64,000 nt of DNA, from contig NZ_FPEG01000002.1 of NCBI RefSeq assembly GCF_900117395.1, forward strand, positions 372,001-436,000. Direction: 5' to 3'. Position numbers and translations under genes: made by a program. The notes under the pieces were generated by a model that ran no database searches, was not told the DNA's origin, and saw nothing but the letters and a program-made list of their open reading frames with translations. Source of the stretch: Agrococcus sp. Marseille-P2731. GTDB taxonomy: Bacteria > Actinomycetota > Actinomycetes > Actinomycetales > Microbacteriaceae. Positions 1-64,000 of this stretch are shown here, piece after piece (the stretch's first letter is position 1; each line of letters begins with the position of its first letter).

Positions 1-676
1 AATCCCAGGCGGGCTCACCCACGCGCGCCGCGCGCCACAGCAGCGGGTCGAGCGGCGAGCGCTTCCCCGGCCTGTCCGGGTCTCCCCCGAACTCGCGCGT
101 CAGCTCGAGCATCTGCGCCGCGTCCGTCCTGCTGCCCTCGCCGACGGCGAAGCGTCGCTGCCGCGTGGTGTCGAAGAGCACGTCGTCGCCCTCGACCCCC
201 GGCGTCTCGACCCGGTACGCGTCACCGGTCTCGAGCATCCGCCCGACCGCCTCGGCGATCGGCTGGATCCGCTCGGTCACCGCCACCCAGGAGTCCGGGG
301 GCAGGATCCGCAGTGCCTCCATGTCGCCGCGGAACAGCTGCTGCTGTCGCTCGGCGAGCTCGCGCCAGTCGACGCCGTCGCGCGCCGCGCGCTCGAGCAG
401 GGGGTCGTCGACGTCGGTCGAGTTCATCGCCGTGCGCACGTCGATGCCCGCGTCGAGCCACACGCGCGTGAGCGTGTCGAACGCGAGATAGGTGAAGGCG
501 TGCCCGATGTGGGTGGCGTCGTAGGGCGTGATGCCGCAGGTGTACATGGATGCGGTGGGCCCGCTCGGCAGCACCGCTCGAGCGTCGGTGCGCACGTCGT
601 GCACGCTCGGCGCCTCGCCCTCGCCGTGGCCGAGCGCAGCCAACGAGGGCACCTCGGCACGCTCCCAGCTGCGCAT
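1..676 (-). CDS. mshC: MshC, cysteine:glucosaminylinositol ligase (5' part; gene runs off the window)
   Basis: This is the amino-terminal 225 residues of the mycothiol-pathway ligase that joins cysteine to GlcN-inositol using ATP, a paralogue of cysteinyl-tRNA synthetase. A Cys at residue 47 (MYTCGITPYD) is the expected zinc ligand, and the class I HIGH motif reads HIGH at residues 56-59. The stretch TDVDDPLLERAARDG near residue 90 is typical of MshC rather than CysS. The ATG at 674-676 overlaps the uppP stop codon in an ATGA, so the gene is translationally coupled as the third gene of the M20 peptidase-uppP-mshC operon. The carboxy end lies beyond position 1. Mycothiol is specific to Actinomycetota, which helps place the organism. 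Confidence 0.93.
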   Translation of the reverse strand, partial: MRSWERAEVPSLAALGHGEGEAPSVHDVRTDARAVLPSGPTASMYTCGITPYDATHIGHAFTYLAFDTLTRVWLDAGIDVRTAMNSTDVDDPLLERAARDGVDWRELAERQQQLFRGDMEALRILPPDSWVAVTERIQPIAEAVGRMLETGDAYRVETPGVEGDDVLFDTTRQRRFAVGEGSRTDAAQMLELTREFGGDPDRPGKRSPLDPLLWRAARVGEPAWD

Positions 677-1509
677 CAGAGCGCCTCGATCCAGCCGGCG
701 CTCAGCGCGATGAGCAGCAGGATGCCGAGCGCGATGCGGTAGACGACGAAGGGAAGGAAGCTGCGGCGCGAGATCCAGTCCATCAGCCACCTGATGACGG
801 CGAGGCCGACGACGAAGGCGACGAGGGTCGCGAGGATCGTCGGTCCCCAGCCCAGGCCGATGGCGGAGGGCTCGCTCAGCGCCTGGGCGGTCTCGTAGAT
901 GCCCGCGCCGAAGACGGCGGGCACGGCGAGGAAGAAGGCGTACTTCGCCGCGGCAGGCCGCTCGTAGCCGAGCACGCGACCCATCGTGACGGTGGCGCCC
1001 GAGCGCGAGACGCCCGGGATGAGCGAGAGCACCTGCGCGAGGCCGATGAGCACGCCGTGCCGGTAGGTCGTGGTCTCGAGCGTGTGCACCCGGCGGCCCA
1101 GCATGTCGGCGAGGCCGAGGATGATGCCGAAGACGATGAGGACGGTCGCGGTGATCCAGAGGCTGCGCAGCTGGTCGCGGATCAGGTCCTGGAACAGCAC
1201 GCCCGCGATCACGATCGGGATCGTGCCGAGGATGACGAGCCAGCCCATCTTCACGTCGGGGTCGCTCCGGTCGACCTTGCCCGAGAACTGCTGGAACCAC
1301 TTCCCGATGATGCGGGTGATGTCCTTCCAGAAGAAGATCACGACGGCGAGCTCGGTGCCGATCTGCGTGATGGCGGTGAAGGTGGCCCCAGGATCCTCGG
1401 CGCCGGGCAGGAAGAGCCCGGCGATGCGCAGGTGCGCGCTCGAGGAGATGGGCAGGAACTCGGTTGCGCCCTGGAGCGCCCCGAGGATGATCGCGATCAG
1501 CCAGTCCAT
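676..1509 (-). CDS. uppP: UppP, undecaprenyl-diphosphatase (BacA family)
   Basis: This integral membrane enzyme dephosphorylates undecaprenyl diphosphate to recycle the lipid carrier for peptidoglycan synthesis; in many bacteria extra copies give bacitracin tolerance. The 277-residue length fits the family. Both signature regions are present: GATEFLPISSSAHL at residues 14-27 with the catalytic Glu17, and PGVSRSG at 165-171 with the conserved Ser-Arg. Hydrophobic segments alternate along the whole length. The ATG at 1507-1509 lies 14 bp after the peptidase stop, so the two are probably co-transcribed. The gene ends in a 4-nt-type overlap with mshC. Confidence 0.95.
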   Translation of the reverse strand: MDWLIAIILGALQGATEFLPISSSAHLRIAGLFLPGAEDPGATFTAITQIGTELAVVIFFWKDITRIIGKWFQQFSGKVDRSDPDVKMGWLVILGTIPIVIAGVLFQDLIRDQLRSLWITATVLIVFGIILGLADMLGRRVHTLETTTYRHGVLIGLAQVLSLIPGVSRSGATVTMGRVLGYERPAAAKYAFFLAVPAVFGAGIYETAQALSEPSAIGLGWGPTILATLVAFVVGLAVIRWLMDWISRRSFLPFVVYRIALGILLLIALSAGWIEAL

Positions 1510-1523
1510 GGTGGAAGAGAACC

Positions 1524-2816
1524 TCAGTAGGTCAGCAGCAGGTCTTCGAGCACGTCGGTGCCGAACTCGAGCGCGTCGAGCGGCACGCGCTCGTCGACGC
1601 CGTGGAACATCGCGGCGAAGTCGAGGTCGGGCGTGAGCCTCAGCGGTGCGAAGCCGTACCCGGCGATGCCGAGCGCGGCGAGCGACTTGTTGTCGGTGCC
1701 GCCCGAGAGCATGTAGGGCAGCACGGGCGCGCCCGGGTCGTGCCGGCCGATCGCGGCGGTCATCGCCTCGACGAGCTCGCCGCCGAAGGGGTGCTCGAGC
1801 CCGATGTCGCCGTGCACGAGCTCGACCTCGATCTCGTCGCCGACGATGGCGCGGATCGCGTCGATCGCCTCTGCCTCGCGACCCGGCAGCGGGCGCACGT
1901 CGATGCGCGCCTCGGCGACCGAGGGGATGACGTTGTGCTTGTAGCCGGCATCGAGCATGGTGGGGTTCGCCGTGTGGCGCAGGCTCGAGCGCAGGAAGCG
2001 CGAGACCGTGCCGGTCCGCTCCGCCACCGCATCCGGGTCGTCGGCCTCGACGTCGAGGATCTCGGCGATGCCGGCGATGAGCCCGCGCGTGGTGTCGGTC
2101 AGCTCGACCGGGAACTCGTGGGCGCCGACAGCCGCGACCGCGCGGGCGAGCTTCGTGACGGCGTTGTCCCGCATGTGCTGCGATCCGTGGGCGGCCGTTC
2201 CGCGGGCCCGCAGCAGGATCCACTGCAGCGCCTTCTCGGCGGTCTGCAGCAGGTAGGCGCGCTGACCGCCGATGTCGATCGAGTAGCCGCCGACCTCGCT
2301 GATCGCCTCGGTGGCGCCCTCGAAGAGCTCCGGGTGGTGCTCGACGAGCCACTGCGCGCCGTAGGCGCCGCCCGCCTCCTCGTCGGCGAAGAAGGCGATG
2401 ACGAGGCCGCGGCGGGGCTTGCGGCCGCTCGCGAGGATCCGCTCGAGCGCGACCAGGATCATCGCGTCCATCTGCTTCATGTCGACGGCGCCGCGGCCCC
2501 AGAGCAGCCCGTCCCGGATCTCGCCCGCGAACGGGTCCACGCTCCATTCGGCAGCATCCGCCGGCACCACGTCGAGGTGGCCGTGCACGACGAGCAGGGG
2601 CAGGCTCGCGTCCTCGCCCTCCACGCGCGCCACGACGCTCGCGCGGCCGGGTGCCGACTCGAAGGTCTCGCTCTGCACGCCCATGGCCGCCAGCACCTCG
2701 GCGACGTACGCCGCCGCATCCGCTTCGCCGCTCGAGCGCCCGCCGCCCCAGTTCTGGGTGTCGAAGCGGATGAGGTCCCTCGCGATGCGCGCGGTGCGAG
2801 TCAGTCCATCGGTCAC
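1524..2816 (-). CDS. M20 family metallopeptidase / dipeptidase
   Basis: This is a 430-residue zinc-dependent M20 hydrolase (dipeptidase/ArgE/DapE-like), probably cytoplasmic because no signal peptide is visible. The metal and catalytic residues are visible: HGHLDVVP with His80 and Asp82, GRGAVDMK with Asp112, and the ADEEAGG pair Glu146/Glu147. The dimerisation (lid) domain lies in the middle and the last zinc-ligand His is in the carboxy part (MFHGVDE). The GTG start at 2814-2816 is supported by a TAGCCT box ending 6 nt before it, which suggests a leaderless mRNA. It is the first gene of an operon with uppP and mshC. The exact substrate cannot be read from the sequence. Confidence 0.9.
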   Translation of the reverse strand: MTDGLTRTARIARDLIRFDTQNWGGGRSSGEADAAAYVAEVLAAMGVQSETFESAPGRASVVARVEGEDASLPLLVVHGHLDVVPADAAEWSVDPFAGEIRDGLLWGRGAVDMKQMDAMILVALERILASGRKPRRGLVIAFFADEEAGGAYGAQWLVEHHPELFEGATEAISEVGGYSIDIGGQRAYLLQTAEKALQWILLRARGTAAHGSQHMRDNAVTKLARAVAAVGAHEFPVELTDTTRGLIAGIAEILDVEADDPDAVAERTGTVSRFLRSSLRHTANPTMLDAGYKHNVIPSVAEARIDVRPLPGREAEAIDAIRAIVGDEIEVELVHGDIGLEHPFGGELVEAMTAAIGRHDPGAPVLPYMLSGGTDNKSLAALGIAGYGFAPLRLTPDLDFAAMFHGVDERVPLDALEFGTDVLEDLLLTY

Positions 2817-2822
2817 CAGCCA

Positions 2823-2828
2823 AGGCTA
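2823..2828 (-). promoter_or_regulatory. -10 box (TAGCCT) of the M20 peptidase operon
   Basis: TAGCCT ends 6 nt before the GTG start at 2816, the spacing that recurs before many genes here. It implies transcription starting at or next to the start codon. No convincing -35 element is seen. Confidence 0.55.
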
Positions 2829-2906
2829 GTGGGCGGGCGGTGGTCGTCGTGGGCCTCGACGTCGTGGTAATGTCTTCTCTTGGTCCACCAAGTGGTCCGA
2901 CACCTT

Positions 2907-2992
2907 GCGCGGGTGGCGGAAATGGCAGACGCGCTAGCTTGAGGTGCTAGTGCCCGTATTAGGGCGTGGGGGTTCAAGTCCCCCCTCGCGCA
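2907..2992 (+). tRNA. tRNA-Leu (anticodon GAG)
   Basis: An 86-nt class II tRNA. The acceptor stem GCGCGGG (2907-2913) pairs with 2985-2991, one pair being G-T. The anticodon stem CTAGC/GCTAG encloses a loop with anticodon GAG at 2941-2943, reading CUC and CUU leucine codons. A long variable arm (TGCCCGTATTAGGGCG) and a GGGGG TTCAAGT CCCCC T-arm follow. The discriminator base is A2992 and CCA is not encoded. A strong terminator hairpin follows at once. Confidence 0.97.
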
Positions 2993-2997
2993 CAGTG

Positions 2998-3027
2998 AGA
3001 GGCCCGGAGCAGCAGCTCCGGGCCTCT
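2998..3027 (+). terminator. Terminator after tRNA-Leu
   Basis: A perfect 13-bp inverted repeat (AGAGGCCCGGAGC with its complement) around a 4-nt loop, followed by TTCC, begins 6 nt after the tRNA. It looks like the intrinsic terminator of the single-tRNA transcript. Confidence 0.85.
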
Positions 3028-3086
3028 TCCCGTTCCCGGGCGGGTCGCTCCCGTCCTCGGGCAGGTCTGCGCCCAGGTGGGCGGGC

Positions 3087-3092
3087 TAGCGT
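3087..3092 (+). promoter_or_regulatory. -10 box (TAGCGT) of the PspC-domain gene
   Basis: TAGCGT ends 6 nt before the ATG at 3099, the same arrangement as at other start codons here. It suggests a leaderless transcript. Confidence 0.5.
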
Positions 3093-3098
3093 GTCGGC

Positions 3099-3338
3099 AT
3101 GTCGATCTTCAACGCCATCCGCTCGAGCGGCTTCCGTCGCGGGCCCGCTCGCCTCCTGGGCGGCATCTGCGGTGCGCTCGCACGACAGCTGGGCCTGAAC
3201 GTGTGGCTCGTGCGGGTGCTGATGCTGCTGCTGTTCGCGCTCCCGGTCGTCGGCTGGGGCGCCTACGCCATCATCTGGATCCTCACGCCCAACCAGCAGG
3301 GCTCGATCCCCGTCGAGCGGTGGCTCGGGCGCCGCTGA
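3099..3338 (+). CDS. Small PspC-domain membrane protein
   Basis: A 79-residue protein consisting of a single PspC domain. The conserved start RLLGGICGALARQLG (about residues 18-32) is followed by a hydrophobic helix (VRVLMLLLFALPVVGWGAYAIIWIL) and a short basic tail. PspC proteins are linked to envelope-stress responses, or form the amino terminus of some actinobacterial sensor kinases; here the domain stands alone. It is monocistronic, between the tRNA terminator and the convergent dinB gene, and its own stop lies 2 bp from the dinB stop. The role is inferred from the domain only. Confidence 0.85.
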   Translation: MSIFNAIRSSGFRRGPARLLGGICGALARQLGLNVWLVRVLMLLLFALPVVGWGAYAIIWILTPNQQGSIPVERWLGRR

Positions 3339-3339
3339 C

Positions 3340-4584
3340 TCAGTCGCCCCCTGACGGCCCCGTATCGTCGCGCTTCCGCTCGCGGCGCAGCATGCTCGCC
3401 GGCACCACGGTGGCGGCGCCGAAGCGGTCGTGCACCGCGTCCATGGCGCGCTCCGCGCTCCCCCAGGTCTCGGTGTCGTCCCACAGCAGGCCGTGGTCGC
3501 TCGCGTCCTGCACCGCGCTCGCCCGCACGCCCAGCAGCCGCACGGGCGGCATCTCGCCCAGCTGCTCGAGCATCGACCAGGCCGCTTCGACGATGACGCG
3601 CGTGACGTCCGTCGCCTCCGGCAGCGTGCGCGATCGCGTGATGGTGCGGAAGTCGTGGAAGCGCACCGTGAGCGTGACCGTGCGCGCCTGCACGCCCGCA
3701 TCGCGCAGGCGTCGCCCGACGCCGGTCGCGAGCCGCAGGAGCTCTCCCTCCTGCTCGGAGCGATCGGTGATGTCGCGCGAGAAGGTGTGGCTGTGGCCGA
3801 AGGACTTCTCGTGCTCCCGCTCCTCGACCGTGCGAGGATCGCGCCCCCACGCGAGCGCTGCGAGGTGGCGTCCGGTGGCCTCGCCGAACCAGGCGCTCAG
3901 CCGCTCCTGCGAGGTGTGCGCCACGTCGGCGATCGTGTGGAGGCCATAGCGGGCGAGGCGCTCCTGCTGCTTCGGCCCGACGCCCCACAGCGCCGAGACC
4001 GGCTGCGGGTGCAGGAAGTCGATCACCGCATCTGCCGGCACTACCAGCAGTCCGTCGGGCTTCGCGCGCGACGATGCGAGCTTCGCCACGTACTTCGTGC
4101 TGGCCGCACCCACCGAGGCGACGAGCCCGGTCTCGCGCCGGATGCGCGCCCGCAGCTCTGCGCCGATGCGGTTCGCGCCTCCCGAGAGGCGCCGCAGGCC
4201 GCCGATGCCCACGAACGCCTCGTCGATGCCGAGCCGCTCGACCTCCGGCGAGGTGTCGTCGAGGATCGCCATGACCTGCTTCGACAGGCGCGAGTAGAGC
4301 GAGAAGTCGGGCTCGAGGATCACCGCGTTGGGGCAGAGCCGCAGCGCCCGCGACATCGGCATCGCCGAGTGGACACCGTACTTGCGCGCCTCGTAGGTGG
4401 CCGCGGTGACGACGGATCGGCTCGAGTCGTGCCCGATCACGACGGGCCTCCCGATGAGATCGGGCCTTGCGAGCAGCGATGCGGATGCGAAGAAGGCATC
4501 GAGGTCGACGTGCAGGATCGTCGCGGTCGAGTCGTCGACCTCCGGGCCCGAGACCAGCCGGTTCGACCCGTCCTGCTTGCTCAC
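3340..4584 (-). CDS. dinB: DNA polymerase IV (Y-family, DinB)
   Basis: A 414-residue translesion DNA polymerase. Catalytic motif HVDLDAFFAS carries Asp27 and Asp29, and the second metal motif is LGIDEAFVGI with Asp121 and Glu122. The thumb helix-hairpin-helix (ALWGVGPKQQERLARYG) and a little-finger domain (HSHTFSRDI onward) follow. The GTG at 4582-4584 is chosen because the catalytic domain begins shortly after it. A GACGAT box ends 6 nt upstream, resembling the leaderless promoters of neighbours. No LexA-like palindrome was noticed in the 54-bp gap to the divergent GDSL gene. Confidence 0.93.
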   Translation of the reverse strand: MSKQDGSNRLVSGPEVDDSTATILHVDLDAFFASASLLARPDLIGRPVVIGHDSSRSVVTAATYEARKYGVHSAMPMSRALRLCPNAVILEPDFSLYSRLSKQVMAILDDTSPEVERLGIDEAFVGIGGLRRLSGGANRIGAELRARIRRETGLVASVGAASTKYVAKLASSRAKPDGLLVVPADAVIDFLHPQPVSALWGVGPKQQERLARYGLHTIADVAHTSQERLSAWFGEATGRHLAALAWGRDPRTVEEREHEKSFGHSHTFSRDITDRSEQEGELLRLATGVGRRLRDAGVQARTVTLTVRFHDFRTITRSRTLPEATDVTRVIVEAAWSMLEQLGEMPPVRLLGVRASAVQDASDHGLLWDDTETWGSAERAMDAVHDRFGAATVVPASMLRRERKRDDTGPSGGD

Positions 4585-4638
4585 GCATCCATCGTCCCAT
4601 GTGGCTCCCACGCGCCACGGCACGGCAGGATGGGGGCC

Positions 4639-5511
4639 ATGCATGAGCACCCCGACCCTCAGCAGCCAGCAGATCATCCCTCGACCTCGCCGATCGTGTT
4701 GCCGCATCCGGGCATGGAGCACCCGTACACGCGGTACGTCGCGCTGGGTGACAGCTTCACGGAGGGCGTCGGCGACGAGGAGCCGGACCTGCCGAACGGC
4801 GTGCGTGGCTGGGCCGACCGGGTCGCCGAGGAGCTCGCCCGCACCCGCCCCGACTTCGAGTACGCGAACCTCGCGATCCGCGGGCGACTGCTGGCGCAGA
4901 TCGAGTCCGAGCAGCTCGAGACGGCCGTCGCGCTCGAGCCCGACCTGGTGACGATCTCGGCGGGCGGCAACGACCTGATCCGCCCGAGCGGCGACCCCGA
5001 CGTGCTCGCCGCGCGGCTCGACGCGATCGTCGGCCGACTGCGTGCGGGCGGCGCACAGGTCGTGCTGTTCAACGGCCCCGACATCGCGATGACGCCGGTG
5101 CTGCGCAGCATCCGCGGCAAGGTCGGCATCTACAACGCCAACCTCTTCGGCGTGGCAGCCAAGCACGGCGCCGTCATGGCCGACATGTGGTCGGCGCGGC
5201 ACCTGCAGCAGCCGCAGATGTGGGCACCGGATCGGCTGCACTTCTCCGCCTACGGGCACCACGCGATCGCGATCCTCGTGCTCGACGCGCTCGGCGTGCA
5301 GCACGAGCTCACACCGATGGCGCCCGAGCCGCTGCCGCCGCGCACCCGGCAGCAGGTGCGCATGGAGGATCTGCACTGGGCGCGCGAGCACCTGGCGCCG
5401 TGGATCGTGCGGCGTCTGCGTGGGCAGTCCTCCGGCGACAGCATCTCGCCGAAGCGGCCGGCGCCGGGCCCCGTGCAGCCGCCCTCGGCACCGGAGCCGA
5501 TCGCTCCCTAG
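4639..5511 (+). CDS. SGNH/GDSL-family hydrolase
   Basis: A 290-residue SGNH hydrolase (lipase/esterase/deacetylase fold). Block I reads YVALGDSFTEG at residues 33-43 with the nucleophile Ser. The oxyanion Asn appears in SAGGNDLI, and the catalytic Asp-His pair in DRLHFSAYGHH. There is no signal peptide, so it is probably cytoplasmic. The carboxy tail is proline-rich (last 30 residues). The ATG at 4639 is preferred over the ATG at 4714 because a CAGGAT box sits 7 nt before it and a purine-rich stretch precedes it. The stop codon overlaps the stop of the convergent carboxypeptidase gene (5508-5511). The substrate is unknown. Confidence 0.88.
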   Translation: MHEHPDPQQPADHPSTSPIVLPHPGMEHPYTRYVALGDSFTEGVGDEEPDLPNGVRGWADRVAEELARTRPDFEYANLAIRGRLLAQIESEQLETAVALEPDLVTISAGGNDLIRPSGDPDVLAARLDAIVGRLRAGGAQVVLFNGPDIAMTPVLRSIRGKVGIYNANLFGVAAKHGAVMADMWSARHLQQPQMWAPDRLHFSAYGHHAIAILVLDALGVQHELTPMAPEPLPPRTRQQVRMEDLHWAREHLAPWIVRRLRGQSSGDSISPKRPAPGPVQPPSAPEPIAP

Positions 5512-6785
5512 CCGAGGTACCAGCCGAGCACGTCGGCCGGATGCGCGAAGCGCCATCCGATGTCGGGCCCGGCGAGCATGCCCTCGGTGCGCACCGGCAC
5601 CTGCGTCACCGCGCCGAAGGCGTCCGTGACCCGCACCGACGCCACCTCGCCGCGCGCGCCTCCGACCTCGATGTCGCCACTGCCCTGCAGCTCGAGCGCG
5701 GCCGCCGGCAGGTGCTGGGCGAACGCGTCCGACGCCAGCGGCGCGACGGTGGCCGCCGTCACGCTCGCACCCCAGGGCGCGCGGTACTCGATCGCGGGCG
5801 TGCCCTCTGGCAGCACCTCGGTCGTGCCGAAGTCGTCCCAGAGGCTGTCGACGAGTGCGAGCGTCGCAGCGTTCAGGTCGTCCTGCGCGACGACGCCCAG
5901 CACGACCGCGACGATCCGCCTGGGCTCGCCCTCGATGTCGCGCTCTGCGGTGACGAGCAGGTTGCGGCCGGAGACGAACAGCGTGCCGGTCTTGCCGCCG
6001 TCCACGAAGCCCTCGCCGAGGATCGGGTTGGTGTTCGCGGCGCTGCCGCCGGGCACGTCGACGCGAGCCATGCCGATGGTCTCGAGCACGACCGGGTGCG
6101 CGACCGAGAGCAGCCCCAGCTCGACCATGTCGGCGGCGCTCGCACGGCTCTCGAGCTCGAGGCCGGATGGGTCCGCGACGACGGTCGTGTCGAGCTCGTT
6201 GCGCTCGGCCCAGTCGTTCGCCGCCGCGACGAAGGCCTCGATGGACCCGAAGGCCCAGTTGGCGAGCGACCAGCTGGCGTTGGCCGCCGAGTCGACGAGC
6301 GACCACTCGAGCAGGTCGCGCTGCTCGACCACCATGCCGTCGAAGACCGGCACGGTCGGCGCCGCCTCCGCCACGGCCGCGCCGAGGGCGTTGATGTCGG
6401 CGCGGCCCAGCGTGACCTCCGCGCCGCGGTCGCTGCCGCTCAACGGGTGCGCCTCGAGCACCACGAGCGCCGTGATGAGCTTCGTGAGGCTCGCCATGGG
6501 CACGGCCTCGGCCTCGCCCCAGGCCTCAGCCGAGCCGTCGACGCCCGCGACGGCGAAGCCGGCGGCGCGCGCGGTGCCCTCCGGCCAGGTGATCGTGGCC
6601 GGCTCACCTGCGGGTGCTGGCAGCGCGAGGGGCGTCGCGCCGACCCGCGGGGCCGGCGCGAACGCGATGGCGGTCGCGGCGATGACGGCGGCGATGAGCG
6701 TCAGCACCACGAGCCATCGGAGGAGCACGACGAGCGGATGCGTGCGGCGGCGGCGCTGCGAGGCGGCCGTCACGGCGGTGGTCAT
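5508..6785 (-). CDS. D-alanyl-D-alanine carboxypeptidase family protein (penicillin-binding, S11-like)
   Basis: A 425-residue protein with a cytoplasmic arginine-rich start, one membrane anchor at about residues 18-43 and an extracytoplasmic peptidase domain that would trim peptidoglycan stem peptides. The SxxK motif is SLTK at 99-102 and the KTG triad is at 265-267 (GGKTGTLF). The second motif is unusual: where family members have S-x-N, this reads S-A-A-N at 166-169, so the expected Asn is Ala and an Asn follows one position later. The ATG overlaps the methyltransferase stop (ATGA), so the two genes are coupled. Activity should therefore not be taken as certain. Confidence 0.85.
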   Translation of the reverse strand: MTTAVTAASQRRRRTHPLVVLLRWLVVLTLIAAVIAATAIAFAPAPRVGATPLALPAPAGEPATITWPEGTARAAGFAVAGVDGSAEAWGEAEAVPMASLTKLITALVVLEAHPLSGSDRGAEVTLGRADINALGAAVAEAAPTVPVFDGMVVEQRDLLEWSLVDSAANASWSLANWAFGSIEAFVAAANDWAERNELDTTVVADPSGLELESRASAADMVELGLLSVAHPVVLETIGMARVDVPGGSAANTNPILGEGFVDGGKTGTLFVSGRNLLVTAERDIEGEPRRIVAVVLGVVAQDDLNAATLALVDSLWDDFGTTEVLPEGTPAIEYRAPWGASVTAATVAPLASDAFAQHLPAAALELQGSGDIEVGGARGEVASVRVTDAFGAVTQVPVRTEGMLAGPDIGWRFAHPADVLGWYLG

Positions 6786-7603
6786 GCCTCGCCCCGCAGC
6801 GCCCACATCGCCACGGCGGCCGAAGCCGCGACGTTGAGCGAGTCGACGCCGTGGTGCATCGGGATCCGCACGACCCGGTCGGCGGCGGCGAGCGCGCGGC
6901 GGCCGAGGCCGGGGCCCTCGGAGCCGAAGAGCAGGGCGATGCGCTCGGCAGGTGCGCGAGCGTAGTCGGCCAGGTCGACGGCGTCGTCCCGCAGCGCCAT
7001 CGCCACCGTCTCGAAGCCCGCGGCGCGGAACACCGGTGCGGCCGACTCGATCGAGTCGATCCGGGTCCACGGCACCTGCAGCACGGTGCCCATGGAGACG
7101 CGCACGCTGCGCCGGTAGAGCGGGTCTGCGCAGGTCGTGGTCACGAGCACCGCGTCGGCACCGATGCCGGCGACGGATCGGAAGGCGGCGCCGACGTTCG
7201 TGTGGTCGACGAGCCCGTCGAGCACAACGACGCGACGCGCCTGCGCGAGCAGCGCCGACGCATCCGGCAGCACCGGGCGCTCCATCGACGCGAGCGCGCC
7301 GCGGTGCAGGTGGAAGCCCGTCAGCTGCTCGAGCACGGGCTCCTCGCCGACGAAGACGGGCACGGCGTCGTCGGCGGGCAGCGTCTGGGCCAGGATCGCC
7401 TCGACCTGCGGCAGCCATCGCGGCGCGACGAGCACGGAGCGCGGCCGGTGGCCGGCCCGCAGCGCTCGCTCGAGCACGGTCTGCGACTCCGCGATGTAGA
7501 GCCCGCGCTCCGGCTCGGTGCGGCGGCGCAGCGCGACGTCCGTGAGCCCGACGTAGTCCTCGAGGCGAGGGTCGTCGAGGCTGTCGATCTCGATGATCTG
7601 CAT
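6782..7603 (-). CDS. SpoU/TrmH-family RNA 2'-O-methyltransferase
   Basis: A 273-residue SPOUT methyltransferase using S-adenosylmethionine to methylate rRNA or tRNA ribose. SpoU motif 1 reads DHTNVGAAFRS, and the knotted carboxy motifs read LLFGSEGPGL and IPMHHGVDSLNVAASAAV. An amino-terminal substrate-binding region precedes the catalytic domain. The start is ambiguous. The ATG at 7601-7603 has a strong GGGGGAG Shine-Dalgarno 8 nt upstream and begins right at the conserved region. A GTG at 7637-7639, 12 codons earlier, lies exactly 7 nt after a TAGCCT box and could be a leaderless start. The target nucleotide is unknown. The gene is followed by the coupled carboxypeptidase gene. Confidence 0.88.
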   Translation of the reverse strand: MQIIEIDSLDDPRLEDYVGLTDVALRRRTEPERGLYIAESQTVLERALRAGHRPRSVLVAPRWLPQVEAILAQTLPADDAVPVFVGEEPVLEQLTGFHLHRGALASMERPVLPDASALLAQARRVVVLDGLVDHTNVGAAFRSVAGIGADAVLVTTTCADPLYRRSVRVSMGTVLQVPWTRIDSIESAAPVFRAAGFETVAMALRDDAVDLADYARAPAERIALLFGSEGPGLGRRALAAADRVVRIPMHHGVDSLNVAASAAVAMWALRGEA

Positions 7604-7646
7604 GCGCTGCTCCCCCGCCACCGGCTGCGCCGGCTCCACCGTCTCG

Positions 7647-7652
7647 AGGCTA
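7647..7652 (-). promoter_or_regulatory. -10 box (TAGCCT) upstream of the TrmH-family gene
   Basis: TAGCCT ends 7 nt before a GTG at 7639 and 43 nt before the ATG at 7603. It is back to back with the divergent sirtuin promoter at 7662-7667. Confidence 0.45.
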
Positions 7653-7661
7653 CCGGCGCAC

Positions 7662-7667
7662 TAGGCT
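7662..7667 (+). promoter_or_regulatory. -10 box (TAGGCT) of the sirtuin gene
   Basis: TAGGCT ends 7 nt before the GTG start at 7675, which supports both the GTG start and a leaderless transcript. Confidence 0.5.
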
Positions 7668-7674
7668 TGGAGCC

Positions 7675-8487
7675 GTGCTCGACACAGCGATCGACCTGCT
7701 CAGGGGACGCCGCATCGCGGTGCTCACCGGTGCTGGCATCTCGACCGACTCCGGGATCCCCGACTACCGAGGCGAGGGTGCACCGCGCCGCACGCCGATG
7801 GTGTTCGACACCTTCCGCTCGAGCGAGGATGCCCGCAGGCGCTACTGGGCCGGCAGCCACCTGGGGTGGCGGCGGTTCGTCTCCGTGCACCCGAACGACG
7901 GCCATCGGGCGCTCGCGCGACTCGAGCAGGCGGGGCTGGTGACGGGCATCGCGACGCAGAACGTCGACGACCTGCACGAGCGTGCCGGGTCGCGAGAGGT
8001 CGTGCACGTGCACGGTCAGATGCACACGGTTTCCTGCCTCGACTGCGGCCGCACCTACGACCGGCAGCGCATCGCCGAGGACATCGAGCGGCGGAACCCC
8101 TGGATCGTGGTGCCGGAGCAGGTGCGGCTGCAGCCGGACGGCGACGTCGAGATCGACGCCTCGCAGCGCTTCGAGGTGCCCGTGTGCCCCGTGTGCGGCG
8201 GCATGCTGAAGCCCGACGTGGTGTTCTTCGGCGAGCTCGTGCCGCCGAAGGTGTTCGCCGCTGCGCGCGACGTGATCGCCGCCGGCGAGGTCGTGCTCGT
8301 CGCGGGCACCTCGCTGGTCGTGAACTCGGGCACGCGGCTGCTGGAGGTGGCGCGTCGCGAGGATGTGCCGATCGTCATCGTGAACCGCGGTGAGACGAAG
8401 TGGGATGCGCGCTCTGCCGTGCGCGTCGAGGGTGGCACGAGCGAGACCCTGACGGCGATCGCGGACGCGCTCGTCGCGCCCTTCTGA
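7675..8487 (+). CDS. Sir2-family NAD-dependent protein deacylase
   Basis: A 270-residue sirtuin that removes acyl groups from lysines using NAD+. The motifs are GAGIS at 19-23 (NAD binding), TQNVDDLH at 94-101 and the catalytic His113 in HVHGQM. A structural zinc site is formed by Cys121, Cys124, Cys171 and Cys174. A roughly 45-residue insertion between the Cys pairs (DRQRIAEDIE to RFEVPV) is typical of this actinobacterial subgroup. The GTG start is supported by the TAGGCT box 7 nt upstream. The gene is monocistronic and followed by a repeat-rich intergenic region. Substrates are unknown. Confidence 0.93.
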   Translation: MLDTAIDLLRGRRIAVLTGAGISTDSGIPDYRGEGAPRRTPMVFDTFRSSEDARRRYWAGSHLGWRRFVSVHPNDGHRALARLEQAGLVTGIATQNVDDLHERAGSREVVHVHGQMHTVSCLDCGRTYDRQRIAEDIERRNPWIVVPEQVRLQPDGDVEIDASQRFEVPVCPVCGGMLKPDVVFFGELVPPKVFAAARDVIAAGEVVLVAGTSLVVNSGTRLLEVARREDVPIVIVNRGETKWDARSAVRVEGGTSETLTAIADALVAPF

Positions 8488-8492
8488 CCCCC

Positions 8493-8580
8493 GCGCGCCT
8501 CCGTCGGTCGAGGAGCGCGCCTCCGTCGGTCGAGGAGCGCGCCTCCGTTAGTCGAGGAGCGCGCCTCCGTTGGTCGAGGA
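8493..8580. repeat. Four tandem copies of a 22-bp unit
   Basis: Four back-to-back copies of a 22-bp unit (GCGCGCCTCCGTCGGTCGAG plus GA) occupy 8493-8514, 8515-8536, 8537-8558 and 8559-8580. Copies 1 and 2 are identical. Copy 3 has TTAG and copy 4 TTGG in place of TCGG. The array lies between the convergent sirtuin and glycosyltransferase genes. It appears to be an amplified left arm of the palindromic element that follows at 8572-8634. Confidence 0.9.
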
Positions 8581-8584
8581 GTGC

Positions 8585-8634
8585 GCGGCCCCAGGCCGCT
8601 CGCGTCACGAGACCCGGGCTCCGGCCTCGTGACG
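8585..8634. repeat. Paired inverted repeats next to the 22-bp array (possible bidirectional terminator)
   Basis: Two hairpins lie side by side: GCGGCC/GGCCGC at 8585-8599 with a 3-nt loop, and CGTCACGAG/CTCGTGACG at 8603-8634 with a 14-nt loop. They sit between convergent genes, so they could terminate transcription. With the GGTCGAGGAG sequence before them they resemble a decayed interspersed palindromic element. Confidence 0.6.
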
Positions 8635-8666
8635 GCAGCAGCGCTCCGCGCGGCGGCCTCCTCGAC

Positions 8667-9746
8667 CTACGGGTGGGCGCGCCGCGACGCCGACGCCGCG
8701 ACCTCCGCGAGGAACGCGCCGAGCCGCTCCGCCGAGTCGCGCCAGCTGAAGCGCGCAGCCTGCTGCCGCGAGGCGCGCGACCTGGCCGCCCACTCCCCCT
8801 CGAGCGTGCGCACGGCGCGCGCCAGCGCATCCGCATCGCCGACCTCGAAGAGCATCGCCGCGTCACCGCCCACCTCGCGGAAGATCGGGGTGTCGGCGAC
8901 CACCACCGGCACGCCCAGCGCCATGGCCTCGAGCAGCGGGATGCCGAAGCCCTCCTCGCGCGACGCGTGCACGAGCGCGGTCGCGCTGCGCAGCAGCTCG
9001 GCGTACTCCTCGTCGCTGACGCCGTCGTGGAAGACGAGGGATGCGCCCGCGGCGAGCTGCGTCAGCCGGTCGCGCGTCGCCGCGTCGACGCGGCTGCAGA
9101 GGTGCAGCTCGTGCTCCGGCAGCAGGCGCGCGGCGCGCACGAGCGTCTCGACGTCCTTGTAGGGCATGAAGGAGCCCATGTAGACCAGGCGCCCGGTCGG
9201 CGGCCGGTCGTGCTCGACGGGCGCTCCGAAGGGCTCGGCGGCGTTGGGCACGATCGCGACCGGGCGGCGCGTGAGGCGGTGCTGAGCGATGAGCCTGCGC
9301 GTGCTCTCGCTGATGGTGACGACGCCGTCGGCGCCGTTCAGCAGCATCCGCTGCGGCGCGAAGGAGAGGTGGTAGAGCCGCCAGAGGAGCCGCACCGGTG
9401 CCGGCAGGTCGTGCGGCGGCATCGGGTGGCGGTAGTAGATGAGGTCGTGCACGGTGGTGACGAGCGGCCAGGCGCGGCCGATCGAGCCGATCGTCTGCAT
9501 CGGCGAGTAGGCGATGTCGGCCGGCACGCGGCGCAGCCGCCAGGCCGTCAGGGGCTCGAGCGGGCCGGTCGGCGAGGGGCCGAGCACGTGCGGGAGCTCC
9601 GGCAGCATCGACAGCTGCCGCTCGTCGCTCACGAGCATCGTGACCTCGTGGTCGCGCGCGAGGCCCGCGACGAGCTCTGCCGAGAAGCGCGAGATGCCGT
9701 CGTGCCGAGGGAACCGCACGTAGCGGCAGTCGAAGAGGATGCGCAC
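8667..9746 (-). CDS. Glycosyltransferase, GT4 family (group 1)
   Basis: A 359-residue retaining glycosyltransferase with two Rossmann domains (GT-B fold). The donor-site signature E-x7-E lies in REEGFGIPLLEAMALGVPVV, and a nucleotide-binding loop VYMGSFMPYKD is in the carboxy domain. There is no membrane helix, so it is probably cytosolic or membrane-peripheral. The GTG at 9744-9746 follows the hydrolase stop after 2 bp, so it is the second gene of a two-gene unit. Acceptor and sugar donor cannot be inferred; no other polysaccharide genes lie nearby. Confidence 0.88.
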   Translation of the reverse strand: MRILFDCRYVRFPRHDGISRFSAELVAGLARDHEVTMLVSDERQLSMLPELPHVLGPSPTGPLEPLTAWRLRRVPADIAYSPMQTIGSIGRAWPLVTTVHDLIYYRHPMPPHDLPAPVRLLWRLYHLSFAPQRMLLNGADGVVTISESTRRLIAQHRLTRRPVAIVPNAAEPFGAPVEHDRPPTGRLVYMGSFMPYKDVETLVRAARLLPEHELHLCSRVDAATRDRLTQLAAGASLVFHDGVSDEEYAELLRSATALVHASREEGFGIPLLEAMALGVPVVVADTPIFREVGGDAAMLFEVGDADALARAVRTLEGEWAARSRASRQQAARFSWRDSAERLGAFLAEVAASASRRAHP

Positions 9747-9748
9747 GG

Positions 9749-10744
9749 CTAGCGCTCGTCCGCTTCAGGCGCAGCGGCATCGGCGAGCTCGGCGACGAAG
9801 CGGCGGATGATGGCGGCCGCCTGCCGCGGCTGCTCGTAGTGCACGAGGTGGCCGACGCCCGTGAGCACCGCCAGGCGCGCGTCGGGGAAGAGCGAGCGGA
9901 GCCGATGCTGGTGCGCGAGCGGCGTGATGTCGTCGCGGTCGGCGGCGATCAGCTGCACGGGCTGCGCGATGCGCGAGGCGACCTCGCCGACCGTGTGGCG
10001 GATCGATGCCTCGAAGGCCTCGAGCACGGCTCGGCGCGAGGCGTAGCGCGAGAAGTAGCGGTCGTGCTGGTCGTGGATCCAGCGCTTGAGCGCCGGGTCG
10101 CGGGTCTTCGCCATGAACGCGCTCATGCCGCGCACGATCGGCGGAGCGCCGAGCACGGCGAGGCCGGCGGCCTCCGGCAGCGCGGCTGCGGCGCGGTAGT
10201 AGCCGAGGGCCAGCAGCGAGCCGAGCCTGTTGGCGCCGGCGAGCGCGGGCGTGGCGATCGGGTTGACGAGCACGATGGCAGCGCCGCCGAGGCCTGGCGC
10301 CCCATCCGGCCCCCGGGCCGCGGCGTGCGCCACCACGATCGAGCCGAACGAGTGCCCGAGCACCGTCAGCCGCCGGCCGGGGCGCTCCGGCGCCACCGCG
10401 CGCACGAATGCGCGCAACCACGACGCGTAGGCGTCGATCGTGGCGTGCTCCAGCGCATCCGAGGCACCGAAGCCCGGCAGGTCGGGCGCGATGATGCGGA
10501 ATCCCGGCAGGTGTGCCGCGACCGGCTCGAGGCCGTGGTGGTCGCCGCGGAAGCCGTGCACGAAGACGACCGCGGGCGCATCCTCGGGGCCGTACTCGAA
10601 GACCGACGTGCGCACGCCGTCGACGTCGAGCTCGCGCTCGCGCCTCGGCAGCGCCCCGAGCAGCGCCCGGTACGGCGACTCGATGGGCTCGCGCGCGCCA
10701 GCGCGCCTGCGTCCGCGCGCACCGCCTCCATGATCCTCAGCCAC
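9749..10744 (-). CDS. Alpha/beta-fold hydrolase
   Basis: A 331-residue alpha/beta hydrolase. It has the oxyanion HG motif (VFVHGFRGD, about residues 61-68), the nucleophile elbow GHSFG with Ser132, a catalytic Asp in AADRDDITP and a catalytic His in GVGHLVHYEQP. A helical cap domain lies between residues 150 and 240. The amino-terminal 20 residues are basic and of low complexity. The GTG start at 10742-10744 is supported by a TAGGCT box ending 6 nt before it. It is the first gene of a pair with the glycosyltransferase. The substrate is unknown. Confidence 0.85.
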   Translation of the reverse strand: MAEDHGGGARGRRRAGAREPIESPYRALLGALPRRERELDVDGVRTSVFEYGPEDAPAVVFVHGFRGDHHGLEPVAAHLPGFRIIAPDLPGFGASDALEHATIDAYASWLRAFVRAVAPERPGRRLTVLGHSFGSIVVAHAAARGPDGAPGLGGAAIVLVNPIATPALAGANRLGSLLALGYYRAAAALPEAAGLAVLGAPPIVRGMSAFMAKTRDPALKRWIHDQHDRYFSRYASRRAVLEAFEASIRHTVGEVASRIAQPVQLIAADRDDITPLAHQHRLRSLFPDARLAVLTGVGHLVHYEQPRQAAAIIRRFVAELADAAAPEADER

Positions 10745-10750
10745 CCGCCG

Positions 10751-10756
10751 AGCCTA
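10751..10756 (-). promoter_or_regulatory. -10 box (TAGGCT) of the hydrolase-glycosyltransferase unit
   Basis: TAGGCT ends 6 nt before the GTG at 10744. It supports a leaderless start and faces away from the exonuclease promoter. Confidence 0.5.
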
Positions 10757-10780
10757 CCCGCGGCCGTGGGCGGCCCCGGC

Positions 10781-10786
10781 TAGCGT
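10781..10786 (+). promoter_or_regulatory. -10 box (TAGCGT) of the exonuclease gene
   Basis: TAGCGT ends 6 nt before the ATG at 10793, matching the leaderless pattern of the window. Confidence 0.5.
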
Positions 10787-10792
10787 GGCGGC

Positions 10793-11545
10793 ATGGCCGA
10801 GACGCAGACGCATCGCCCCCTCCACCGCCCCATCCTGGCGGTCAGCGCCGATGCTCCCGATCGCTGGATCGATCGGCTCGTCGTGTTCGACCTCGAGACC
10901 ACCGGCGTCGACCCGGCAGAGGCGCGCATCGTGACGGCCTACGTCGGCGTGCTGGATGCGACGGGCACGGTCGTCGAGGAGCGCAGCTGGATCATCGACC
11001 CGGGCGTCGACATCCCCGAGGGCTCGATCGCCATCCACGGGATCACGAGCGAGCGGGCGCGAGCGGAGGGCGCGGAGGCACCGGGGTCCGTCTGCGAGAT
11101 CCGCGACGTGCTCGCCGGCTACTTCGCGCAGGGGCTCGCGGTGTGCGCGTTCAACGCCGCCTACGACATCTCGCTGCTCGACGCCGAGTGCCGTCGGCAC
11201 GGGCACGAGCCGCTCGTGGCTCGGCCGGTCATCGATCCGATGGTGCTCGACCGCCGCCTCGACCGGTTCCGCAAGGGCAAGCGCACGCTGCAGGTCGCGA
11301 CCGAGGTCTATGGGGTGGAGCTCATCGACGCGCACGACGCCAGCGCTGACGCGATCGCGGCAGGTCGGGTCGCCCAGGCGATGGCCGCGCGGTTCCCCGA
11401 GCTGCGCATCGATCCGATCTCGCTCCACGACATGACCGCCGCGTGGGCCGACGAGCAGGCGGCTGACTTCGAGGGCTTCCGCCGCCGCACCGACCCCGCG
11501 TTCAGCGCTGGCCGCGGCTGGCCCCTGCGCGCGGTGGAGCGCTGA
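10793..11545 (+). CDS. DEDDh 3'-5' exonuclease (DnaQ/epsilon-like)
   Basis: A 250-residue exonuclease of the DnaQ superfamily. ExoI reads FDLETTG with Asp33 and Glu35, ExoII is in CAFNAAYDISLLD, and ExoIII is the HDASADA region with its His and Asp. There is no polymerase or helicase domain, so it is a free-standing nuclease, possibly a proofreading subunit or an RNase T/oligoribonuclease-like enzyme. It is monocistronic and ends before a strong bidirectional terminator shared with rpmE2. The exact substrate (DNA or RNA) is unresolved. Confidence 0.88.
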   Translation: MAETQTHRPLHRPILAVSADAPDRWIDRLVVFDLETTGVDPAEARIVTAYVGVLDATGTVVEERSWIIDPGVDIPEGSIAIHGITSERARAEGAEAPGSVCEIRDVLAGYFAQGLAVCAFNAAYDISLLDAECRRHGHEPLVARPVIDPMVLDRRLDRFRKGKRTLQVATEVYGVELIDAHDASADAIAAGRVAQAMAARFPELRIDPISLHDMTAAWADEQAADFEGFRRRTDPAFSAGRGWPLRAVER

Positions 11546-11555
11546 GCGGAGACGA

Positions 11556-11589
11556 CGAAGGGCGCCGGGCCGAAGCCGGGCGCCCTTCG
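11556..11589. terminator. Bidirectional terminator between the exonuclease and L31 genes
   Basis: CGAAGGGCGCC at 11556-11566 pairs perfectly with 11579-11589 around a 12-nt loop that can pair further. It lies between two convergent genes and can serve both. Confidence 0.75.
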
Positions 11590-11603
11590 CGGAGACGGTG
11601 GGA

Positions 11604-11852
11604 TCAGCCGCCGAAGCCCTTGTAGCGGTTCTTGAACTTCTCGACACGACCGGCCGAGTCCATGATGCGCTGCTTGCCCGTGTAGAACGGGTGCGAGGCG
11701 CTCGAGATCTCGACGTCGAGCACCGGGTAGGTCTCACCGTCGAGCTCGATCGTCTTGTCGCTCTTCAGCGTCGAGCGCGTGAGGAACGTCTCGCCCGAGG
11801 CGAGGTCACGGAACACGATCGTCTGGTAGTCGGGGTGGGTCTCGGTCTTCAT
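11604..11852 (-). CDS. rpmE2: 50S ribosomal protein L31 type B
   Basis: An 82-residue L31 of the zinc-free (C-minus) type B class. It has the conserved [15 protein letters not shown] and [28 protein letters not shown], and lacks the CxxC pair of type A. Type B L31 commonly replaces the zinc form under zinc limitation, although it is the main copy in many Microbacteriaceae. The ATG at 11850-11852 is preferred over an ATG two codons earlier because AAGGAT is then at proper Shine-Dalgarno distance. A TACAAT box at 11914-11919 gives it its own promoter. Confidence 0.95.
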
Positions 11853-11913
11853 CGTCATCCTTGGATTCGCTCGGGCGCGGAAAGTCTTCGGCCAGCGTGC
11901 GGGCCGACAGACG

Positions 11914-11919
11914 ATTGTA
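11914..11919 (-). promoter_or_regulatory. Extended -10 (TGATACAAT) of rpmE2
   Basis: TACAAT preceded by TGA lies just past the ABC ATPase stop codon and about 60 nt upstream of rpmE2. It is an unusually AT-rich spot for this DNA. Confidence 0.5.
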
Positions 11920-11924
11920 TCAGG

Positions 11925-12710
11925 TCAGTGCTTCGCGCGGGCGCTCCAGCGGCCCGCCTCCTGCCGCACCTGGAGGGGCACGCCGAAGGTGTCGCTCAGG
12001 TGCTGGTCGGTGAGCACCTCGGCGAGGGGGCCGGCCGCGGTGATGCGCCCGTCTGCGAGCAGCATGGCGTGCGTGAAGCCCGGCGGGATCTCCTCGACGT
12101 GGTGCGTGACCATGACGATCGCGGGCGCCAGCTCGCTCGAGGCATAGTCGGCGAGCGACTCGAGCAGCGACTCGCGAGCACCCAGGTCGAGACTGCCGGC
12201 GGGCTCGTCGAGCAGCATGAGCTCAGGGTCGGTCATCACGGCGCGGGCGATCTGCACGCGCTTGCGCTCACCGTCGGAGAGCGTGCCGAAGGTGCGGGTC
12301 GAGAGGCCTGCCAGGTCCCAGGCCTCCATCACCTCTGCCGCGCGCTCCAGGTCGAAGGACTCGTAGCGCTCGCGCCAGCGGCCCGTGACGGCGTAGGCGG
12401 CGGTCAGCACGACGTCGCCGACGCGCTCCTGCGCCGGGATGCGCCGGGCGAGGTTGGTCGCGGCGAGCCCGATGCGGGTGCGCAGCTCGAAGACGTCGAC
12501 CTTGCCGACCCGCTCCCCCAGCACCTCGACGGTGCCGGCGCTCGGGTGGGTGTTCGCCGCGGCGAGCTGGAGGATGGTGGACTTGCCGGCGCCGTTCGGC
12601 CCCAGGATCACCCAGCGATCTGCCTCGTCCACCGTCCAGGAGACCGAGTCGAGGATGCGGGTGCCGTTCCTGACGAAGGAGACGTCGGTGAGCTCGAGGA
12701 CGCTGGCCAT
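11925..12710 (-). CDS. Stand-alone ABC transporter ATP-binding protein
   Basis: A 261-residue ATPase with Walker A GPNGAGKST at 37-45, a variant signature LSDGERKR (LSDGE rather than LSGGQ), Walker B LMLLDEP followed by AGSLD, and a switch His in VTHH. The gene has no permease partner on either side. Such lone ATPases in Actinomycetota are often annotated as iron or molybdate ABC components, but the partner here is not visible. The ATG at 12708-12710 follows a TAGGCT box by 7 nt, so it has its own promoter although glgA lies just upstream on the same strand. Confidence 0.85.
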   Translation of the reverse strand: MASVLELTDVSFVRNGTRILDSVSWTVDEADRWVILGPNGAGKSTILQLAAANTHPSAGTVEVLGERVGKVDVFELRTRIGLAATNLARRIPAQERVGDVVLTAAYAVTGRWRERYESFDLERAAEVMEAWDLAGLSTRTFGTLSDGERKRVQIARAVMTDPELMLLDEPAGSLDLGARESLLESLADYASSELAPAIVMVTHHVEEIPPGFTHAMLLADGRITAAGPLAEVLTDQHLSDTFGVPLQVRQEAGRWSARAKH

Positions 12711-12717
12711 GGATGCG

Positions 12718-12723
12718 AGCCTA
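12718..12723 (-). promoter_or_regulatory. -10 box (TAGGCT) of the ABC ATPase gene
   Basis: TAGGCT ends 7 nt before the ATG at 12710, between the glgA stop (12738) and this gene. It suggests independent, leaderless transcription. Confidence 0.5.
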
Positions 12724-12737
12724 CCGAGCGAGCGGCG

Positions 12738-13940
12738 TCAGCGCGGCGCGCCGCGCTCGGCGATGACGGTCGCGTAGAGCTCCTGCGTCTGCTCTGCGAT
12801 CTGGCCCCAGTCGAAGTGCGCGCGAGCGCGCTCCCGACCGGCCTCGCCCATCCGCCGCGCCGCCTCGGGGTCGGCGACCATGCGCGCGAGCGCGTCGGCG
12901 AGGTCGGCCTCGTAGCGCTCGGGATCGGTGGGCGCGCCGGTCCCGTCCTGCACCTGGTCGATCGGCACGACGAAGCCGGTGACGCCGTCCTCGATCACCT
13001 CGGGGATCCCACCGGTGCCGCTGCCGACGACGGGGGCGCCGCACGCCATCGCCTCGAGGTTCACGATGCCGAGCGGCTCGTACACGCTCGGGCAGACGAA
13101 GGCCGTCGCGTGGGTGAGCAGCGCGCAGAGGTCCTCGCGCGGCAGCACCTCGTCGATCCACACCACGCCTTCGCGGGTCTGCTGCAGCTCGGCGACGAGC
13201 GCCTTGACCTCTGCCATGATCTCGGGCGTGTCCGGTGCGCCGGCGCACAGGATCAGCTGCACGTCCTCCGGCAGGGCGCGGGCTGCGCGCAGCAGGTGCG
13301 GCAGGCCCTTCTGGCGCGTGATGCGCCCGACGAAGACGACCGACGGATGCGCGGGGTCGAGCCCGAGCTCGCGGGCGCGGTCCGCGTCGTGGTTCGGTGC
13401 CCAGGACTCCAGGTCGATGCCGTTGTAGATCGTGACGACCTTGTCGGGGTCGAGCGAGGGATAGGAGCGCAGGATGTCGGCGCGCATGCCGTTCGAGACG
13501 GCGATGACGCGATCAGCAGCCTCGTAGGCCCGCCGCTCGATGTCGCTGGAGATGCGGTAGCCGCCGGCGAGCTGCTCGGCCTTCCACGGTCGCAGCGGCT
13601 CGAGCGAGTGCGCGGTCACGACGTGCGGCACGCCGTGCAGCTCCTGCGCGAGCCTGCCTGCCTCGTTGGCGTACCAGGTGTGCGAGTGGACGACGTCGGC
13701 CCCCTCGACCGCGTCCGCGATCTGCAGGTCGACCGCGATCGTCTGCAGCGCACCGTTCGCCGACCGCAGCGCATCCGGCACGTCGTAGGCGGTCGTGTCC
13801 GCCTCCTCGCGCGGCTCGCCGAAGCAGCGCACCTGCACCTCGATCGAGCGTCGGAGCGCCTTCACGAGCTCGGTGACGTGCACGCCGGCGCCTCCGTAGA
13901 TGGCGGGCGGGTACTCCTTGGTGACCAGGTCGACGCGCAT
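12738..13940 (-). CDS. glgA: Glycogen synthase, actinobacterial GT4 type
   Basis: A 400-residue GT4-type glucosyltransferase of the actinobacterial GlgA/GlgM kind, which uses ADP-glucose either to extend alpha-1,4-glucan or to make maltose-1-phosphate. The start RVDLVTKEYPPAIYGGAGVHV contains the donor-binding loop. The carboxy domain has FVGRITRQKG and the E-x7-E region YEPLGIVNLEAMACGAPVV. The ATG at 13938-13940 begins exactly at the conserved MRVDL. A TACTGT box lies 6 nt upstream. It is divergent from glgC, 81 bp away, which supplies its ADP-glucose. Confidence 0.93.
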   Translation of the reverse strand: MRVDLVTKEYPPAIYGGAGVHVTELVKALRRSIEVQVRCFGEPREEADTTAYDVPDALRSANGALQTIAVDLQIADAVEGADVVHSHTWYANEAGRLAQELHGVPHVVTAHSLEPLRPWKAEQLAGGYRISSDIERRAYEAADRVIAVSNGMRADILRSYPSLDPDKVVTIYNGIDLESWAPNHDADRARELGLDPAHPSVVFVGRITRQKGLPHLLRAARALPEDVQLILCAGAPDTPEIMAEVKALVAELQQTREGVVWIDEVLPREDLCALLTHATAFVCPSVYEPLGIVNLEAMACGAPVVGSGTGGIPEVIEDGVTGFVVPIDQVQDGTGAPTDPERYEADLADALARMVADPEAARRMGEAGRERARAHFDWGQIAEQTQELYATVIAERGAPR

Positions 13941-13946
13941 GGCATC

Positions 13947-13952
13947 ACAGTA
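13947..13952 (-). promoter_or_regulatory. -10 box (TACTGT) of glgA
   Basis: TACTGT ends 6 nt before the glgA ATG. Together with the glgC box it makes a compact divergent promoter of about 80 bp. Confidence 0.4.
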
Positions 13953-14008
13953 CGCGAGCGACGTCGACACGGCTGTGGAACCTTCGGCGGACGATCAGGC
14001 CGGACCCC

Positions 14009-14014
14009 TAGGGT
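14009..14014 (+). promoter_or_regulatory. -10 box (TAGGGT) of glgC
   Basis: TAGGGT ends 7 nt before the glgC ATG at 14022, implying a leaderless glgC-serB transcript. Confidence 0.5.
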
Positions 14015-14021
14015 GTGGGGC

Positions 14022-15260
14022 ATGGACAAGAAGGTCTTCGGCATCGTGCTCGCAGGCGGCGAGGGGAAGCGGCTGATGCCGCTGACCGCAGACCGTGCCA
14101 AGCCGGCAGTGCCCTTCGGCGGCTCGTACCGCCTGATCGACTTCGCGATCTCGAACCTCATCAACTCGGGGCTCCGCCAGATCGTGGTGCTGACGCAGTA
14201 CAAGTCGCACTCGCTCGACCGCCACGTCTCGCAGGTGTGGCGCATGTCGAACATGCTGAACTCCTACGTCGCCTCCGTGCCCGCCCAGCAGCGCACGGGC
14301 AAGCGCTGGTTCCAGGGCTCGGCCGATGCGATCTTCCAGTCGCTCAACCTGCTCGTCGACGAGAAGCCCGACATCGTCGCGGTCGTCGGTGCCGACCACG
14401 TCTACCGCATGGACTTCCGCGACATGATCGAGGCGCACATCGCCTCCGGTGCCCGCGCGACCGTGGCGGGCATCCGCCAGCCGCTCGAGCTCGCCAACCA
14501 GTTCGGCGTCATCGAGGAGGACGACGAGAAGCCCGGCTTCATCCGCGCCTTCCACGAGAAGCCGGCCGACGCCTCCGACCTCGTCGTCGGCCCCGGCGAG
14601 GTGCTCGCCTCGATGGGCAACTACGTCTTCGACGCCGACGCGCTCGTGGAGGCGGTCACGGCCGACAACGCGCTCGAGGACTCGGGCAACGACATGGGCG
14701 GCGACATCATCCCGTGGTTTGTCGAGCGCGGCGAGGCCGCGATGTACGACCTGAAGAACAACACCGTGCCCGGCGCCACCGAGCGCGACAAGTACTACTG
14801 GCGCGACGTCGGCACCATCGAGTCGTTCTTCGACGCGCACATGGATCTCATCTCGGCGCTGCCGATCTTCAACCTCTACAACCGCGAGTGGCCGATCTAC
14901 ACGCAGATCGTGAACGCGCCGCCGGCGAAGTTCACGAGGGATGCGTGGGGCCGGGCCGCCGACGTCAACGAGGCCATCGTGGGCTCTGGTTCGGTCGTGC
15001 AGGGGGCCTCCATCGTGCGCAGCGTCGTGGCCCCGTGGTGCGTCGTCGACGCCGGGGCCACCGTCTCCGACGCGATCCTCTTCGACCACGTGCACGTGGG
15101 CGCCGGTGCCGTGGTGCGCCGCGCGATCATCGACAAGGACGTCGAGCTCGGCCCGGGGGTGCAGGTCGGCGTGGACCACGAGCTCGACCGCTCGCGCGGG
15201 TTCTCGGTCTCGGCCTCCGGCATCGTCACGGTGCCGAAGGGCACGAAGATCGCGCTGTGA
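14022..15260 (+). CDS. glgC: Glucose-1-phosphate adenylyltransferase
   Basis: A 412-residue enzyme making ADP-glucose from glucose-1-phosphate and ATP, the committed step of glycogen synthesis. The nucleotidyltransferase signature GIVLAGGEGKRLMPLT lies at residues 7-22, followed by AKPAVPFGG. Catalytic-site motifs GADHVYRMD and YYWRDVGT are present, and a left-handed beta-helix of hexapeptide repeats forms the carboxy part (SIVRSVVAPWCVV onward). Length is normal. The stop overlaps the GTG of serB by 4 nt. It is divergent from glgA. Confidence 0.97.
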   Translation: MDKKVFGIVLAGGEGKRLMPLTADRAKPAVPFGGSYRLIDFAISNLINSGLRQIVVLTQYKSHSLDRHVSQVWRMSNMLNSYVASVPAQQRTGKRWFQGSADAIFQSLNLLVDEKPDIVAVVGADHVYRMDFRDMIEAHIASGARATVAGIRQPLELANQFGVIEEDDEKPGFIRAFHEKPADASDLVVGPGEVLASMGNYVFDADALVEAVTADNALEDSGNDMGGDIIPWFVERGEAAMYDLKNNTVPGATERDKYYWRDVGTIESFFDAHMDLISALPIFNLYNREWPIYTQIVNAPPAKFTRDAWGRAADVNEAIVGSGSVVQGASIVRSVVAPWCVVDAGATVSDAILFDHVHVGAGAVVRRAIIDKDVELGPGVQVGVDHELDRSRGFSVSASGIVTVPKGTKIAL

Positions 15261-15916
15261 CGGCCGCCTCGCTGCTGGTCGTCACCGACGTCGACTCGAC
15301 GCTCATCCGCGACGAGGTCATCGAGGTGCTCGCCCGCGCCGTGGGGCCGGACGCCGAGCGCCACGTCGCTGCGGTCACCGAGCGCGCGATGCGCGGTGAG
15401 CTCGACTTCGCCGCATCGCTCGCCGAGCGCCTGCTGATCCTCGAGGGACTGCCGATCTCCGTCATCGACGACGCCAGGCAGCAGATCACCGTGACCGACG
15501 GCGTGCCGGAGCTCATCGCCGAGATCCACGAGCGCGGAGGCGTGATCGCCGCGGTCTCCGGTGGCTTCCACGAGGTGCTCGACCCGCTCGCCGGCTCGCT
15601 CGGCATCGACCACGCTCGCGCGAACCGGCTCCAGGTGGCGGACGGGCGCCTCACGGGCCGCTCGACCGGCCCCGTGATCGACGGCGCGGCGAAGCGCGAC
15701 ACCCTGGAGGCGCTGCGCCTCAACCTCGGCGTGCCGCGCGACCACGTCGTGGCGATCGGCGATGGTGCCAACGATCTGCTGATGATGGGCGCGGCAGGCA
15801 TCTCGGTGGCGTTCTGCGCCAAGCAGATCGTGCGCGAGCAGGCCAGCCACGTCGTCGACGTGCCCGACTTCCGCGAGATCCTCCCGCTGCTGCCGGGCGC
15901 CGCGCTGCGCTGGTAG
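15257..15916 (+). CDS. serB: Phosphoserine phosphatase (HAD family)
   Basis: A 219-residue HAD phosphatase for the last step of serine synthesis. Motif I is DVDSTLI with the nucleophile Asp at about residue 10. Motif II Ser/Gly is in AAVSGGFHEV, the motif III Lys in GAAKRDTLEAL, and motif IV in IGDGANDLLMM. There is no regulatory ACT domain, so this is the short form. The GTG start overlaps the glgC stop as GTGA, meaning translational coupling. It ends 4 bp before a convergent gene. Confidence 0.92.
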   Translation: MTAASLLVVTDVDSTLIRDEVIEVLARAVGPDAERHVAAVTERAMRGELDFAASLAERLLILEGLPISVIDDARQQITVTDGVPELIAEIHERGGVIAAVSGGFHEVLDPLAGSLGIDHARANRLQVADGRLTGRSTGPVIDGAAKRDTLEALRLNLGVPRDHVVAIGDGANDLLMMGAAGISVAFCAKQIVREQASHVVDVPDFREILPLLPGAALRW

Positions 15917-15920
15917 CCGC

Positions 15921-16313
15921 CTAGGCCTCGAGCAGGGCCCGCAGGCGCTCGAGGTCGGCGGCGACCGCCCGCGCATCCGCCTCGAAGGCCGCTGCGCTCA
16001 CGCCGTCGAGCCGTCGCAGCGAGAACACCACCTCAGCCCCGAGCGGATGCGCGAGGACGCGAAGCGGGTTGTGCACCACCGCGCCGTCCGGCAGCGTCAC
16101 GTCGTGGTCCAAGACGCCGAGGTCGTTGGGCGGCGCGAAGCGCACGCGCACCTCTCCCATGGGCGACTCGACGACGAGCTCGTCGCCCTCGCGGCGCAGC
16201 GCACCAGCGGCGAGACCCGCGGCCCACTCGGGCAGGTGCTCGTCGCTGCCCGCGAACGCCCACACCTCGGCGGGCGCTCGACGGACCACGATGCTGAGGT
16301 GGCGAGACTCCAT
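15921..16313 (-). CDS. SRPBCC-like (START fold) small protein
   Basis: A 130-residue protein resembling a polyketide-cyclase/START-type SRPBCC domain. The opening ESRHLSIVVRRAPAEVWAFAGSDEHLPEWAAG is the usual first strand plus helix. Alternating strands (VRVRFAPPNDLGVLDHDVTLPDG, EVVFSLRRLDG) and a long carboxy helix follow. Members bind small hydrophobic ligands, but no ligand can be proposed. The ATG at 16311-16313 is preceded by GAGAGCC. It lies 47 bp downstream of fabG on the same strand and may be co-transcribed. Confidence 0.75.
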   Translation of the reverse strand: MESRHLSIVVRRAPAEVWAFAGSDEHLPEWAAGLAAGALRREGDELVVESPMGEVRVRFAPPNDLGVLDHDVTLPDGAVVHNPLRVLAHPLGAEVVFSLRRLDGVSAAAFEADARAVAADLERLRALLEA

Positions 16314-16360
16314 GGCGGCTCTCGGGTCGGCGCTCGGTCGTCGATCGTCCACGCAGGCCG

Positions 16361-17068
16361 TCAGTGGCCCATGCCGAGGCCGCCGTCGACGGGGATGACG
16401 GCGCCCGAGATGTAAGCGGCCTCGTCGCTCGCGATCCAGCGCACGACGTTCGCGACCTCCTCGGGCGAGGCGTAGCGGCCGGCCGGGATCGCCTTCCGGT
16501 ACTCCGCCTGCGTCGCCTCGTCGAGCTCGGCCGTCATGTCGGTCTCGATGAACCCGGGGGCGACGACGTTGGCGGTGATGCCCCGCGCGCCGAGCTCGCG
16601 CGTGATCGAGCGGGCGATGCCGACCAGACCGGCCTTCGACGCCGAGTAGTTGACCTGGCCGGGTCCGCCGTAGAGGCCGACGACGCTCGAGATGAGCACG
16701 ACGCGGCCCCACTTGGCGCGCAGCATGCCCTTCGAGGCTCGCTGCGCGACGCGGAACGCGCCGGTCAGGTTCGTGTCAACGACCTCGGAGAAGTCCTGCT
16801 CGCTCATGCGCATCAGCAGCGTGTCACGCGTGATGCCGGCGTTCGCCACCACCACCTCGACCGGGCCGAGCTCGGCCTCGACGGTCGTGAACGCCGCATC
16901 GATCGAGGCGCTGTCGGTCACGTCCGCGGCCACCGCCAGAGCGCCCTCTGGCCCGGAGCCGTCGCGCGAGGTGATCGCGACGCGGTGGCCGGCGTCGAGG
17001 AAGGCCTGGGCGATCGCGCGGCCGATGCCGCGGTTGCCGCCGGTGACGAGCACGGTGCGAGAGGTCAT
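16361..17068 (-). CDS. fabG: 3-oxoacyl-ACP reductase (SDR family)
   Basis: A 235-residue short-chain dehydrogenase/reductase. The NADP-binding motif is TGGNRGIG at 9-16, the NAG motif is ANAGIT at 75-80, and the catalytic triad is Ser127/128 (LISSVVG), Tyr141 and Lys145 (NYSASKAG). The carboxy end has PGFIETDM and GAVIPVDGGLGMGH. The overall form is very FabG-like, so a role in fatty-acid elongation is likely, although other SDR substrates cannot be excluded. A TAGGCT box ends 7 nt before the ATG. Confidence 0.9.
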   Translation of the reverse strand: MTSRTVLVTGGNRGIGRAIAQAFLDAGHRVAITSRDGSGPEGALAVAADVTDSASIDAAFTTVEAELGPVEVVVANAGITRDTLLMRMSEQDFSEVVDTNLTGAFRVAQRASKGMLRAKWGRVVLISSVVGLYGGPGQVNYSASKAGLVGIARSITRELGARGITANVVAPGFIETDMTAELDEATQAEYRKAIPAGRYASPEEVANVVRWIASDEAAYISGAVIPVDGGLGMGH

Positions 17069-17075
17069 GCCTGCA

Positions 17076-17081
17076 AGCCTA
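17076..17081 (-). promoter_or_regulatory. -10 box (TAGGCT) of fabG
   Basis: TAGGCT ends 7 nt before the fabG ATG at 17068. It faces away from the DUF3099 promoter. Confidence 0.5.
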
Positions 17082-17129
17082 GGGCGCGATCCATCGCTCA
17101 GGCACAGCGACCGAGTGGGCGCCCAGGCG

Positions 17130-17135
17130 TAGAGT
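17130..17135 (+). promoter_or_regulatory. -10 box (TAGAGT) of the DUF3099-SURF1 operon
   Basis: TAGAGT ends 10 nt before the ATG at 17146 and only 1 nt before a GTG at 17137, so it favours the ATG as the start. Confidence 0.4.
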
Positions 17136-17145
17136 TGTGGACGCC

Positions 17146-17478
17146 ATGCGAGAGCACAGAACCTGGAACGACAGAGTTCGGAAGCGCGGCTCTCGAGAGA
17201 GCGCCGGATCGCTCACCGATCTCCCCATGTCGCCCGACGAAGACCGTCAGCGGCGATTCCGGCTGTACTTCCTGCTCATGCTGGTGCGCGTCGCCTGCCT
17301 CGGCATCTTCTTCATCGTGCCCGAGTGGTGGAAGCTGATCCCGGCGTTCTTCGCCGTCTTCATCCCCTACTTCGCGGTCGTCATCGGCAGCGTGCCGACC
17401 CATCAGCAGCCGGAGCGCATCGAGGTGCCGAACGCGCTGCCGCCGGGGCCTTCGAGCCAGCCGGGCCAGCAGCCGTGA
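17146..17478 (+). CDS. DUF3099 membrane protein
   Basis: A 110-residue protein with the DUF3099 core SPDEDRQRRFRLYFLLMLVR followed by two hydrophobic segments (LVRVACLGIFFIV and LIPAFFAVFIPYFAVVIGSV) and a proline/glutamine-rich tail. Function is unknown; the domain is confined to Actinomycetota. The ATG at 17146 is chosen over the in-frame GTG at 17137 because the latter would overlap the presumed transcription start. It is the first gene of an operon whose next genes overlap by a few nt and end with SURF1. Confidence 0.8.
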   Translation: MREHRTWNDRVRKRGSRESAGSLTDLPMSPDEDRQRRFRLYFLLMLVRVACLGIFFIVPEWWKLIPAFFAVFIPYFAVVIGSVPTHQQPERIEVPNALPPGPSSQPGQQP

Positions 17479-17714
17479 GCCTGCTCTCGATGCTCGGCGG
17501 CGGCCAGGCGACGGCGCCGTGCTCGTCGGCGGGCTGCACGGCGGATGCAGCGCACGCCGTCCACTGGCGCAACCCGCGCATCCACTCGGCCGACCGGGTG
17601 AAGACCTGGGCGGCGTGCGAGGCCCACCGCGACACGCTCGCCGCGTGGCTCGAGTCGCGCGGGTTCCCGACCGTCGTGACGCCCTTCGGTGAGACGGTCG
17701 AGCGGGTCGCCTGA
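17475..17714 (+). CDS. Small Cys/His protein (often mislabelled acetone carboxylase)
   Basis: A 79-residue protein with a likely metal site formed by Cys16, Cys21, Cys48 and His51, and the conserved block HWRNPRIHSADRVKTWAACEAH. Close actinobacterial relatives are commonly labelled 'acetone carboxylase' in databases, but it is far too short for that enzyme and shares none of its domains. It is better described as a small zinc-ribbon-like protein of unknown role. The GTG start overlaps the DUF3099 stop (GTGA), and its TGA overlaps the SURF1 ATG. It is therefore tightly coupled to a cytochrome-oxidase assembly gene. Confidence 0.75.
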   Translation: MSLLSMLGGGQATAPCSSAGCTADAAHAVHWRNPRIHSADRVKTWAACEAHRDTLAAWLESRGFPTVVTPFGETVERVA

Positions 17715-18526
17715 TGCTGCGCCTCCTCCGCGAGCCTCGCTGGCTCGGCTACCTCGCCCTTGCCCTCGTGTTCGCGGTCGTCTGCTGCCTGCTCGGCATG
17801 TGGCAGTGGGATCGGCGCGAGACGGCACTGACGGCCATCGACCGCCTCGAGTCCAACTACGACCGCGACGCCGCGCCGCTCGAGGCGGTGCTGCCGGAGC
17901 CGAGCGCCTTCGACCCCGACCAGCAGTGGACGCCCGTCGAGCTCGAGGGCGAGTACGTGACGGATGCGCAGCTGCTGCTCCGAGGGCGCTGGCGGGGAGG
18001 CGACGTGGGCTTCGACGTCGTCGTGCCGTTCCGCACCACGACCGGCGCCGTGTTCGTCGTCGACCGCGGCTGGATCGACCAGGCCTCTGGCGCGGAGCAG
18101 CCCGTCACCGAGCCCGCGACGCCCGTCGGTCCGACGACGGTGGTCGCGCGACTGCGCCCGAACGAGGGCCAGATCGCCGGGCGCGGCGCGCCAGAGGGGC
18201 AGATCGCCTCGGTCGACCTGCCCTCCATCGCCGACTCGCTCGCGCGGCGGGGCGTCGCCGACACCACCTACACCGGCGCCTACGGCCTGCTGGTGAGCGA
18301 GGGCGGGGCGGCGCCGGCGGACGTGGCGATCGCGAGCCGGCCGGTGCTCGACGAGGGGCCGCACCTGTCGTACACGCTGCAGTGGTTCGTCTTCGCGCTC
18401 GGCGGCTTCGCGGCGGTCGCGTGGGGCATGCGCGAGGAGCTGCGATCGGCCTCCCCTGTCGAGCGCCCGCAGCGCGTGCGTCGTACCGACTCGGACATCG
18501 AGGACGACATCCTCGATCTGCGCTGA
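17714..18526 (+). CDS. SURF1-family cytochrome c oxidase assembly protein
   Basis: A 270-residue SURF1/Shy1 protein with a transmembrane helix near each end (about residues 11-29 and 215-238), a periplasmic-side central domain and an acidic cytoplasmic tail. Motifs include LGMWQWDRR after the first helix, the VVDRGWID box and SYTLQWFVFALGG in the second helix. SURF1 helps insert heme A into oxidase subunit I. This fits the heme A synthesis genes ctaA and ctaB elsewhere in the window. The ATG overlaps the previous stop as TGATG. Confidence 0.9.
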   Translation: MLRLLREPRWLGYLALALVFAVVCCLLGMWQWDRRETALTAIDRLESNYDRDAAPLEAVLPEPSAFDPDQQWTPVELEGEYVTDAQLLLRGRWRGGDVGFDVVVPFRTTTGAVFVVDRGWIDQASGAEQPVTEPATPVGPTTVVARLRPNEGQIAGRGAPEGQIASVDLPSIADSLARRGVADTTYTGAYGLLVSEGGAAPADVAIASRPVLDEGPHLSYTLQWFVFALGGFAAVAWGMREELRSASPVERPQRVRRTDSDIEDDILDLR

Positions 18527-18535
18527 TCGGCTCAC

Positions 18536-18558
18536 CGAGCGGCGCTCCGGCCCGCTCG
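18536..18558. terminator. Possible hairpin between convergent SURF1 and TRIC genes
   Basis: CGAGCGG at 18536-18542 pairs with CCGCTCG at 18552-18558 around a 9-nt loop in the 33-bp gap between convergent genes. It is modest in length and lacks a T-run. Confidence 0.35.
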
Positions 18559-18559
18559 C

Positions 18560-19219
18560 TCAGTCGCGGATGATCGTGATCGCCTCGGTCTTCAGCGCCG
18601 GCACGCGCCAGTGCAGCAGCTCGCTCGCGATGCGCAGCGCGCACACGCACGCCGCGATGATCGCGAGCACGTACCACTGGCCGTACCCGAGGGCGCTGGC
18701 GGCCGCCGCCGCGCTCGAGCCCACGAGGGCCGGCAGCAGGTAGAGGCGCGAATCGCGGCGGAAGACGGCGGGGATGTCGTTGGCGAGCGCGTCGCGGAGG
18801 ATGCCACCGCCGATGCCGGCGAGCATGCCGACGATCGCCGAGCCCACCGGGCTCACCCCGAGCTCGATGGCCTTCCTCGCGCCCTCGACCACGAAGATGC
18901 CGAGCCCGATGGCATCGAAGAGGAGCACCGGCTTCGTGAGCGTCGCCATCCACCGGTGCAGCACCCACACGAGCAGTGCCCCGCCGAGCGCGACCAGCGG
19001 CATCCACCAGTCCACGAGCGCCGCGACGGGCGTCGCGCCGATGAGCACGTCGCGCAGCATGCCACCGCCCGTGGCCGTGACGACCGCGAGCCCCGCCATG
19101 CCGACGAAGTCCATGCGCTTCTCGACGGCGAGCAGCGCCCCGGAGATCGCGAAGGCGAGGATGCCGATGCTCGAGAACGCATCGCGAGCGACCGCGAGCC
19201 AGCCGGTCGGCTCGTCCAT
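18560..19219 (-). CDS. Trimeric intracellular cation (TRIC)-family membrane protein
   Basis: A 219-residue membrane protein of the YicG/UPF0126 family, now recognised as prokaryotic TRIC-type cation channels. It is an internal duplication. Each half starts with an Asp-bearing helix (FSSIGILAFAISGALLAVEK and LFDAIGLGIFVVEGARK), followed by a glycine-rich hinge and RD motif (GGGMLRDVLIG and GIGGGILRDAL). Seven hydrophobic segments can be counted. It follows the ABC-F gene after 4 bp and is probably co-transcribed with it, although no functional link is evident. Confidence 0.88.
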   Translation of the reverse strand: MDEPTGWLAVARDAFSSIGILAFAISGALLAVEKRMDFVGMAGLAVVTATGGGMLRDVLIGATPVAALVDWWMPLVALGGALLVWVLHRWMATLTKPVLLFDAIGLGIFVVEGARKAIELGVSPVGSAIVGMLAGIGGGILRDALANDIPAVFRRDSRLYLLPALVGSSAAAAASALGYGQWYVLAIIAACVCALRIASELLHWRVPALKTEAITIIRD

Positions 19220-19223
19220 GGCG

Positions 19224-20834
19224 CTAGGCCAGCCCGATCAGCTCGAGGTACTCCGGGCTCCAGAGATCTTCGGTCCCGTCGGGCATGATCAGCACGCGCT
19301 CGGGGTCGAGCGCCTCGACGGCGCCCTCGTCGTGGCTCACCAGGATGACGGCGCCCTCGTAGGCGCCGAGCGCCCCGAGGATCTCCTCGCGGCTCGCGGG
19401 ATCGAGGTTGTTCGTCGGCTCGTCGAGCAGCAGCAGGTTGGCGCTCGAGACGACGAGCATCGCGAGCGAGAGCCGCGTCTTCTCGCCGCCGGAGAGCACG
19501 CGAGCCGGCTTGTCGGCGTCGTCACCCGTGAAGAGGAACGAGCCGAGCACGCGGCGCGCCTCGGTCGAGGTGATCTCGGGCGACGCGGTCACCATGTTCT
19601 GCAGCACGCTGCGCTCCACGTCGAGCGTCTCGTGCTCCTGGGCGTAGTAGCCGACCCGCAGGCCGTGGCCGCGCTCGATCTCTCCCGTGTCGCTCTCCGA
19701 GACCCCGGCGAGGATCCGCAGCAGCGTCGTCTTGCCCGCACCGTTGAAGCCCAGGATCACGACGCGCGAGCCGCGGTCGACGGCCAGGTCGACGGCGGTG
19801 AAGATCTCGAGCGAGCCGTAGGACTTCGAGAGGTCGCGCGCCATGATCGGCGTCTTGCCCACCGGTGCCGGCTTCGGGAAGCGCAGCTTGGCGACCCGAT
19901 CCACCGCGCGCTCGTCCTCGAGCCCAGCGCGCATCCGCTCTGCGCGCTTCGCCATCTGCTTGGAGGCGACTGCCTTCGACGCCTTCGCGCCCATCTTCGC
20001 CGCCTGCAGCTCGAGCTGGCCGGCCTGCTTCTCCACGTTCGCGCGCTCGCGCTTGCGACGCTCCGCGTCGGCCTCGCGCTGCCGCAGGTACAGCTTCCAG
20101 CTCATGTTGTAGATGTCGATGACCTGGCGGTTCGCGTCCAGGTAGAAGACGCGGTTCACGGTCTCCTCGACCAGCTGCACGTCGTGGCTGATCACCATCA
20201 GACCGCCCTGGTAGCCCTTGAGGAACTCGCGCAGCCAGACCACCGAGTCAGCGTCGAGGTGGTTGGTGGGCTCGTCCAGCAGCATCGTGTCGGCGCCGGA
20301 GAAGAGGATGCGCGCCAGCTCGATGCGGCGGCGCTGGCCGCCGGAGAGCGTCTCGAGGGGCTGGTCGAGGATGCGGTCCGGCAGCTGCAGGTTCGAGGCG
20401 ATCGCCGCGCCCTCGGCCTCGGCCGCGTAGCCGCCGAGCGCGAGGAAGCGATCCTCCAGGTGGCCGTAGCGACGCATGGCATCATCGGCGACGGAGCCGC
20501 CCTCGCCCATCTGCTCGCTCGCGATCCGCATGCCCTCGACGATCTCGCCGAGCCCTCGAGCATCGAGGATCCGCCGGCGCGCGGTCTGCTTGGGATCGCC
20601 AGAGCGCGGATCCTGCGGCAGGTAGCCGATCTCGCCGCTGCGGTCGATCGTGCCGACGGCGGTGTGGCCGTCGCGGTCGTCGCTGATGCCGGCGAGCACC
20701 TTCGTGAGCGTGGTCTTGCCCGCCCCGTTCCGACCAACCAGGCCGATCTTGTCCCCGGCCGAGATGCGGAACGAGACGTCGCTCATCAGGGTGCGGGGGC
20801 CGATGGAGAGCTCGAAGCCGGACACAGCGATCAT
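19224..20834 (-). CDS. ABC-F family ATP-binding protein
   Basis: A 536-residue soluble protein with two ABC ATPase domains and no membrane part. The first Walker A is GRNGAGKTT at about 34-42 and the second is GFNGAGKTT. Signatures are LSGGQRRR and LSGGEKTR, and Walker B motifs are MLLDEPTNHLD and LLLDEPTNNLD. A charged linker rich in Arg, Lys and Glu (about residues 250-310) joins them. ABC-F proteins act on the ribosome as translation factors or antibiotic-resistance factors. This one is closest in style to the housekeeping Ettl/Uup-type members, but which is not certain. Confidence 0.9.
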   Translation of the reverse strand: MIAVSGFELSIGPRTLMSDVSFRISAGDKIGLVGRNGAGKTTLTKVLAGISDDRDGHTAVGTIDRSGEIGYLPQDPRSGDPKQTARRRILDARGLGEIVEGMRIASEQMGEGGSVADDAMRRYGHLEDRFLALGGYAAEAEGAAIASNLQLPDRILDQPLETLSGGQRRRIELARILFSGADTMLLDEPTNHLDADSVVWLREFLKGYQGGLMVISHDVQLVEETVNRVFYLDANRQVIDIYNMSWKLYLRQREADAERRKRERANVEKQAGQLELQAAKMGAKASKAVASKQMAKRAERMRAGLEDERAVDRVAKLRFPKPAPVGKTPIMARDLSKSYGSLEIFTAVDLAVDRGSRVVILGFNGAGKTTLLRILAGVSESDTGEIERGHGLRVGYYAQEHETLDVERSVLQNMVTASPEITSTEARRVLGSFLFTGDDADKPARVLSGGEKTRLSLAMLVVSSANLLLLDEPTNNLDPASREEILGALGAYEGAVILVSHDEGAVEALDPERVLIMPDGTEDLWSPEYLELIGLA

Positions 20835-20897
20835 GCGCGCGCAAGCCTCTCGTGACGGGGGTGGGGGTTCGGCACGCGATGAGCGGGCCAGCCGTCC

Positions 20898-20903
20898 AGC
20901 CTA
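20898..20903 (-). promoter_or_regulatory. -10-like box (TAGGCT) upstream of the ABC-F gene
   Basis: TAGGCT lies 63 nt before the ABC-F ATG in the gap after the PEP-mutase-family gene. It would give a leadered mRNA, unlike most boxes here. Confidence 0.35.
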
Positions 20904-20923
20904 TCAGCGGTGGGCGCCGCAGC

Positions 20924-21682
20924 TCACCGCCAGGCGCGCACGAGCTCGTCGATGGTGTCCGTCAGCGCTGCCTGCAGCAGCGGGCCGAAGGTCACGCGGC
21001 GCGCTCCGCTGGCCCTGATGGCGGCGAGGTCGCCGACGACGGCGCCCGAGATCGGATGCGCGGTCACGTTCACCGGGAGCGTCACGCGCTCGAGGATCGC
21101 GGCGAGCGCCTCTGCGCTCGGCGGCATCACGGGGTAGAGCGAGCGCGCCCCGGCCTGCTCGCACAGCTCCATGCGCATGATCGCCTGCTCCAGCGGGTCG
21201 GCGCCGGCCAGCAGCTGCGGGCGGGCGAAGGCGTCGGTGCGGGCGTTGATGACGACCTCCACGCCGGCCGCGTCCGCAGCGGCGCGCATGTCGGCGATGT
21301 AGTCGGCGTGCTCCTGCGGCTCGCGCATGCGACCCTCGGCGTGCACGGTGTCCTCGATGTTGAGGCCGACGGCACCCGCCGACAGCAGCCGGTCGATGAG
21401 CTCGGCCGCGGGGGTGCCGTAGCCCGACTCGAGATCTGCGGAGACGGGGACCTCGACCGCCGCCGCGATGCGGGCGACGCCCTCGAGCGCCTCGTCGAGC
21501 GCCATCTGCTCGTTGTCCCCCTGCCCGCGGGACTCGGCGAGCGGGTGGCTGCCGACGCTGATCGCGGCGAACCCCGCGTCGACGACGGCGCGGGCGGACC
21601 ACGCATCCCAGACGGTCGGCAGCACGACGAGCTCGTCGTGCATGCGCAGCAGTGCGGTGGCCTTGGAGGTGAGATCGCTCAT
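20924..21682 (-). CDS. Isocitrate lyase/PEP mutase family protein
   Basis: A 252-residue TIM-barrel enzyme of the PEP mutase/isocitrate lyase superfamily. The metal and substrate signature DLESGYG (about residues 83-89), the NIEDTVH strand and the INARTDAF strand are present. The Cys-bearing KKCGH motif of true isocitrate lyase is missing, so it is more likely a carboxyvinyl-carboxyphosphonate mutase, oxaloacetate decarboxylase or 2-methylisocitrate-like enzyme. The reaction cannot be assigned. A TAGCCT box lies 6 nt before the ATG. It stands alone, divergent from bioY. Confidence 0.85.
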   Translation of the reverse strand: MSDLTSKATALLRMHDELVVLPTVWDAWSARAVVDAGFAAISVGSHPLAESRGQGDNEQMALDEALEGVARIAAAVEVPVSADLESGYGTPAAELIDRLLSAGAVGLNIEDTVHAEGRMREPQEHADYIADMRAAADAAGVEVVINARTDAFARPQLLAGADPLEQAIMRMELCEQAGARSLYPVMPPSAEALAAILERVTLPVNVTAHPISGAVVGDLAAIRASGARRVTFGPLLQAALTDTIDELVRAWR

Positions 21683-21688
21683 GGGGTC

Positions 21689-21694
21689 AGGCTA
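21689..21694 (-). promoter_or_regulatory. -10 box (TAGCCT) of the PEP-mutase-family gene
   Basis: TAGCCT ends 6 nt before the ATG at 21682, consistent with leaderless transcription. Confidence 0.5.
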
Positions 21695-21746
21695 TGCGCG
21701 GCGACGACTCGTCAGCCAGATGCCGCTCGCTTCCATCGCACCGTCA

Positions 21747-21752
21747 TAGGCT
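21747..21752 (+). promoter_or_regulatory. -10 box (TAGGCT) of bioY
   Basis: TAGGCT ends 6 nt before the ATG at 21759, favouring this ATG over the in-frame GTG at 21753. Confidence 0.5.
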
Positions 21753-21758
21753 GTGGCC

Positions 21759-22379
21759 ATGACCGCTGCCGCTGTGCCCATCACCCGCCGCACCGTCCTG
21801 GCCGACGCCCTCGTCGGCCAGCGCACCCTTGCGAAGGACCTCCTGCTCGTCGTCGCCGGTGTGACCGTCGTGGCGGCGCTCGCGCAGGTCGAGATCCCGA
21901 TGTGGCCGGTGCCGATCACGGGCCAGACGCTCGGCGTCATGCTCGTCTCCGCAGCGCTCGGCTTCCGCCGCGGCGTCTCGGCGATGGTCGGATATCTCGC
22001 GCTCGGCCTCGCCGGCGCCCCGGTCTTCGCGGGCTTCACGGGCTCGATCGCGGCGATCGGCAAGCCGAGCTTCGGCTTCATCATCGGCTTCATCGCGACC
22101 GCGGCCGTCGTCGGCTGGCTCGCCGAGCGCCGCTGGGATCGCCGCCCGGTGCTCGCGGTCGCGCTGTTCGGCCTCGCGAGCCTCATCCCGTTCGCCTTCG
22201 GCGTCCCCTACATGGCCGCGGTCCTCGCTGCGCTCGGCACGCCCGTCGACCTCGCCGGCGCGCTGAGCGTGGGCTTCCTGCCGTTCATCGTCGGCGGGCT
22301 CGTCAAGTGGGCGATCGCCGCCGCGGCGCTGCCCGCGGCATGGGCGGGCGTTCGAGCGCTCGACCGCTCGGCCGACTGA
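21759..22379 (+). CDS. bioY: BioY, substrate-binding subunit of a biotin ECF transporter
   Basis: A 206-residue membrane protein with about six helices. It contains the BioY hallmark ITGQTLGVMLVSAALG after the first helix and the glycine-rich GFIIGFIATAAVV. BioY binds biotin and works with EcfA/EcfT energising subunits, which are not next to it here. No biotin synthesis genes are in the window. The biotin-dependent carboxylase at 52.4-54.1 kb and fatty-acid synthesis are consumers. No biotin-repressor palindrome was recognised upstream. Confidence 0.92.
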   Translation: MTAAAVPITRRTVLADALVGQRTLAKDLLLVVAGVTVVAALAQVEIPMWPVPITGQTLGVMLVSAALGFRRGVSAMVGYLALGLAGAPVFAGFTGSIAAIGKPSFGFIIGFIATAAVVGWLAERRWDRRPVLAVALFGLASLIPFAFGVPYMAAVLAALGTPVDLAGALSVGFLPFIVGGLVKWAIAAAALPAAWAGVRALDRSAD

Positions 22380-22454
22380 CGCCGGCCGCACCCGCTGCCG
22401 CCCTCTCGGCCGCGTCGGCCGGCGCATCCGTCGACGGACGACGCCCGCACCGCG

Positions 22455-22460
22455 TAGCGT
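22455..22460 (+). promoter_or_regulatory. -10 box (TAGCGT) of the DEAD-box helicase gene
   Basis: TAGCGT ends 7 nt before the ATG at 22468, so a leaderless mRNA is likely. Confidence 0.5.
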
Positions 22461-22467
22461 TGCGGTC

Positions 22468-24243
22468 ATGACTGACGAGCAGCACACCGACGCACCCACC
22501 GCCGAGAGCGAGCGGATCACCTTCGCGAGCCTCGGCTTGCCGCCGGGCATCCTGCGCGCGCTCGACGACGTCGGCTACGAGACGCCCTCGGCGATCCAGG
22601 CCGAGACCATCCCCGTGCTGCTCTCCGGTCGTGACCTGATCGGCCTCGCGCAGACGGGGACCGGCAAGACCGCAGCCTTCGCGCTCCCCGTGCTGGCGGC
22701 CGTCGACGTGGCGAAGCGGAGCCCGCAGGCACTCGTGCTGACGCCCACGCGAGAGCTCGCCGTGCAGGTCTGCGAGGCCTTCGAGCGCTATGCGGCGCAC
22801 CTGGGCGGCGTCCACGTGCTGCCGATCTACGGCGGGCAGGGCTACGGCGTGCAGCTGTCGGCGCTGCGTCGCGGCGTCCACGTCGTGGTGGGCACGCCCG
22901 GCCGCATCATGGACCACCTCGCCAAGGGCACGCTCGACCTCTCGGGCCTGACGCACGTCGTGCTCGACGAGGCCGACGAGATGCTCCGGATGGGCTTCGC
23001 GGAGGACGTGGACCAGATCCTGCAGGCGACGCCGGCCGAGAAGCAGGTCGCGCTGTTCTCGGCGACGATGCCGCGGCAGATCCGCGCCATCTCGCAGCAG
23101 CACCTGCGGGAGCCCGCGGAGGTGACGGTGCGCTCCGGCGCGTCGAGCTCCCCCAGCATCCGCCAGCGCGCGCTGATGGTCTCCTACCAGCAGAAGCTCG
23201 AGGCGCTCACCCGGGTGCTCGAGGTGGAGCCGTTCGAGGGCGCCATCGTGTTCACGCGCACGCGCAACGAGACCGAGACGGTCGCGGAGCGGCTGCGCGC
23301 ACGCGGCTACGCCGCCGCCGCGATCTCGGGCGACGTCGCTCAGCCGCAGCGCGAGAAGACCATCGAGCAGCTGCGCTCCGGCGACCTCGACGTGCTGGTC
23401 GCCACGGACGTCGCGGCACGAGGCCTCGACGTCGAGCGCATCAGCCACGTCATCAACTACGACCTGCCGATCGACACGGAGTCCTACACGCACCGCATCG
23501 GCCGCACCGGCCGCGCAGGCCGCACGGGCGACGCGATCAGCTTCGTCACGGCGCGCGAGCGACGGATGCTGGGCACGATCGAGAAGGCCACACGCAGCAC
23601 CGTGACGATCATGCCGATGCCGAGCGCCGACGAGGTCAACTCGACCAGGCTCACGCGCTTCGACGACGCCATCACGGCGGCCCTCGGCCAGAGCGACCGG
23701 ATCGAGCGCTTCCGCGAGATCGTGGCCCACTACGTCGAGCACCACGACGTGCCGCAGGAGGACGTCGCTGCCGCGCTCGCCGTGGTGGCGCAGGGCGACA
23801 CTCCCCTGCTGCTCGACGAGCAGGCGGATCGCGCCCTGCAGGCCTCCCGCGCCGCGCGGACCGACCGTCCGGAGCGCAGCGACCGGCCTGCCCGCGCCAG
23901 CGACGAGGGCGGCGAGCGCCGATCGCGACGCGGCCCGTCCGATGCGACGACCTACCGCCTGGCGGTCGGCAGCCGCCGCGGTGTGGAGCCGCGACAGATC
24001 GTCGGCGCTCTCGCGAACGAGGGCGGACTCGGCCGCGATGACTTCGGCAGGATCCAGATCAACTTCGACTTCACGCTCGTCGAGCTGCCCCAGCTCGATC
24101 GGTCGCAGCTCGAGAAGCTCTCGAAGACCCGGATCCTCGGGGTGCCGATCGACATCCGGGCCGACACGGGCCGGCGCGAGGGTGGCCGCGGCGGCCGTGA
24201 CGACAGGCCGCAGCGCAAGCCGCGCCACGATCGCGACCGCTAG
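22468..24243 (+). CDS. DEAD-box RNA helicase (DeaD/CsdA-like)
   Basis: A 591-residue ATP-dependent RNA helicase. It has the Q motif (Phe19 and Gln44), motif I AQTGTGKT at 61-68, PTRELA, TPGR, the DEAD box in VLDEADEML, SAT, and HRIGRTGRAGRTG. A Lys/Arg/Glu-rich spacer leads to a carboxy DbpA-type RNA-binding domain (YRLAVGSRRGVEPRQIVGAL) and a basic tail rich in Arg and Gly. This matches cold-shock/ribosome-assembly helicases. The stop is 21 bp from the convergent pnuC stop, with a hairpin between them. Confidence 0.94.
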   Translation: MTDEQHTDAPTAESERITFASLGLPPGILRALDDVGYETPSAIQAETIPVLLSGRDLIGLAQTGTGKTAAFALPVLAAVDVAKRSPQALVLTPTRELAVQVCEAFERYAAHLGGVHVLPIYGGQGYGVQLSALRRGVHVVVGTPGRIMDHLAKGTLDLSGLTHVVLDEADEMLRMGFAEDVDQILQATPAEKQVALFSATMPRQIRAISQQHLREPAEVTVRSGASSSPSIRQRALMVSYQQKLEALTRVLEVEPFEGAIVFTRTRNETETVAERLRARGYAAAAISGDVAQPQREKTIEQLRSGDLDVLVATDVAARGLDVERISHVINYDLPIDTESYTHRIGRTGRAGRTGDAISFVTARERRMLGTIEKATRSTVTIMPMPSADEVNSTRLTRFDDAITAALGQSDRIERFREIVAHYVEHHDVPQEDVAAALAVVAQGDTPLLLDEQADRALQASRAARTDRPERSDRPARASDEGGERRSRRGPSDATTYRLAVGSRRGVEPRQIVGALANEGGLGRDDFGRIQINFDFTLVELPQLDRSQLEKLSKTRILGVPIDIRADTGRREGGRGGRDDRPQRKPRHDRDR

Positions 24244-24251
24244 CGCGCGCG

Positions 24252-24279
24252 GCGGTCGACGCGCTCAGTCGTCGACCGC
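24252..24279. terminator. Hairpin shared by the convergent helicase and pnuC genes
   Basis: GCGGTCGACG at 24252-24261 pairs perfectly with CGTCGACCGC at 24270-24279 around an 8-nt loop. The pnuC stop codon (24265-24267) is inside the loop, so the stem overlaps the last pnuC codons. It is a likely bidirectional terminator. Confidence 0.6.
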
Positions 24280-24966
24280 TGCCACCCGCGGATCGGGCAG
24301 CAGGGTCTCGACGGCGGGCTTCTGGCGCGCCCGCGACCAGACGATGAAGCCGACGAGCGTGAAGGCGCCGTAGAACGCGTACATCACGGCCGTCGCCCAG
24401 TAGCCGGCGCTCAGCAGCAGCGGCACGCCGACGATGTCGACGGCGATCCAGACGAGCCAGAACTCCGTCCAGCCGCGCGCCATGCCGTAGGTCGCCAGCA
24501 GCGAGCCCACGAAGGTCCAGGCGTCGGCCCAGACCGGCTCGTACGAGCCGAGGATGCGGAACAGCGGCGTGATCGCGACGGTGCCGACCACGAGCACGAT
24601 CACGAGCACCGCGCGCTGGCGCCACGAGGCCCAGCGGGGCACGATCTGGCCGTCCGCCGAGCGCGCCTGCCGCCAGCGCCTCCAGCCGTAGATCGCGACG
24701 GCGATGAACATCACCTGTCGCCCGGCCTGGCCGAGCAGGGCGGGCATCTCGTGCGCCGGGTCGAGGAGCGTGCCGAGGAAGACGGTCAGCAGCAGCACGT
24801 TGCCGACGATGCCGACGGGCCACGCCCAGGCGCGGCGAAGCATGCCGCCGAGCGCGCTCGCGAGGCCGAAGGCGTTGCCGACGACCTCGCGCAGCAGCAG
24901 CTCCTGGCCGCCGCCGACCGGGATCGTCGCGGTGTAGAGCGCGACGATCCAGTCGACCGGCTGCAT
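24265..24966 (-). CDS. pnuC: PnuC-family nicotinamide riboside transporter
   Basis: A 233-residue membrane protein with about seven hydrophobic segments. The PnuC signature YGMARGWTEFWLVWIAVDIVGVPLLL lies near residues 160-185 with its Trp/Asp residues. Such proteins import nicotinamide riboside by facilitated diffusion, trapped by phosphorylation. The ATG is 3 bp after the SufT-like stop, so it is the last gene of the suf operon. That is an unexpected partner; a link could be NAD supply, since quinolinate synthase NadA needs an Fe-S cluster. No NadR or riboswitch is seen. Confidence 0.88.
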   Translation of the reverse strand: MQPVDWIVALYTATIPVGGGQELLLREVVGNAFGLASALGGMLRRAWAWPVGIVGNVLLLTVFLGTLLDPAHEMPALLGQAGRQVMFIAVAIYGWRRWRQARSADGQIVPRWASWRQRAVLVIVLVVGTVAITPLFRILGSYEPVWADAWTFVGSLLATYGMARGWTEFWLVWIAVDIVGVPLLLSAGYWATAVMYAFYGAFTLVGFIVWSRARQKPAVETLLPDPRVAAVDD

Positions 24967-24969
24967 GCG

Positions 24970-25302
24970 CTAGATCGTGAAGCCGAGGGCCCGCATCATC
25001 TCGCGACCATCCTCGGTGATGCGCTCGGGCCCCCACGGGGGCATCCACACCCAGTTGATGCGGAACTGCTCGACGTGGCCGTCGAGCTTCTCGGCGATCT
25101 CGGTCTCGATCACGTCGGTCAGCGGGCAGCCGGCCGAGGTGAGCGTCATCGAGATGACGAGGGCATCCTGCTCGTCGTCCCAGGCGAGGTCGTAGATGAG
25201 CCCGAGGTCGACGATGTTGACGTCGAGCTCAGGGTCGACGACATCCTTCAGCGCTTCTGTGAGCGCGTCGAACTTCGCTGCTTCGACCTCGATCAGCGCC
25301 AT
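24970..25302 (-). CDS. SufT/MIP18-type (DUF59) Fe-S assembly factor
   Basis: A 110-residue DUF59 protein that helps Fe-S cluster maturation. The conserved pattern VVDPELDVNIVDLGLIYDL is followed by SMTLTSAGCPLTDVIETEI with the conserved Cys, and by the carboxy WMPPWGPERITEDGREMMRALG. Its ATG overlaps the sufC stop as ATGA, placing it firmly in the suf operon. The usual actinobacterial suf operons end with this gene as well, so the assignment is confident, although the exact step it serves is not defined. Confidence 0.92.
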   Translation of the reverse strand: MALIEVEAAKFDALTEALKDVVDPELDVNIVDLGLIYDLAWDDEQDALVISMTLTSAGCPLTDVIETEIAEKLDGHVEQFRINWVWMPPWGPERITEDGREMMRALGFTI

Positions 25303-26060
25303 CAGACACCTGCCTTCAGGTACCGATCGTAGCCCTCCTCCTCGAGGCGGTGGGCGAGCTCGGGGCCGCCCTGCTCAGCCACGCGGCCGTCGACGAAGAC
25401 ATGCACGTGGTCGGGCTCGATGTAGCGCAGGATGCGCGTGTAGTGCGTGATCAGCAGCACGCCGAGGCCGGTCTCGCCCTTGACGCGATTGACGCCCTCG
25501 GACACGATCCGCAGCGCGTCGACGTCGAGGCCGGAGTCGGTCTCGTCGAGCACGGCGAAGCGGGGGCGGAGCAGCTCGAGCTGCAGGATCTCGTGACGCT
25601 TCTTCTCGCCGCCGGAGAAGCCCTCGTTGACGTTGCGCTCGCCGAAGGAGGAATCCATGCGCAGCTTCTCCATCGCGCCGCGCACGTCGCCGATCCACTC
25701 GCGCACGCGCGGTGCCTCGCCTGCGATCGCCGTCTTCGCGGTGCGCAGGAAGTTCGACACCGTCACCCCGGGGATCTCGACCGGGTACTGCATGGCGAGG
25801 AACAGACCGGCGCGGGCGCGCTCGTCGACGCTCATCTCCAGCACGTCCTCGCCGTCAAGCGTGATCGATCCACCTTCGACGGTGTAGCGCGGGTGCCCGG
25901 CGATCGTGTACGCCAGGGTCGACTTGCCAGAGCCGTTGGGGCCCATGACCGCGTGGATCTCGTCGGAGTTGATGGTCAGGTCGACACCCTTCAGGATGTC
26001 CTTCTTGCCCTGCTCGGTCTCGATCGAGACCTGCAGGTCCTTGATGTCCAGGACGCTCAT
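25302..26060 (-). CDS. sufC: SufC, Fe-S cluster assembly ATPase
   Basis: A 252-residue ABC-type ATPase that powers the SufBCD scaffold. Walker A is GPNGSGKST at about 40-48, the signature is FSGGEKKRHEI and Walker B is FAVLDETDSGLDVDAL, with the SufC-typical Asp-Ser-Gly-Leu-Asp. A switch His is in LLITHYTR. It is separated from the upstream Rieske gene by 49 bp, the widest gap in the operon, and overlaps the SufT-like gene downstream. Confidence 0.96.
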   Translation of the reverse strand: MSVLDIKDLQVSIETEQGKKDILKGVDLTINSDEIHAVMGPNGSGKSTLAYTIAGHPRYTVEGGSITLDGEDVLEMSVDERARAGLFLAMQYPVEIPGVTVSNFLRTAKTAIAGEAPRVREWIGDVRGAMEKLRMDSSFGERNVNEGFSGGEKKRHEILQLELLRPRFAVLDETDSGLDVDALRIVSEGVNRVKGETGLGVLLITHYTRILRYIEPDHVHVFVDGRVAEQGGPELAHRLEEEGYDRYLKAGV

Positions 26061-26109
26061 CGCGCTTCCTTCCTTCGCGGCGGCAGCCGCGACGCAGACG
26101 GGGTCTGCT

Positions 26110-26439
26110 CTAGCTCAGGGTCAGTGGGTTCTTGACGTCGACGAGCACGTCGTCGCCGTCGATGGTCACGGGGAAGACCGGCACGGGCTCGTACGCCGGG
26201 AGGTTCTGCGGCACGCCGGTCCTCAGCGCGAACTGCGAGCCGTGGGCCCAGCACTCGATCGCGTCACCCTCGACGAAGCCCTCGGAGAGGGAGATCTCGC
26301 CGTGGGTGCAGGTGTCGCCGATCGCGTGGATGTCGCCGGCCGAGTCCTTCACGATGGCGATCGCGACGCCATCGAGCTCGACCTTCACAGCCGAGCTCAC
26401 GGCGACGTCCTGCACACCGCACGCGCGCTGTGCGGTCAT
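26110..26439 (-). CDS. Rieske [2Fe-2S] ferredoxin in the suf operon
   Basis: A 109-residue Rieske-type ferredoxin. The two cluster motifs are Cys44-Thr-His46 (DTCTHGEISLSEG) and Cys63-Trp-Ala-His66 (ECWAHGSQFALRTG). There is no membrane anchor, so it is a soluble electron carrier like those of dioxygenases, but it lies between sufD and sufC. It may provide electrons for cluster assembly or repair. This gene position is common in Actinomycetota. The ATG overlaps the sufD stop as ATGA. Confidence 0.92.
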   Translation of the reverse strand: MTAQRACGVQDVAVSSAVKVELDGVAIAIVKDSAGDIHAIGDTCTHGEISLSEGFVEGDAIECWAHGSQFALRTGVPQNLPAYEPVPVFPVTIDGDDVLVDVKNPLTLS

Positions 26440-27674
26440 GCGCCAGCCTTCGACGCCGGCGCGAGGCCTGCACCGCGGCGCAGCTCCTCGTCGATCGCCT
26501 CCGCGAGGCGCTCCTCGATCTCGGGCACGCCGATCTTCTGCACGATCTCCATCAGGAAGCCGATCACCACGAGGCGACGCGCCTCCTCCTCGTCGATGCC
26601 GCGCGACTGCAGGTAGAACAGCTGCTCGTCGTCGAAGCGGCCGGTGGCCGAGGCGTGACCGGCACCGGCGATGTCGCCGGTCTTGATCTCGAGGTTCGGG
26701 ATGCTGTCGGCTCGCGCACCGTCGGTCAGCACGAGGTTCTGGTTCTTCTCGTAGCTGTCGGTGCCGGTCGCGTCGCTGCCGATCAGCACGTCGCCGATCC
26801 ACACCGAGCGTGCGCCCGTGCCCTGCAGGGCGCCCTTGTAGAGCACGTCGCCGCGCGTCTCCACGCCCTCGTGGTACATGAAGACCTGGCTCTCGATGTG
26901 CTGTCCCGCATCCGAGAACGACAGGCCGAACATCTCGCCCTCGGCACGGTGACCCGCGAGGCGCATCGACGGGTTGACCCGCACGACGCCGCCGCCGAAC
27001 GAGACCACCATGTGCTTCAGGTAGGCGCCGTCGCCGACGACCGCCTGGTGCGCGGCGGCGTGGACGGTGTCGTCCTGCCAGTCCTGCACCGAGATGAGCG
27101 TCAGGCGAGCGCCCTCGCGCACGATGATCTCGAGGTTCTGCGCGTACTGCGCCGAGCCCGAGTGGTGCAGCACCACCGTGCTCACCGAGCCGGGCATGGC
27201 CTCGACGACGATGTGCGCGTTCGCGTGGCGGTCGGCGCCCGTGCCGTGCAGGCGGGCGATGACGGGCTCGGCGAGCACCTCGCCCTCTGGCAGGCGGATG
27301 TGGAGCGCGTCCTCGCAGCGCTTCCACGCGATCGCGCTGACGACGTCCTCCGGGCGGAAGACCTCGCCGCGGACGGCGGCCTCGAGGCCGCTGGAGGCCA
27401 CGAGCAGGCCGCGTGCCTCGAGCCCCGCGAGGTCGTAGTCGATGCCGGAGGCGTCGCCCGTCTCGGTCTCCTCGTCGACGAACAGCGGCGCCAGGCGCTT
27501 CGTGTCGGAGAGCTTCCAGTTCACCTCGCGCCCCGTGGGGGTGCCGAAGTCAGCCGGATCGAAGGACGTCGGGCGCTCGGAGCGCGTCTGGATGGGGACG
27601 AAGCGCTCCGCCGGGTCGGCGGTCGCCAGGTGGGCCGGCACCAGGTGGTTCGGTGTGGTGTCAGTCGCAGTCAT
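26436..27674 (-). CDS. sufD: SufD, Fe-S cluster scaffold subunit
   Basis: A 412-residue SufD, partner of SufB in the SufBC2D scaffold. It has the beta-helix core and the conserved carboxy region GRFDDEQLFYLQSRGIDEEEARRLVVIGFL, with the His/Cys sites less conserved than in SufB, as usual. The ATG at 27672-27674 overlaps the sufB stop. An acidic/alanine-rich carboxy tail ends in the overlap with the Rieske gene. Confidence 0.95.
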   Translation of the reverse strand: MTATDTTPNHLVPAHLATADPAERFVPIQTRSERPTSFDPADFGTPTGREVNWKLSDTKRLAPLFVDEETETGDASGIDYDLAGLEARGLLVASSGLEAAVRGEVFRPEDVVSAIAWKRCEDALHIRLPEGEVLAEPVIARLHGTGADRHANAHIVVEAMPGSVSTVVLHHSGSAQYAQNLEIIVREGARLTLISVQDWQDDTVHAAAHQAVVGDGAYLKHMVVSFGGGVVRVNPSMRLAGHRAEGEMFGLSFSDAGQHIESQVFMYHEGVETRGDVLYKGALQGTGARSVWIGDVLIGSDATGTDSYEKNQNLVLTDGARADSIPNLEIKTGDIAGAGHASATGRFDDEQLFYLQSRGIDEEEARRLVVIGFLMEIVQKIGVPEIEERLAEAIDEELRRGAGLAPASKAGA

Positions 27675-29092
27675 CAGCCGACGGATCCTTCCATGCTCAT
27701 CTCGATGAGCTTGTTGAGCTCGAGGGCGTACTCCATGGGCAGCTCGCGCGCGATCGGCTCGATGAAGCCGCGCACGATCATCGCCATCGCCTCGGTCTCC
27801 TCGAGGCCGCGCGACATGAGGTAGAACAGCTGCTCCTCGCTCACCTTCGACACGGTCGCCTCGTGGCCGAGCACCACGTCGTCGACCCGGATGTCGATGG
27901 CCGGGTAGGTGTCGGAGCGCGAGATGGTGTCGACCAGCAGCGCGTCGCAGACGACGCTGTTGGCCGAGTGGTGAGCGTTGGCGTCCACGCGGACCTCGCC
28001 GCGGTAGCCGGCGCGGCCACCACCGCGGGCGATCGACTTCGAGACGATCGACGACGTCGTGTACGGCGCCATGTGGACCATCTTGGCGCCGGCGTCCTGG
28101 TGCTGGCCGGGGCCTGCGAAGGCCACCGAGAGCGTCTCGCCCTTGGCGCGCTCGCCCACGAGGTAGATCGACGGGTACTTCATCGTCACCTTGGAGCCGA
28201 TGTTGCCGTCGATCCACTCCATCGTCGCGCCCTCTTCGGCGATCGCGCGCTTCGTGACGAGGTTGTAGACGTTGTTCGACCAGTTCTGGATCGTCGTGTA
28301 GCGCACGCGGGCGTTCTTCTTCACGATGATCTCGACGACCGCGGAGTGCAGCGAGTCGGACGAGTAGATCGGTGCCGTGCAGCCCTCGATGTAGTGCACG
28401 TACGAGCCCTCGTCGGCGATGATGAGCGTGCGCTCGAACTGGCCCATGTTCTCGGTGTTGATGCGGAAGTAGGCCTGCAGCGGGATCTCGACGTGGACGC
28501 CCTTCGGCACGTAGACGAACGAACCGCCCGACCACACCGCCGTGTTCAGCGCGGCGAACTTGTTGTCGCCCGCAGGGATCACGGTGCCGAAGTACTCCTC
28601 GAAGAACTCGGGGTGCTCCTTGAGCGCCGTGTCGGTGTCCATGAAGATGACGCCCTGGGCCTCGAGGTCGGCCTGGATCGAGTGGAACACGACCTCGGAC
28701 TCGTACTGCGCGGCGACACCGGAGACGAGCCGCTTCTTCTCGGCCTCAGGGATGCCGAGGCGGTCGTAGGTGTTGCGGATGTCCTCCGGGAGGTCCTCCC
28801 AGGTCTGCGCCTGGCGCTCCGTGGAGCGCACGAAGTACTTGATGTTGTCGAAGTCGATGCCGGAGATGTCGGCACCCCACGTCGGCATCGGCTTGCGCTC
28901 GAACAGCTGCAGGCCCTTGAGCCGGCGCTCGAGCATCCAGTCGGACTCGCTCTTGAGCTCGGAGATCTCGCGGACCACCTGCTCGCTCAGTCCTCGCTTG
29001 GCGATGGCTCCGGCTTCGTCGGAGTCATGCCACCCGAACTCGTACTGCCCCAGGCTCTCGAGCTCGGGCCGGTCGATCAGGACGTCGGACAT
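27674..29092 (-). CDS. sufB: SufB, Fe-S cluster scaffold subunit
   Basis: A 472-residue SufB, the first gene of the suf operon. Conserved regions include [55 protein letters not shown] with the conserved Cys, and the carboxy [14 protein letters not shown]. The ATG at 29090-29092 is preceded by a strong GAGGGGGAG Shine-Dalgarno. No intein is present, unlike M. tuberculosis SufB. No sufR-type regulator, sufS or sufU lies in this window next to it, so cysteine desulfurase must come from elsewhere. Confidence 0.97.
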
Positions 29093-29116
29093 CAGCTCCC
29101 CCTCTCTACGCTTCAC

Positions 29117-29124
29117 ATCTATAA
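29117..29124 (-). promoter_or_regulatory. AT-rich -10 (TTATAGAT) of the suf operon
   Basis: TTATAGAT lies 24 nt before the sufB ATG in otherwise GC-rich DNA and leaves room for the strong Shine-Dalgarno. No SufR/IscR-like palindrome was noticed. Confidence 0.45.
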
Positions 29125-29283
29125 CCCGGCGGTGCTCCACGGCATTCCGCGCGACCCTCGAACCCTCGCGAACAGGCCATACTGGAAGGGCCTTCGCACA
29201 TGCCTCGCCGCTGCTCGCGGCACGGGGGTTCGGAGCCGATGGGCTCCCCTTGATCCTATCGCGAACGGCAGGAGAGGTGCACT

Positions 29284-30198
29284 GTGCTCACGCGCTCGCG
29301 CAGCCTGATGGTCGCGGCCTGGACGACCCTCGTCACGCAGATCGTCATCGTCGGGACCGGCGGGGCGGTCAGGCTCACCGGTTCGGGGCTCGGATGCTCC
29401 GAGTGGCCCAACTGCGTGCCGGGCTCGTTCGTGCCCGTGCCCGAGCAGGGCATCCACGGGGTGATCGAGTTCGGCAACCGCGTCTGGGGCGGCGTCGTGG
29501 TGGTCGTCGCGCTCATCATGCTCGTGCTCGCGATCCGGCAGCACGCCCGACGCACCGTCGTCACGCTCGCCGCGCTCATCCTCGGCCTGTCCATCCTCCA
29601 GGCGCTCATCGGCGCCGTCGTGGTCTGGATGGAGCTGCGCCCCGACACCGTCGGCATCCACTTCTTCATCTCCGTCATCCTGGTGGCGCTCGCCGCGGTG
29701 CTCACCTGGAAGGTGGTGGCCGGGGCGCGTGGCCCGAAGGTCGCGCCGCGGTGGCAGACGATGCTCGTGCACCTCACGACGGTCGTGCTCGCCGTCGTGA
29801 TCGTCGTCGGCGTGCTCACCACCGGCTCCGGCCCGCACGCGGGCGACGGCGGCGCCGCCCGCAACGGCCTCGATCCGGCCGTCATGCAGCACGTGCACGC
29901 CTGGCCCGGCTACGCGCTGCTGGCGCTCGTGCTCGGGGTGGTGGTCGCGGCAGCCGCCCGGGGGCCTCGCGCGCACCTGCGCTGGTCGCTCGCGCTGCTC
30001 GGCGTGATCCTGGTGCAGATCGTGGTGGGCATCGTGCAGTCGCGCACCGGCCTGCCGATCCTGCTCGTCGGGATCCACATGGTGCTCTCGGTGATCACGA
30101 CGGCGCTCGGCGTCGCGGTGGTGCTCTCGCTGCGCCCCTCCGCCGAGGCCGCCGAGCCGCGCGACGACAGCCGCGCGCTGGCAAGATCGGGCGCATGA
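29284..30198 (+). CDS. ctaA: Heme A synthase (CtaA/COX15 family)
   Basis: A 304-residue membrane protein with eight hydrophobic segments that oxidises the C8 methyl of heme O to make heme A. The Cys pair Cys38/Cys44 (GCSEWPNC) in the first outer loop matches the Bacillus-type CtaA. Heme-ligand His residues are in [27 protein letters not shown] and GIHMVLSV, and the Glu in IEFGNR is conserved. The GTG start has AGGAGAGG upstream. It is co-transcribed with the phosphatase gene downstream (ATGA overlap). It works after CtaB. Confidence 0.94.
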
Positions 30199-31196
30199 CG
30201 CGCGCACTCCCCCGGCCCACGCCGCGCAGCGAGAGGCCGGAGGACGGCTCGATCGGCGCGGTGCAGCACGGCGCGCGCCTGGGCGTGCTCGACATCGGCT
30301 CGAACACCGTGCACCTGCTCATCGTCGATGTGCGGCTGGGCGGCCGGCCGGTGCCGCAGCGCTCGCACAAGCTGACCCTGCGGCTCATGCGCTACCTCGA
30401 CGATCAGGGCGCCATCGACGACGAGGGCGTCGCCGCGCTGCTCGCTGCGATCGGCGAGTGCGCCGAGATCGCTCGCGGCGAGCGCCTCGACGACTTCGTG
30501 GTGATGGCGACGAGCGCGCTGCGGGAGGCGGCGAACGGCGAGGAGGTCATCGCCAGGATCGAGCGCGAGGCCGACGTCAGCCTCGACATCCTCTCCGGCC
30601 CCGACGAGGCCCGCCTCACCTCCCTCGCCGTGCGCCGCTGGTTCGGCTGGTCGGCGGGGCGCATCCTGCTGCTGGACATCGGCGGCGGGTCGCTCGAGAT
30701 CGCCAGTGGGCAGGATGAGGAGCCCGACGTCGCCATCTCGGTGCCGCTCGGCGCCGGCCGGTCGACGGTCGGGTTCTTCCACGCCGATCCGCCGTCGCTC
30801 ATCGACCAGCGCGCGCTGCGGATGTACGCCAAGAGCGTGCTGGACGACGCGGTCTCGCAGGTCAAGCCCTTCGGCAGGCCCGATCACGTGGTCGGCTCGT
30901 CGAAGACCATCCGATCGCTCGCCCGGCTCGCCGGCAACCTGATGCCGGGCGTGGGCGACGCCGATCGCGCCGTCCTGAGCCGCAAGCAGCTGGACGACTG
31001 GCTGCCGCGGCTCGCGAAGATGGATGCGGACTCTCGCGCCGCGCTCCCGGGCATCACCCCCGATCGCACCTTCCAGGTGATCGCCGGCGGCATCGTGCTC
31101 TCGGAGGCGATGCGAGCCTTCGGCATCAAGTCGCTCGACGTCAGCCCCTGGGCGCTGCGCGAGGGCCGCCTGCTGCAGATGCTCGACCGGGTCTGA
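30195..31196 (+). CDS. Ppx/GppA-family phosphatase
   Basis: A 333-residue actin-fold phosphatase (exopolyphosphatase/pppGpp phosphohydrolase family). Motifs are LGVLDIGSNTVHLLIVD near residue 30, MATSALREAANGEE, and LLLDIGGGSLEIASG. The carboxy HD-like domain of long Ppx enzymes is missing, as is usual for the short actinobacterial Ppx1/Ppx2 type. The ATG overlaps the ctaA stop. Whether it acts on polyphosphate or (p)ppGpp cannot be decided from sequence. Confidence 0.9.
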   Translation: MTRALPRPTPRSERPEDGSIGAVQHGARLGVLDIGSNTVHLLIVDVRLGGRPVPQRSHKLTLRLMRYLDDQGAIDDEGVAALLAAIGECAEIARGERLDDFVVMATSALREAANGEEVIARIEREADVSLDILSGPDEARLTSLAVRRWFGWSAGRILLLDIGGGSLEIASGQDEEPDVAISVPLGAGRSTVGFFHADPPSLIDQRALRMYAKSVLDDAVSQVKPFGRPDHVVGSSKTIRSLARLAGNLMPGVGDADRAVLSRKQLDDWLPRLAKMDADSRAALPGITPDRTFQVIAGGIVLSEAMRAFGIKSLDVSPWALREGRLLQMLDRV

Positions 31197-31198
31197 TC

Positions 31199-31735
31199 GT
31201 GCTCGCCGCACTCGAGCTCCCCTGCGCGCTGGAACTGCCTCGAGCGTCGCGTGCGGGCTATGTCCTCCGGCGCGGAGTCCACGCGGATCTCGTGGCTCTC
31301 GTGGCGCTGCTGGTCGACGACGAGCTCGCGGCCGCTCGCGGTGAGACGCCGGATGCCTCGCCGGCGACCCGCTACATCACTGCGCTCGCCGAGGTGCTGG
31401 CCGAGCCGTCGAACGAGCTCGTCGTCGCCATCGACGCCGAGGGGCAGCTCGCGGCCACGATGCAGCTCACCCGCATCCCCGGGCTCGCGCGCCGCGGCGC
31501 GACGCGGTTGCAGATCGAGGCAGTGCGCGTCGGCGCCCAGCACCGCGCGGCCGGGCTCGGCACCGCGATGATGCAGTGGGCGATGGGGCCCGCGGCGGTG
31601 GCGACCGGGAGCGCGCTCGTGCAGCTGACGTCGGACGAGCAGCGGCCGGATGCGCACCGATTCTACGAGCGACTGGGGTTCGTGGGGTCGCACCGCGGGT
31701 TCAAGTGGGAGGTCGGACCGGCCTTGCGCGACTGA
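31199..31735 (+). CDS. GNAT-family N-acetyltransferase
   Basis: A 178-residue acetyltransferase. The acetyl-CoA loop (Q/R-x-x-G-x-G/A) reads AQHRAAGLGTAM at about residues 118-130, preceded by the strand IEAVRVG. The carboxy signature RFYERLGFVGSHRGFKWEV is typical. The GTG start at 31199 is 2 bp after the phosphatase stop, so it is the third gene of the ctaA operon. The substrate is unknown. Confidence 0.88.
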   Translation: MLAALELPCALELPRASRAGYVLRRGVHADLVALVALLVDDELAAARGETPDASPATRYITALAEVLAEPSNELVVAIDAEGQLAATMQLTRIPGLARRGATRLQIEAVRVGAQHRAAGLGTAMMQWAMGPAAVATGSALVQLTSDEQRPDAHRFYERLGFVGSHRGFKWEVGPALRD

Positions 31736-31739
31736 CCCT

Positions 31740-31831
31740 TCGACGCGCTCTGCGCGCTGCGCGCGCAGAGCGGCTCGAGGAGCTGGCCTGGTCACTGAGC
31801 CGTTGCGCGCCCGCAGGGCCCAGCGCGTCGA
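31740..31831. repeat. Compound palindromic intergenic element (probable terminator)
   Basis: An outer 10-bp inverted repeat (TCGACGCGCT at 31740-31749 with 31822-31831) encloses a perfect 11-bp hairpin CGCTCTGCGCG/CGCGCAGAGCG at 31746-31772 with a 5-nt loop. GGCTCGAGGAGC and GGTCACTGAGCCG lie in between. The element fills the gap between the convergent GNAT and ctaB genes. Its GCTCGAGGAGC and CGCCCGCAGGGC-like parts resemble the element near 8.6 kb. Confidence 0.8.
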
Positions 31832-32773
31832 CTAGAAGGGCAGCAGCGGGTCGACGCCGACCGCGAGGAAGATGAGCGTCAGGTAGGTGTTCGAGGCGTG
31901 GAAGACGCGCATCGCGCGCAGCTCCGAGGCGCCGGCGATCGCGCGGCCGTAGAGCGCGTGCGACTCCCCGATGAACCAGGCGCCCGCGATCACCGCGATG
32001 GCCGAGTACAGCAGCCCCATGCCCGCGACCGGGATGAGCAGCAGCGTGCACGCGAGCGATGCCCAGGCGTAGAGGATGACCTGGATGCCCACCATCTGCT
32101 TGCCGCGCACGACACCCAGCATCGGCACATCCGCCGCCTCGTAGTCGTCGCGGTACTTCATCGACAGCGGCCAGTAGTGCGCCGGCGTCCAGAGGAAGAC
32201 GAGCGTGAAGAGGATCCACGCGGGCCAATCGAGCGTGCCGGTGACACCGGCCCAGCCGATGACGACCGGGAAGCAGCCCGCGATGCCGCCCCAGACGATG
32301 TTCTGCTCGGTGCGGCGCTTGAGCAGCATCGTGTAGATCAGGACGTAGAAGGCGATGGCGGCGACCGACAGCCCAGCGGCGAGCGGCGTCGCGAACACCC
32401 ACAGCACGGCGGTCGAGACGACCGCGAGCGTCCACGCGAACACGCGCGCCTCGGCGACCGACAGGGTGCCGGTCACGAGCGGGCGCTGCTGCGTGCGGCG
32501 CATGACCCGGTCGATGTCGCGGTCGAGGATCATGTTGAACGCATTGGCGCTGCCTGCGCTCAGGAACCCGCCGATGAGCGTCGCGACGAGCGCACCGATC
32601 GGCGGCACGCCGCCGGCAGCGAGGAACATCGTCGGCAGCGCCGTGATGAGCAGCAGCTCGATCACGCGCGGCTTCGTCAGCGCGACGTAGGCCTTCGCCT
32701 TGACGGCGAACCGGGATGCCTGCTGCCCTTCGTCCGCGGGCGTGGTGACGCCGGGCGAAGCCGTGTTCGACAT
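31832..32773 (-). CDS. ctaB: Protoheme IX farnesyltransferase (heme O synthase)
   Basis: A 313-residue UbiA-superfamily prenyltransferase that farnesylates heme B to heme O. The Asp-rich motif [23 protein letters not shown] (about residues 80-102) and the second motif [13 protein letters not shown] are present, with about nine helices. The ATG at 32771-32773 is preferred over one 17 codons upstream, because that ATG sits inside the presumed -10 box. It is divergent from tkt, the same arrangement as in M. tuberculosis. CtaA in this window uses its product. Confidence 0.94.
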
Positions 32774-32822
32774 ATGCAGCGGGATCCGTTCAGACGAGGT
32801 CAGGGGCCGTGAGCCAGCCTCC

Positions 32823-32828
32823 ATCCTA
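32823..32828 (-). promoter_or_regulatory. -10 box (TAGGAT) of ctaB
   Basis: TAGGAT lies 49 nt before the chosen ATG and overlaps an upstream in-frame ATG, which argues against that longer start. Confidence 0.4.
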
Positions 32829-32885
32829 TCGGACGCGCGGCGTCACGCTGCGGGTTCGGACCCGCGCCCGGATGCACGTGCTCAC

Positions 32886-32891
32886 TATGCT
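32886..32891 (+). promoter_or_regulatory. -10-like box (TATGCT) of the pentose-phosphate operon
   Basis: TATGCT lies 68 nt before the tkt start, which leaves a leader carrying the AAGGAG Shine-Dalgarno. No clear -35 is seen. Confidence 0.35.
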
Positions 32892-32959
32892 GGAGGGGTC
32901 GCAACGTCTGTCCCGCAGCGGCCCGCCGATGGCGTGGGCTGCCCGATGAAGGAGCCTCC

Positions 32960-35089
32960 TTGGCATTCGAATGGACCACCAACGACCAGCAGGCAGTCGA
33001 CACCGCGCGTGTCCTCGCCGCAGACGCCGTGGAGAAGGTCGGCAACGGCCACCCCGGCACGGCGATGAGCCTCGCCCCGGTCGCGCACCTGCTCTTCCAG
33101 AAGGTGATGGACCGCGATCCCGCGGATGACGCGTGGCTCGGCCGCGACCGCTTCATCCTGTCGGTCGGCCACTCCTCGCTGACGCAGTACGTCCAGCTCT
33201 ACCTGACGGGCTCCGGCCTCGAGAAGCACGACATCGAGTCGCTGCGCACCTGGGGCTCGCTGACCCCCGGGCACCCCGAGTACCGCCACACGAAGGGCGT
33301 CGAGATCACCACCGGCCCGCTCGGCCAGGGCCTCGCATCCGCCGTCGGCTTCGCCTACGCACAGCGCTTCGAGCGCGAGCTGCTCGACCCGGCCGCCGCT
33401 GAGGGCGAGAGCCCCTTCGACCACTACACCTACGTGATCGCCGGCGACGGCGACCTGCAGGAGGGCGTCACGAGCGAGGCGGGCTCGCTCGCCGGCCACC
33501 AGCAGCTCGGCCGCCTGATCGCGATCTACGACGCGAACGCCATCTCGATCGAGGACGACGTCGACATCGCCTTCACGGAGGACGTCAAGGGTCGCTACGA
33601 GGCCTACGGCTGGCAGGTGCTCGAGGTCTCGTGGCGCCAGGGCGACCACCCGACCGCCGACGACTACGTCGAGGACGTCGAGGCGCTGCACGCGGCGATC
33701 GAGCAGGCGAAGGCCGAGACCGGCAAGCCCTCGCTCATCATCCTGAAGACGATCATCGGATGGCCCGCGCCGACGAAGCAGGGCACGGGCAAGATCCACG
33801 GATCCAAGCTGGGCACCGACGAGGTCGCCGGGCTCAAGGAGCTGCTCGGCTTCGACCCGGAGCAGTCCTTCCAGGTCGACGACGCCGTCATCGAGTACAC
33901 CCGCGGCAACGCAGCCTCGCGCGCCGAGGCGGCGCGCGGCGCCTGGCAGGAGCGCTTCGACGCATGGGCGAGCGCCAACCCGGAGCGCAAGGCGCTGCTC
34001 GACCGCCTGCTCTCCGGCGCACTGCCCGAGGGCGTGGAGTCGGCGCTGCCGTTCTTCGAGGCCGGCACCGAGGTGTCGACGCGCGCGGCCTCGGGCAAGG
34101 TGCTCAACGCTCTCGCCGAGGTGCTGCCGGAGCTCTGGGGCGGCTCGGCCGACCTCGCCGAGTCGAACAACACGACGCTCGAGGGCAAGGGCTCCTTCGC
34201 GCCGGTCGAGCACGGCACCAGCGCCTGGCCCGACGCCTCCGCCGGCGGTCGCACCCTGCACTTCGGCATCCGCGAGCACGCCATGGCCGCGATCCTCAAC
34301 GGCATCGTGCTGCACGGCCCCACCCGCGTGTACGGCGGCACCTTCCTGATCTTCAGCGACTACCAGCGCCCGGCGCTGCGCCTCGCCGCGCTCATGGCGG
34401 TGCACCCGATCCACGTCTGGACCCACGACTCGGTGGCGCTCGGCGAGGACGGACCGACCCACCAGCCCATCGAGCAGCTCGCGACGCTGCGCGCGATCCC
34501 CGGCTTCGAGATCGTTCGGCCCTCCGACGCCAACGAGACGGCGTGGGCGTGGAAGACGATCCTCGAGCGGCGGGACAAGCCGGTCGGCATCGCGCTGACG
34601 CGCCAGAACCTGCCGGTGCTCGAGCGCGGCGAGGGCGAGGCCACCGGCGACACGCTCGCGGCGGCCTCGAACGTCGCCAAGGGCGCCTACGTGCTCGCCG
34701 AGGCCCAGGGGGTGTCGGCAGAGGGCGGCACGCCCGACGTGCTGCTGATCGCGACCGGCTCCGAGGTGCAGCTCGCCCTCGAGGCCCGCGAGCAGCTGCA
34801 CGCGGAGGGCATCGCCGCCCGCGTGGTCGCGGCACCCTCGCTCGAGTGGTTCGCCGAGCAGTCGGCGGAGTACCGCGAGTCGGTGCTGCCGGCCGCCGTC
34901 ACGGCGCGCGTCTCGGTCGAGGCGGGCTCGGCGCTCAGCTGGCACCGCATCGTGGGCGACGCCGGCCGCACGGTCGCGATCGACCACTTCGGGGCCAGCG
35001 CCGACTACAAGACCCTGTTCCGCGAGTTCGGCTTCACGGCGGAGGCCGTGGTCGAGGCCGCTCGCGCATCCATCGAATCGGCTCGCTGA
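32960..35089 (+). CDS. tkt: Transketolase
   Basis: A 709-residue thiamine-diphosphate enzyme of the non-oxidative pentose-phosphate pathway. It has [13 protein letters not shown] near residue 33 and the ThDP motif [20 protein letters not shown]. The catalytic Glu is in [12 protein letters not shown] and the pyrimidine domain contains [15 protein letters not shown]. The start is a rare TTG at 32960, supported by AAGGAG 6 nt before it and by MAFEW-type homologous starts; the nearby ATG at 32947 is in another frame. It is the first gene of a six-gene operon running to pgl. Confidence 0.96.
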
Positions 35090-35109
35090 GCGAGCCAGGA
35101 GGCAAGGAT

Positions 35110-36225
35110 ATGAACGAGAACACCCAGGCGCTCAGCGACGCCGGCGTCAGCATCTGGCTCGACGACCTCTCGCGCCAGCGCATCACGAGCGGCAACCTCG
35201 CGGAGCTCATCGCCGAGCGCAACGTCGTCGGCGTGACGACCAACCCGACGATCTTCGCGAACGCGATCGCCGCGGGCGAGACCTACGAGGCATCCGTGCG
35301 CGAGCTCGCCGCGGGCGGTGCCGACGTCGACGAGGTCATCACCTCGCTCACGACGACCGATGTGGCGGATGCGTGCGACATCTTCGCCGACGTCTACCGC
35401 CAGTCGGGCGGCGTGGACGGCCGCGTCTCCATCGAGGTCGAGCCCGGTGCCGCGCGCGACACCGCCCGCACCGTCGAGCTCGCGGCGATGCTGCACGAGC
35501 GGGTCGGCCGCGAGAACGTGCTCATCAAGATCCCCGCCACGCAGGAGGGGCTCGAGGGCATCGCCGCGACGATCGGTGCGGGGATCAGCGTCAACGTCAC
35601 GCTGATCTTCTCGCTCGACCGCTACCGCGACGTCATCAACGCCTATCTCACGGGCCTCGAGCGGGCGCAGCAGGCGGGCCACGACCTGTCGAAGATCCAC
35701 TCGGTCGCCTCGTTCTTCGTCTCGCGCGTCGACAGCGAGATCGACAAGCGCCTCGAGGCCATCGGCACCGACGAGGCCGCGGCGCTCAAGGGCAAGGCCG
35801 GCATCGCGAACGCGCACCTCGCCTACCGCGTGTGGCAGGAGGCCTTCGCCACCGAGCGCGCCGAGACGCTGCTGGCCGCCGGCGCCACCGCGCAGCGGCC
35901 GCTGTGGGCGTCGACCGGCGTCAAGGATCCGGCGCTGCCCGACACCCTCTACGTCACCGAGCTCGTGGCACCGCAGACGGTGAACACCATGCCCGAGAAG
36001 ACGCTCGAGGCGCTCGCCGACCACGGGCAGGTCCGCGGCGACGCGATCTCCGGCGGCTTCGAGGCTGCCGAGGACGTGCTCGACGCGCTCGACGCGATCG
36101 GCGTCTCGTACACCGAGGTCGTCGAGCAGCTCGAGACCGAGGGGCTCGAGAAGTTCGACGCCTCGTGGGCAGAGCTGGTGCAGACGGTGCAGGAGCACAT
36201 GGAGCACGCGGAGGCGGGAGCATGA
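35110..36225 (+). CDS. tal: Transaldolase
   Basis: A 371-residue transaldolase of the long actinobacterial/cyanobacterial type. It has [12 protein letters not shown] near the start, GVTTNPTIF at 41-49, and the Schiff-base Lys140 in [20 protein letters not shown] and WASTGVKDP follow. AGGAGG ends 7 nt before the ATG. The stop overlaps the pgi start as ATGA. Position between tkt and pgi is as expected for the actinobacterial operon. Confidence 0.96.
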
Positions 36226-37817
36226 CCTTCTCGATCCACGCCTCTGGCGCGGCTGCAGAGGCGATCGAGCGAGTCGTGCCGCAGCTCGTCGCCGACGGCG
36301 TCGCTGGCCGACTGGTCTCCGGCGACGCCACCCTGTGGGGCCAGGCAGCAGAGGCCGAGGCATCGGTCCGGCTCGGATGGGTCGAGGCCGCCGCAGGCAC
36401 GCGCGGCATCGTCGACGACGTCGAGGCGCTGCGCAAGCAGCTGCGCGAGCGCGGCGTCGACCGCATCGCGCTCGCCGGCATGGGTGGCTCGTCGCTCGCG
36501 CCAGAGGTCATCACGCGCACCGAGGGCGTCGACCTGACGGTGCTCGACTCGACGGAGCCCGGGCAGGTGCGCCGCGCCCTGCGCGACGGCCTCTCCCGCA
36601 CGGCGCTGGTCGTCTCGTCGAAGTCGGGCTCGACGCTCGAGACCGACAGCCAGCGCCGCGCCTTCGAGGCGGCCTACCGCGAGGCGGGCATCGACCCGAC
36701 CGAGCGCATCATCGTGGTCACCGATCCCGGCTCGCCGCTCGACGGCGACGCCCGTCGCGCCGGCTACCGCGTCTTCAACGCCGACCCCAACGTCGGCGGC
36801 CGCTACTCCGCGCTGACCGCGTTCGGCATCGTGCCGTGCGGCCTCGCCGGCGTCGACGTGCGCGAGCTCATCGACGAGGCGATCGCGGCGCTGCCGGAGA
36901 TCAGCGAGGACTCGGAGGACAACCCCGGTCTGCAGCTCGCCGCGGCCATCGCGGCAACTCGGCCGCTGCGCGACAAGACCGGCATCGTCACCGATGGCAC
37001 GCACATCGTGGGCCTCGGCGAGTGGGCCGAGCAGCTCATCGCAGAGTCCACCGGCAAGGAGGGCGTCGGCGTGCTGCCGATCGTGCTCGAGCGCGATGCG
37101 CCTGAGCTCGCCGCCGGCCTCGCCGACCTGCAGGTCGTGCGGCTCGTCGGCTCCGCCCAGGAGACCCGCGAGGTCGCCGAGGGCGAGGTGGAGGTCGCGG
37201 GCACGCTCGGCGCGCAGCTGCTGGTGTGGGAGTTCGCCGTGGCCGTCGCCGGTCGCATCCTCGGCATCAACCCCTTCGACCAGCCCGACGTGGAGTCGGC
37301 GAAGATCGCCGCGCGCGGCCTGCTCGACGACCTGCAGCCGCCCGCGGCACCGGTCGCCGTCGATGCGGGCATCGAGGTGCGCGGCACCGCGGCCGTCGCG
37401 CTCGACTCTGTCGACGCATCCATCGACGCACTGCTCGCGCAGCTCGGCGACGGCGGCTACCTCGCGATCCACGCCTACCTCGACCGCATCGGCCAGCCGC
37501 GCTTCGAGCGGCTGCGCAGGGCCTTCGCGGCGCGCACCGGCCGCCCGGTCACCTTCGGCTGGGGTCCGCGGTTCCTGCACTCGACCGGGCAGTACCACAA
37601 GGGCGGCACGCCGAACGGCGTCTTCCTGCAGCTGCTCGGCACCCCGCACGAGGACCTCGAGATCCCGGGCAGGCCCTTCACCTTCGGGCAGCTGATCCAG
37701 GCGCAGGCCGCCGGCGACGCGAGCGTGCTCGCCGAGCACGGTCGGCCGGTGCTGACGCTCACGCTCGACGAGCTCGACGACGGTCTCGAGCGGCTGCTCG
37801 CCGCCGCCGCCCGATGA
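36222..37817 (+). CDS. pgi: Glucose-6-phosphate isomerase
   Basis: A 531-residue phosphosugar isomerase with two SIS domains. It belongs to the divergent actinobacterial form found inside the pentose-phosphate operon: the SIS phosphate loop is GGSSLAPEV (about residues 89-97), followed by [10 protein letters not shown] and DPGSPL. The carboxy part has [20 protein letters not shown]. It connects glycolysis with the zwf product downstream. Both ends overlap neighbours by 4 nt. Confidence 0.92.
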
Positions 37818-39412
37818 CCGAGGCCACGGCCGGGGAGGGCTCGGCGGCGCAGGACGCGCACGCCCCCTCCCCGGCGGCCGCCGTCGCGGCCGGGCAGAAC
37901 CCGCTTCGCGACTCCTCCGACCAGCGCCTCACGCGCATCCCCGGTCCGAACGCGCTCACGTTCTTCGGCGTCACGGGTGACCTCGCGCGCAAGAAGCTGC
38001 TGCCTGCCGTCTACGACCTCGCCAACCGCGGCCTGCTGCCGCCGGGCTTCGGCCTCGTCGGCTTCGGCCGTCGCGAGTGGAGCCACGAGGAGTTCGCCGA
38101 CGTCGTGCGCGAGGCCGTGCAGCAGCACGCCCGCACCTCGTTCCGCGAGTCGGTGTGGCGCCAGCTCGCCGAGGGGATCCGCTTCGTGCAGGGTGACTTC
38201 GACGACGACGCGGCCTTCGACCGGCTCGCCGAGGTGCTCGCAGAGCTCGACACCTCGCGCGGCACGATGGGCAACCACGCGTTCTACCTCTCGATCCCGC
38301 CGAACGCCTTCCCGCTCGTCACCCAGCAGCTGAAGCGCTCGGGCCTGGCCGAGGGCGACGGGGATCGCTGGCGGCGCGTGGTGATCGAGAAGCCGTTCGG
38401 GCACGACCTCGCCTCCGCGCGCGAGCTCAACGCCGTCGTCGAATCGGTGTTCCCCGCCGACAGCGTCTTCCGCATCGACCACTACCTGGGCAAGGAGACG
38501 GTGCAGAACATCCTCGCGCTGCGCTTCGCGAACGCCCTGTGGGAGCCGATCTGGAACGCCAACCACATCGACCACGTGCAGATCACGATGGCCGAGGACA
38601 TCGGCGTCGGAGGGCGTGCCGGGTACTACGACGGCATCGGCGCCGCGCGCGACGTGATCCAGAACCACCTGCTGCAGCTGTTCGCGCTCACGGCGATGGA
38701 GGAGCCGGTCTCCTTCGACGCCGCGGACCTGCGCGTCGAGAAGGAGAAGGTGCTGCGCGCCGCGCGCGTGCCGCTCCCCCTCGAGCACGCCGCCGCCCGC
38801 GGGCAGTACGCCGGCGGCTGGCACGGCGGCGCGCAGGTCAAGGGCTTCCTGCAGGAGGACGGCATGCGCCCGGACTCCGGCACCGAGACCTATGCCGCCA
38901 TCAAGCTCGAGGTCGACACGCGCCGCTGGTCGGGCGTGCCCTTCTACCTGCGTGCCGGCAAGCGCCTCGGGCGCCGCGTGACCGAGATCGCGATCGTCTT
39001 CAAGCGCGCCTCGCAGTACCTCTTCGGCGACTCCGACCTGCGCACCATGGGCGAGAACGCGCTCGTGATCCGCGTGCAGCCCGATGAGGGCGTCTCGATG
39101 CGCTTCGGCTCGAAGGTCCCGGGGCCCGGGATGCACGTGCGCGACGTGACCATGGACTTCGGCTACGGCCACGCGTTCACCGAGGAGAGCCCCGAGGCAT
39201 ACGAGCGGCTCATCCTCGACGTGCTCCTCGGCGACCCGCCGCTGTTCCCGCGGCACGAGGAGGTCGAGCTCTCCTGGAAGATCCTCGACCCGATCGAGGC
39301 GCACTGGGAGGCCGAGGGCGGCCCGGTGGAGCAGTACGAGCCGGGCTCGTGGGGCCCGCGCGGCGCGCACGAGCTGCTCGACCGCGACGGCAGGCACTGG
39401 AGGCGACCGTGA
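37814..39412 (+). CDS. zwf: Glucose-6-phosphate dehydrogenase
   Basis: A 532-residue NADP-dependent dehydrogenase for the first step of the oxidative pentose-phosphate pathway. It has FFGVTGDLARKKLLP (about residues 50-64) for NADP binding and the active-site RIDHYLGKETVQN. VIEKPFGHDL and YLRAGKRL follow. The first 40 residues are a low-complexity extension. The ATG overlaps the pgi stop, and the stop overlaps opcA. Confidence 0.97.
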   Translation: MTEATAGEGSAAQDAHAPSPAAAVAAGQNPLRDSSDQRLTRIPGPNALTFFGVTGDLARKKLLPAVYDLANRGLLPPGFGLVGFGRREWSHEEFADVVREAVQQHARTSFRESVWRQLAEGIRFVQGDFDDDAAFDRLAEVLAELDTSRGTMGNHAFYLSIPPNAFPLVTQQLKRSGLAEGDGDRWRRVVIEKPFGHDLASARELNAVVESVFPADSVFRIDHYLGKETVQNILALRFANALWEPIWNANHIDHVQITMAEDIGVGGRAGYYDGIGAARDVIQNHLLQLFALTAMEEPVSFDAADLRVEKEKVLRAARVPLPLEHAAARGQYAGGWHGGAQVKGFLQEDGMRPDSGTETYAAIKLEVDTRRWSGVPFYLRAGKRLGRRVTEIAIVFKRASQYLFGDSDLRTMGENALVIRVQPDEGVSMRFGSKVPGPGMHVRDVTMDFGYGHAFTEESPEAYERLILDVLLGDPPLFPRHEEVELSWKILDPIEAHWEAEGGPVEQYEPGSWGPRGAHELLDRDGRHWRRP

Positions 39413-40347
39413 TCATCCGACTCTCACGCACGAACACCGCAGAGGTGCAGCGGCGGATGCTCGAGATCCGCGAGGAGGGCGGCGTCGTCGCGCTCGGCCG
39501 GGTCCTCACCCTCGTCATCCACACGCAGATCGGCGGCGAGGAGGAGGCGATCCGCGCCGCCAACCAGGCGTCGCGCGAGCACCCCATGCGCGTCATCGTC
39601 GTCTCCCGCAACCCGGATCACGTCAATGCCGGCGAGGAGCCGCGGCTGGACGCCGAGATCCGCGTGGGCGCAGACGCGGGCGCGAGCGAGGTCGTGCTGC
39701 TGCAGTGCTACGGCGAGCTCGGCTCGCACCTGCTCGGCATCGTGCAGGGGCTGCTGCTGCCCGATGCACCCGTCGTGGCGTGGTGGCCGAGCTTCATGCC
39801 CGACACCCCCTCGGCGTCGCAGCTCGGCCAGATCTCCCAGCGGCGCATCACCGACTCCGGCAAGCAGCGCGACCCCCGCGCAGCGATCGATGCACTGGCC
39901 GCCTGCTACGCCGCCGGCGACACCGACCTCGCGTGGACGCGGCTGACGAACTGGCGCGCCCACATGGCCGCGCTGCTCGACCAGCCGCCCTTCGAGCCGG
40001 TGCACTCCGGCGTCGTCGCCGGCGACCTGGCGAACCCGAGCGTGCAGCTGATGGCCGCGTGGCTGCGGCTGCGGCTCGGCGTGCCGATCGAGACGACCGA
40101 GGCGGGCGACACCCCGACCGGCTCGAGCGGCCTGCACTCGGTCGCGCTGGAGCGCGACAGCGGCGCCTCGTCGCTCACGCGCCTGCGCGACTCGGTCGGG
40201 ATGCTGCGGCAGCCGGGCCAGCCCGAGCACCACGTGGCGCTCTCGACCCGGGGACTCGAGGACCAGCTGGCCGAGGAGCTGCGCAAGCTGGACGCCGACG
40301 ACATGTACCGGCAGGTGCTGCAGGAGATCGTGCGGGAGCACCGATGA
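39409..40347 (+). CDS. opcA: OpcA, glucose-6-phosphate dehydrogenase assembly/allosteric protein
   Basis: A 312-residue OpcA protein, which in actinobacteria and cyanobacteria associates with Zwf and is needed for its full activity. Recognisable features are GRVLTLVIHTQ, the strand LPDAPVVAWWPSFMPDTPSA and TDSGKQRDPRAAI. The GTG start overlaps the zwf stop (GTGA), which agrees with equal production of the two partners. No catalytic residues are expected. Confidence 0.94.
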   Translation: MIIRLSRTNTAEVQRRMLEIREEGGVVALGRVLTLVIHTQIGGEEEAIRAANQASREHPMRVIVVSRNPDHVNAGEEPRLDAEIRVGADAGASEVVLLQCYGELGSHLLGIVQGLLLPDAPVVAWWPSFMPDTPSASQLGQISQRRITDSGKQRDPRAAIDALAACYAAGDTDLAWTRLTNWRAHMAALLDQPPFEPVHSGVVAGDLANPSVQLMAAWLRLRLGVPIETTEAGDTPTGSSGLHSVALERDSGASSLTRLRDSVGMLRQPGQPEHHVALSTRGLEDQLAEELRKLDADDMYRQVLQEIVREHR

Positions 40348-41054
40348 GCGTCATCGTCCACGCCGACCGCGCTGCGCTCGTCGCGCAGACCGCCGACCGC
40401 CTGACGGCACTGCTGCAGGAGCTCGTGAAGGCCCAGGGCAGCGCCACCGTCGCCGTCACGGGCGGCTCGGTCGGCACTGCGCTGCTCGAGGCGCTCGCTG
40501 ACCGCGACATCGACTGGCAGCGGGTCGTGATCACGTGGAGCGACGAGCGCTACGTCGCGGCCGACTCCCCCGACCGCAACGCGGTGCAGGCCAGGGAGGC
40601 GCTGCTGGACCGTGTGCCGATCCCCGCAGCGAACGTGCGCGAGCTGCCGGCGGACGACGGCACGCCGCTCGACGACGCGGCGGCCGCGGGCACTGGCCTG
40701 CTGCGCGCGCTCGGTCGGGTCGATCTGACGCTGCTGGGCATGGGGCCGGATGCGCACATCGCGTCGCTCTTCCCCGGGCTGCCGGGGGTCCACGAGTCGG
40801 GCATCGCGGTCATCGGGGTCACCGACTCCCCCAAGCCGCCGCCCACGCGGCTGAGCTTCACCGTGGACGCGGTCAACGCATCCGATCGGGTGTGGCTCGT
40901 GGTCGCCGGTGCTGACAAGGCGGAGGCCGTGGCGCTCGTGCGCAGCGGCGCCGGCCCGGCCGAGGCTCCCGCGAGCGCAGCGGCCGGGCGTGTCGAGACT
41001 CTCCTGCTGCTGGACGACGAAGCGGCCGCCCTCCTGGAGGAGGACGGCCGCTGA
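40344..41054 (+). CDS. pgl: 6-phosphogluconolactonase
   Basis: A 236-residue lactonase of the DevB type, related to glucosamine-6-phosphate isomerases. It has AVTGGSVGTALLEAL at 37-51, WSDERYVAADSPDRN, GMGPDAHIASLFPG with the catalytic His, and the carboxy TLLLLDDEAAALL. It is the last gene of the operon, hydrolysing the lactone made by Zwf. No gnd gene follows. The stop is 18 bp from the convergent rbpA stop. Confidence 0.94.
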   Translation: MSVIVHADRAALVAQTADRLTALLQELVKAQGSATVAVTGGSVGTALLEALADRDIDWQRVVITWSDERYVAADSPDRNAVQAREALLDRVPIPAANVRELPADDGTPLDDAAAAGTGLLRALGRVDLTLLGMGPDAHIASLFPGLPGVHESGIAVIGVTDSPKPPPTRLSFTVDAVNASDRVWLVVAGADKAEAVALVRSGAGPAEAPASAAAGRVETLLLLDDEAAALLEEDGR

Positions 41055-41072
41055 GTCGGGGCGGCTGAGCCG

Positions 41073-41429
41073 CTAGCCGCGGCCCTCTGCTGAGCGCAGC
41101 TTCTGCAGCGCCTCGTCGAGCAGCTGCACCGCCTCTTCGGGCGTGCGCCGCTCCTTCACATAGGCGAGGTGCGTCTTGTAGGGCTCGTTCTTCGCGACCT
41201 GCGGCGGGTTCTCCTTGTCGCGGCCGGCGGGCAGGCCGGTCGACGGCGAGTCGATCACGTCTGGCACCTCGTCGTCGGGCAGGTCGGCCGCGAAGTAGCG
41301 GACGGTCTCGTTGCCCATCGCATCCCAGTACGAGATCGCCACGCGCTCGGCGTGGAAGCCCCTGTCCTGCTCGCCCATGGGGCCCGCGCCGACGCGGGAG
41401 CCGCGGATCGCGCTTCCTCCGGAGGCCAT
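41073..41429 (-). CDS. rbpA: RNA polymerase-binding protein RbpA (zinc-free form)
   Basis: A 118-residue RbpA, an essential actinobacterial activator of RNA polymerase holoenzyme. The sigma-interacting carboxy part NEPYKTHLAYVKERRTPEEAVQLLDEAL and the amino part RGSRVGAGPMGEQDRG are intact. The core domain, which in Streptomyces binds zinc through three Cys and one His, has Asp, Asn, Ser and Ser at the matching places (YWDAMGNET and VIDSPSTGLPAG). So it should not bind zinc. The ATG overlaps the secG stop. Confidence 0.93.
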   Translation of the reverse strand: MASGGSAIRGSRVGAGPMGEQDRGFHAERVAISYWDAMGNETVRYFAADLPDDEVPDVIDSPSTGLPAGRDKENPPQVAKNEPYKTHLAYVKERRTPEEAVQLLDEALQKLRSAEGRG

Positions 41430-41677
41430 CAGATGCCCGCGAACTTGGTGATGAGGCCGAGCACGACGATCGACGCGACCCACGCGAGGCTCACGACGAC
41501 GGTGATCGCGTTCAGGTTGCGCTCCGCGACACCCGACGATCCGATCGACGAGCCGACGCCGCCGCCGAACATGTCGGAGAGACCGCCTCCGCGACCCTTG
41601 TGCAGCAGGATGAACAGCGTCAGCAGCACCGAAGTGATACCGAGGATCACCTGCATGATGATCTGGAGAATCTCCAC
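41429..41677 (-). CDS. secG: SecG, preprotein translocase subunit
   Basis: An 82-residue SecG with two hydrophobic helices: residues 3-24 (ILQIIMQVILGITSVLLTLFILL), and 55-80. The loop HKGRGGGLSDMFGG is between them and matches the SecG signature. The GTG start at 41675-41677 has GAAGAGGG upstream; a longer reading frame exists but is less likely. It lies in the classical gap-pgk-tpiA-secG order and overlaps rbpA. Confidence 0.95.
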   Translation of the reverse strand: MEILQIIMQVILGITSVLLTLFILLHKGRGGGLSDMFGGGVGSSIGSSGVAERNLNAITVVVSLAWVASIVVLGLITKFAGI

Positions 41678-41755
41678 TAGCCCTCTTCTCGATTCCTCGG
41701 CCGAAGCCGACTCCGTGAGCGCGCTCTCGGCAGCCCACGGCAAAGTCCAACGAGC

Positions 41756-41761
41756 ATCCTA
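41756..41761 (-). promoter_or_regulatory. -10-like box (TAGGAT) of secG-rbpA
   Basis: TAGGAT lies 78 nt before the secG GTG and just outside the nested palindrome at 41768-41833. It allows separate transcription of secG-rbpA. Confidence 0.35.
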
Positions 41762-41767
41762 TCGCAG

Positions 41768-41833
41768 CGATTCCCGGGCGGCCCGTCGGGATCCCGCGCG
41801 TTGCGCGCTGGGCGACGAGCCGACCGGGAATCG
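41768..41833. terminator. Nested palindrome downstream of tpiA (terminator or repeat element)
   Basis: CGATTCCCGG at 41768-41777 pairs with 41824-41833. Inside it CGGC-c-CGTC pairs with GACG-a-GCCG (41779-41787 with 41814-41822), and further in GCGCG pairs with CGCGC (41796-41800 with 41804-41808). The whole 66 bp can fold into a single long hairpin with a few mismatches. It begins 10 bp after the tpiA stop, so termination of the gap-pgk-tpiA operon is likely. Confidence 0.7.
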
Positions 41834-41843
41834 GCCGCTCGGA

Positions 41844-42644
41844 TCAGGTGCCGACGTGCTGGCGGAACCGCGCGATCGCGGCGAACTCCGCGGCGTCGAG
41901 GCTCGCTCCGCCGACGAGCGCGCCGTCGACGTCGGGCTCGCGCATGAAGCCGGCGATGTTGCCGGACTTGACGCTGCCGCCGTAGAGGATGCGGGTCGAG
42001 GCGGCCGCCTCGTCGCCGCGCACCTCTGCGATGGCTTGGCGCAGCGCCTGGCACACCTGCTGTGCCTGCTCCGCGGTCGCCGCCTGGCCGGAGCCGATGG
42101 CCCAGACCGGCTCGTACGCCACGACGATCTCGCCGGCAGCCGGCAGCTCGGCGAGCACGTCGCGCAGCTGCTGCACCGGCACCGCGGATGCGCCGTGCTG
42201 CTCGAGGTCCTCGGCCGTCTCGCCGACGCAGATCACCGGGGTGACGCCGTGCGCGAGCGCTGCCGCCGCCTTCTTGCCCACCAGCGCATCCGTCTCGTGG
42301 TGGTCCTGGCGGCGCTCGGAGTGGCCGACGATCGCGTACCCGCACTCGAGCTTCGCGAGCATCGCGGCGGACACCTCGCCCGTGTGGGCGCCCGACTCGT
42401 GCTGCGAGACGTCCTGCGCGCCGAACCGCAGCTCGAACTTCTCTGCCGAGATGAGCGTCTGCACGCTGCGGAGGTCGGTGAACGGTGGGAACACCGCGAC
42501 CTCGACGGCGGCGTGGTCGTGCTTGCCGTCCTGCAGCGCCCACGCGGTCTTCTGCACGAGCGCGATGGCCTGCAGGTGATCCTGGTTGAGCTTCCAGTTG
42601 CCCGCGATGAGCGGGATGCGGTCTGCGCGCTGCGCGGTCACCAT
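41844..42644 (-). CDS. tpiA: Triosephosphate isomerase
   Basis: A 266-residue TIM-barrel enzyme interconverting dihydroxyacetone phosphate and glyceraldehyde-3-phosphate. It has IAGNWKLN with the active Lys, the catalytic His in IVGHSERR (near residue 107), the catalytic Glu in [12 protein letters not shown], and the phosphate loop YGGSVKSGN. The ATG at 42642-42644 overlaps the pgk stop by 7 nt. It ends before a large hairpin. Confidence 0.97.
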
Positions 42645-43849
42645 CCGAGTGCCTCCAGTCCTGGGAGGCGGGCGCCCTCGAGGAACTCGAGGCTCGCACC
42701 GCCGCCGGTCGAGATGTGGCCGAACGCGTCGTCGGCGAAGCCCAGCTGCCGCACCGCGGCCGCGGAGTCGCCGCCGCCGACGACGGCGAGTCCGTCGGTC
42801 TCGGTGAGCGCCTGCGCGATGGCCTTGGTGCCCGCCGCGAACGCCTCCATCTCGAACACGCCCATGGGCCCGTTCCAGAAGACGGTCGTGGCGCTGCGGA
42901 TGGCGTCGGCGAACGCGGCGGCGGAGTCGGGCCCGATGTCGAGGCCGATGCCCTGCTCGCCGAAGCGCGACTGCTCGATGGCGTCCGCAGCGACGGTCTC
43001 GTGCTCGGCATCGGCCGAGAAGGCGGATGCGACGACCACGTCGGTCGGGAGCAGCAGCTCGACGCCGAGCTCCTCCGCGCGCTGCAGGTAGACGCGCACG
43101 CGGTCGAGCTGATCCTCCTCGAGCAGGCTGGAGGCCACGCCGTGGCCCTGCGCCTTGAGGAAGGTGAAGAGCATGCCGCCGCCGATGAGCAGCCGGTCGA
43201 CGCGCGGCAGGAGGTGCTCGATGACCCCCAGCTTGTCGCTGACCTTGGAGCCGCCGAGCACGACGGCATAGGGGCGCTCGGGCGACTCGGTGAGCCGCGA
43301 GAGCACCTCGAGCTCGCGCTCGACGAGCAGCCCTGCGGCGCTCGGCAGCGCCGCGGCGATCTCGAACACGCTCGCCTGCTCGCGATGCACGACGCCGAAG
43401 CCGTCGGAGACGAAGGCATCGGCGCCGTCGGCGAGCTGCGCGGCGAACGCGGCGCGCTCATCGGCGTCCTCGCTCGTCTCGCCGGGGTTGAAGCGCAGGT
43501 TCTCGAGCAGCGCGAACTGCCCGTCCTGCAGCGCGGCGCGGACGCGCCCGGCGTCCTCCCCCACCGTGTCGGTCGCGAAGGCGACCTCGGCGTCGAGGAG
43601 CTCGCCCAGTCGGTCCGCGACGGGAGCGAGGGAGTACTGCGCCTCGGGCGCGCCCTTCGGGCGGCCGAGGTGCGAGATCGCGACCACCTTCGCGCCCTGC
43701 TCGAGCAGGGCGCGAAGGGTGGGCAGCGATGCGACGATCCGGCCCTCGTCGGCGATGCGGCCGTCCTGCAGCGGCACGTTGAAGTCGCAGCGGATCAGGA
43801 CGGTCTTCCCGGCGAGGTCGCCGAGCGACTCGAGCGTGCGGATCGTCAT
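42638..43849 (-). CDS. pgk: Phosphoglycerate kinase
   Basis: A 403-residue two-domain kinase. The substrate-binding [19 protein letters not shown] lies at 20-38, followed by ISHLGRPKG, the hinge [18 protein letters not shown], and the nucleotide-binding carboxy motif [15 protein letters not shown]. It converts 1,3-bisphosphoglycerate to 3-phosphoglycerate with ATP formation. It starts 5 bp after gap and overlaps tpiA. Confidence 0.97.
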
Positions 43850-43854
43850 GGGTG

Positions 43855-44922
<1,068 letters not shown>

Positions 44923-44945
44923 TCACATGGTGACGTTGGGGTGGA

Positions 44946-45569
44946 TCAGCGGACGATGAGGCCGGCGGTCTGCGACTTCGCCGCGTCGAAGCGGGCCTGC
45001 GCATCCTGCCAGTTCACGATGTTCCAGAACGCCTTGACGTAGTCGGCCTTGACGTTGAGGTAGTCCAGGTAGAACGCGTGCTCCCACATGTCGAGCATGA
45101 GGATCGGCTGCGTGCCCACGGGCACGTTGCCCTGCTGGTCGAAGAGCTGGAAGATGTTCAGCCGCGAACCGACCGAGTCCCAGGCGAGCACCGACCAGCC
45201 GGAACCCTGGATCGCGGTGGCGTTCTGGCTGAAGTGGCTCTGGAACTTGCCGAAGCCGCCGAAGAACTCGGTGATCGCCGCCTGCAGCTCGCCCTCGGGC
45301 TCGCCACCGCCGTCGCCGGACAGGTTGTTCCAGAAGATGGTGTGGTTCGTGTGCCCGCCGAGGTGGAACGCGAGGTCCTTCTCGAGCTTGTTGACGGCGC
45401 CGAAGTCGTCGGCGTCACGCGCGGCCTCGAGCTTCTCGAGGGCGGTGTTGGCACCGTCGACGTAGGTCTTGTGGTGCTTGTCGTGGTGGAGCTCCATGAT
45501 CTTCGCTGAGATGTGGGGCTCGAGCGCCGCGTAGTCGTACGGCAGGTCAGGAAGGGTGTAGACGGCCAT
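44946..45569 (-). CDS. sodA: Superoxide dismutase (Fe/Mn family)
   Basis: A 207-residue cytoplasmic Fe/Mn superoxide dismutase. Metal ligands are His28, His76, Asp160 and His164 ([31 protein letters not shown]). The signature region [23 protein letters not shown] looks Mn-like, but the metal cannot be proven. GAGGAGAGCC gives a good Shine-Dalgarno. It has its own promoter and sits between the glycolytic genes and whiA, an insertion relative to the ancestral gene order. Confidence 0.95.
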
Positions 45570-45619
45570 AGGAGGCTCTCCTCTCTCGTGCGCGCCGGGC
45601 GCGCCGATTCGTCATGCTG

Positions 45620-45625
45620 ATCCTA
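45620..45625 (-). promoter_or_regulatory. -10 box (TAGGAT) of sodA
   Basis: TAGGAT lies 50 nt before the sodA ATG and directly after the whiA hairpin. Confidence 0.45.
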
Positions 45626-45626
45626 G

Positions 45627-45645
45627 CCACGGCACCTTGCCGTGG
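45627..45645 (-). terminator. Hairpin downstream of whiA
   Basis: CCACGGCA at 45627-45634 pairs perfectly with TGCCGTGG at 45638-45645 around a 3-nt loop, 30 bp after the whiA stop and next to the sodA -10 box. It probably separates the two transcripts. Confidence 0.6.
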
Positions 45646-45675
45646 GCAGGGCGAAGGGCTGTGCGGCAGCGGCGC

Positions 45676-46653
45676 TCACGCGTCGATGTCCTCCGGCACC
45701 GCGGCCTCGGTGCCGGGGATCCCCTGGTCCTGCGCGGCGCGGTCGGCCATCGCCAGCAGGCGGCGGATGCGGCCGGCCACGGCGTCCTTGGTCATGGTGG
45801 GCGAAGCGACGTGGCCGAGCTCGTCGAGGCTCGCATCCCGGTGCTCGAGGCGCAGGCGACCGGCGTAGGCCAGGTGCTCGGGCACCTCCGGCCCCAGGAT
45901 CTCGAGCGCGCGCTCGATGCGGGCGCACGCGGCGACCGCGGCCTGGGCGCTGCGCCGCAGGTTCGCGTCGTCGAAGTTGACCAGTCGGTTCGCGGTCGCG
46001 CGCACCTCGCGGCGCTGGCGCAGCTCTGCCCACGCCTGCACCGTCTCGAGCGCGCCCATGGTCGTGAGCATGCGCGAGATCGGCTCGCCCTCGCGGATCA
46101 CCACGCGGTGGGCGCCGCGCACCTCGCGCGACTTCGCGGGGATGCCGAGCCGCCCGGCGGCGCCGACGAGCGCCATCGCCGCCTCGTTGCCGGGGGCCGC
46201 CACCTCGAGCGCCGCCGAGCGGCCGGGGTCGGACAGCGAGCCCTGCGCGAGGAACGCGCCGCGCCAGATGCCGGCGAGATCCTCGAGCGAACCCGTGGTG
46301 ACCTTGTTCGGCAGGCCGCGGACGGGACGACGCCGCGCATCCATGAGCCCTGTCTGCCGAGCGAGCGTCTCGCCCTCGGCGATGACGCGCACCAGGTAGG
46401 CACCGCTCGTGCGGTTCGTCGACGAGGAGATCTTCGCGATCTCGGCGCGCACGCCGTAGAGCTCGAGGATGCTCTTCGCGAGCCGCCGCGCCGCAGCCGC
46501 GGAGTCGAGCTCGCTCTCGACCGCGACGCGGTTCGAGATCACGTGCAGACCGCCCGCGAAGCGCAGCAGCGTCGCGACTTCGGCCGCCTTCGTCTGGGGC
46601 CGAGTCACGCGGACCCGCGCGAGCTCCTCCTTGACGTCGTCGGTCAATGCCAC
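45676..46653 (-). CDS. whiA: WhiA, sporulation/division transcription factor family
   Basis: A 325-residue WhiA with an amino LAGLIDADG-like domain and a carboxy helix-turn-helix. Conserved blocks are [53 protein letters not shown], and the DNA-binding [22 protein letters not shown] plus [17 protein letters not shown]. The GTG at 46651-46653 is chosen: AGGAG lies 6 nt before it and [11 protein letters not shown] matches family starts. An ATG six codons upstream overlaps the rapZ stop and is an alternative. It is the last gene of the uvrA-uvrC-rapZ-whiA unit. Confidence 0.95.
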
Positions 46654-46667
46654 GCCTGCTCCTCTCG

Positions 46668-47531
46668 TCATTCGCGCCCCAGGTCGCGGTGCTTCACCGC
46701 GACGCGCAATCCGTGTGTGCCTGACAGCCGCTTCGCCAGGTGCTCGGCCATGGCGACCGAGCGGTGCTTGCCGCCCGTGCAGCCGACGCCCAGCACCGCG
46801 TGCAGCTTGTTCTCGCGCGCGAAGCCGGCCAGCACCGGCTTCAGCGCCTCGACGTAGCTGTCGGCGAACTCCGCCGCGCCCTCCTGCTGCAGCACGTAGT
46901 CGGAGACGACGGCCTCGGTGCCGTTGTGCCCGCGCAGCTCGGGGTTCCAGTAGGGGTTCGGCAGGAACCGCATGTCGGCGACCAGGTCGGCGTCGACCGG
47001 CAGCCCGTACTTGAAGCCGAAGCTCATCACGGTCAGCGTGACCTCGAGCTCGCCGCCGGGCGCGAAGCGCTCGCCGACCCTTGTCGTGAGCTGATGCGGG
47101 TTGAGGCCCGTGGTGTCGAGCAGGTCGTCGGCCATGCCGCGCAGCGGCTCGAGGCGGGTGCGCTCCATGCGGATGCCGTCGAGGATCGTGCCGTCGCCCT
47201 GCAGCGGGTGCGGCCGGCGGACCTGCTCGTAGCGGCGCACGAGCTCGGCGTCGCTCGCCTCCAGGAACAGCACGCGCACGCTGTGCTCGGCGCGCAGCAT
47301 CTCGACGAATCGCTTCGCGTCGTCGAAGAGCACGCCACCGCGCACGTCCACCACGATCGCGAGCCGCGCCTCGGTGGAGGCGCTCGTGGCCGCGGTGCGC
47401 ACGAGGGCGCGGAGCATCGTCGGCGGCAGGTTGTCGACGACGAACCAGCCGAGATCCTCCAGCGCGTTCGCGACGGTCGTGCGACCAGCACCGGACATCC
47501 CGGTGATGATGACGATCTCTCTGGCGTTCAC
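46668..47531 (-). CDS. rapZ: RapZ-family nucleotide-binding protein
   Basis: A 287-residue P-loop protein of the RapZ/YvcJ family, which in other bacteria binds RNA or nucleotides and links cell-wall precursor status to gene regulation. The P-loop reads GMSGAGRTT (about 11-19), with Arg at the Lys position, a change common in Actinomycetota. [14 protein letters not shown] follows, then [21 protein letters not shown] and the carboxy [17 protein letters not shown]. The GTG overlaps the uvrC stop. The usual next gene, yvcK, is absent. Confidence 0.93.
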
Positions 47532-49464
47532 GCTGGTCCCTGTCGCTCGGCTGGAGCACCCATCGTATCCGCGCTGAGGGATCGCGCGATGGCCACTGCG
47601 AGCGCACCCCCGACGCCAGGCACCTCCTGCAGCTGCTCCGGGCTCGCCGCGCGGACGCGCTTCGCGGAGCCGAAGTGCTTCAGCAGCGCGCGCACCCGAC
47701 CTGGGCCGAGGCCGGGGATGCCGCTCAGCTCGGTCTCGATCGCGCTCGAGCGCTTCTGGCGCTGATAGCTGATCGCGACGCGGTGGGCCTCGTCGCGGAG
47801 CCGCTGCACGAGGTAGAGCGCCTCGCTCGTGCGCGGCAGGATCACCGGGTACTCGTCGTCGGGCAGCCAGAGCTCCTCGAGGCGCTTGGCGATGCCGGCG
47901 AGCGCCACCCCGCGCACGCCCGCCTCGTCGAGCGCGCGCTTCGCGGCCTGCACCTGCGGCCGACCGCCGTCGACGAGCAGCAGCTGGGGCGTGTAGGCGA
48001 AGCGTGTGCCGGTGTCCTCCGGATCCCCCTCCACGATGTAGCGGGCGCGCCGCGTGATCACCTGGTGGATCGAGTCGGTGTCGTCGGTCGTCTGGGCGAT
48101 CGCGAACTTGCGGTACTGATCCTTTCGCGGCAGGCCGTCCTCGAAGACGACCATCGAGGCGACGACCCCGGTGCCGCCGAGGTGCGAGACGTCGAAGCAC
48201 TCGATGCGCAGCGGCGCGTCACTCATGCCGAGCGCCTCCTGCAGGTCGGCGAGCGCCTGGGTGCGCGTGACGTAGTCGCTGGTGCGCTTCGTGCGGGCGA
48301 CCTGCAGCGCGTGCGCGGCGTTCACCGCAGCGGAGTCGGCCAGCTTGCGCTTCTCCCCGCGCTGCGGGACGCGGACCGCGACCCGGCCGGTCAGCCCGTG
48401 GTCGGCGCGGCGATCGGTGAGCCAGGTCTCGACGACGTCGGGTGCGTCGGGCTGCTTCGGCAGCAGCACCTCGCGCGCCGGCGGGTCGCCCCCGTCGTAC
48501 GCGATGCGCAGGATCTGCGTGGCCAGCTCGCTGTCGGTGAGGTCGATCTCGGTGTCCACGACCCACGACTTGGTGCCGCGGATGCGTCCCCCGCGGACGG
48601 CGAAGAGGTGCACGGCCGCGCTCAGCTCGTCGTGCACGAGCCCGAAGACGTCGGCGTCCACGTGATCCGAGAGCACGACGCTCGTGCGCTCCAGCACCAT
48701 CTCCAGTGCCGCGAGCTGGTCGCGGAGCCGCGCCGCGCGCTCGAACTCGAGCCGGGCGCTCGCCCGCTGCATCTCCTCTCGCACGCGATCGACGAAGTCC
48801 TGGTCGCCGCCGTTCATGAACGCGACCAGGTCGCGGGCCGTCGCGCGGTGCTCGGCGTGCGTGACGCGCCCGACGCACGGTGCGGAGCACTTGCCGATGT
48901 CGCCGAGCAGGCACGGGCGCCCAGAGCGCTCCGCGCGGTCGTACACCGACTGGCTGCATGAGCGCATCGGGAACGCCTTCAGCAGCAGGTCGAGCGTCTC
49001 GCGGATCGCCCAGACCTTCGTGTACGGCCCGAAGTAGCGCGCGCCGCGCATGTTCCGGTTGCGGGTGATGAGCGCGCGCGGCACGTCGTCGCCCATGGTC
49101 ACCGCGAGGTACGGGTAGGACTTGTCGTCCCGGAACTGCACGTTGAAGGGCGGCTCGTACTCCTTGATCCAGGTGAACTCGAGCTGCAGCGCCTCGAACT
49201 CGCTCGCCACGATCGTCCACTCGACCCGCACGGCCGTCAGCACCATGCGACGCGTGCGCTCGTGCAGGGTGCCGAGCGGCTGGAAGTAGTTCGCGAGCCG
49301 CTGGCGCAGGTTCTTCGCCTTGCCCACGTAGAGCACGCGCTCGTGCTCGTCGCGGAACCGGTAGACGCCCGGCGTCGTCGGGATGGTGCCGGGAGCGGGC
49401 TTGTAGGCCACGGTGCGGGACTCCGCGCGAGGCGAGCCCGCAGGCGTGGGCGCCGCGCCGTCGG

Positions 49465-49468
<4 letters not shown>
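47528..49468 (-). CDS. uvrC: UvrC, excinuclease ABC subunit C
   Basis: A 646-residue dual-incision nuclease of nucleotide excision repair. Domains in order are: GIY-YIG nuclease ([19 protein letters not shown], about residues 33-51); a Cys cluster ([24 protein letters not shown]); the UVR motif region near residue 235; an RNase H-like nuclease ([32 protein letters not shown]); and tandem helix-hairpin-helix motifs ([21 protein letters not shown]). The ATG overlaps the uvrA stop. Its full length implies activity. Confidence 0.97.
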
Positions 49469-52341
<2,873 letters not shown>

Positions 52342-52347
52342 CCGATG

Positions 52348-52353
52348 AGTCTA
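52348..52353 (-). promoter_or_regulatory. -10 box (TAGACT) of uvrA
   Basis: TAGACT ends 6 nt before the GTG start at 52341, supporting leaderless transcription from a 52-bp gap after the biotin carboxylase gene. Confidence 0.5.
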
Positions 52354-52393
52354 CGTTCGGCCACCCACACGCGAGCCGGTGTTCGCGGCGGGC

Positions 52394-54112
52394 TCACCCC
52401 GCGATGCGGGCGATGGCCTCGTCGACGGCGACGCTCGCACCCACGGCGACGAGCTGCTCCAGGGTGCCGGAGCGGTGCGCGAGCACGCGGGTCTCCATCT
52501 TCATCGCGTCGAGGACCGCGACCTCCTCCCCCTCGGTGACGGCCGCATCCGCCGCCACCAGCCAGCGCACGAGGGAGCCGGGCACGGGCGCGACGAGCGC
52601 GCGCTCGTCCGGCGCGGGCGCGCTGGCGGCCGCCTGCGGGACCGCCCCTGCCGCGATGCCGAGCAGCGCATCCGGAAGCCCCAGCACCACGCGCCGCCCG
52701 TCGACCTCGATCGGCACGCGTCGCAGCCCGGAGGGCGCATGCGCGGCCGGCCTGGACTGCAGCTCGAGCCGAGGCATGAGCGTCGCCTCGATCCACTGGG
52801 TCGAGACGGCGAAGCCCGCCGTCGAGAACGCGGGCTCCTCGAGCAGCGCCTCGGCGAAGGGAGCGACGGTCGCGATCCCGGTGACCTCGAGCTCGCCCAG
52901 CGCCCTGCGCATGCGCACCAGGGCGGCGTCGCGGTCGGCGGCGTGCACGATGAGCTTGGCGGCGAGCGAGTCGAAGGCCGCCTCCACCGTGTCACCGGCC
53001 TCCACGCCCGCATCCCAGCGGATGCCAGGGCCGGCGGGCACCCGGAGCGTCTCGACGCGCCCGGGGCTCGGCAGGAACCCGCGGCCCGGGTCCTCGGCGT
53101 TCAGGCGCAGCTCGATGGCATGGCCCACCGGAGTCGGCGTCTCGGTGAAGGAGGGCCCGAGGCCCTCGGCGATGCGCAGCTGCTCGCGCACGAGGTCGAC
53201 GCCCGTGACGGCCTCGGTGACCGGATGCTCGACCTGCAGCCGCGTGTTGACCTCCAGGAACGAGATGGTGCCGTCCGCGCCCAGCAGGAACTCGACCGTG
53301 CCGGCACCGCGGTAGTCGACCGCCGCGCAGATGTCGCGCGCGGCGGCGTGGATGCGCGCCCGCTGCTCGTCGGTGAGGCCGGGGGCGGGGGCCTCCTCGA
53401 CGAGCTTCTGGCTGCGGCGCTGCAGCGAGCAGTCCCGATCGCCGACCACCACCACGCGTCCGCGCCCGTCACCGAGCACCTGGGCCTCGACGTGCCGCGG
53501 ATGCTCGAGGTAGCGCTCGATGAAGCACTCCCCGCGCCCGAACGCCGCGACGGCCTCGCGCGTGGCCGAGTCGAACGCATCCGCGACCTCGTCGATCGTG
53601 CGCGCCACCTTGAGCCCTCGCCCGCCGCCGCCGAACGCGGCCTTCACGACGACGGGCAGGCCGTGCTCGCGCGCGAAGGCGACGGCCTCGGAGGCGTCGG
53701 CCAGCGGCCGGTCGGTGCCGGGCGCGAGCGGTGCACCGGTCTCGAGCGCGATCGTGCGCGCCGTCACCTTGTCGCCGAGCGCCTCGATCGTCTCCGGGCT
53801 CGGCCCGATCCAGGTGAGGCCAGCCTCCTCGACGGCGCGCGCGAAGGCTGCGCTCTCCGAGAGGAAGCCGTAGCCGGGGTGCACGGCGTCGGCGCCTGCG
53901 GTGCGCGCGGCGTCGAGCAGCGACTCGATGCTCAAGTAGGTCTCGGCAGCGGTCGTGCCGCCGAGCGCCACCGCCTCGTCGGCGTGGCGCACGTGCATGG
54001 CGTCGACATCCTGGTCGGCGTAGACGGCGACCGAGCGGTAGCCGGCCTCTGCGCATGCTCGTGCGACGCGGACGGCGATCTCGCCGCGGTTGGCGATGAG
54101 GATCTTCTGCAC
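52394..54112 (-). CDS. Biotin carboxylase fused to biotin carboxyl carrier domain
   Basis: A 572-residue two-domain protein. The biotin carboxylase part (about 1-450) has ILIANRGEIAVRV, the ATP-grasp glycine loop KAAFGGGGRGLKV, a bicarbonate/biotin site EVNTRLQVEHPVTE and DRDCSLQRRSQKLVEEAP. The last 75 residues are a biotinyl domain with AMKM and the target Lys at 538. No carboxyltransferase of the acyl-CoA type lies nearby. The gene instead follows the PxpB-PxpC fusion, whose two domains are homologous to the carboxyltransferase half of urea carboxylase. The GTG at 54110-54112 has AGGAG 6 nt upstream. A plain acyl-CoA carboxylase role is possible but less supported by context. Confidence 0.9.
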   Translation of the reverse strand: MQKILIANRGEIAVRVARACAEAGYRSVAVYADQDVDAMHVRHADEAVALGGTTAAETYLSIESLLDAARTAGADAVHPGYGFLSESAAFARAVEEAGLTWIGPSPETIEALGDKVTARTIALETGAPLAPGTDRPLADASEAVAFAREHGLPVVVKAAFGGGGRGLKVARTIDEVADAFDSATREAVAAFGRGECFIERYLEHPRHVEAQVLGDGRGRVVVVGDRDCSLQRRSQKLVEEAPAPGLTDEQRARIHAAARDICAAVDYRGAGTVEFLLGADGTISFLEVNTRLQVEHPVTEAVTGVDLVREQLRIAEGLGPSFTETPTPVGHAIELRLNAEDPGRGFLPSPGRVETLRVPAGPGIRWDAGVEAGDTVEAAFDSLAAKLIVHAADRDAALVRMRRALGELEVTGIATVAPFAEALLEEPAFSTAGFAVSTQWIEATLMPRLELQSRPAAHAPSGLRRVPIEVDGRRVVLGLPDALLGIAAGAVPQAAASAPAPDERALVAPVPGSLVRWLVAADAAVTEGEEVAVLDAMKMETRVLAHRSGTLEQLVAVGASVAVDEAIARIAG

Positions 54113-54137
54113 GATCGCTCCTGTCAGTCGGTCTGTG

Positions 54138-55775
54138 TCAGACGATGGGCGTGCCGGCGGACTGCTCGGCGGGGTGCTCGCAGGCGGGGTGCTCGGCGAT
54201 GCGGAAGCGGATGCGGGCGCCCGGCGGGAGCTGGCCCGCGAGGTCGAGGTCGCGGTCGACGACCGCACCGATGATCGGGTAGCCGCCCGTGAGCGGGTGG
54301 TCGGGCAGGAAGAGCACGGGCTGGCCGTCCGGCGGCACCTGGATCGCGCCGGTGACCGCTCCCTCGCTCTCGAGTTCGCCCAGCCGCGCACGTGCGAGCG
54401 GCGTCGCCCCGTGCAGCCGCACGCCGACGCGATCCGAGCGCGGCGTGACCTCCCACTCCTGCTCGACGAGGGTGCGCAGCGCCGCCGGCGTGAACCAGTC
54501 GTCCCTCGGCCCCAGCACGATCGAGAGCTCGACGGTCTCGCCTGCGATCGGCATCGGGATGCGAGGTGCGCGGATGTGCTCGACGGCGGCGATGCCCCTG
54601 GCTGGACCGTGGAGCGGCAGCACGTCGCCTGCGCTGAGCGGCTCGGGGCCCAGCTGCGCGAGCGTGTCGGTCGCGAGGCTGCCGAGCACCGCATCGAGCG
54701 CCACGCCGCCGCGGATCGCGAGCAGCATCCGCAGCCCGTCCTGCGCGGCGCCGATGCGCAGCTCGTCGCCGTCCTCGACGGCGATCGCCCGACCGGGCTC
54801 GACGGCGATCTGGGTGCCCGGCCCTTCGGCATCCGTCGCCTCGTGGGAAGCCCGCCGCGCTGGGTGCAGCGAGGCGTCAACGAGCGCTCCGGCGAGCGCG
54901 ATCACCGCAGCCCCGCGGAAGCGGAGCATCGCTCCCCCACCTGCCAGCTCGAGCGCACCTTCGCCGGGGGCGTTGCCGACCGCCCGGTTCGCCTCCCTCA
55001 GCGCAGTTCGGTCGGCGGTGCCGGATGCCGCGACGCCCTGTGCGGCCATCCCCGGCCTGCCCAGATCCTGCACCAGCAGCTGCAGCCCGGGCCGCAGGAC
55101 CTCGACGGCGTGGGGCGCGTCGACGACTGCCCGCTCGACCGCCGGGTGCTCCAGCAGCTCGCGCTCGATGCGCTCGAACCGCACCGTCGTGCCTGGGCTC
55201 AGCAGCGCAGCGGGCTGCCGGTCCAGGTCCCACATCGCGAGATCCGTGCGACCGATGAGTTGCCAGCCACCGGGGCTCTGCTTCGGGTACACGCCCGAGA
55301 ACCGCCCGGCGAGCGCGACCGAGCCGGCGGGGATGCGCGTGCGGGGCGATGCGCGGCGCGGCACGTCGAACAGCGTGTCGTCGCCCACGAGATAGCCGAA
55401 GCCGGGCGCGAAGCCGGTGAAGGCGACCGTCCACGTCGCGGCCTGGTGTCGGGCGACGAGCTCTTCGATCCCGACGTCGAGCAGCGCTGCGACCTCTGCC
55501 AGGTCCTCGCCGTCGTAGCGGACCGGGATCGCGACAGCGTCGGTGCTCTGCGCGCGCGGCGCGGCAGGCTCGACGGCCAGCAGGCGCTCGGCGAGCGCGG
55601 CGGCGGAGACCAGGGTCGGATCGAACCGCACGAGGATGGTGCGGGCTGCGGGCACGAGCTCGGTGACCCCGGGCAGCGCCGCCTCGGCCAGCGCGGGCAG
55701 CAGCCGCATGGACTCGTCGAGATCGGCCGCCTCGAGCAGCAGCGCGGTGTCCGCCGCGGTGAGCACCCTCGTCAT
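54138..55775 (-). CDS. PxpB-PxpC fusion (KipI/KipA; allophanate-hydrolase subunit 1 and 2 domains)
   Basis: A 545-residue fusion. Residues 1 to about 205 are the PxpB/KipI (AHS1) domain with [32 protein letters not shown] and [12 protein letters not shown]. Residues about 220-530 are the PxpC/KipA (AHS2) domain with [31 protein letters not shown], and [20 protein letters not shown]. In other bacteria separate PxpB and PxpC form, with PxpA, an ATP-dependent 5-oxoprolinase; the same domains make the carboxyltransferase of urea carboxylase. The ATG overlaps the upstream stop. The biotin carboxylase gene follows after 25 bp. Confidence 0.9.
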
Positions 55776-56602
55776 GCGGCGTACGCGGCGTCGGGCACGT
55801 CGGTCACGAACATGGAGCCGGGCGCGTGCGTCACGGCGAACGGCGGCCGGGAGGCGACGATCGCGGCCTGCGGGGTGACGCCGCAGGCCCAGAAGACGGG
55901 CACGTCACCATCGAGGAGGGCAGGCGCGTCCCCGAACTCCGGGCTGCCGAGGTCGGCGATGCCGAGCGAGGCGGGGTCTCCGATGTGCACCGGCGCGCCG
56001 TGCGCGGCGGGGAACCTGCCCGAGATCGTCACCGCATCCGCCACCATCGACGCCGGGATCGGGCGCATCGAGACGACCATGTCGCCATGCAGCCTGCCGG
56101 CCGGCTCGCAGGCCGTGCTGGTGCGGTACATCGGCACGTTGCGACCGAGCTCCCGGTGGCGGATGGGGATGCCCGCGTCGACGAGACCGGCCTCGAACGT
56201 GAACGAGCACCCGATCAGGAACGACACCAGGTCGGGATGCTCCTCCCAGGCCGCCGAGGCATCCGTCGTCTCCTCCGCGAGCTCGCCGTCGCGCCAGATG
56301 CGGTAGCGGGGGATGTCGGTGCGGATGTCGGAGCCGGGCGCGAGCCGCGACTCGACGCGGCCCGCCTCGAGCACCTCGAGCACCGGGCACGGCTTCGGGT
56401 TGCGCTGCGCGAACAGCAGGGTCTCGAACGCCCAGTCGGCCGGCACGGCGATCAGGTTCGCCTGCACGAGGCCGTGCGCGATCCCGCTCGTCGCCTCAGA
56501 GGCTCCCAGCCGGTAGCGCGCTCGAGCATCTCGCCCCGCCGTGGTCTGCGACGCGGATGCGCGAGTGGCGGATGCGCGGGCAGCGGACGCGCGGGTGGTC
56601 AC
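55772..56602 (-). CDS. DUF1445 / D-glutamate cyclase-family protein (putative hydro-lyase)
   Basis: A 276-residue protein. After a roughly 27-residue Ala/Arg/Ser leader, the family core begins at [26 protein letters not shown]. It continues with [26 protein letters not shown], and [34 protein letters not shown]. The family, known as YcsI in Bacillus, is also the amino part of the mammalian mitochondrial D-glutamate cyclase, which links it to 5-oxoproline chemistry. The leader is encoded by three 15-bp repeats, and the GTG start (56600-56602) is uncertain. It is coupled to pxpA by GTGA. Confidence 0.85.
56553..56597. repeat. Three tandem 15-bp repeats in the DUF1445 gene start
   Basis: Three 15-bp copies (56553-56567, 56568-56582, 56583-56597; consensus GCGGATGCGCGGGTG on the + strand) encode the pentapeptide (A/T)RASA three times at residues 3-17 of the DUF1445 protein. 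The unit is in frame, so copy-number change would lengthen or shorten the leader without frameshift. Confidence 0.85.
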
Positions 56603-57369
56603 GAGCGCTCCCCCGCGAACGGCGCGATCGTCACCCCGGCGGCCTCGAGGGCCTCGCGCGTGGCGCTCGCCATCGCGATCGCACCGGCGCTGTCGCCGTG
56701 CACGCAGATCGACTCGGCCCGCACCGCGACGTCGGTGCCGTCGATCGCCTCGACGACGCCCTCCTGCGCGAGCCGCACCATCCGCGCGGCCGCGAGTGCC
56801 GGGTCGTGGAGCACCGAGCCCGGTTCGGTGCGGGAGACGAGCAGCCCCGTCGGCGTGTAGGCGCGATCGGCGAACGCCTCCGCGGCGGTGGCGAGCCCGA
56901 CGCGCTCAGCGATGTCGAGCACGACACCCCCCGCGAGCCCCAGCAGCACGAGCGACGGGTCCACGGCCCGGATCGCCGCGACGACGTCCTTCGCCTGCCG
57001 CTCGTCGCGGGCGATCGTGTTGTACAGCGCGCCGTGCGGCTTCACGTAGACCGCACGGCCGCCAGCTGCACCTGCGAGCGCCTGCAGGGCACCGAGCTGG
57101 TACTCGACATGGGCCTGGAGCGTCGCGGAGTCGATCTCCACCTCCACGCGACCGAAGTTCGGGTAGTCGCGGTAGCCGGGGTGGGCGCCGATGGCGACGC
57201 CCCGCTCCACCGCCGCTCGCAGCGTCGCCGCGATGCCCTCGGGGCTCCCGGCGTGGAAGCCGCAGGAGACGTTCGCGCTCGTGACGATGCGCAGCATCGC
57301 CTCGTCGTCGCCGACGATCCGCTCCGGCACGTTCTCGCCCAGGTCGGAGTTCAGGTCGATCACGGTCAT
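56599..57369 (-). CDS. pxpA: PxpA, 5-oxoprolinase subunit A (LamB/YcsF family)
   Basis: A 256-residue LamB/YcsF TIM-barrel protein. Hallmarks are [11 protein letters not shown] at the start, [27 protein letters not shown], and [11 protein letters not shown]. The carboxy end has [12 protein letters not shown], with His and Asp residues as in metal-dependent deacetylase-like barrels. PxpA opens or activates 5-oxoproline together with PxpBC. It overlaps both neighbours by 4 nt. Its presence is the strongest evidence that the operon handles 5-oxoproline or a related lactam. Confidence 0.94.
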
Positions 57370-58649
57370 GCCCCGACCCCCAGGAAGGCGAAGATCGGGC
57401 CGATCGAGTTGGCGCCCATCCAGAAGCTCAGCAGGGTCGCGATCGTGCCGATGATGAGCAGCCACCGCGGGTAGCGATAGCCGCCCAGCACGTCCTTCGA
57501 CCGGAACCAGCCGATGTACATGAAGATCGTCAGCCCGATCGGCAGGATCAGGCCGTTGAAGCCACCGACGAAGACCAGCAGTGCGGCGGGCGCCGTGCCG
57601 ATGAGCAGGTAGACGACGAGCGAGACGACGATGAAGGCGACGGTCGCGACCTGCAGCGGCCAACCACCGGCCAGCCGCTTCGAGAAGACCGACATGAAGG
57701 TCGCGGAGGTGAAGGCTGCGCCGATCACCGAGGTGATGGCCGCCGCCCAGAAGATGAAGCCGAAGATGCGCAGGCCGGCCTCGCCCAGCACGTGGCCGAA
57801 GGCCTGGGCGGCGGGGTTGGCCGCCTGGCCGGCGAGGTCGAGCGTGACGCCCGATGCCACGACGCCGAGGATGGCGAGGAAGAGCACGTAGCGCATGATG
57901 CCGGTGACGAGGATGCCCTGCATCGACGCTCGGTGCACGCCCTGCACGTGGTCGGGGCCGACGAACCCCGATTCCAGGTAGCGGTGCGCGCCTGCATAGG
58001 TGATGTAGCCGCCGACGGTGCCGCCCACGATCGTCGTGATGGTGGCGAAGCTGATCTCGTCGGGCACGATCGTCTGGCGCAGGGCCTCGCCGATGGGCGG
58101 CTGCGAGGCGATCGCCACGATGAGCGTCATGGCGATCATGCCGATGCCCAGCACCATGACGACGATGTCGACGACTGGCCCCGCCTTCTTGAACAGGAAG
58201 ATGCCGATCGCCAGGGCGCCGGTGAGCAGGCCGCCGATCTTCGGGTCGAGCCCGAGCAGGGCGTTGAGCCCCAGCCCGCCTCCGGCGATGTTGCCGATGT
58301 TGAACGCCAGGCCGCCGATGATGATGAGCACTGCGAGCACGTGCCCCGAGTAGGGCACCGCCTGGTTGGCGAGGTCGCCCGCCCGCTTGCCAGAGACGGT
58401 GATCATGCGCCAGATGTTCATCTGCACCGCGAAGTCGATGAGGATCGACACGAGGATGGCGAAGGCGAAGGCGGCGCCGAGCTGGGCGGTGAAGGTGGCG
58501 GTCTGCGTGATGAAGCCCGGCCCGATGGCCGAGGTCGCCATGAGGAAGATGGCGCCGAGGATCGGCCCCCTGCGGCTCTTGGCGAACGCCTTGGCCTTGG
58601 CCTTCGATGGCTGCTCTGCAGTGCTGGACTGCTGCGGTGCGTCGGTCAT
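57366..58649 (-). CDS. NRAMP-fold transporter lacking the metal-binding motifs (YcsG-like)
   Basis: A 427-residue membrane protein with about eleven helices and an NRAMP/LeuT-like arrangement. The first helix, which in metal transporters carries DPGN, reads AIGPGFIT (GPGF at 43-46). The sixth helix, which should carry MPH, reads [14 protein letters not shown] (213-226). Both metal-coordinating sites are thus absent. A similar gene (ycsG) sits in the Bacillus ycsF-ycsG-ycsI-kipIA cluster, so uptake of an organic substrate such as 5-oxoproline is a reasonable inference. The ATG at 58649 is chosen over ATGs at 58661 and 58667. It is the first gene of the operon. Confidence 0.85.
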
Positions 58650-58701
58650 CGGGATTCCCATCTCCATCGAAGGGCTCGGATGCGCGGGAGGCGCGGTCCT
58701 G

Positions 58702-58730
58702 AGCCTAGCTTTCGTAGAACGGCGTTGCAA
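58702..58730 (-). promoter_or_regulatory. Promoter of the transporter-pxpA-DUF1445-pxpBC-biotin carboxylase operon
   Basis: TTGCAA (58725-58730) and TAGGCT (58702-58707) are separated by exactly 17 bp on the minus strand, the best two-box promoter in the window. It lies about 50 nt upstream of the transporter ATG. The -35 box is inside the GTTGCAAC palindrome. Confidence 0.65.
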
Positions 58731-58744
58731 CGATTGTTCAACAA
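58724..58744. promoter_or_regulatory. Candidate GntR-regulator operator (two palindromes)
   Basis: GTTGCAAC (58724-58731) is a perfect palindrome and TTGTTCAACAA (58734-58744) is a perfect 5+1+5 palindrome. Their centres are about 11.5 bp apart, near one helical turn. They cover the -35 of the catabolic operon and lie upstream of the regulator gene, a place where binding would repress the operon. Confidence 0.6.
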
Positions 58745-58782
58745 CATAGGGCGGATGTGTTTCGGCTGTGTTGCGGCGCGCA

Positions 58783-58788
58783 TACGAT
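58783..58788 (+). promoter_or_regulatory. -10 box (TACGAT) of the GntR-family gene
   Basis: TACGAT ends 6 nt before the ATG at 58795, matching the leaderless pattern and supporting this start over an upstream TTG/GTG. Confidence 0.45.
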
Positions 58789-58794
58789 CGGGGC

Positions 58795-59451
58795 ATGAGC
58801 GATCCGAGCGCGACGCTGCCGGGCACGACGCTGGCCGACGTGCTGCGCGTGCAGATCATCGATGGCGCCTTCTCACCGGGCCAGCGGCTCTCAGAGGCGG
58901 CGCTCGCCGAGCGCCTCGATGTCTCGCGCAACACGCTGCGCGAGGCGTTCCGGGTGCTCGCGCAGCTCGGGCTCGTCGAGCACGTGCCGCACCGAGGGGT
59001 CTCGGTCGCGTCGCCCAGCACCGCCGACGTCGTCGACATCTACCGCGCCCGCAGGCTGATCGAGTGCGGGGTGCTGCGCGACGCCTCAGCCCTGCACCCC
59101 GGTGTCGCGGCCATGCGCGCCGCGCTCGATCGCGCTGAGCGTGCGGAGGCCGGGGCGGACTGGCCCGCGGTGGGCAGCGCGAACATGAGCTTCCACATCG
59201 CGCTCGTCTCCCTCGCGGACAGCCCGCGCCTCGCGCGCGCGCACGATCAGCTGGCCGCCGAGCTGCGGCTGGCGTTCCTCGCCATCGACGATCCCGAGGC
59301 GCTGCACCGGCCGTTCGTCGCCAAGAACCGCGCGGTGCTCGAAGCGCTCGAAGGTCAGGGCCCCGAGGCGGCGGCCGCCGAGCTCGAGCGCTACCTGATC
59401 GACTCGGAGCGTCGCGTGCTCGGCGCGTTCTCGCGGCTGCGGCGCCACTAG
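58795..59451 (+). CDS. GntR-family transcriptional regulator (FCD/FadR type)
   Basis: A 218-residue regulator. The amino winged helix-turn-helix has LADVLRVQIIDGAFSPGQRLSEAALAERLDVSRNTLREAFRVLAQLGLVEHVPHRGV, a typical GntR domain. The carboxy part is an all-helical FCD ligand-binding domain with the expected metal-type residues around RRLIECGVLR, NMSFHIALVSLADSPR and KNRAVLEALEGQ. It is divergent from the pxp operon and most likely represses it until its substrate or an intermediate binds. No Shine-Dalgarno is visible. Confidence 0.92.
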   Translation: MSDPSATLPGTTLADVLRVQIIDGAFSPGQRLSEAALAERLDVSRNTLREAFRVLAQLGLVEHVPHRGVSVASPSTADVVDIYRARRLIECGVLRDASALHPGVAAMRAALDRAERAEAGADWPAVGSANMSFHIALVSLADSPRLARAHDQLAAELRLAFLAIDDPEALHRPFVAKNRAVLEALEGQGPEAAAAELERYLIDSERRVLGAFSRLRRH

Positions 59452-59473
59452 TGCGGCGCCGCTAGCCGGCCCG

Positions 59474-59509
59474 CCGCCTCAGCCCCGGACGGGCCTCGGC
59501 GTGAGGCGG
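59474..59509. terminator. Hairpin between convergent GntR and uvrB genes
   Basis: CCGCCTCA at 59474-59481 pairs with TGAGGCGG at 59502-59509. The 20-nt interior is itself GC-rich and self-complementary in part. It lies midway between two convergent genes. Confidence 0.5.
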
Positions 59510-59532
59510 GCGGCGGACCGAGAGGGCCAGCG

Positions 59533-61584
59533 TCAGCTCGCCTCGCGCATCTGGCGCAGGTCTCGCTTCAGGTCGTGCAGCTCGTCGCGGATGCGCGCGG
59601 CCAGCTCGAACTTCAGCTCGCCCGCCGCCTCCGTCATCTGCGCGGTGAGGTCGGCGATGATCGACTCCAGCTGCGTCGGCCCGTCCATCGAGGACCGGTC
59701 CTTCGCGAGCCGCGGCGTCGGCGCCCCGCGCCGCGTGCCCTCGAGCAGCTCGTCGGTGTCGGCCTGCTCGCGAGCGAGCACCTCCGTGATGTCGGCGATG
59801 CGCCGGCGCAGCGGCGTCGGGTCGATGCCGTGCTCGAGGTTGTAGGCGACCTGCACCTCGCGACGGCGGTCGGTCTCGTCGATCGCGAGCCGCATGGAGT
59901 CGGTGATGCGGTCGGCGTACATGTGCACCTCGCCCGACACGTTGCGGGCGGCGCGACCGATCGTCTGGATCAGCGACGTCGACGAGCGCAGGAAGCCCTC
60001 CTTGTCGGCGTCGAGGATCGACACGAGCGAGACCTCCGGCAGGTCGAGGCCCTCGCGCAGCAGGTTGATGCCGACGAGCACGTCGTAGACCCCTTGCCGC
60101 AGCTGCGTCAGCAGCTCGACGCGGCGCAGGGTGTCGACGTCGGAGTGCAGGTAGCGCACGCGCACGCCCGCCTCCGTGAAGTACTCGGTGAGCTCCTCCG
60201 CCATCTTCTTCGTCAACGTGGTCACGAGCACGCGCTCGTCGCGCTCGGCGCGCACGCGGATCTCCTCGAGGAGGTCGTCGATCTGGCCCTTCGTGGGCTT
60301 CACGACGAGCTGCGGGTCGACGAGGCCCGTCGGGCGGATGATCTGCTCGACCACCGTGCCGGCCAGCCCCATCTCGTACTTGCCCGGCGTGGCCGAGAGG
60401 TAGACCTTCTGCGGCGTGCGCTCGAGGAACTCGCCGAACTTCAGCGGCCGGTTGTCGAGCGCGCTCGGGAGCCGGAACCCGTGCTCGACGAGCGTGCGCT
60501 TGCGGCTCGCGTCGCCCTCGTACATGGCACCGATCTGCGGGACGGTGACGTGCGACTCGTCGATCACGACCAGGAAGTCGTCCGGGAAGTAGTCGAGCAG
60601 GCAGTGCGGCGGCTCCCCGGGCTGGCGGCCGTCGATGTGCAGCGAGTAGTTCTCGATGCCGGAGCAGAAGCCGATCTGCTCCATCATCTCGAGGTCGAAG
60701 GAGGTGCGCATGCGGAGGCGCTGCGCCTCGAGGAGCCGGCTCTCGCGCTCGAGCTCCTTCAGGCGAGCGTCGAGCTCGTCGCGGATGCGGTCCATCGCCT
60801 TGTGCATGCGGTCGGTGCCGGCGACGTAGTGGCTGCCGGGGAAGATGGAGATCGACTGATGCGTCTCGAGCACCTCGGCGGTGAGCGGGTGCAGCGTCGA
60901 GATCGCCTCGATCTCGTCGCCGAACAGCTCGATGCGGATCGCGTGCTCCTCGTACATCGGGATGATCTCGATGGTGTCGCCGCGCACCCGGAAGGTGCCG
61001 CGCGTGAAGGCGACGTCGTTGCGCTGGTACTGCATCGAGACGAAGCGCCGCAGCAGCGCCTGACGGTCGATGCGCATCCCGACCTGCAGCGCCACCATCG
61101 CCTCGAGGTACTCCTCGGGCGTGCCGAGGCCGTAGATGCAGGAGACGGTCGAGACCACGATGACGTCGCGCCGCGAGAGCAGCGCGTTCGTCGCCGAGTG
61201 CCGCAGGCGCTCGACCTCGGCGTTCAGCGAGGAGTCCTTCTCGATGAAGGTGTCGGTCTGCGGCACGTAGGCCTCTGGCTGGTAGTAGTCGTAGTACGAG
61301 ACGAAGTACTCGACGGCGTTGTTCGGCAGCAGCTCGCGGAACTCGTTGGCGAGCTGCGCGGCGAGCGTCTTGTTGTGCGCGAGCACGAGCGTCGGCCGCT
61401 GCACCTGCTCGACCAACCAGGCCGTCGTGGCGCTCTTGCCGGTGCCCGTCGCGCCCAGCAGCACCACGTCGGTCTCGCCGCGGTTCAGCGCGGCGGTGAG
61501 CTCGGCGATCGCCTTCGGCTGGTCACCGGAGGGGGTGTACTCGCTGATGACCTCGAAGGGCCTGACGGCACGGGTCGGTTCCAT
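59533..61584 (-). CDS. uvrB: UvrB, excinuclease ABC subunit B
   Basis: A 683-residue helicase-like repair protein. It has Walker [11 protein letters not shown] (about residues 44-53), the beta-hairpin region [15 protein letters not shown], motif [12 protein letters not shown], the DESH-type [12 protein letters not shown] and helicase motif [12 protein letters not shown] carboxy UVR domain ([30 protein letters not shown]) binds UvrC. The ATG is 6 nt after a TAGGCT box whose first three bases are the coaE stop codon. It is convergent with the GntR gene. Confidence 0.97.
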
Positions 61585-61590
61585 GGCCCC

Positions 61591-61596
61591 AGCCTA
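61591..61596 (-). promoter_or_regulatory. -10 box (TAGGCT) of uvrB, overlapping the coaE stop
   Basis: TAGGCT ends 6 nt before the uvrB ATG. Its TAG is also the stop codon of coaE (61594-61596), so translation termination and promoter share bases. Confidence 0.5.
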
Positions 61597-62211
61597 CGAG
61601 CGGCCACCCACACGATCGCTGGTGAGCCGCTCCCACAGCGCATCCGCCTGCGCGAGCGTCTCCTCGATCGTGCCCCCGGTGTCGACCACGACGTCCGCGA
61701 TGGCGAGCCGCTCCGCATCGCTCGCCTGCGACGCGACGCGCGCCCGCGCATCCGCCTCACCGAGCCCGCGCAGCTCCACGAGGCGGCGGATGCGCGAGGC
61801 AGCAGGGGCGTGCGCGACCACCACGAGGTCCCACGGGTCGTCGCTGCGAGCCTCGACGAGCAGCGGCACGTCGTAGACCACGACCGCCTGCGCGTCGCGC
61901 TCGAGCGCCGCCGCGAAGCGGCGCGCCGACTCGGCGGCGACCGCCGGGTGCACGATGCCGTTCAGGCGCGCTCGCGCGTCGGCATCGCCGAAGACCACGG
62001 CGCCGAGCGCGGCGCGATCGAGCGAGCCGTCTGCGAGCACCAGGTGATCGCCGAAGGCCGCGGCGATCTCGGCGAGCACCGGCTGGCCCGGCTGCTGCAG
62101 CTCGCGCACGAGCGCATCGGCGTCGATCACGACCGCGCCGTGCGCTGCGAGCCGGCGGGCGATGGTGGACTTGCCGGAGGCGATGCCGCCGGTGAGCGCG
62201 ACGAGGGGCAT
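61594..62211 (-). CDS. coaE: Dephospho-CoA kinase
   Basis: A 205-residue P-loop kinase for the final step of coenzyme A synthesis. Walker A is GGIASGKST at 8-16, with DADALVREL after it, IVHPAVA and the VVYDVPLLVEA strand. There is no fused carboxy GrpB-like domain, which some actinobacterial CoaE have. A CACACT box ends 6 nt before the ATG, a weak leaderless-type promoter. It lies just upstream of uvrB, the usual actinobacterial order. Confidence 0.95.
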   Translation of the reverse strand: MPLVALTGGIASGKSTIARRLAAHGAVVIDADALVRELQQPGQPVLAEIAAAFGDHLVLADGSLDRAALGAVVFGDADARARLNGIVHPAVAAESARRFAAALERDAQAVVVYDVPLLVEARSDDPWDLVVVAHAPAASRIRRLVELRGLGEADARARVASQASDAERLAIADVVVDTGGTIEETLAQADALWERLTSDRVGGRS

Positions 62212-62250
62212 GCTCCGAGTGTGGCACGGGGAGCGCGCATGACTCGTCGC

Positions 62251-62256
62251 TAGGAT
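62251..62256 (+). promoter_or_regulatory. -10-like box (TAGGAT) of the response regulator gene
   Basis: TAGGAT lies 54 nt before the ATG at 62311, leaving a leader with the GGGGAG Shine-Dalgarno. Confidence 0.4.
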
Positions 62257-62310
62257 GACCCTGCGCGCACCGAGCGAGACCGCGGCGCGCGGCAGAGGCG
62301 GGGAGACCAC

Positions 62311-63159
62311 ATGGCTGAGGACGTCGCAGTCGTCATCGAGGACGGCGAAGACATTCGAGAGCTGCTTGCGCAGGTGCTGACGCAGGGCGGCTTCGAGGTG
62401 TACTCGGCCGCTGACGGCGCCAGCGGGGTCGAGCTCGTGCGCGCGCACGACCCCATCGTGGTGACGATCGACGTCAACATGCCTGGCATCGACGGCTTCG
62501 AGACCGCGCGCCAGGTGCGTGCGATCAGCACCGCCTACATCGTGATGATCACCGCGCGCGGCGACGAGATCGACACGCTCGTCGGCCTGCAGACCGGGGC
62601 CGACGACTACATCGTCAAGCCGTTCCGACCCAGAGAGCTGCGCGCCCGCATCGAGGCCATGATGCGGCGCCCCCGCGTCATCGCGTCGACGCACCCGTCG
62701 CCTCCGCTGCCGCCTGTGGCCGAGGCCGAGCGCGTCCCGCACCCGGCGAGCGGCGGCGGCGCGAGCCCCACGGCGACGATGCCAGCGCCCGTCGAACAGG
62801 TCTCCTCCGTGCCGTGGAGCGAGCTCGAGCACGAGGACAGCGCGCTCGAGCACCGTGGCCTGCGGCTCGAGTCCGGTGCGCGCGTCGTGGAGCTCGACGG
62901 CGCCGAGGTCGAGCTCACGCGCAGCGAGTTCGACATCCTGCGGATGCTGCTGAGCTCGGGCCGACGCGTCGTCAGCAAGATGCAGCTCGCCGGCATGCTG
63001 CGCGGCGAGCGCGGCGAGCCCGACCACTACCTGAGCGAGCACGACGCGCGAGCCATCGAGGTGCACGTCGCGAACCTGCGCAGGAAGCTCGGCGAGTCCC
63101 CCTCCGACCCGCGCTGGATCGAGACGGTCCGCGGCGTCGGCTATCGCCGCACGTCCTGA
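62311..63159 (+). CDS. OmpR-type response regulator (orphan)
   Basis: A 282-residue regulator. The receiver domain (1-118) has acidic Glu10/Asp11, the phosphorylation site Asp54 (TIDVNMPG), Thr in MITARG and Lys in VKPFRP. A roughly 60-residue Pro/Ala-rich linker (about 120-185) is much longer than usual. The carboxy winged helix (LDGAEVELTRSEFDILRMLL to ETVRGVGYRRTS) binds DNA. No histidine kinase gene is next to it; the neighbour is a convergent GGDEF-like membrane protein. GGGGAG precedes the ATG. Confidence 0.92.
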   Translation: MAEDVAVVIEDGEDIRELLAQVLTQGGFEVYSAADGASGVELVRAHDPIVVTIDVNMPGIDGFETARQVRAISTAYIVMITARGDEIDTLVGLQTGADDYIVKPFRPRELRARIEAMMRRPRVIASTHPSPPLPPVAEAERVPHPASGGGASPTATMPAPVEQVSSVPWSELEHEDSALEHRGLRLESGARVVELDGAEVELTRSEFDILRMLLSSGRRVVSKMQLAGMLRGERGEPDHYLSEHDARAIEVHVANLRRKLGESPSDPRWIETVRGVGYRRTS

Positions 63160-63180
63160 CGGGCGCTGCGCGCCGCGCGT

Positions 63181-63195
63181 CCGGCGGCTCGCCGG
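63181..63195. terminator. Short hairpin between convergent genes
   Basis: CCGGCG at 63181-63186 pairs with CGCCGG at 63190-63195 around a 3-nt loop, in the gap between the response regulator and the convergent membrane protein. It is short and has no T-run. Confidence 0.35.
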
Positions 63196-63205
63196 CCCGG
63201 GCCCG

Positions 63206-63991
63206 CTACCGCTCGCGCGCCCGCCCGTCGCGGGCTGACGCATCCTCGTCGTCGTCCTCGCCTGCGACGACCACCGTGACGTCGTCGCTCGCGATCGCGC
63301 GCTTCGCCGCGAGCCGAGCGGCATCCAGGAGCACGTCGCGGTCGTAGCCCGAGATGCTCGTGAGGCTCACGCCCATGCCGATCGGCGGCACCACCGGCAC
63401 GCCGGCAGTGGCGAGCTGGTCGAGCATCGCCCGGTGCATGCGCGCCGCCAGCTGCCGCGCGTCGGCCGGCGAGGAGGGCTGGAACGCGAGCAGGAGCGCA
63501 CCCCGATCGTCCGTGCCGAGGGCCGCGGTGGTCGGCGACAGCCGGCGCGCCGCGGCCCGCGCGGACTGGCGGACGTGCTCGGCCTCGTCGGCGCCGAAGG
63601 CCGTCGCGATGCGAGCGAGCGAGTCGATGCGGATCACGAGCACAGCGAAGAGCTCGGCGCGGCGATTGGCCCGCATGAGGCGGCCTCCGAGCACTCGCAC
63701 GAACGAGGGCAGCAGCAGGACGCCGTCAGGCGCGATGGCCATCAGCGAGGAGTCCTCGGTGCCGCGCAGCCGCACCTGCTCGGCGCGCAGGACGGAGGTG
63801 GTCATCGCGGCGACGATGACGAGCCCGATGATCGCGAGGCCGGCGACCGTGCTGCTCATCCAGGGCTCGGCATCGCTGCGCGCACCGAGTGCGAGCGAGC
63901 CGATCAGGCGCGCGACCTGGAAGGCGCTCGCCGCGGCGAGCACGCTGGCGAAGCCGAGCGCCGAGCGCGTGTGGCGCATCGCGCCGCCCAC
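63206..63991 (-). CDS. Membrane protein with a degenerate GGDEF-like domain (5' end may lie outside)
   Basis: A protein of up to 261 residues with two transmembrane helices (about 13-34 and 46-68) and a cytoplasmic domain that follows the GGDEF pattern. RRAELFAVLVIRIDSLARIATAFGADEAEHV and a late IGMGVSLTSISGYDRDVLLDAARLAAKRAI fit the fold. The catalytic GGDEF loop reads LGTDDRGALLLAF, so cyclase activity is unlikely. An acidic tail follows. The frame stays open to the window edge; candidate starts are a GTG at 63991 and an ATG at 63979, or one outside the window. Confidence 0.7.
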   Translation of the reverse strand: MGGAMRHTRSALGFASVLAAASAFQVARLIGSLALGARSDAEPWMSSTVAGLAIIGLVIVAAMTTSVLRAEQVRLRGTEDSSLMAIAPDGVLLLPSFVRVLGGRLMRANRRAELFAVLVIRIDSLARIATAFGADEAEHVRQSARAAARRLSPTTAALGTDDRGALLLAFQPSSPADARQLAARMHRAMLDQLATAGVPVVPPIGMGVSLTSISGYDRDVLLDAARLAAKRAIASDDVTVVVAGEDDDEDASARDGRARER

Positions 63992-64000
63992 CGCCTCGAT

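Follow-up and report, generated by a model that had tools for sequence, protein, structure and literature searches.

Why would a 5-oxoprolinase operon carry its own biotin carboxylase (BC)? How PxpBC activates 5-oxoproline is a question on which such operons bear as natural experiments, and one PxpBC lineage keeps a BC beside a carboxyltransferase of the urea-carboxylase fold. In 2017 Niehaus reportedly reconstituted activity from B. subtilis PxpA, PxpB and PxpC alone. In the available parts of two papers, pxpABC is described as the commonest 5-oxoprolinase type among prokaryotes (PMC13274462), and PxpB and PxpC are credited with ATP hydrolysis or phosphorylation (PMC8453981, PMC13274462).

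Organization of the operon

ORF and profile analysis of the window (the whole 64-kb stretch of DNA analysed here) placed the operon at 52394-58649, with all five genes on the minus strand in the order NRAMP-like transporter, PxpA, DUF1445, fused PxpB-PxpC and BC-BCCP, the last combining the BC with a biotinyl carrier (Table 1). Overlaps of 4 nt at 57366-57369, 56599-56602 and 55772-55775 join the first four genes, and BC-BCCP starts 25 nt past the PxpBC stop, preceded by acaggag. Coordinates and Pfam matches thereby confirm the arrangement of five same-strand genes, the first four overlapping, that a first-pass annotation had described, and they uphold its placing of BC, biotinyl carrier and carboxyltransferase domains within one operon. 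All named Pfam domains of the five proteins exceed their gathering scores; an amidase (allophanate hydrolase) domain was absent from all five in Pfam. The BC residues are conserved, and both these and the AMKM motif, which we take to be the site of biotinylation, are invariant in five aligned rows. The proposed kinship of DUF1445 with D-glutamate cyclase agrees with its PF07286 match. The NRAMP protein is 55-60% identical to those of related operons in Acinetobacter (L257), Klebsiella (L139) and Proteus (L258), and 45% identical to its counterpart in locus L141. The first-pass annotation did not include the GntR/FCD gene or the operator core lying between the GntR and NRAMP genes.

Table 1 Features of the operon and its upstream region in the window
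Feature	Position	Strand	Evidence
BC-BCCP, 572 aa, GTG start, without carboxyltransferase domain	52394-54112	-	Pfam Biotin_carb_N, CPSase_L_D2, Biotin_carb_C, Biotin_lipoyl; full-length relatives adjoin PxpBC
Lys538 codon, predicted biotinyl lysine of the AMKM motif	52499-52501	-	Five pxp-linked BC-BCCPs, when aligned, all have AMKME
PxpB-PxpC fusion of 545 aa (carboxyltransferase subdomains C/D followed by A/B)	54138-55775	-	Pfam CT_C_D and CT_A_B; structure model
Arg140 codon of PxpBC, aligned with the general base of urea carboxylase (KlUA Lys1605)	55356-55358	-	Alignments
DUF1445 / D-glutamate-cyclase-like "putative hydro-lyase"	55772-56602	-	PF07286 (Pfam D-Glu_cyclase) 215 bits; NF003969 388.5 bits, cut-off 324
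PxpA (LamB/YcsF), predicted ring-opening subunit	56599-57369	-	PF03746 302 bits; NF003814 327.5 bits, cut-off 226
NRAMP-family transporter (YcsG/MumT/PxpT type)	57366-58649	-	PF01566 70 bits
TTGTTCAACAA, predicted PxpR-type operator core	58734-58744	.	Core identical to that of the PxpR site in C. glutamicum
Divergent GntR/FCD regulator, PxpR-like	58768-59451	+	PF00392 and PF07729 above cut-off; same place as C. glutamicum pxpR

Relationship to PxpABC and urea carboxylase

The domains of PxpA, PxpB and PxpC are all present above Pfam gathering scores (PF03746, PF02682 and PF02626), and PxpA exceeds the cut-off of its subfamily model NF003814. The NCBIfam equivalog cut-offs were reached neither for PxpB (TIGR00370, 124.4 vs 145.55 bits) nor for PxpC (NF045499, 157.6 vs 500 bits), so we file the system as a PxpABC variant and not as a canonical member; the domain model TIGR00724 fell narrowly below its cut-off (227 vs 230.2 bits). 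A single-chain model of PxpBC (pLDDT 91.4) matches the structures of MSMEG_0435-0436, TTHA0988, YbgJK and urea carboxylase. The modelled fold thus supports PxpBC as a urea-carboxylase-type carboxyltransferase pair, and together with the Pfam domains it substantiates the homology proposed in the first pass.

Urea carboxylase (K. lactis 3va7/5i8i; TIGR02712) likewise combines BC, a UCT-type carboxyltransferase and BCCP, although it does so in one protein whereas the operon uses two. TIGR02712 was matched at 529.1 and 169.3 bits, below its cut-off of 1303.85 bits. The general base of urea carboxylase, Lys (KlUA K1605), is replaced by Arg140 in PxpBC, an Arg that is invariant in 30 PxpBC rows. Of the columns that are conserved among PxpBC proteins, 31 in PxpC and 12 in PxpB match one urea carboxylase, L142; 11 in PxpC and 21 in PxpB, conserved whether or not PxpBC is BC-linked, depart from the single urea carboxylase used for comparison. 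The operon also differs in having no allophanate hydrolase. Across this genome the best match to the allophanate hydrolase model TIGR02713 scored 194.6 bits against a cut-off of 511.05 bits, and neither a urease nor a second CT_C_D gene was found above cut-off, leaving one CT_C_D gene in total. A plain urea amidolyase is therefore ruled out, and the earlier judgement that a plain urea pathway is unlikely holds.

Linkage of biotin carboxylase to pxpBC

We kept the best 80 PxpBC fusion relatives from named genomes. In 74 of these closest fusions a BC lies directly downstream of pxpC on the same strand, which argues that the pairing is not due to chance and bears out the co-occurrence of this BC subtype with pxpBC fusions that the first pass had put forward for checking. 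PxpA is upstream in all 74 BC-linked loci; among the six remaining loci, one (L174) stops at a contig edge. Measured from mechanically chosen start codons, the distance from pxpC stop to BC start is -4 in 29/74, -1 in 7/74 and >50 nt in 6/74. DUF1445 occurs in 37 of the 74 operons, the other half having no match. Of 100 pxp loci sampled from the class, 10 of them flanked by <4 kb on one side, 98 showed no linked BC, and BC in those 98 would thus be either borrowed or dispensable. Inside the BC-linked clade, BC is missing in 10 of 44 rows, one of them at a contig end. Positions marking BC-linked PxpBC were limited to L19 in PxpB and about eight in PxpC (a count that leaves out two artefactual ones), none of them placed in a biotin pocket. 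The acyl-CoA carboxyltransferase domain of this genome found no match in the 80 PxpBC loci, in a search run without a positive control.

The operon BC-BCCP shares its architecture with the AccA3-type acyl-CoA carboxylase alpha subunit and is 57% identical to the AccA3-like protein of this genome, but it has no adjoining acyl-CoA carboxyltransferase. The 41 pxp-linked fused BC rows used for the tree fall outside a clade of 28 rows (100/100) presumed to be AccA3 from the best BC-BCCP matches. One of the genome's other three BCs is a pyruvate carboxylase, and the two further ones lie ~1 and ~11 kb from its two acyl-CoA carboxyltransferases. This placement, with the position outside the presumed AccA3 clade, ruled out BC-BCCP as the acyl-CoA carboxylase subunit of this genome. 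Separate BCCP and BC genes occur in pxp operons of Bradyrhizobium, R. binae, R. leguminosarum and Levilactobacillus, and these BCs branch outside the group of fused BCs plus AccA3 (100/100). A single clade of all pxp-linked BCs was rejected (p-AU 3.3e-6), mainly on account of AccA3 clustering with the fused BCs. At the level of sequence, pxpBC has linked BCs of two distinct lineages; alternatively, an ancient BC linkage may have been followed by later loss.

Regulator and substrate

Both marks of a PxpR/5-oxoproline regulon, a divergent GntR gene and the operator core, were found at this locus. The core TTGTTCAACAA occurs only once in the window, and the window 17-mer CGATTGTTCAACAACAT agrees with C. 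glutamicum at 14 of 17 positions. Of 56 related promoters next to a divergently oriented GntR gene, 47 contain the exact core, amounting to 47 copies in 16,145 bp vs 10 in 1,287,903 bp elsewhere. A GntR match was present in 18 of the 100 class loci, and 7 of these 18 hold the exact core, including the two BC-linked ones; one further class locus has the core without a GntR match. As described in the available part of PMC13274462, C. glutamicum has the same core beside a divergent GntR gene, an NRAMP-like transporter and PxpA, PxpB and PxpC, and the KD of its PxpR for 5-oxo-L-proline is 726 nM; there, however, pxpA, pxpB and pxpC are three separate genes, and neither a BC-BCCP nor a DUF1445 gene is mentioned. 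A pyroglutamyl peptidase gene was seen in 4/74 BC-linked operons and also in locus L143. Because of the PxpR-type operator and this pyroglutamyl peptidase linkage, 5-oxoproline is very probably the substrate of the operon.

Correspondence with the A. baumannii mum operon

The operon itself is not new: it is the same as the published mum operon (mumTLUHC), and it is the functional reading that differs. In the available text of PMC5050338, mum is presented as a system of Mn import and urea carboxylase/urea use and is counted in 88 organisms; the string "oxoproli" has no match there. The order NRAMP-PxpA-DUF1445-PxpBC-BC-BCCP recurs in A. baumannii (L257) and in Acinetobacter (L206, L218 and L221). 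We read the letters T-L-U-H-C as following the gene order, which makes MumH PxpBC and mumL PxpA by position. The ORF at the place of MumH contains only CT_C_D and CT_A_B, and that at the place of MumC only BC and BCCP, without carboxyltransferase. The regulator of mum is the LysR protein MumR, in contrast to the divergent GntR/FCD gene here, and the exact operator core is absent from the four Acinetobacter loci. According to the same text, deletion of mumC blocked the use of urea as sole nitrogen source and deletion of mumH did not; the mumH and mumC deletions had in common a calprotectin sensitivity absent in the mumL and mumU deletions, and mumL was dispensable for calprotectin resistance (PMC5050338). 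The shared phenotype, as far as it is reported there, would fit joint action of PxpBC and BC.

A homologous complex in M. smegmatis

By its title and chain names, PDB entry 9yx5 is a long chain acyl-CoA carboxylase complex of Mycobacterium smegmatis with MSMEG_0435-MSMEG_0436 bound, and it contains PxpB, PxpC and AccA3. Homologues of PxpC and PxpB thus share one entry with a relative of the operon BC-BCCP, with the difference that this AccA3 is the general acyl-CoA subunit. Read from title and chain names, the entry shows binding and not activity, and docking of the biotin arm is not seen. Our literature search found no publication describing 9yx5.

Discussion

An enzyme that works with its own BC is at odds with the reported reconstitution of activity from the three B. 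subtilis proteins. Against it also speak the class loci without a linked one, the replacement of the general base, the requirement of mumC for urea use, the dispensability of mumL for calprotectin resistance, and C. glutamicum, for which pxpTABC alone is reported necessary, with BC unmentioned in the available text (PMC13274462). The BC-less class loci, the BC-less members within the BC-linked clade and the assumption in that text that PxpBC phosphorylates 5-oxoproline would all suit an ordinary ATP-phosphorylating PxpABC, with BC-BCCP there for another reason, for example serving a different carboxyltransferase. We consider this unlikely, given the tight coupling of BC to pxpC in 74/80 loci, the similar linkage of a second BC lineage, the homologues bound together in 9yx5 and the fit of the PxpBC model to urea carboxylase structures.

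That fit reflects a homology which, with the mumC phenotype, could instead suggest a split urea carboxylase, in which BC-BCCP and PxpBC turn urea into allophanate as the mum operon was read. Such a reading is highly improbable here: the genome has neither an allophanate hydrolase above cut-off nor a urease and only one CT_C_D gene, the operator and pcp linkage indicate 5-oxoproline, the general base is changed from Lys to Arg, and, in the available text of PMC5050338, urea use survives the loss of mumH, which position and description mark as that operon's sole carboxyltransferase gene. The enzyme might also open another lactam or imide in a biotin-dependent manner (for instance 5-oxo-D-proline supplied by DUF1445, or 2-pyrrolidinone), and 5-oxo-L-proline would then be a side substrate. 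In A. nidulans, lamA, the neighbour of lamB, is urea-carboxylase-like. The available part of PMC3412718 relates ycsF (PxpA) to lamB, a 2-pyrrolidinone gene, and half of the BC-linked operons contain DUF1445; the other half gave no match to it, and the operator core is common to this locus and C. glutamicum, whose PxpR binds the L-form in the available text of PMC13274462, which makes this explanation quite improbable.

Taken together, we consider it somewhat favoured that the operon serves 5-oxoproline (pyroglutamate) utilisation by a split, biotin-assisted 5-oxoprolinase working with its own biotin carboxylase. By analogy with a homologue, the NRAMP-like protein would import 5-oxoproline, which the GntR protein, as in C. 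glutamicum, would sense and then leave the operator. With its residues intact, BC would use ATP and bicarbonate to carboxylate biotin on BCCP, and BC-BCCP may dock onto PxpBC as its homologues in 9yx5 suggest; that the two work together is probable. PxpBC would then activate the lactam by passing the carboxyl group on to it, and PxpA would open the ring with release of CO2 and formation of glutamate; for the carboxylated lactam intermediate itself we see even chances. DUF1445 would probably feed D-glutamate and 5-oxo-D-proline into the same route.

In the available text of PMC8453981, CapAB, an ATP-dependent lactamase without sequence kinship to PxpABC, requires bicarbonate, and component A of the classical P. 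putida enzyme is quoted as having chains of 64 and 51 kDa. The Pseudomonas proteins of six loci (PxpBC 55-57 kDa, BC-BCCP 60-62 kDa, PxpA 26-27 kDa) are only loosely compatible with these chains. We recognised no report of a biotin-dependent 5-oxoprolinase in the literature searched, which left subscription papers mostly uncovered, so that absence in print is unproven. More tentatively, and on balance doubtful, PxpBC might be a carboxyltransferase in general and not a kinase, taking carboxybiotin from any BC-BCCP, whether dedicated or the housekeeping AccA3/AccBC, a source considered because 9yx5 suggests such pairing, with the ring opened via a carboxylated lactam. The ATP dependence of 5-oxoprolinase would then be that of biotin carboxylase.

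The pairing of BC with PxpBC occurs in many bacteria and has been published as a system of urea breakdown. Should the route through a carboxylated lactam prove true, the mum operon would be re-read as a 5-oxoproline system and not one for urea, the mechanism assumed for PxpABC would change, and a lactam would be added to the substrates of biotin-dependent carboxylation.

Organization of the operon and linkage of its biotin carboxylase

The first-pass annotation described five same-strand genes, the first four with 4-nt overlaps, and both the coordinates and the Pfam/NCBIfam domains agree with this: three such overlaps join the first four genes, and a 25-nt gap precedes the fused biotin carboxylase and biotin carboxyl carrier protein (BC-BCCP) gene. 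The operon is placed between uvrB and uvrA, as in the Agrococcus loci L145 and L155, and the nearest row retrieved comes from Agrococcus sediminis, with a BC 90% identical to that of the window. In Microbacterium oryzae (L150:8001-11702), PxpA-PxpBC stands right before uvrB and uvrA without BC, in contrast to the Agrococcus loci with the whole operon between these two genes, possibly through BC loss plus local rearrangement.

Coordinates of the operon and its divergent neighbour in the window
Feature	Position	Strand	Basis
NRAMP-like gene	57366-58649	-	Pfam/NCBIfam domain
PxpA gene	56599-57369	-	Pfam/NCBIfam domain
DUF1445 gene	55772-56602	-	Pfam/NCBIfam domain
PxpB-PxpC fusion (PxpBC) gene	54138-55775	-	Pfam/NCBIfam domains
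BC-BCCP gene	52394-54112	-	Pfam/NCBIfam domains
GntR/FCD gene, divergent from operon	58768-59451	+	

Among the best 80 of at least 585 relatives retrieved using five aligned PxpBC fusions as query, PxpBC is fused in all 80; 74 have BC 3' of pxpC in the same orientation and no more than 500 bp away, every one of them with PxpA upstream, and 32 have the complete gene order of the window. The proposed co-occurrence of BC with PxpBC fusions was thereby borne out (74/80), a figure valid for the window's PxpBC lineage only, since the 80 are its nearest relatives. A linked BC was found in 2 of 100 pxpB loci sampled from the window organism's class (3/101 counting the window), 10 of the 100 having one flank shorter than 4 kb. 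A FastTree phylogeny built from 139 of the 186 PxpBC rows places the fused, BC-linked rows of Actinomycetota and Pseudomonadota in one 44-row group (local support 99; 34 linked and 10 unlinked, one of the latter, L174, being a contig end), and linkage state changes 8 times over the whole tree. From this pattern, BC linkage is old within one PxpBC lineage, which spans Actinomycetota as well as alpha-, beta- and gammaproteobacteria; some Microbacteriaceae and Promicromonosporaceae appear to have lost it.

Lineage and catalytic residues of the biotin carboxylase

The catalytic residues of E. coli BC correspond to K115, K157, H207, K236, E274, E287, N289, R291 and R336 of the window BC and do not vary among five aligned rows; together with an AMKM motif (K538) in the carrier, they make the BC half look catalytic. 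Of the 117 BC domains extracted, 75 were placed in a tree, where the presumed AccA3 rows from the window's class, including the window genome's own, make up a single clade (28 rows, 100/100); the 41 pxp-linked fused BCs used lie outside it. Bradyrhizobium, two Rhizobium and Levilactobacillus have pxp operons with a separate (unfused) BC gene; these four BCs are placed elsewhere, and as one clade they gave p-AU 0.44, compatible with one clade or several. A single clade of all pxp-linked BCs was rejected (p-AU 3.3e-6), chiefly owing to the grouping of AccA3 with the fused BCs. The other BCs of the window genome have partners: pyruvate carboxylase is self-contained, and two acyl-CoA carboxyltransferases lie ~1 and ~11 kb from the remaining two (matched stretches).

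The pxp operons of Bradyrhizobium (L144:4934-9580) and Rhizobium binae (L259:2472-7203) each contain a single BC gene and two distinct small genes whose annotation is carrier or acetyl-CoA carboxylase subunit. A Klebsiella quasipneumoniae plasmid (L139:833-2236, L139:8482-10227) carries a second, shorter BC gene beyond an IS1 element from the operon, which groups among pxp-linked BCs.

Proposed mechanism

In the best-supported reading, BC-BCCP and PxpBC would form a split carboxylase acting on 5-oxoproline; PxpBC would, we infer, move the carboxyl group to the lactam, and PxpA would open the activated ring. Gene content, linkage, domain identity and the operator are established here, and for homologues others have shown association of PxpB/PxpC with a carboxylase (PDB 9yx5, the M. 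smegmatis long chain acyl-CoA carboxylase complex with AccA3 and bound MSMEG_0435-MSMEG_0436) and growth on 5-oxoproline (PMC13274462). However, pxp loci of the window's class as a rule lack a linked BC, published descriptions of other 5-oxoprolinases do not include one, and ATP use is assigned to PxpBC in the literature. Both sides would be reconciled if BC-less pxp systems borrow AccA3 or AccBC, a possibility that 9yx5 raises but falls short of proving.

Paired genes homologous to both halves of the urea-carboxylase carboxyltransferase appear, without functional data in the accessible text, in a 2011 biotin carboxylase survey (PMC3199775), and the whole operon is already known as the A. baumannii mum operon, described in the available sections as a Mn transporter plus urea carboxylase (PMC5050338). 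The A. baumannii locus L257 has the order NRAMP, PxpA, DUF1445, 527-aa PxpBC and 573-aa BC-BCCP. By position, the protein corresponding to MumH, the "allophanate hydrolase", has the two carboxyltransferase domains only, and the one corresponding to MumC, the "urea carboxylase", has BC and BCCP domains only. According to the same sections, urea use was blocked by mumC deletion and not by mumH deletion (PMC5050338), a result that does not agree with a MumH-MumC urea carboxylase; 5-oxoproline is not mentioned there. The 5-oxoproline reading does not account for the mumC urea phenotype. Calprotectin sensitivity was reported there to be raised by deletion of mumH or mumC, not of mumL or mumU (PMC5050338), which fits joint action of PxpBC and BC but does not fit a need for PxpA in this phenotype.

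Transporter, operator and substrate

The operon NRAMP-like proteins, that of the window included, carry GPGF (5/5 aligned rows) and lack an MPH motif. Canonical NRAMP metal transporters have DPGN in place of GPGF, and an MPH motif. The role of the NRAMP-type protein is disputed: 5-oxoproline uptake is reported for it in C. glutamicum (PMC13274462) but Mn import for B. subtilis YcsG (PMC10448178) and A. baumannii MumT (PMC5050338), and judging from the motifs the latter claims would sit badly with GPGF without MPH. In some betaproteobacteria and Photorhabdus (L143, L153, L158, L161, L167, L168, L180, L199, L207), DUF969-DUF979 genes, a candidate alternative 5-oxoproline transporter, occupy the NRAMP position, some of these operons also having pyroglutamyl peptidase.

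In C. glutamicum, growth on 5-oxoproline is reported to require pxpTABC, and the divergently encoded GntR-type regulator PxpR to bind 5-oxoproline and to act on 5'-agattgttcaacaatct-3' (PMC13274462). The window intergenic sequence CGATTGTTCAACAACAT is identical to this site at 14 of 17 positions, and its 11-bp operator core is single copy in the 64-kb window. A divergent GntR match, counted if no more than 700 bp from the next operon match, is present in 56 of the 80 loci (best 80 of at least 585 relatives), and 47 of these 56 contain the exact core TTGTTNAACAA, with 47 copies in the 16,145 bp of those regions versus 10 in 1,287,903 bp elsewhere. A looser core matches 57 of 59 regions compared, three plasmid loci included, and was not found in L176 and the Klebsiella L139. 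Among the class loci, 18 have a GntR match, and the exact core also occurs in 7 of them. Neither a GntR match nor the exact core was found in the Acinetobacter operons (L206, L218, L221, L257), in agreement with the LysR regulator reported in A. baumannii. Pyroglutamyl peptidase is encoded in 4 of the 74 BC-linked operons (among the best 80 of at least 585 relatives) and also in L143. The shared operator core and the pyroglutamyl peptidase linkage therefore make 5-oxoproline the likely substrate of the operon, whatever the enzyme mechanism.
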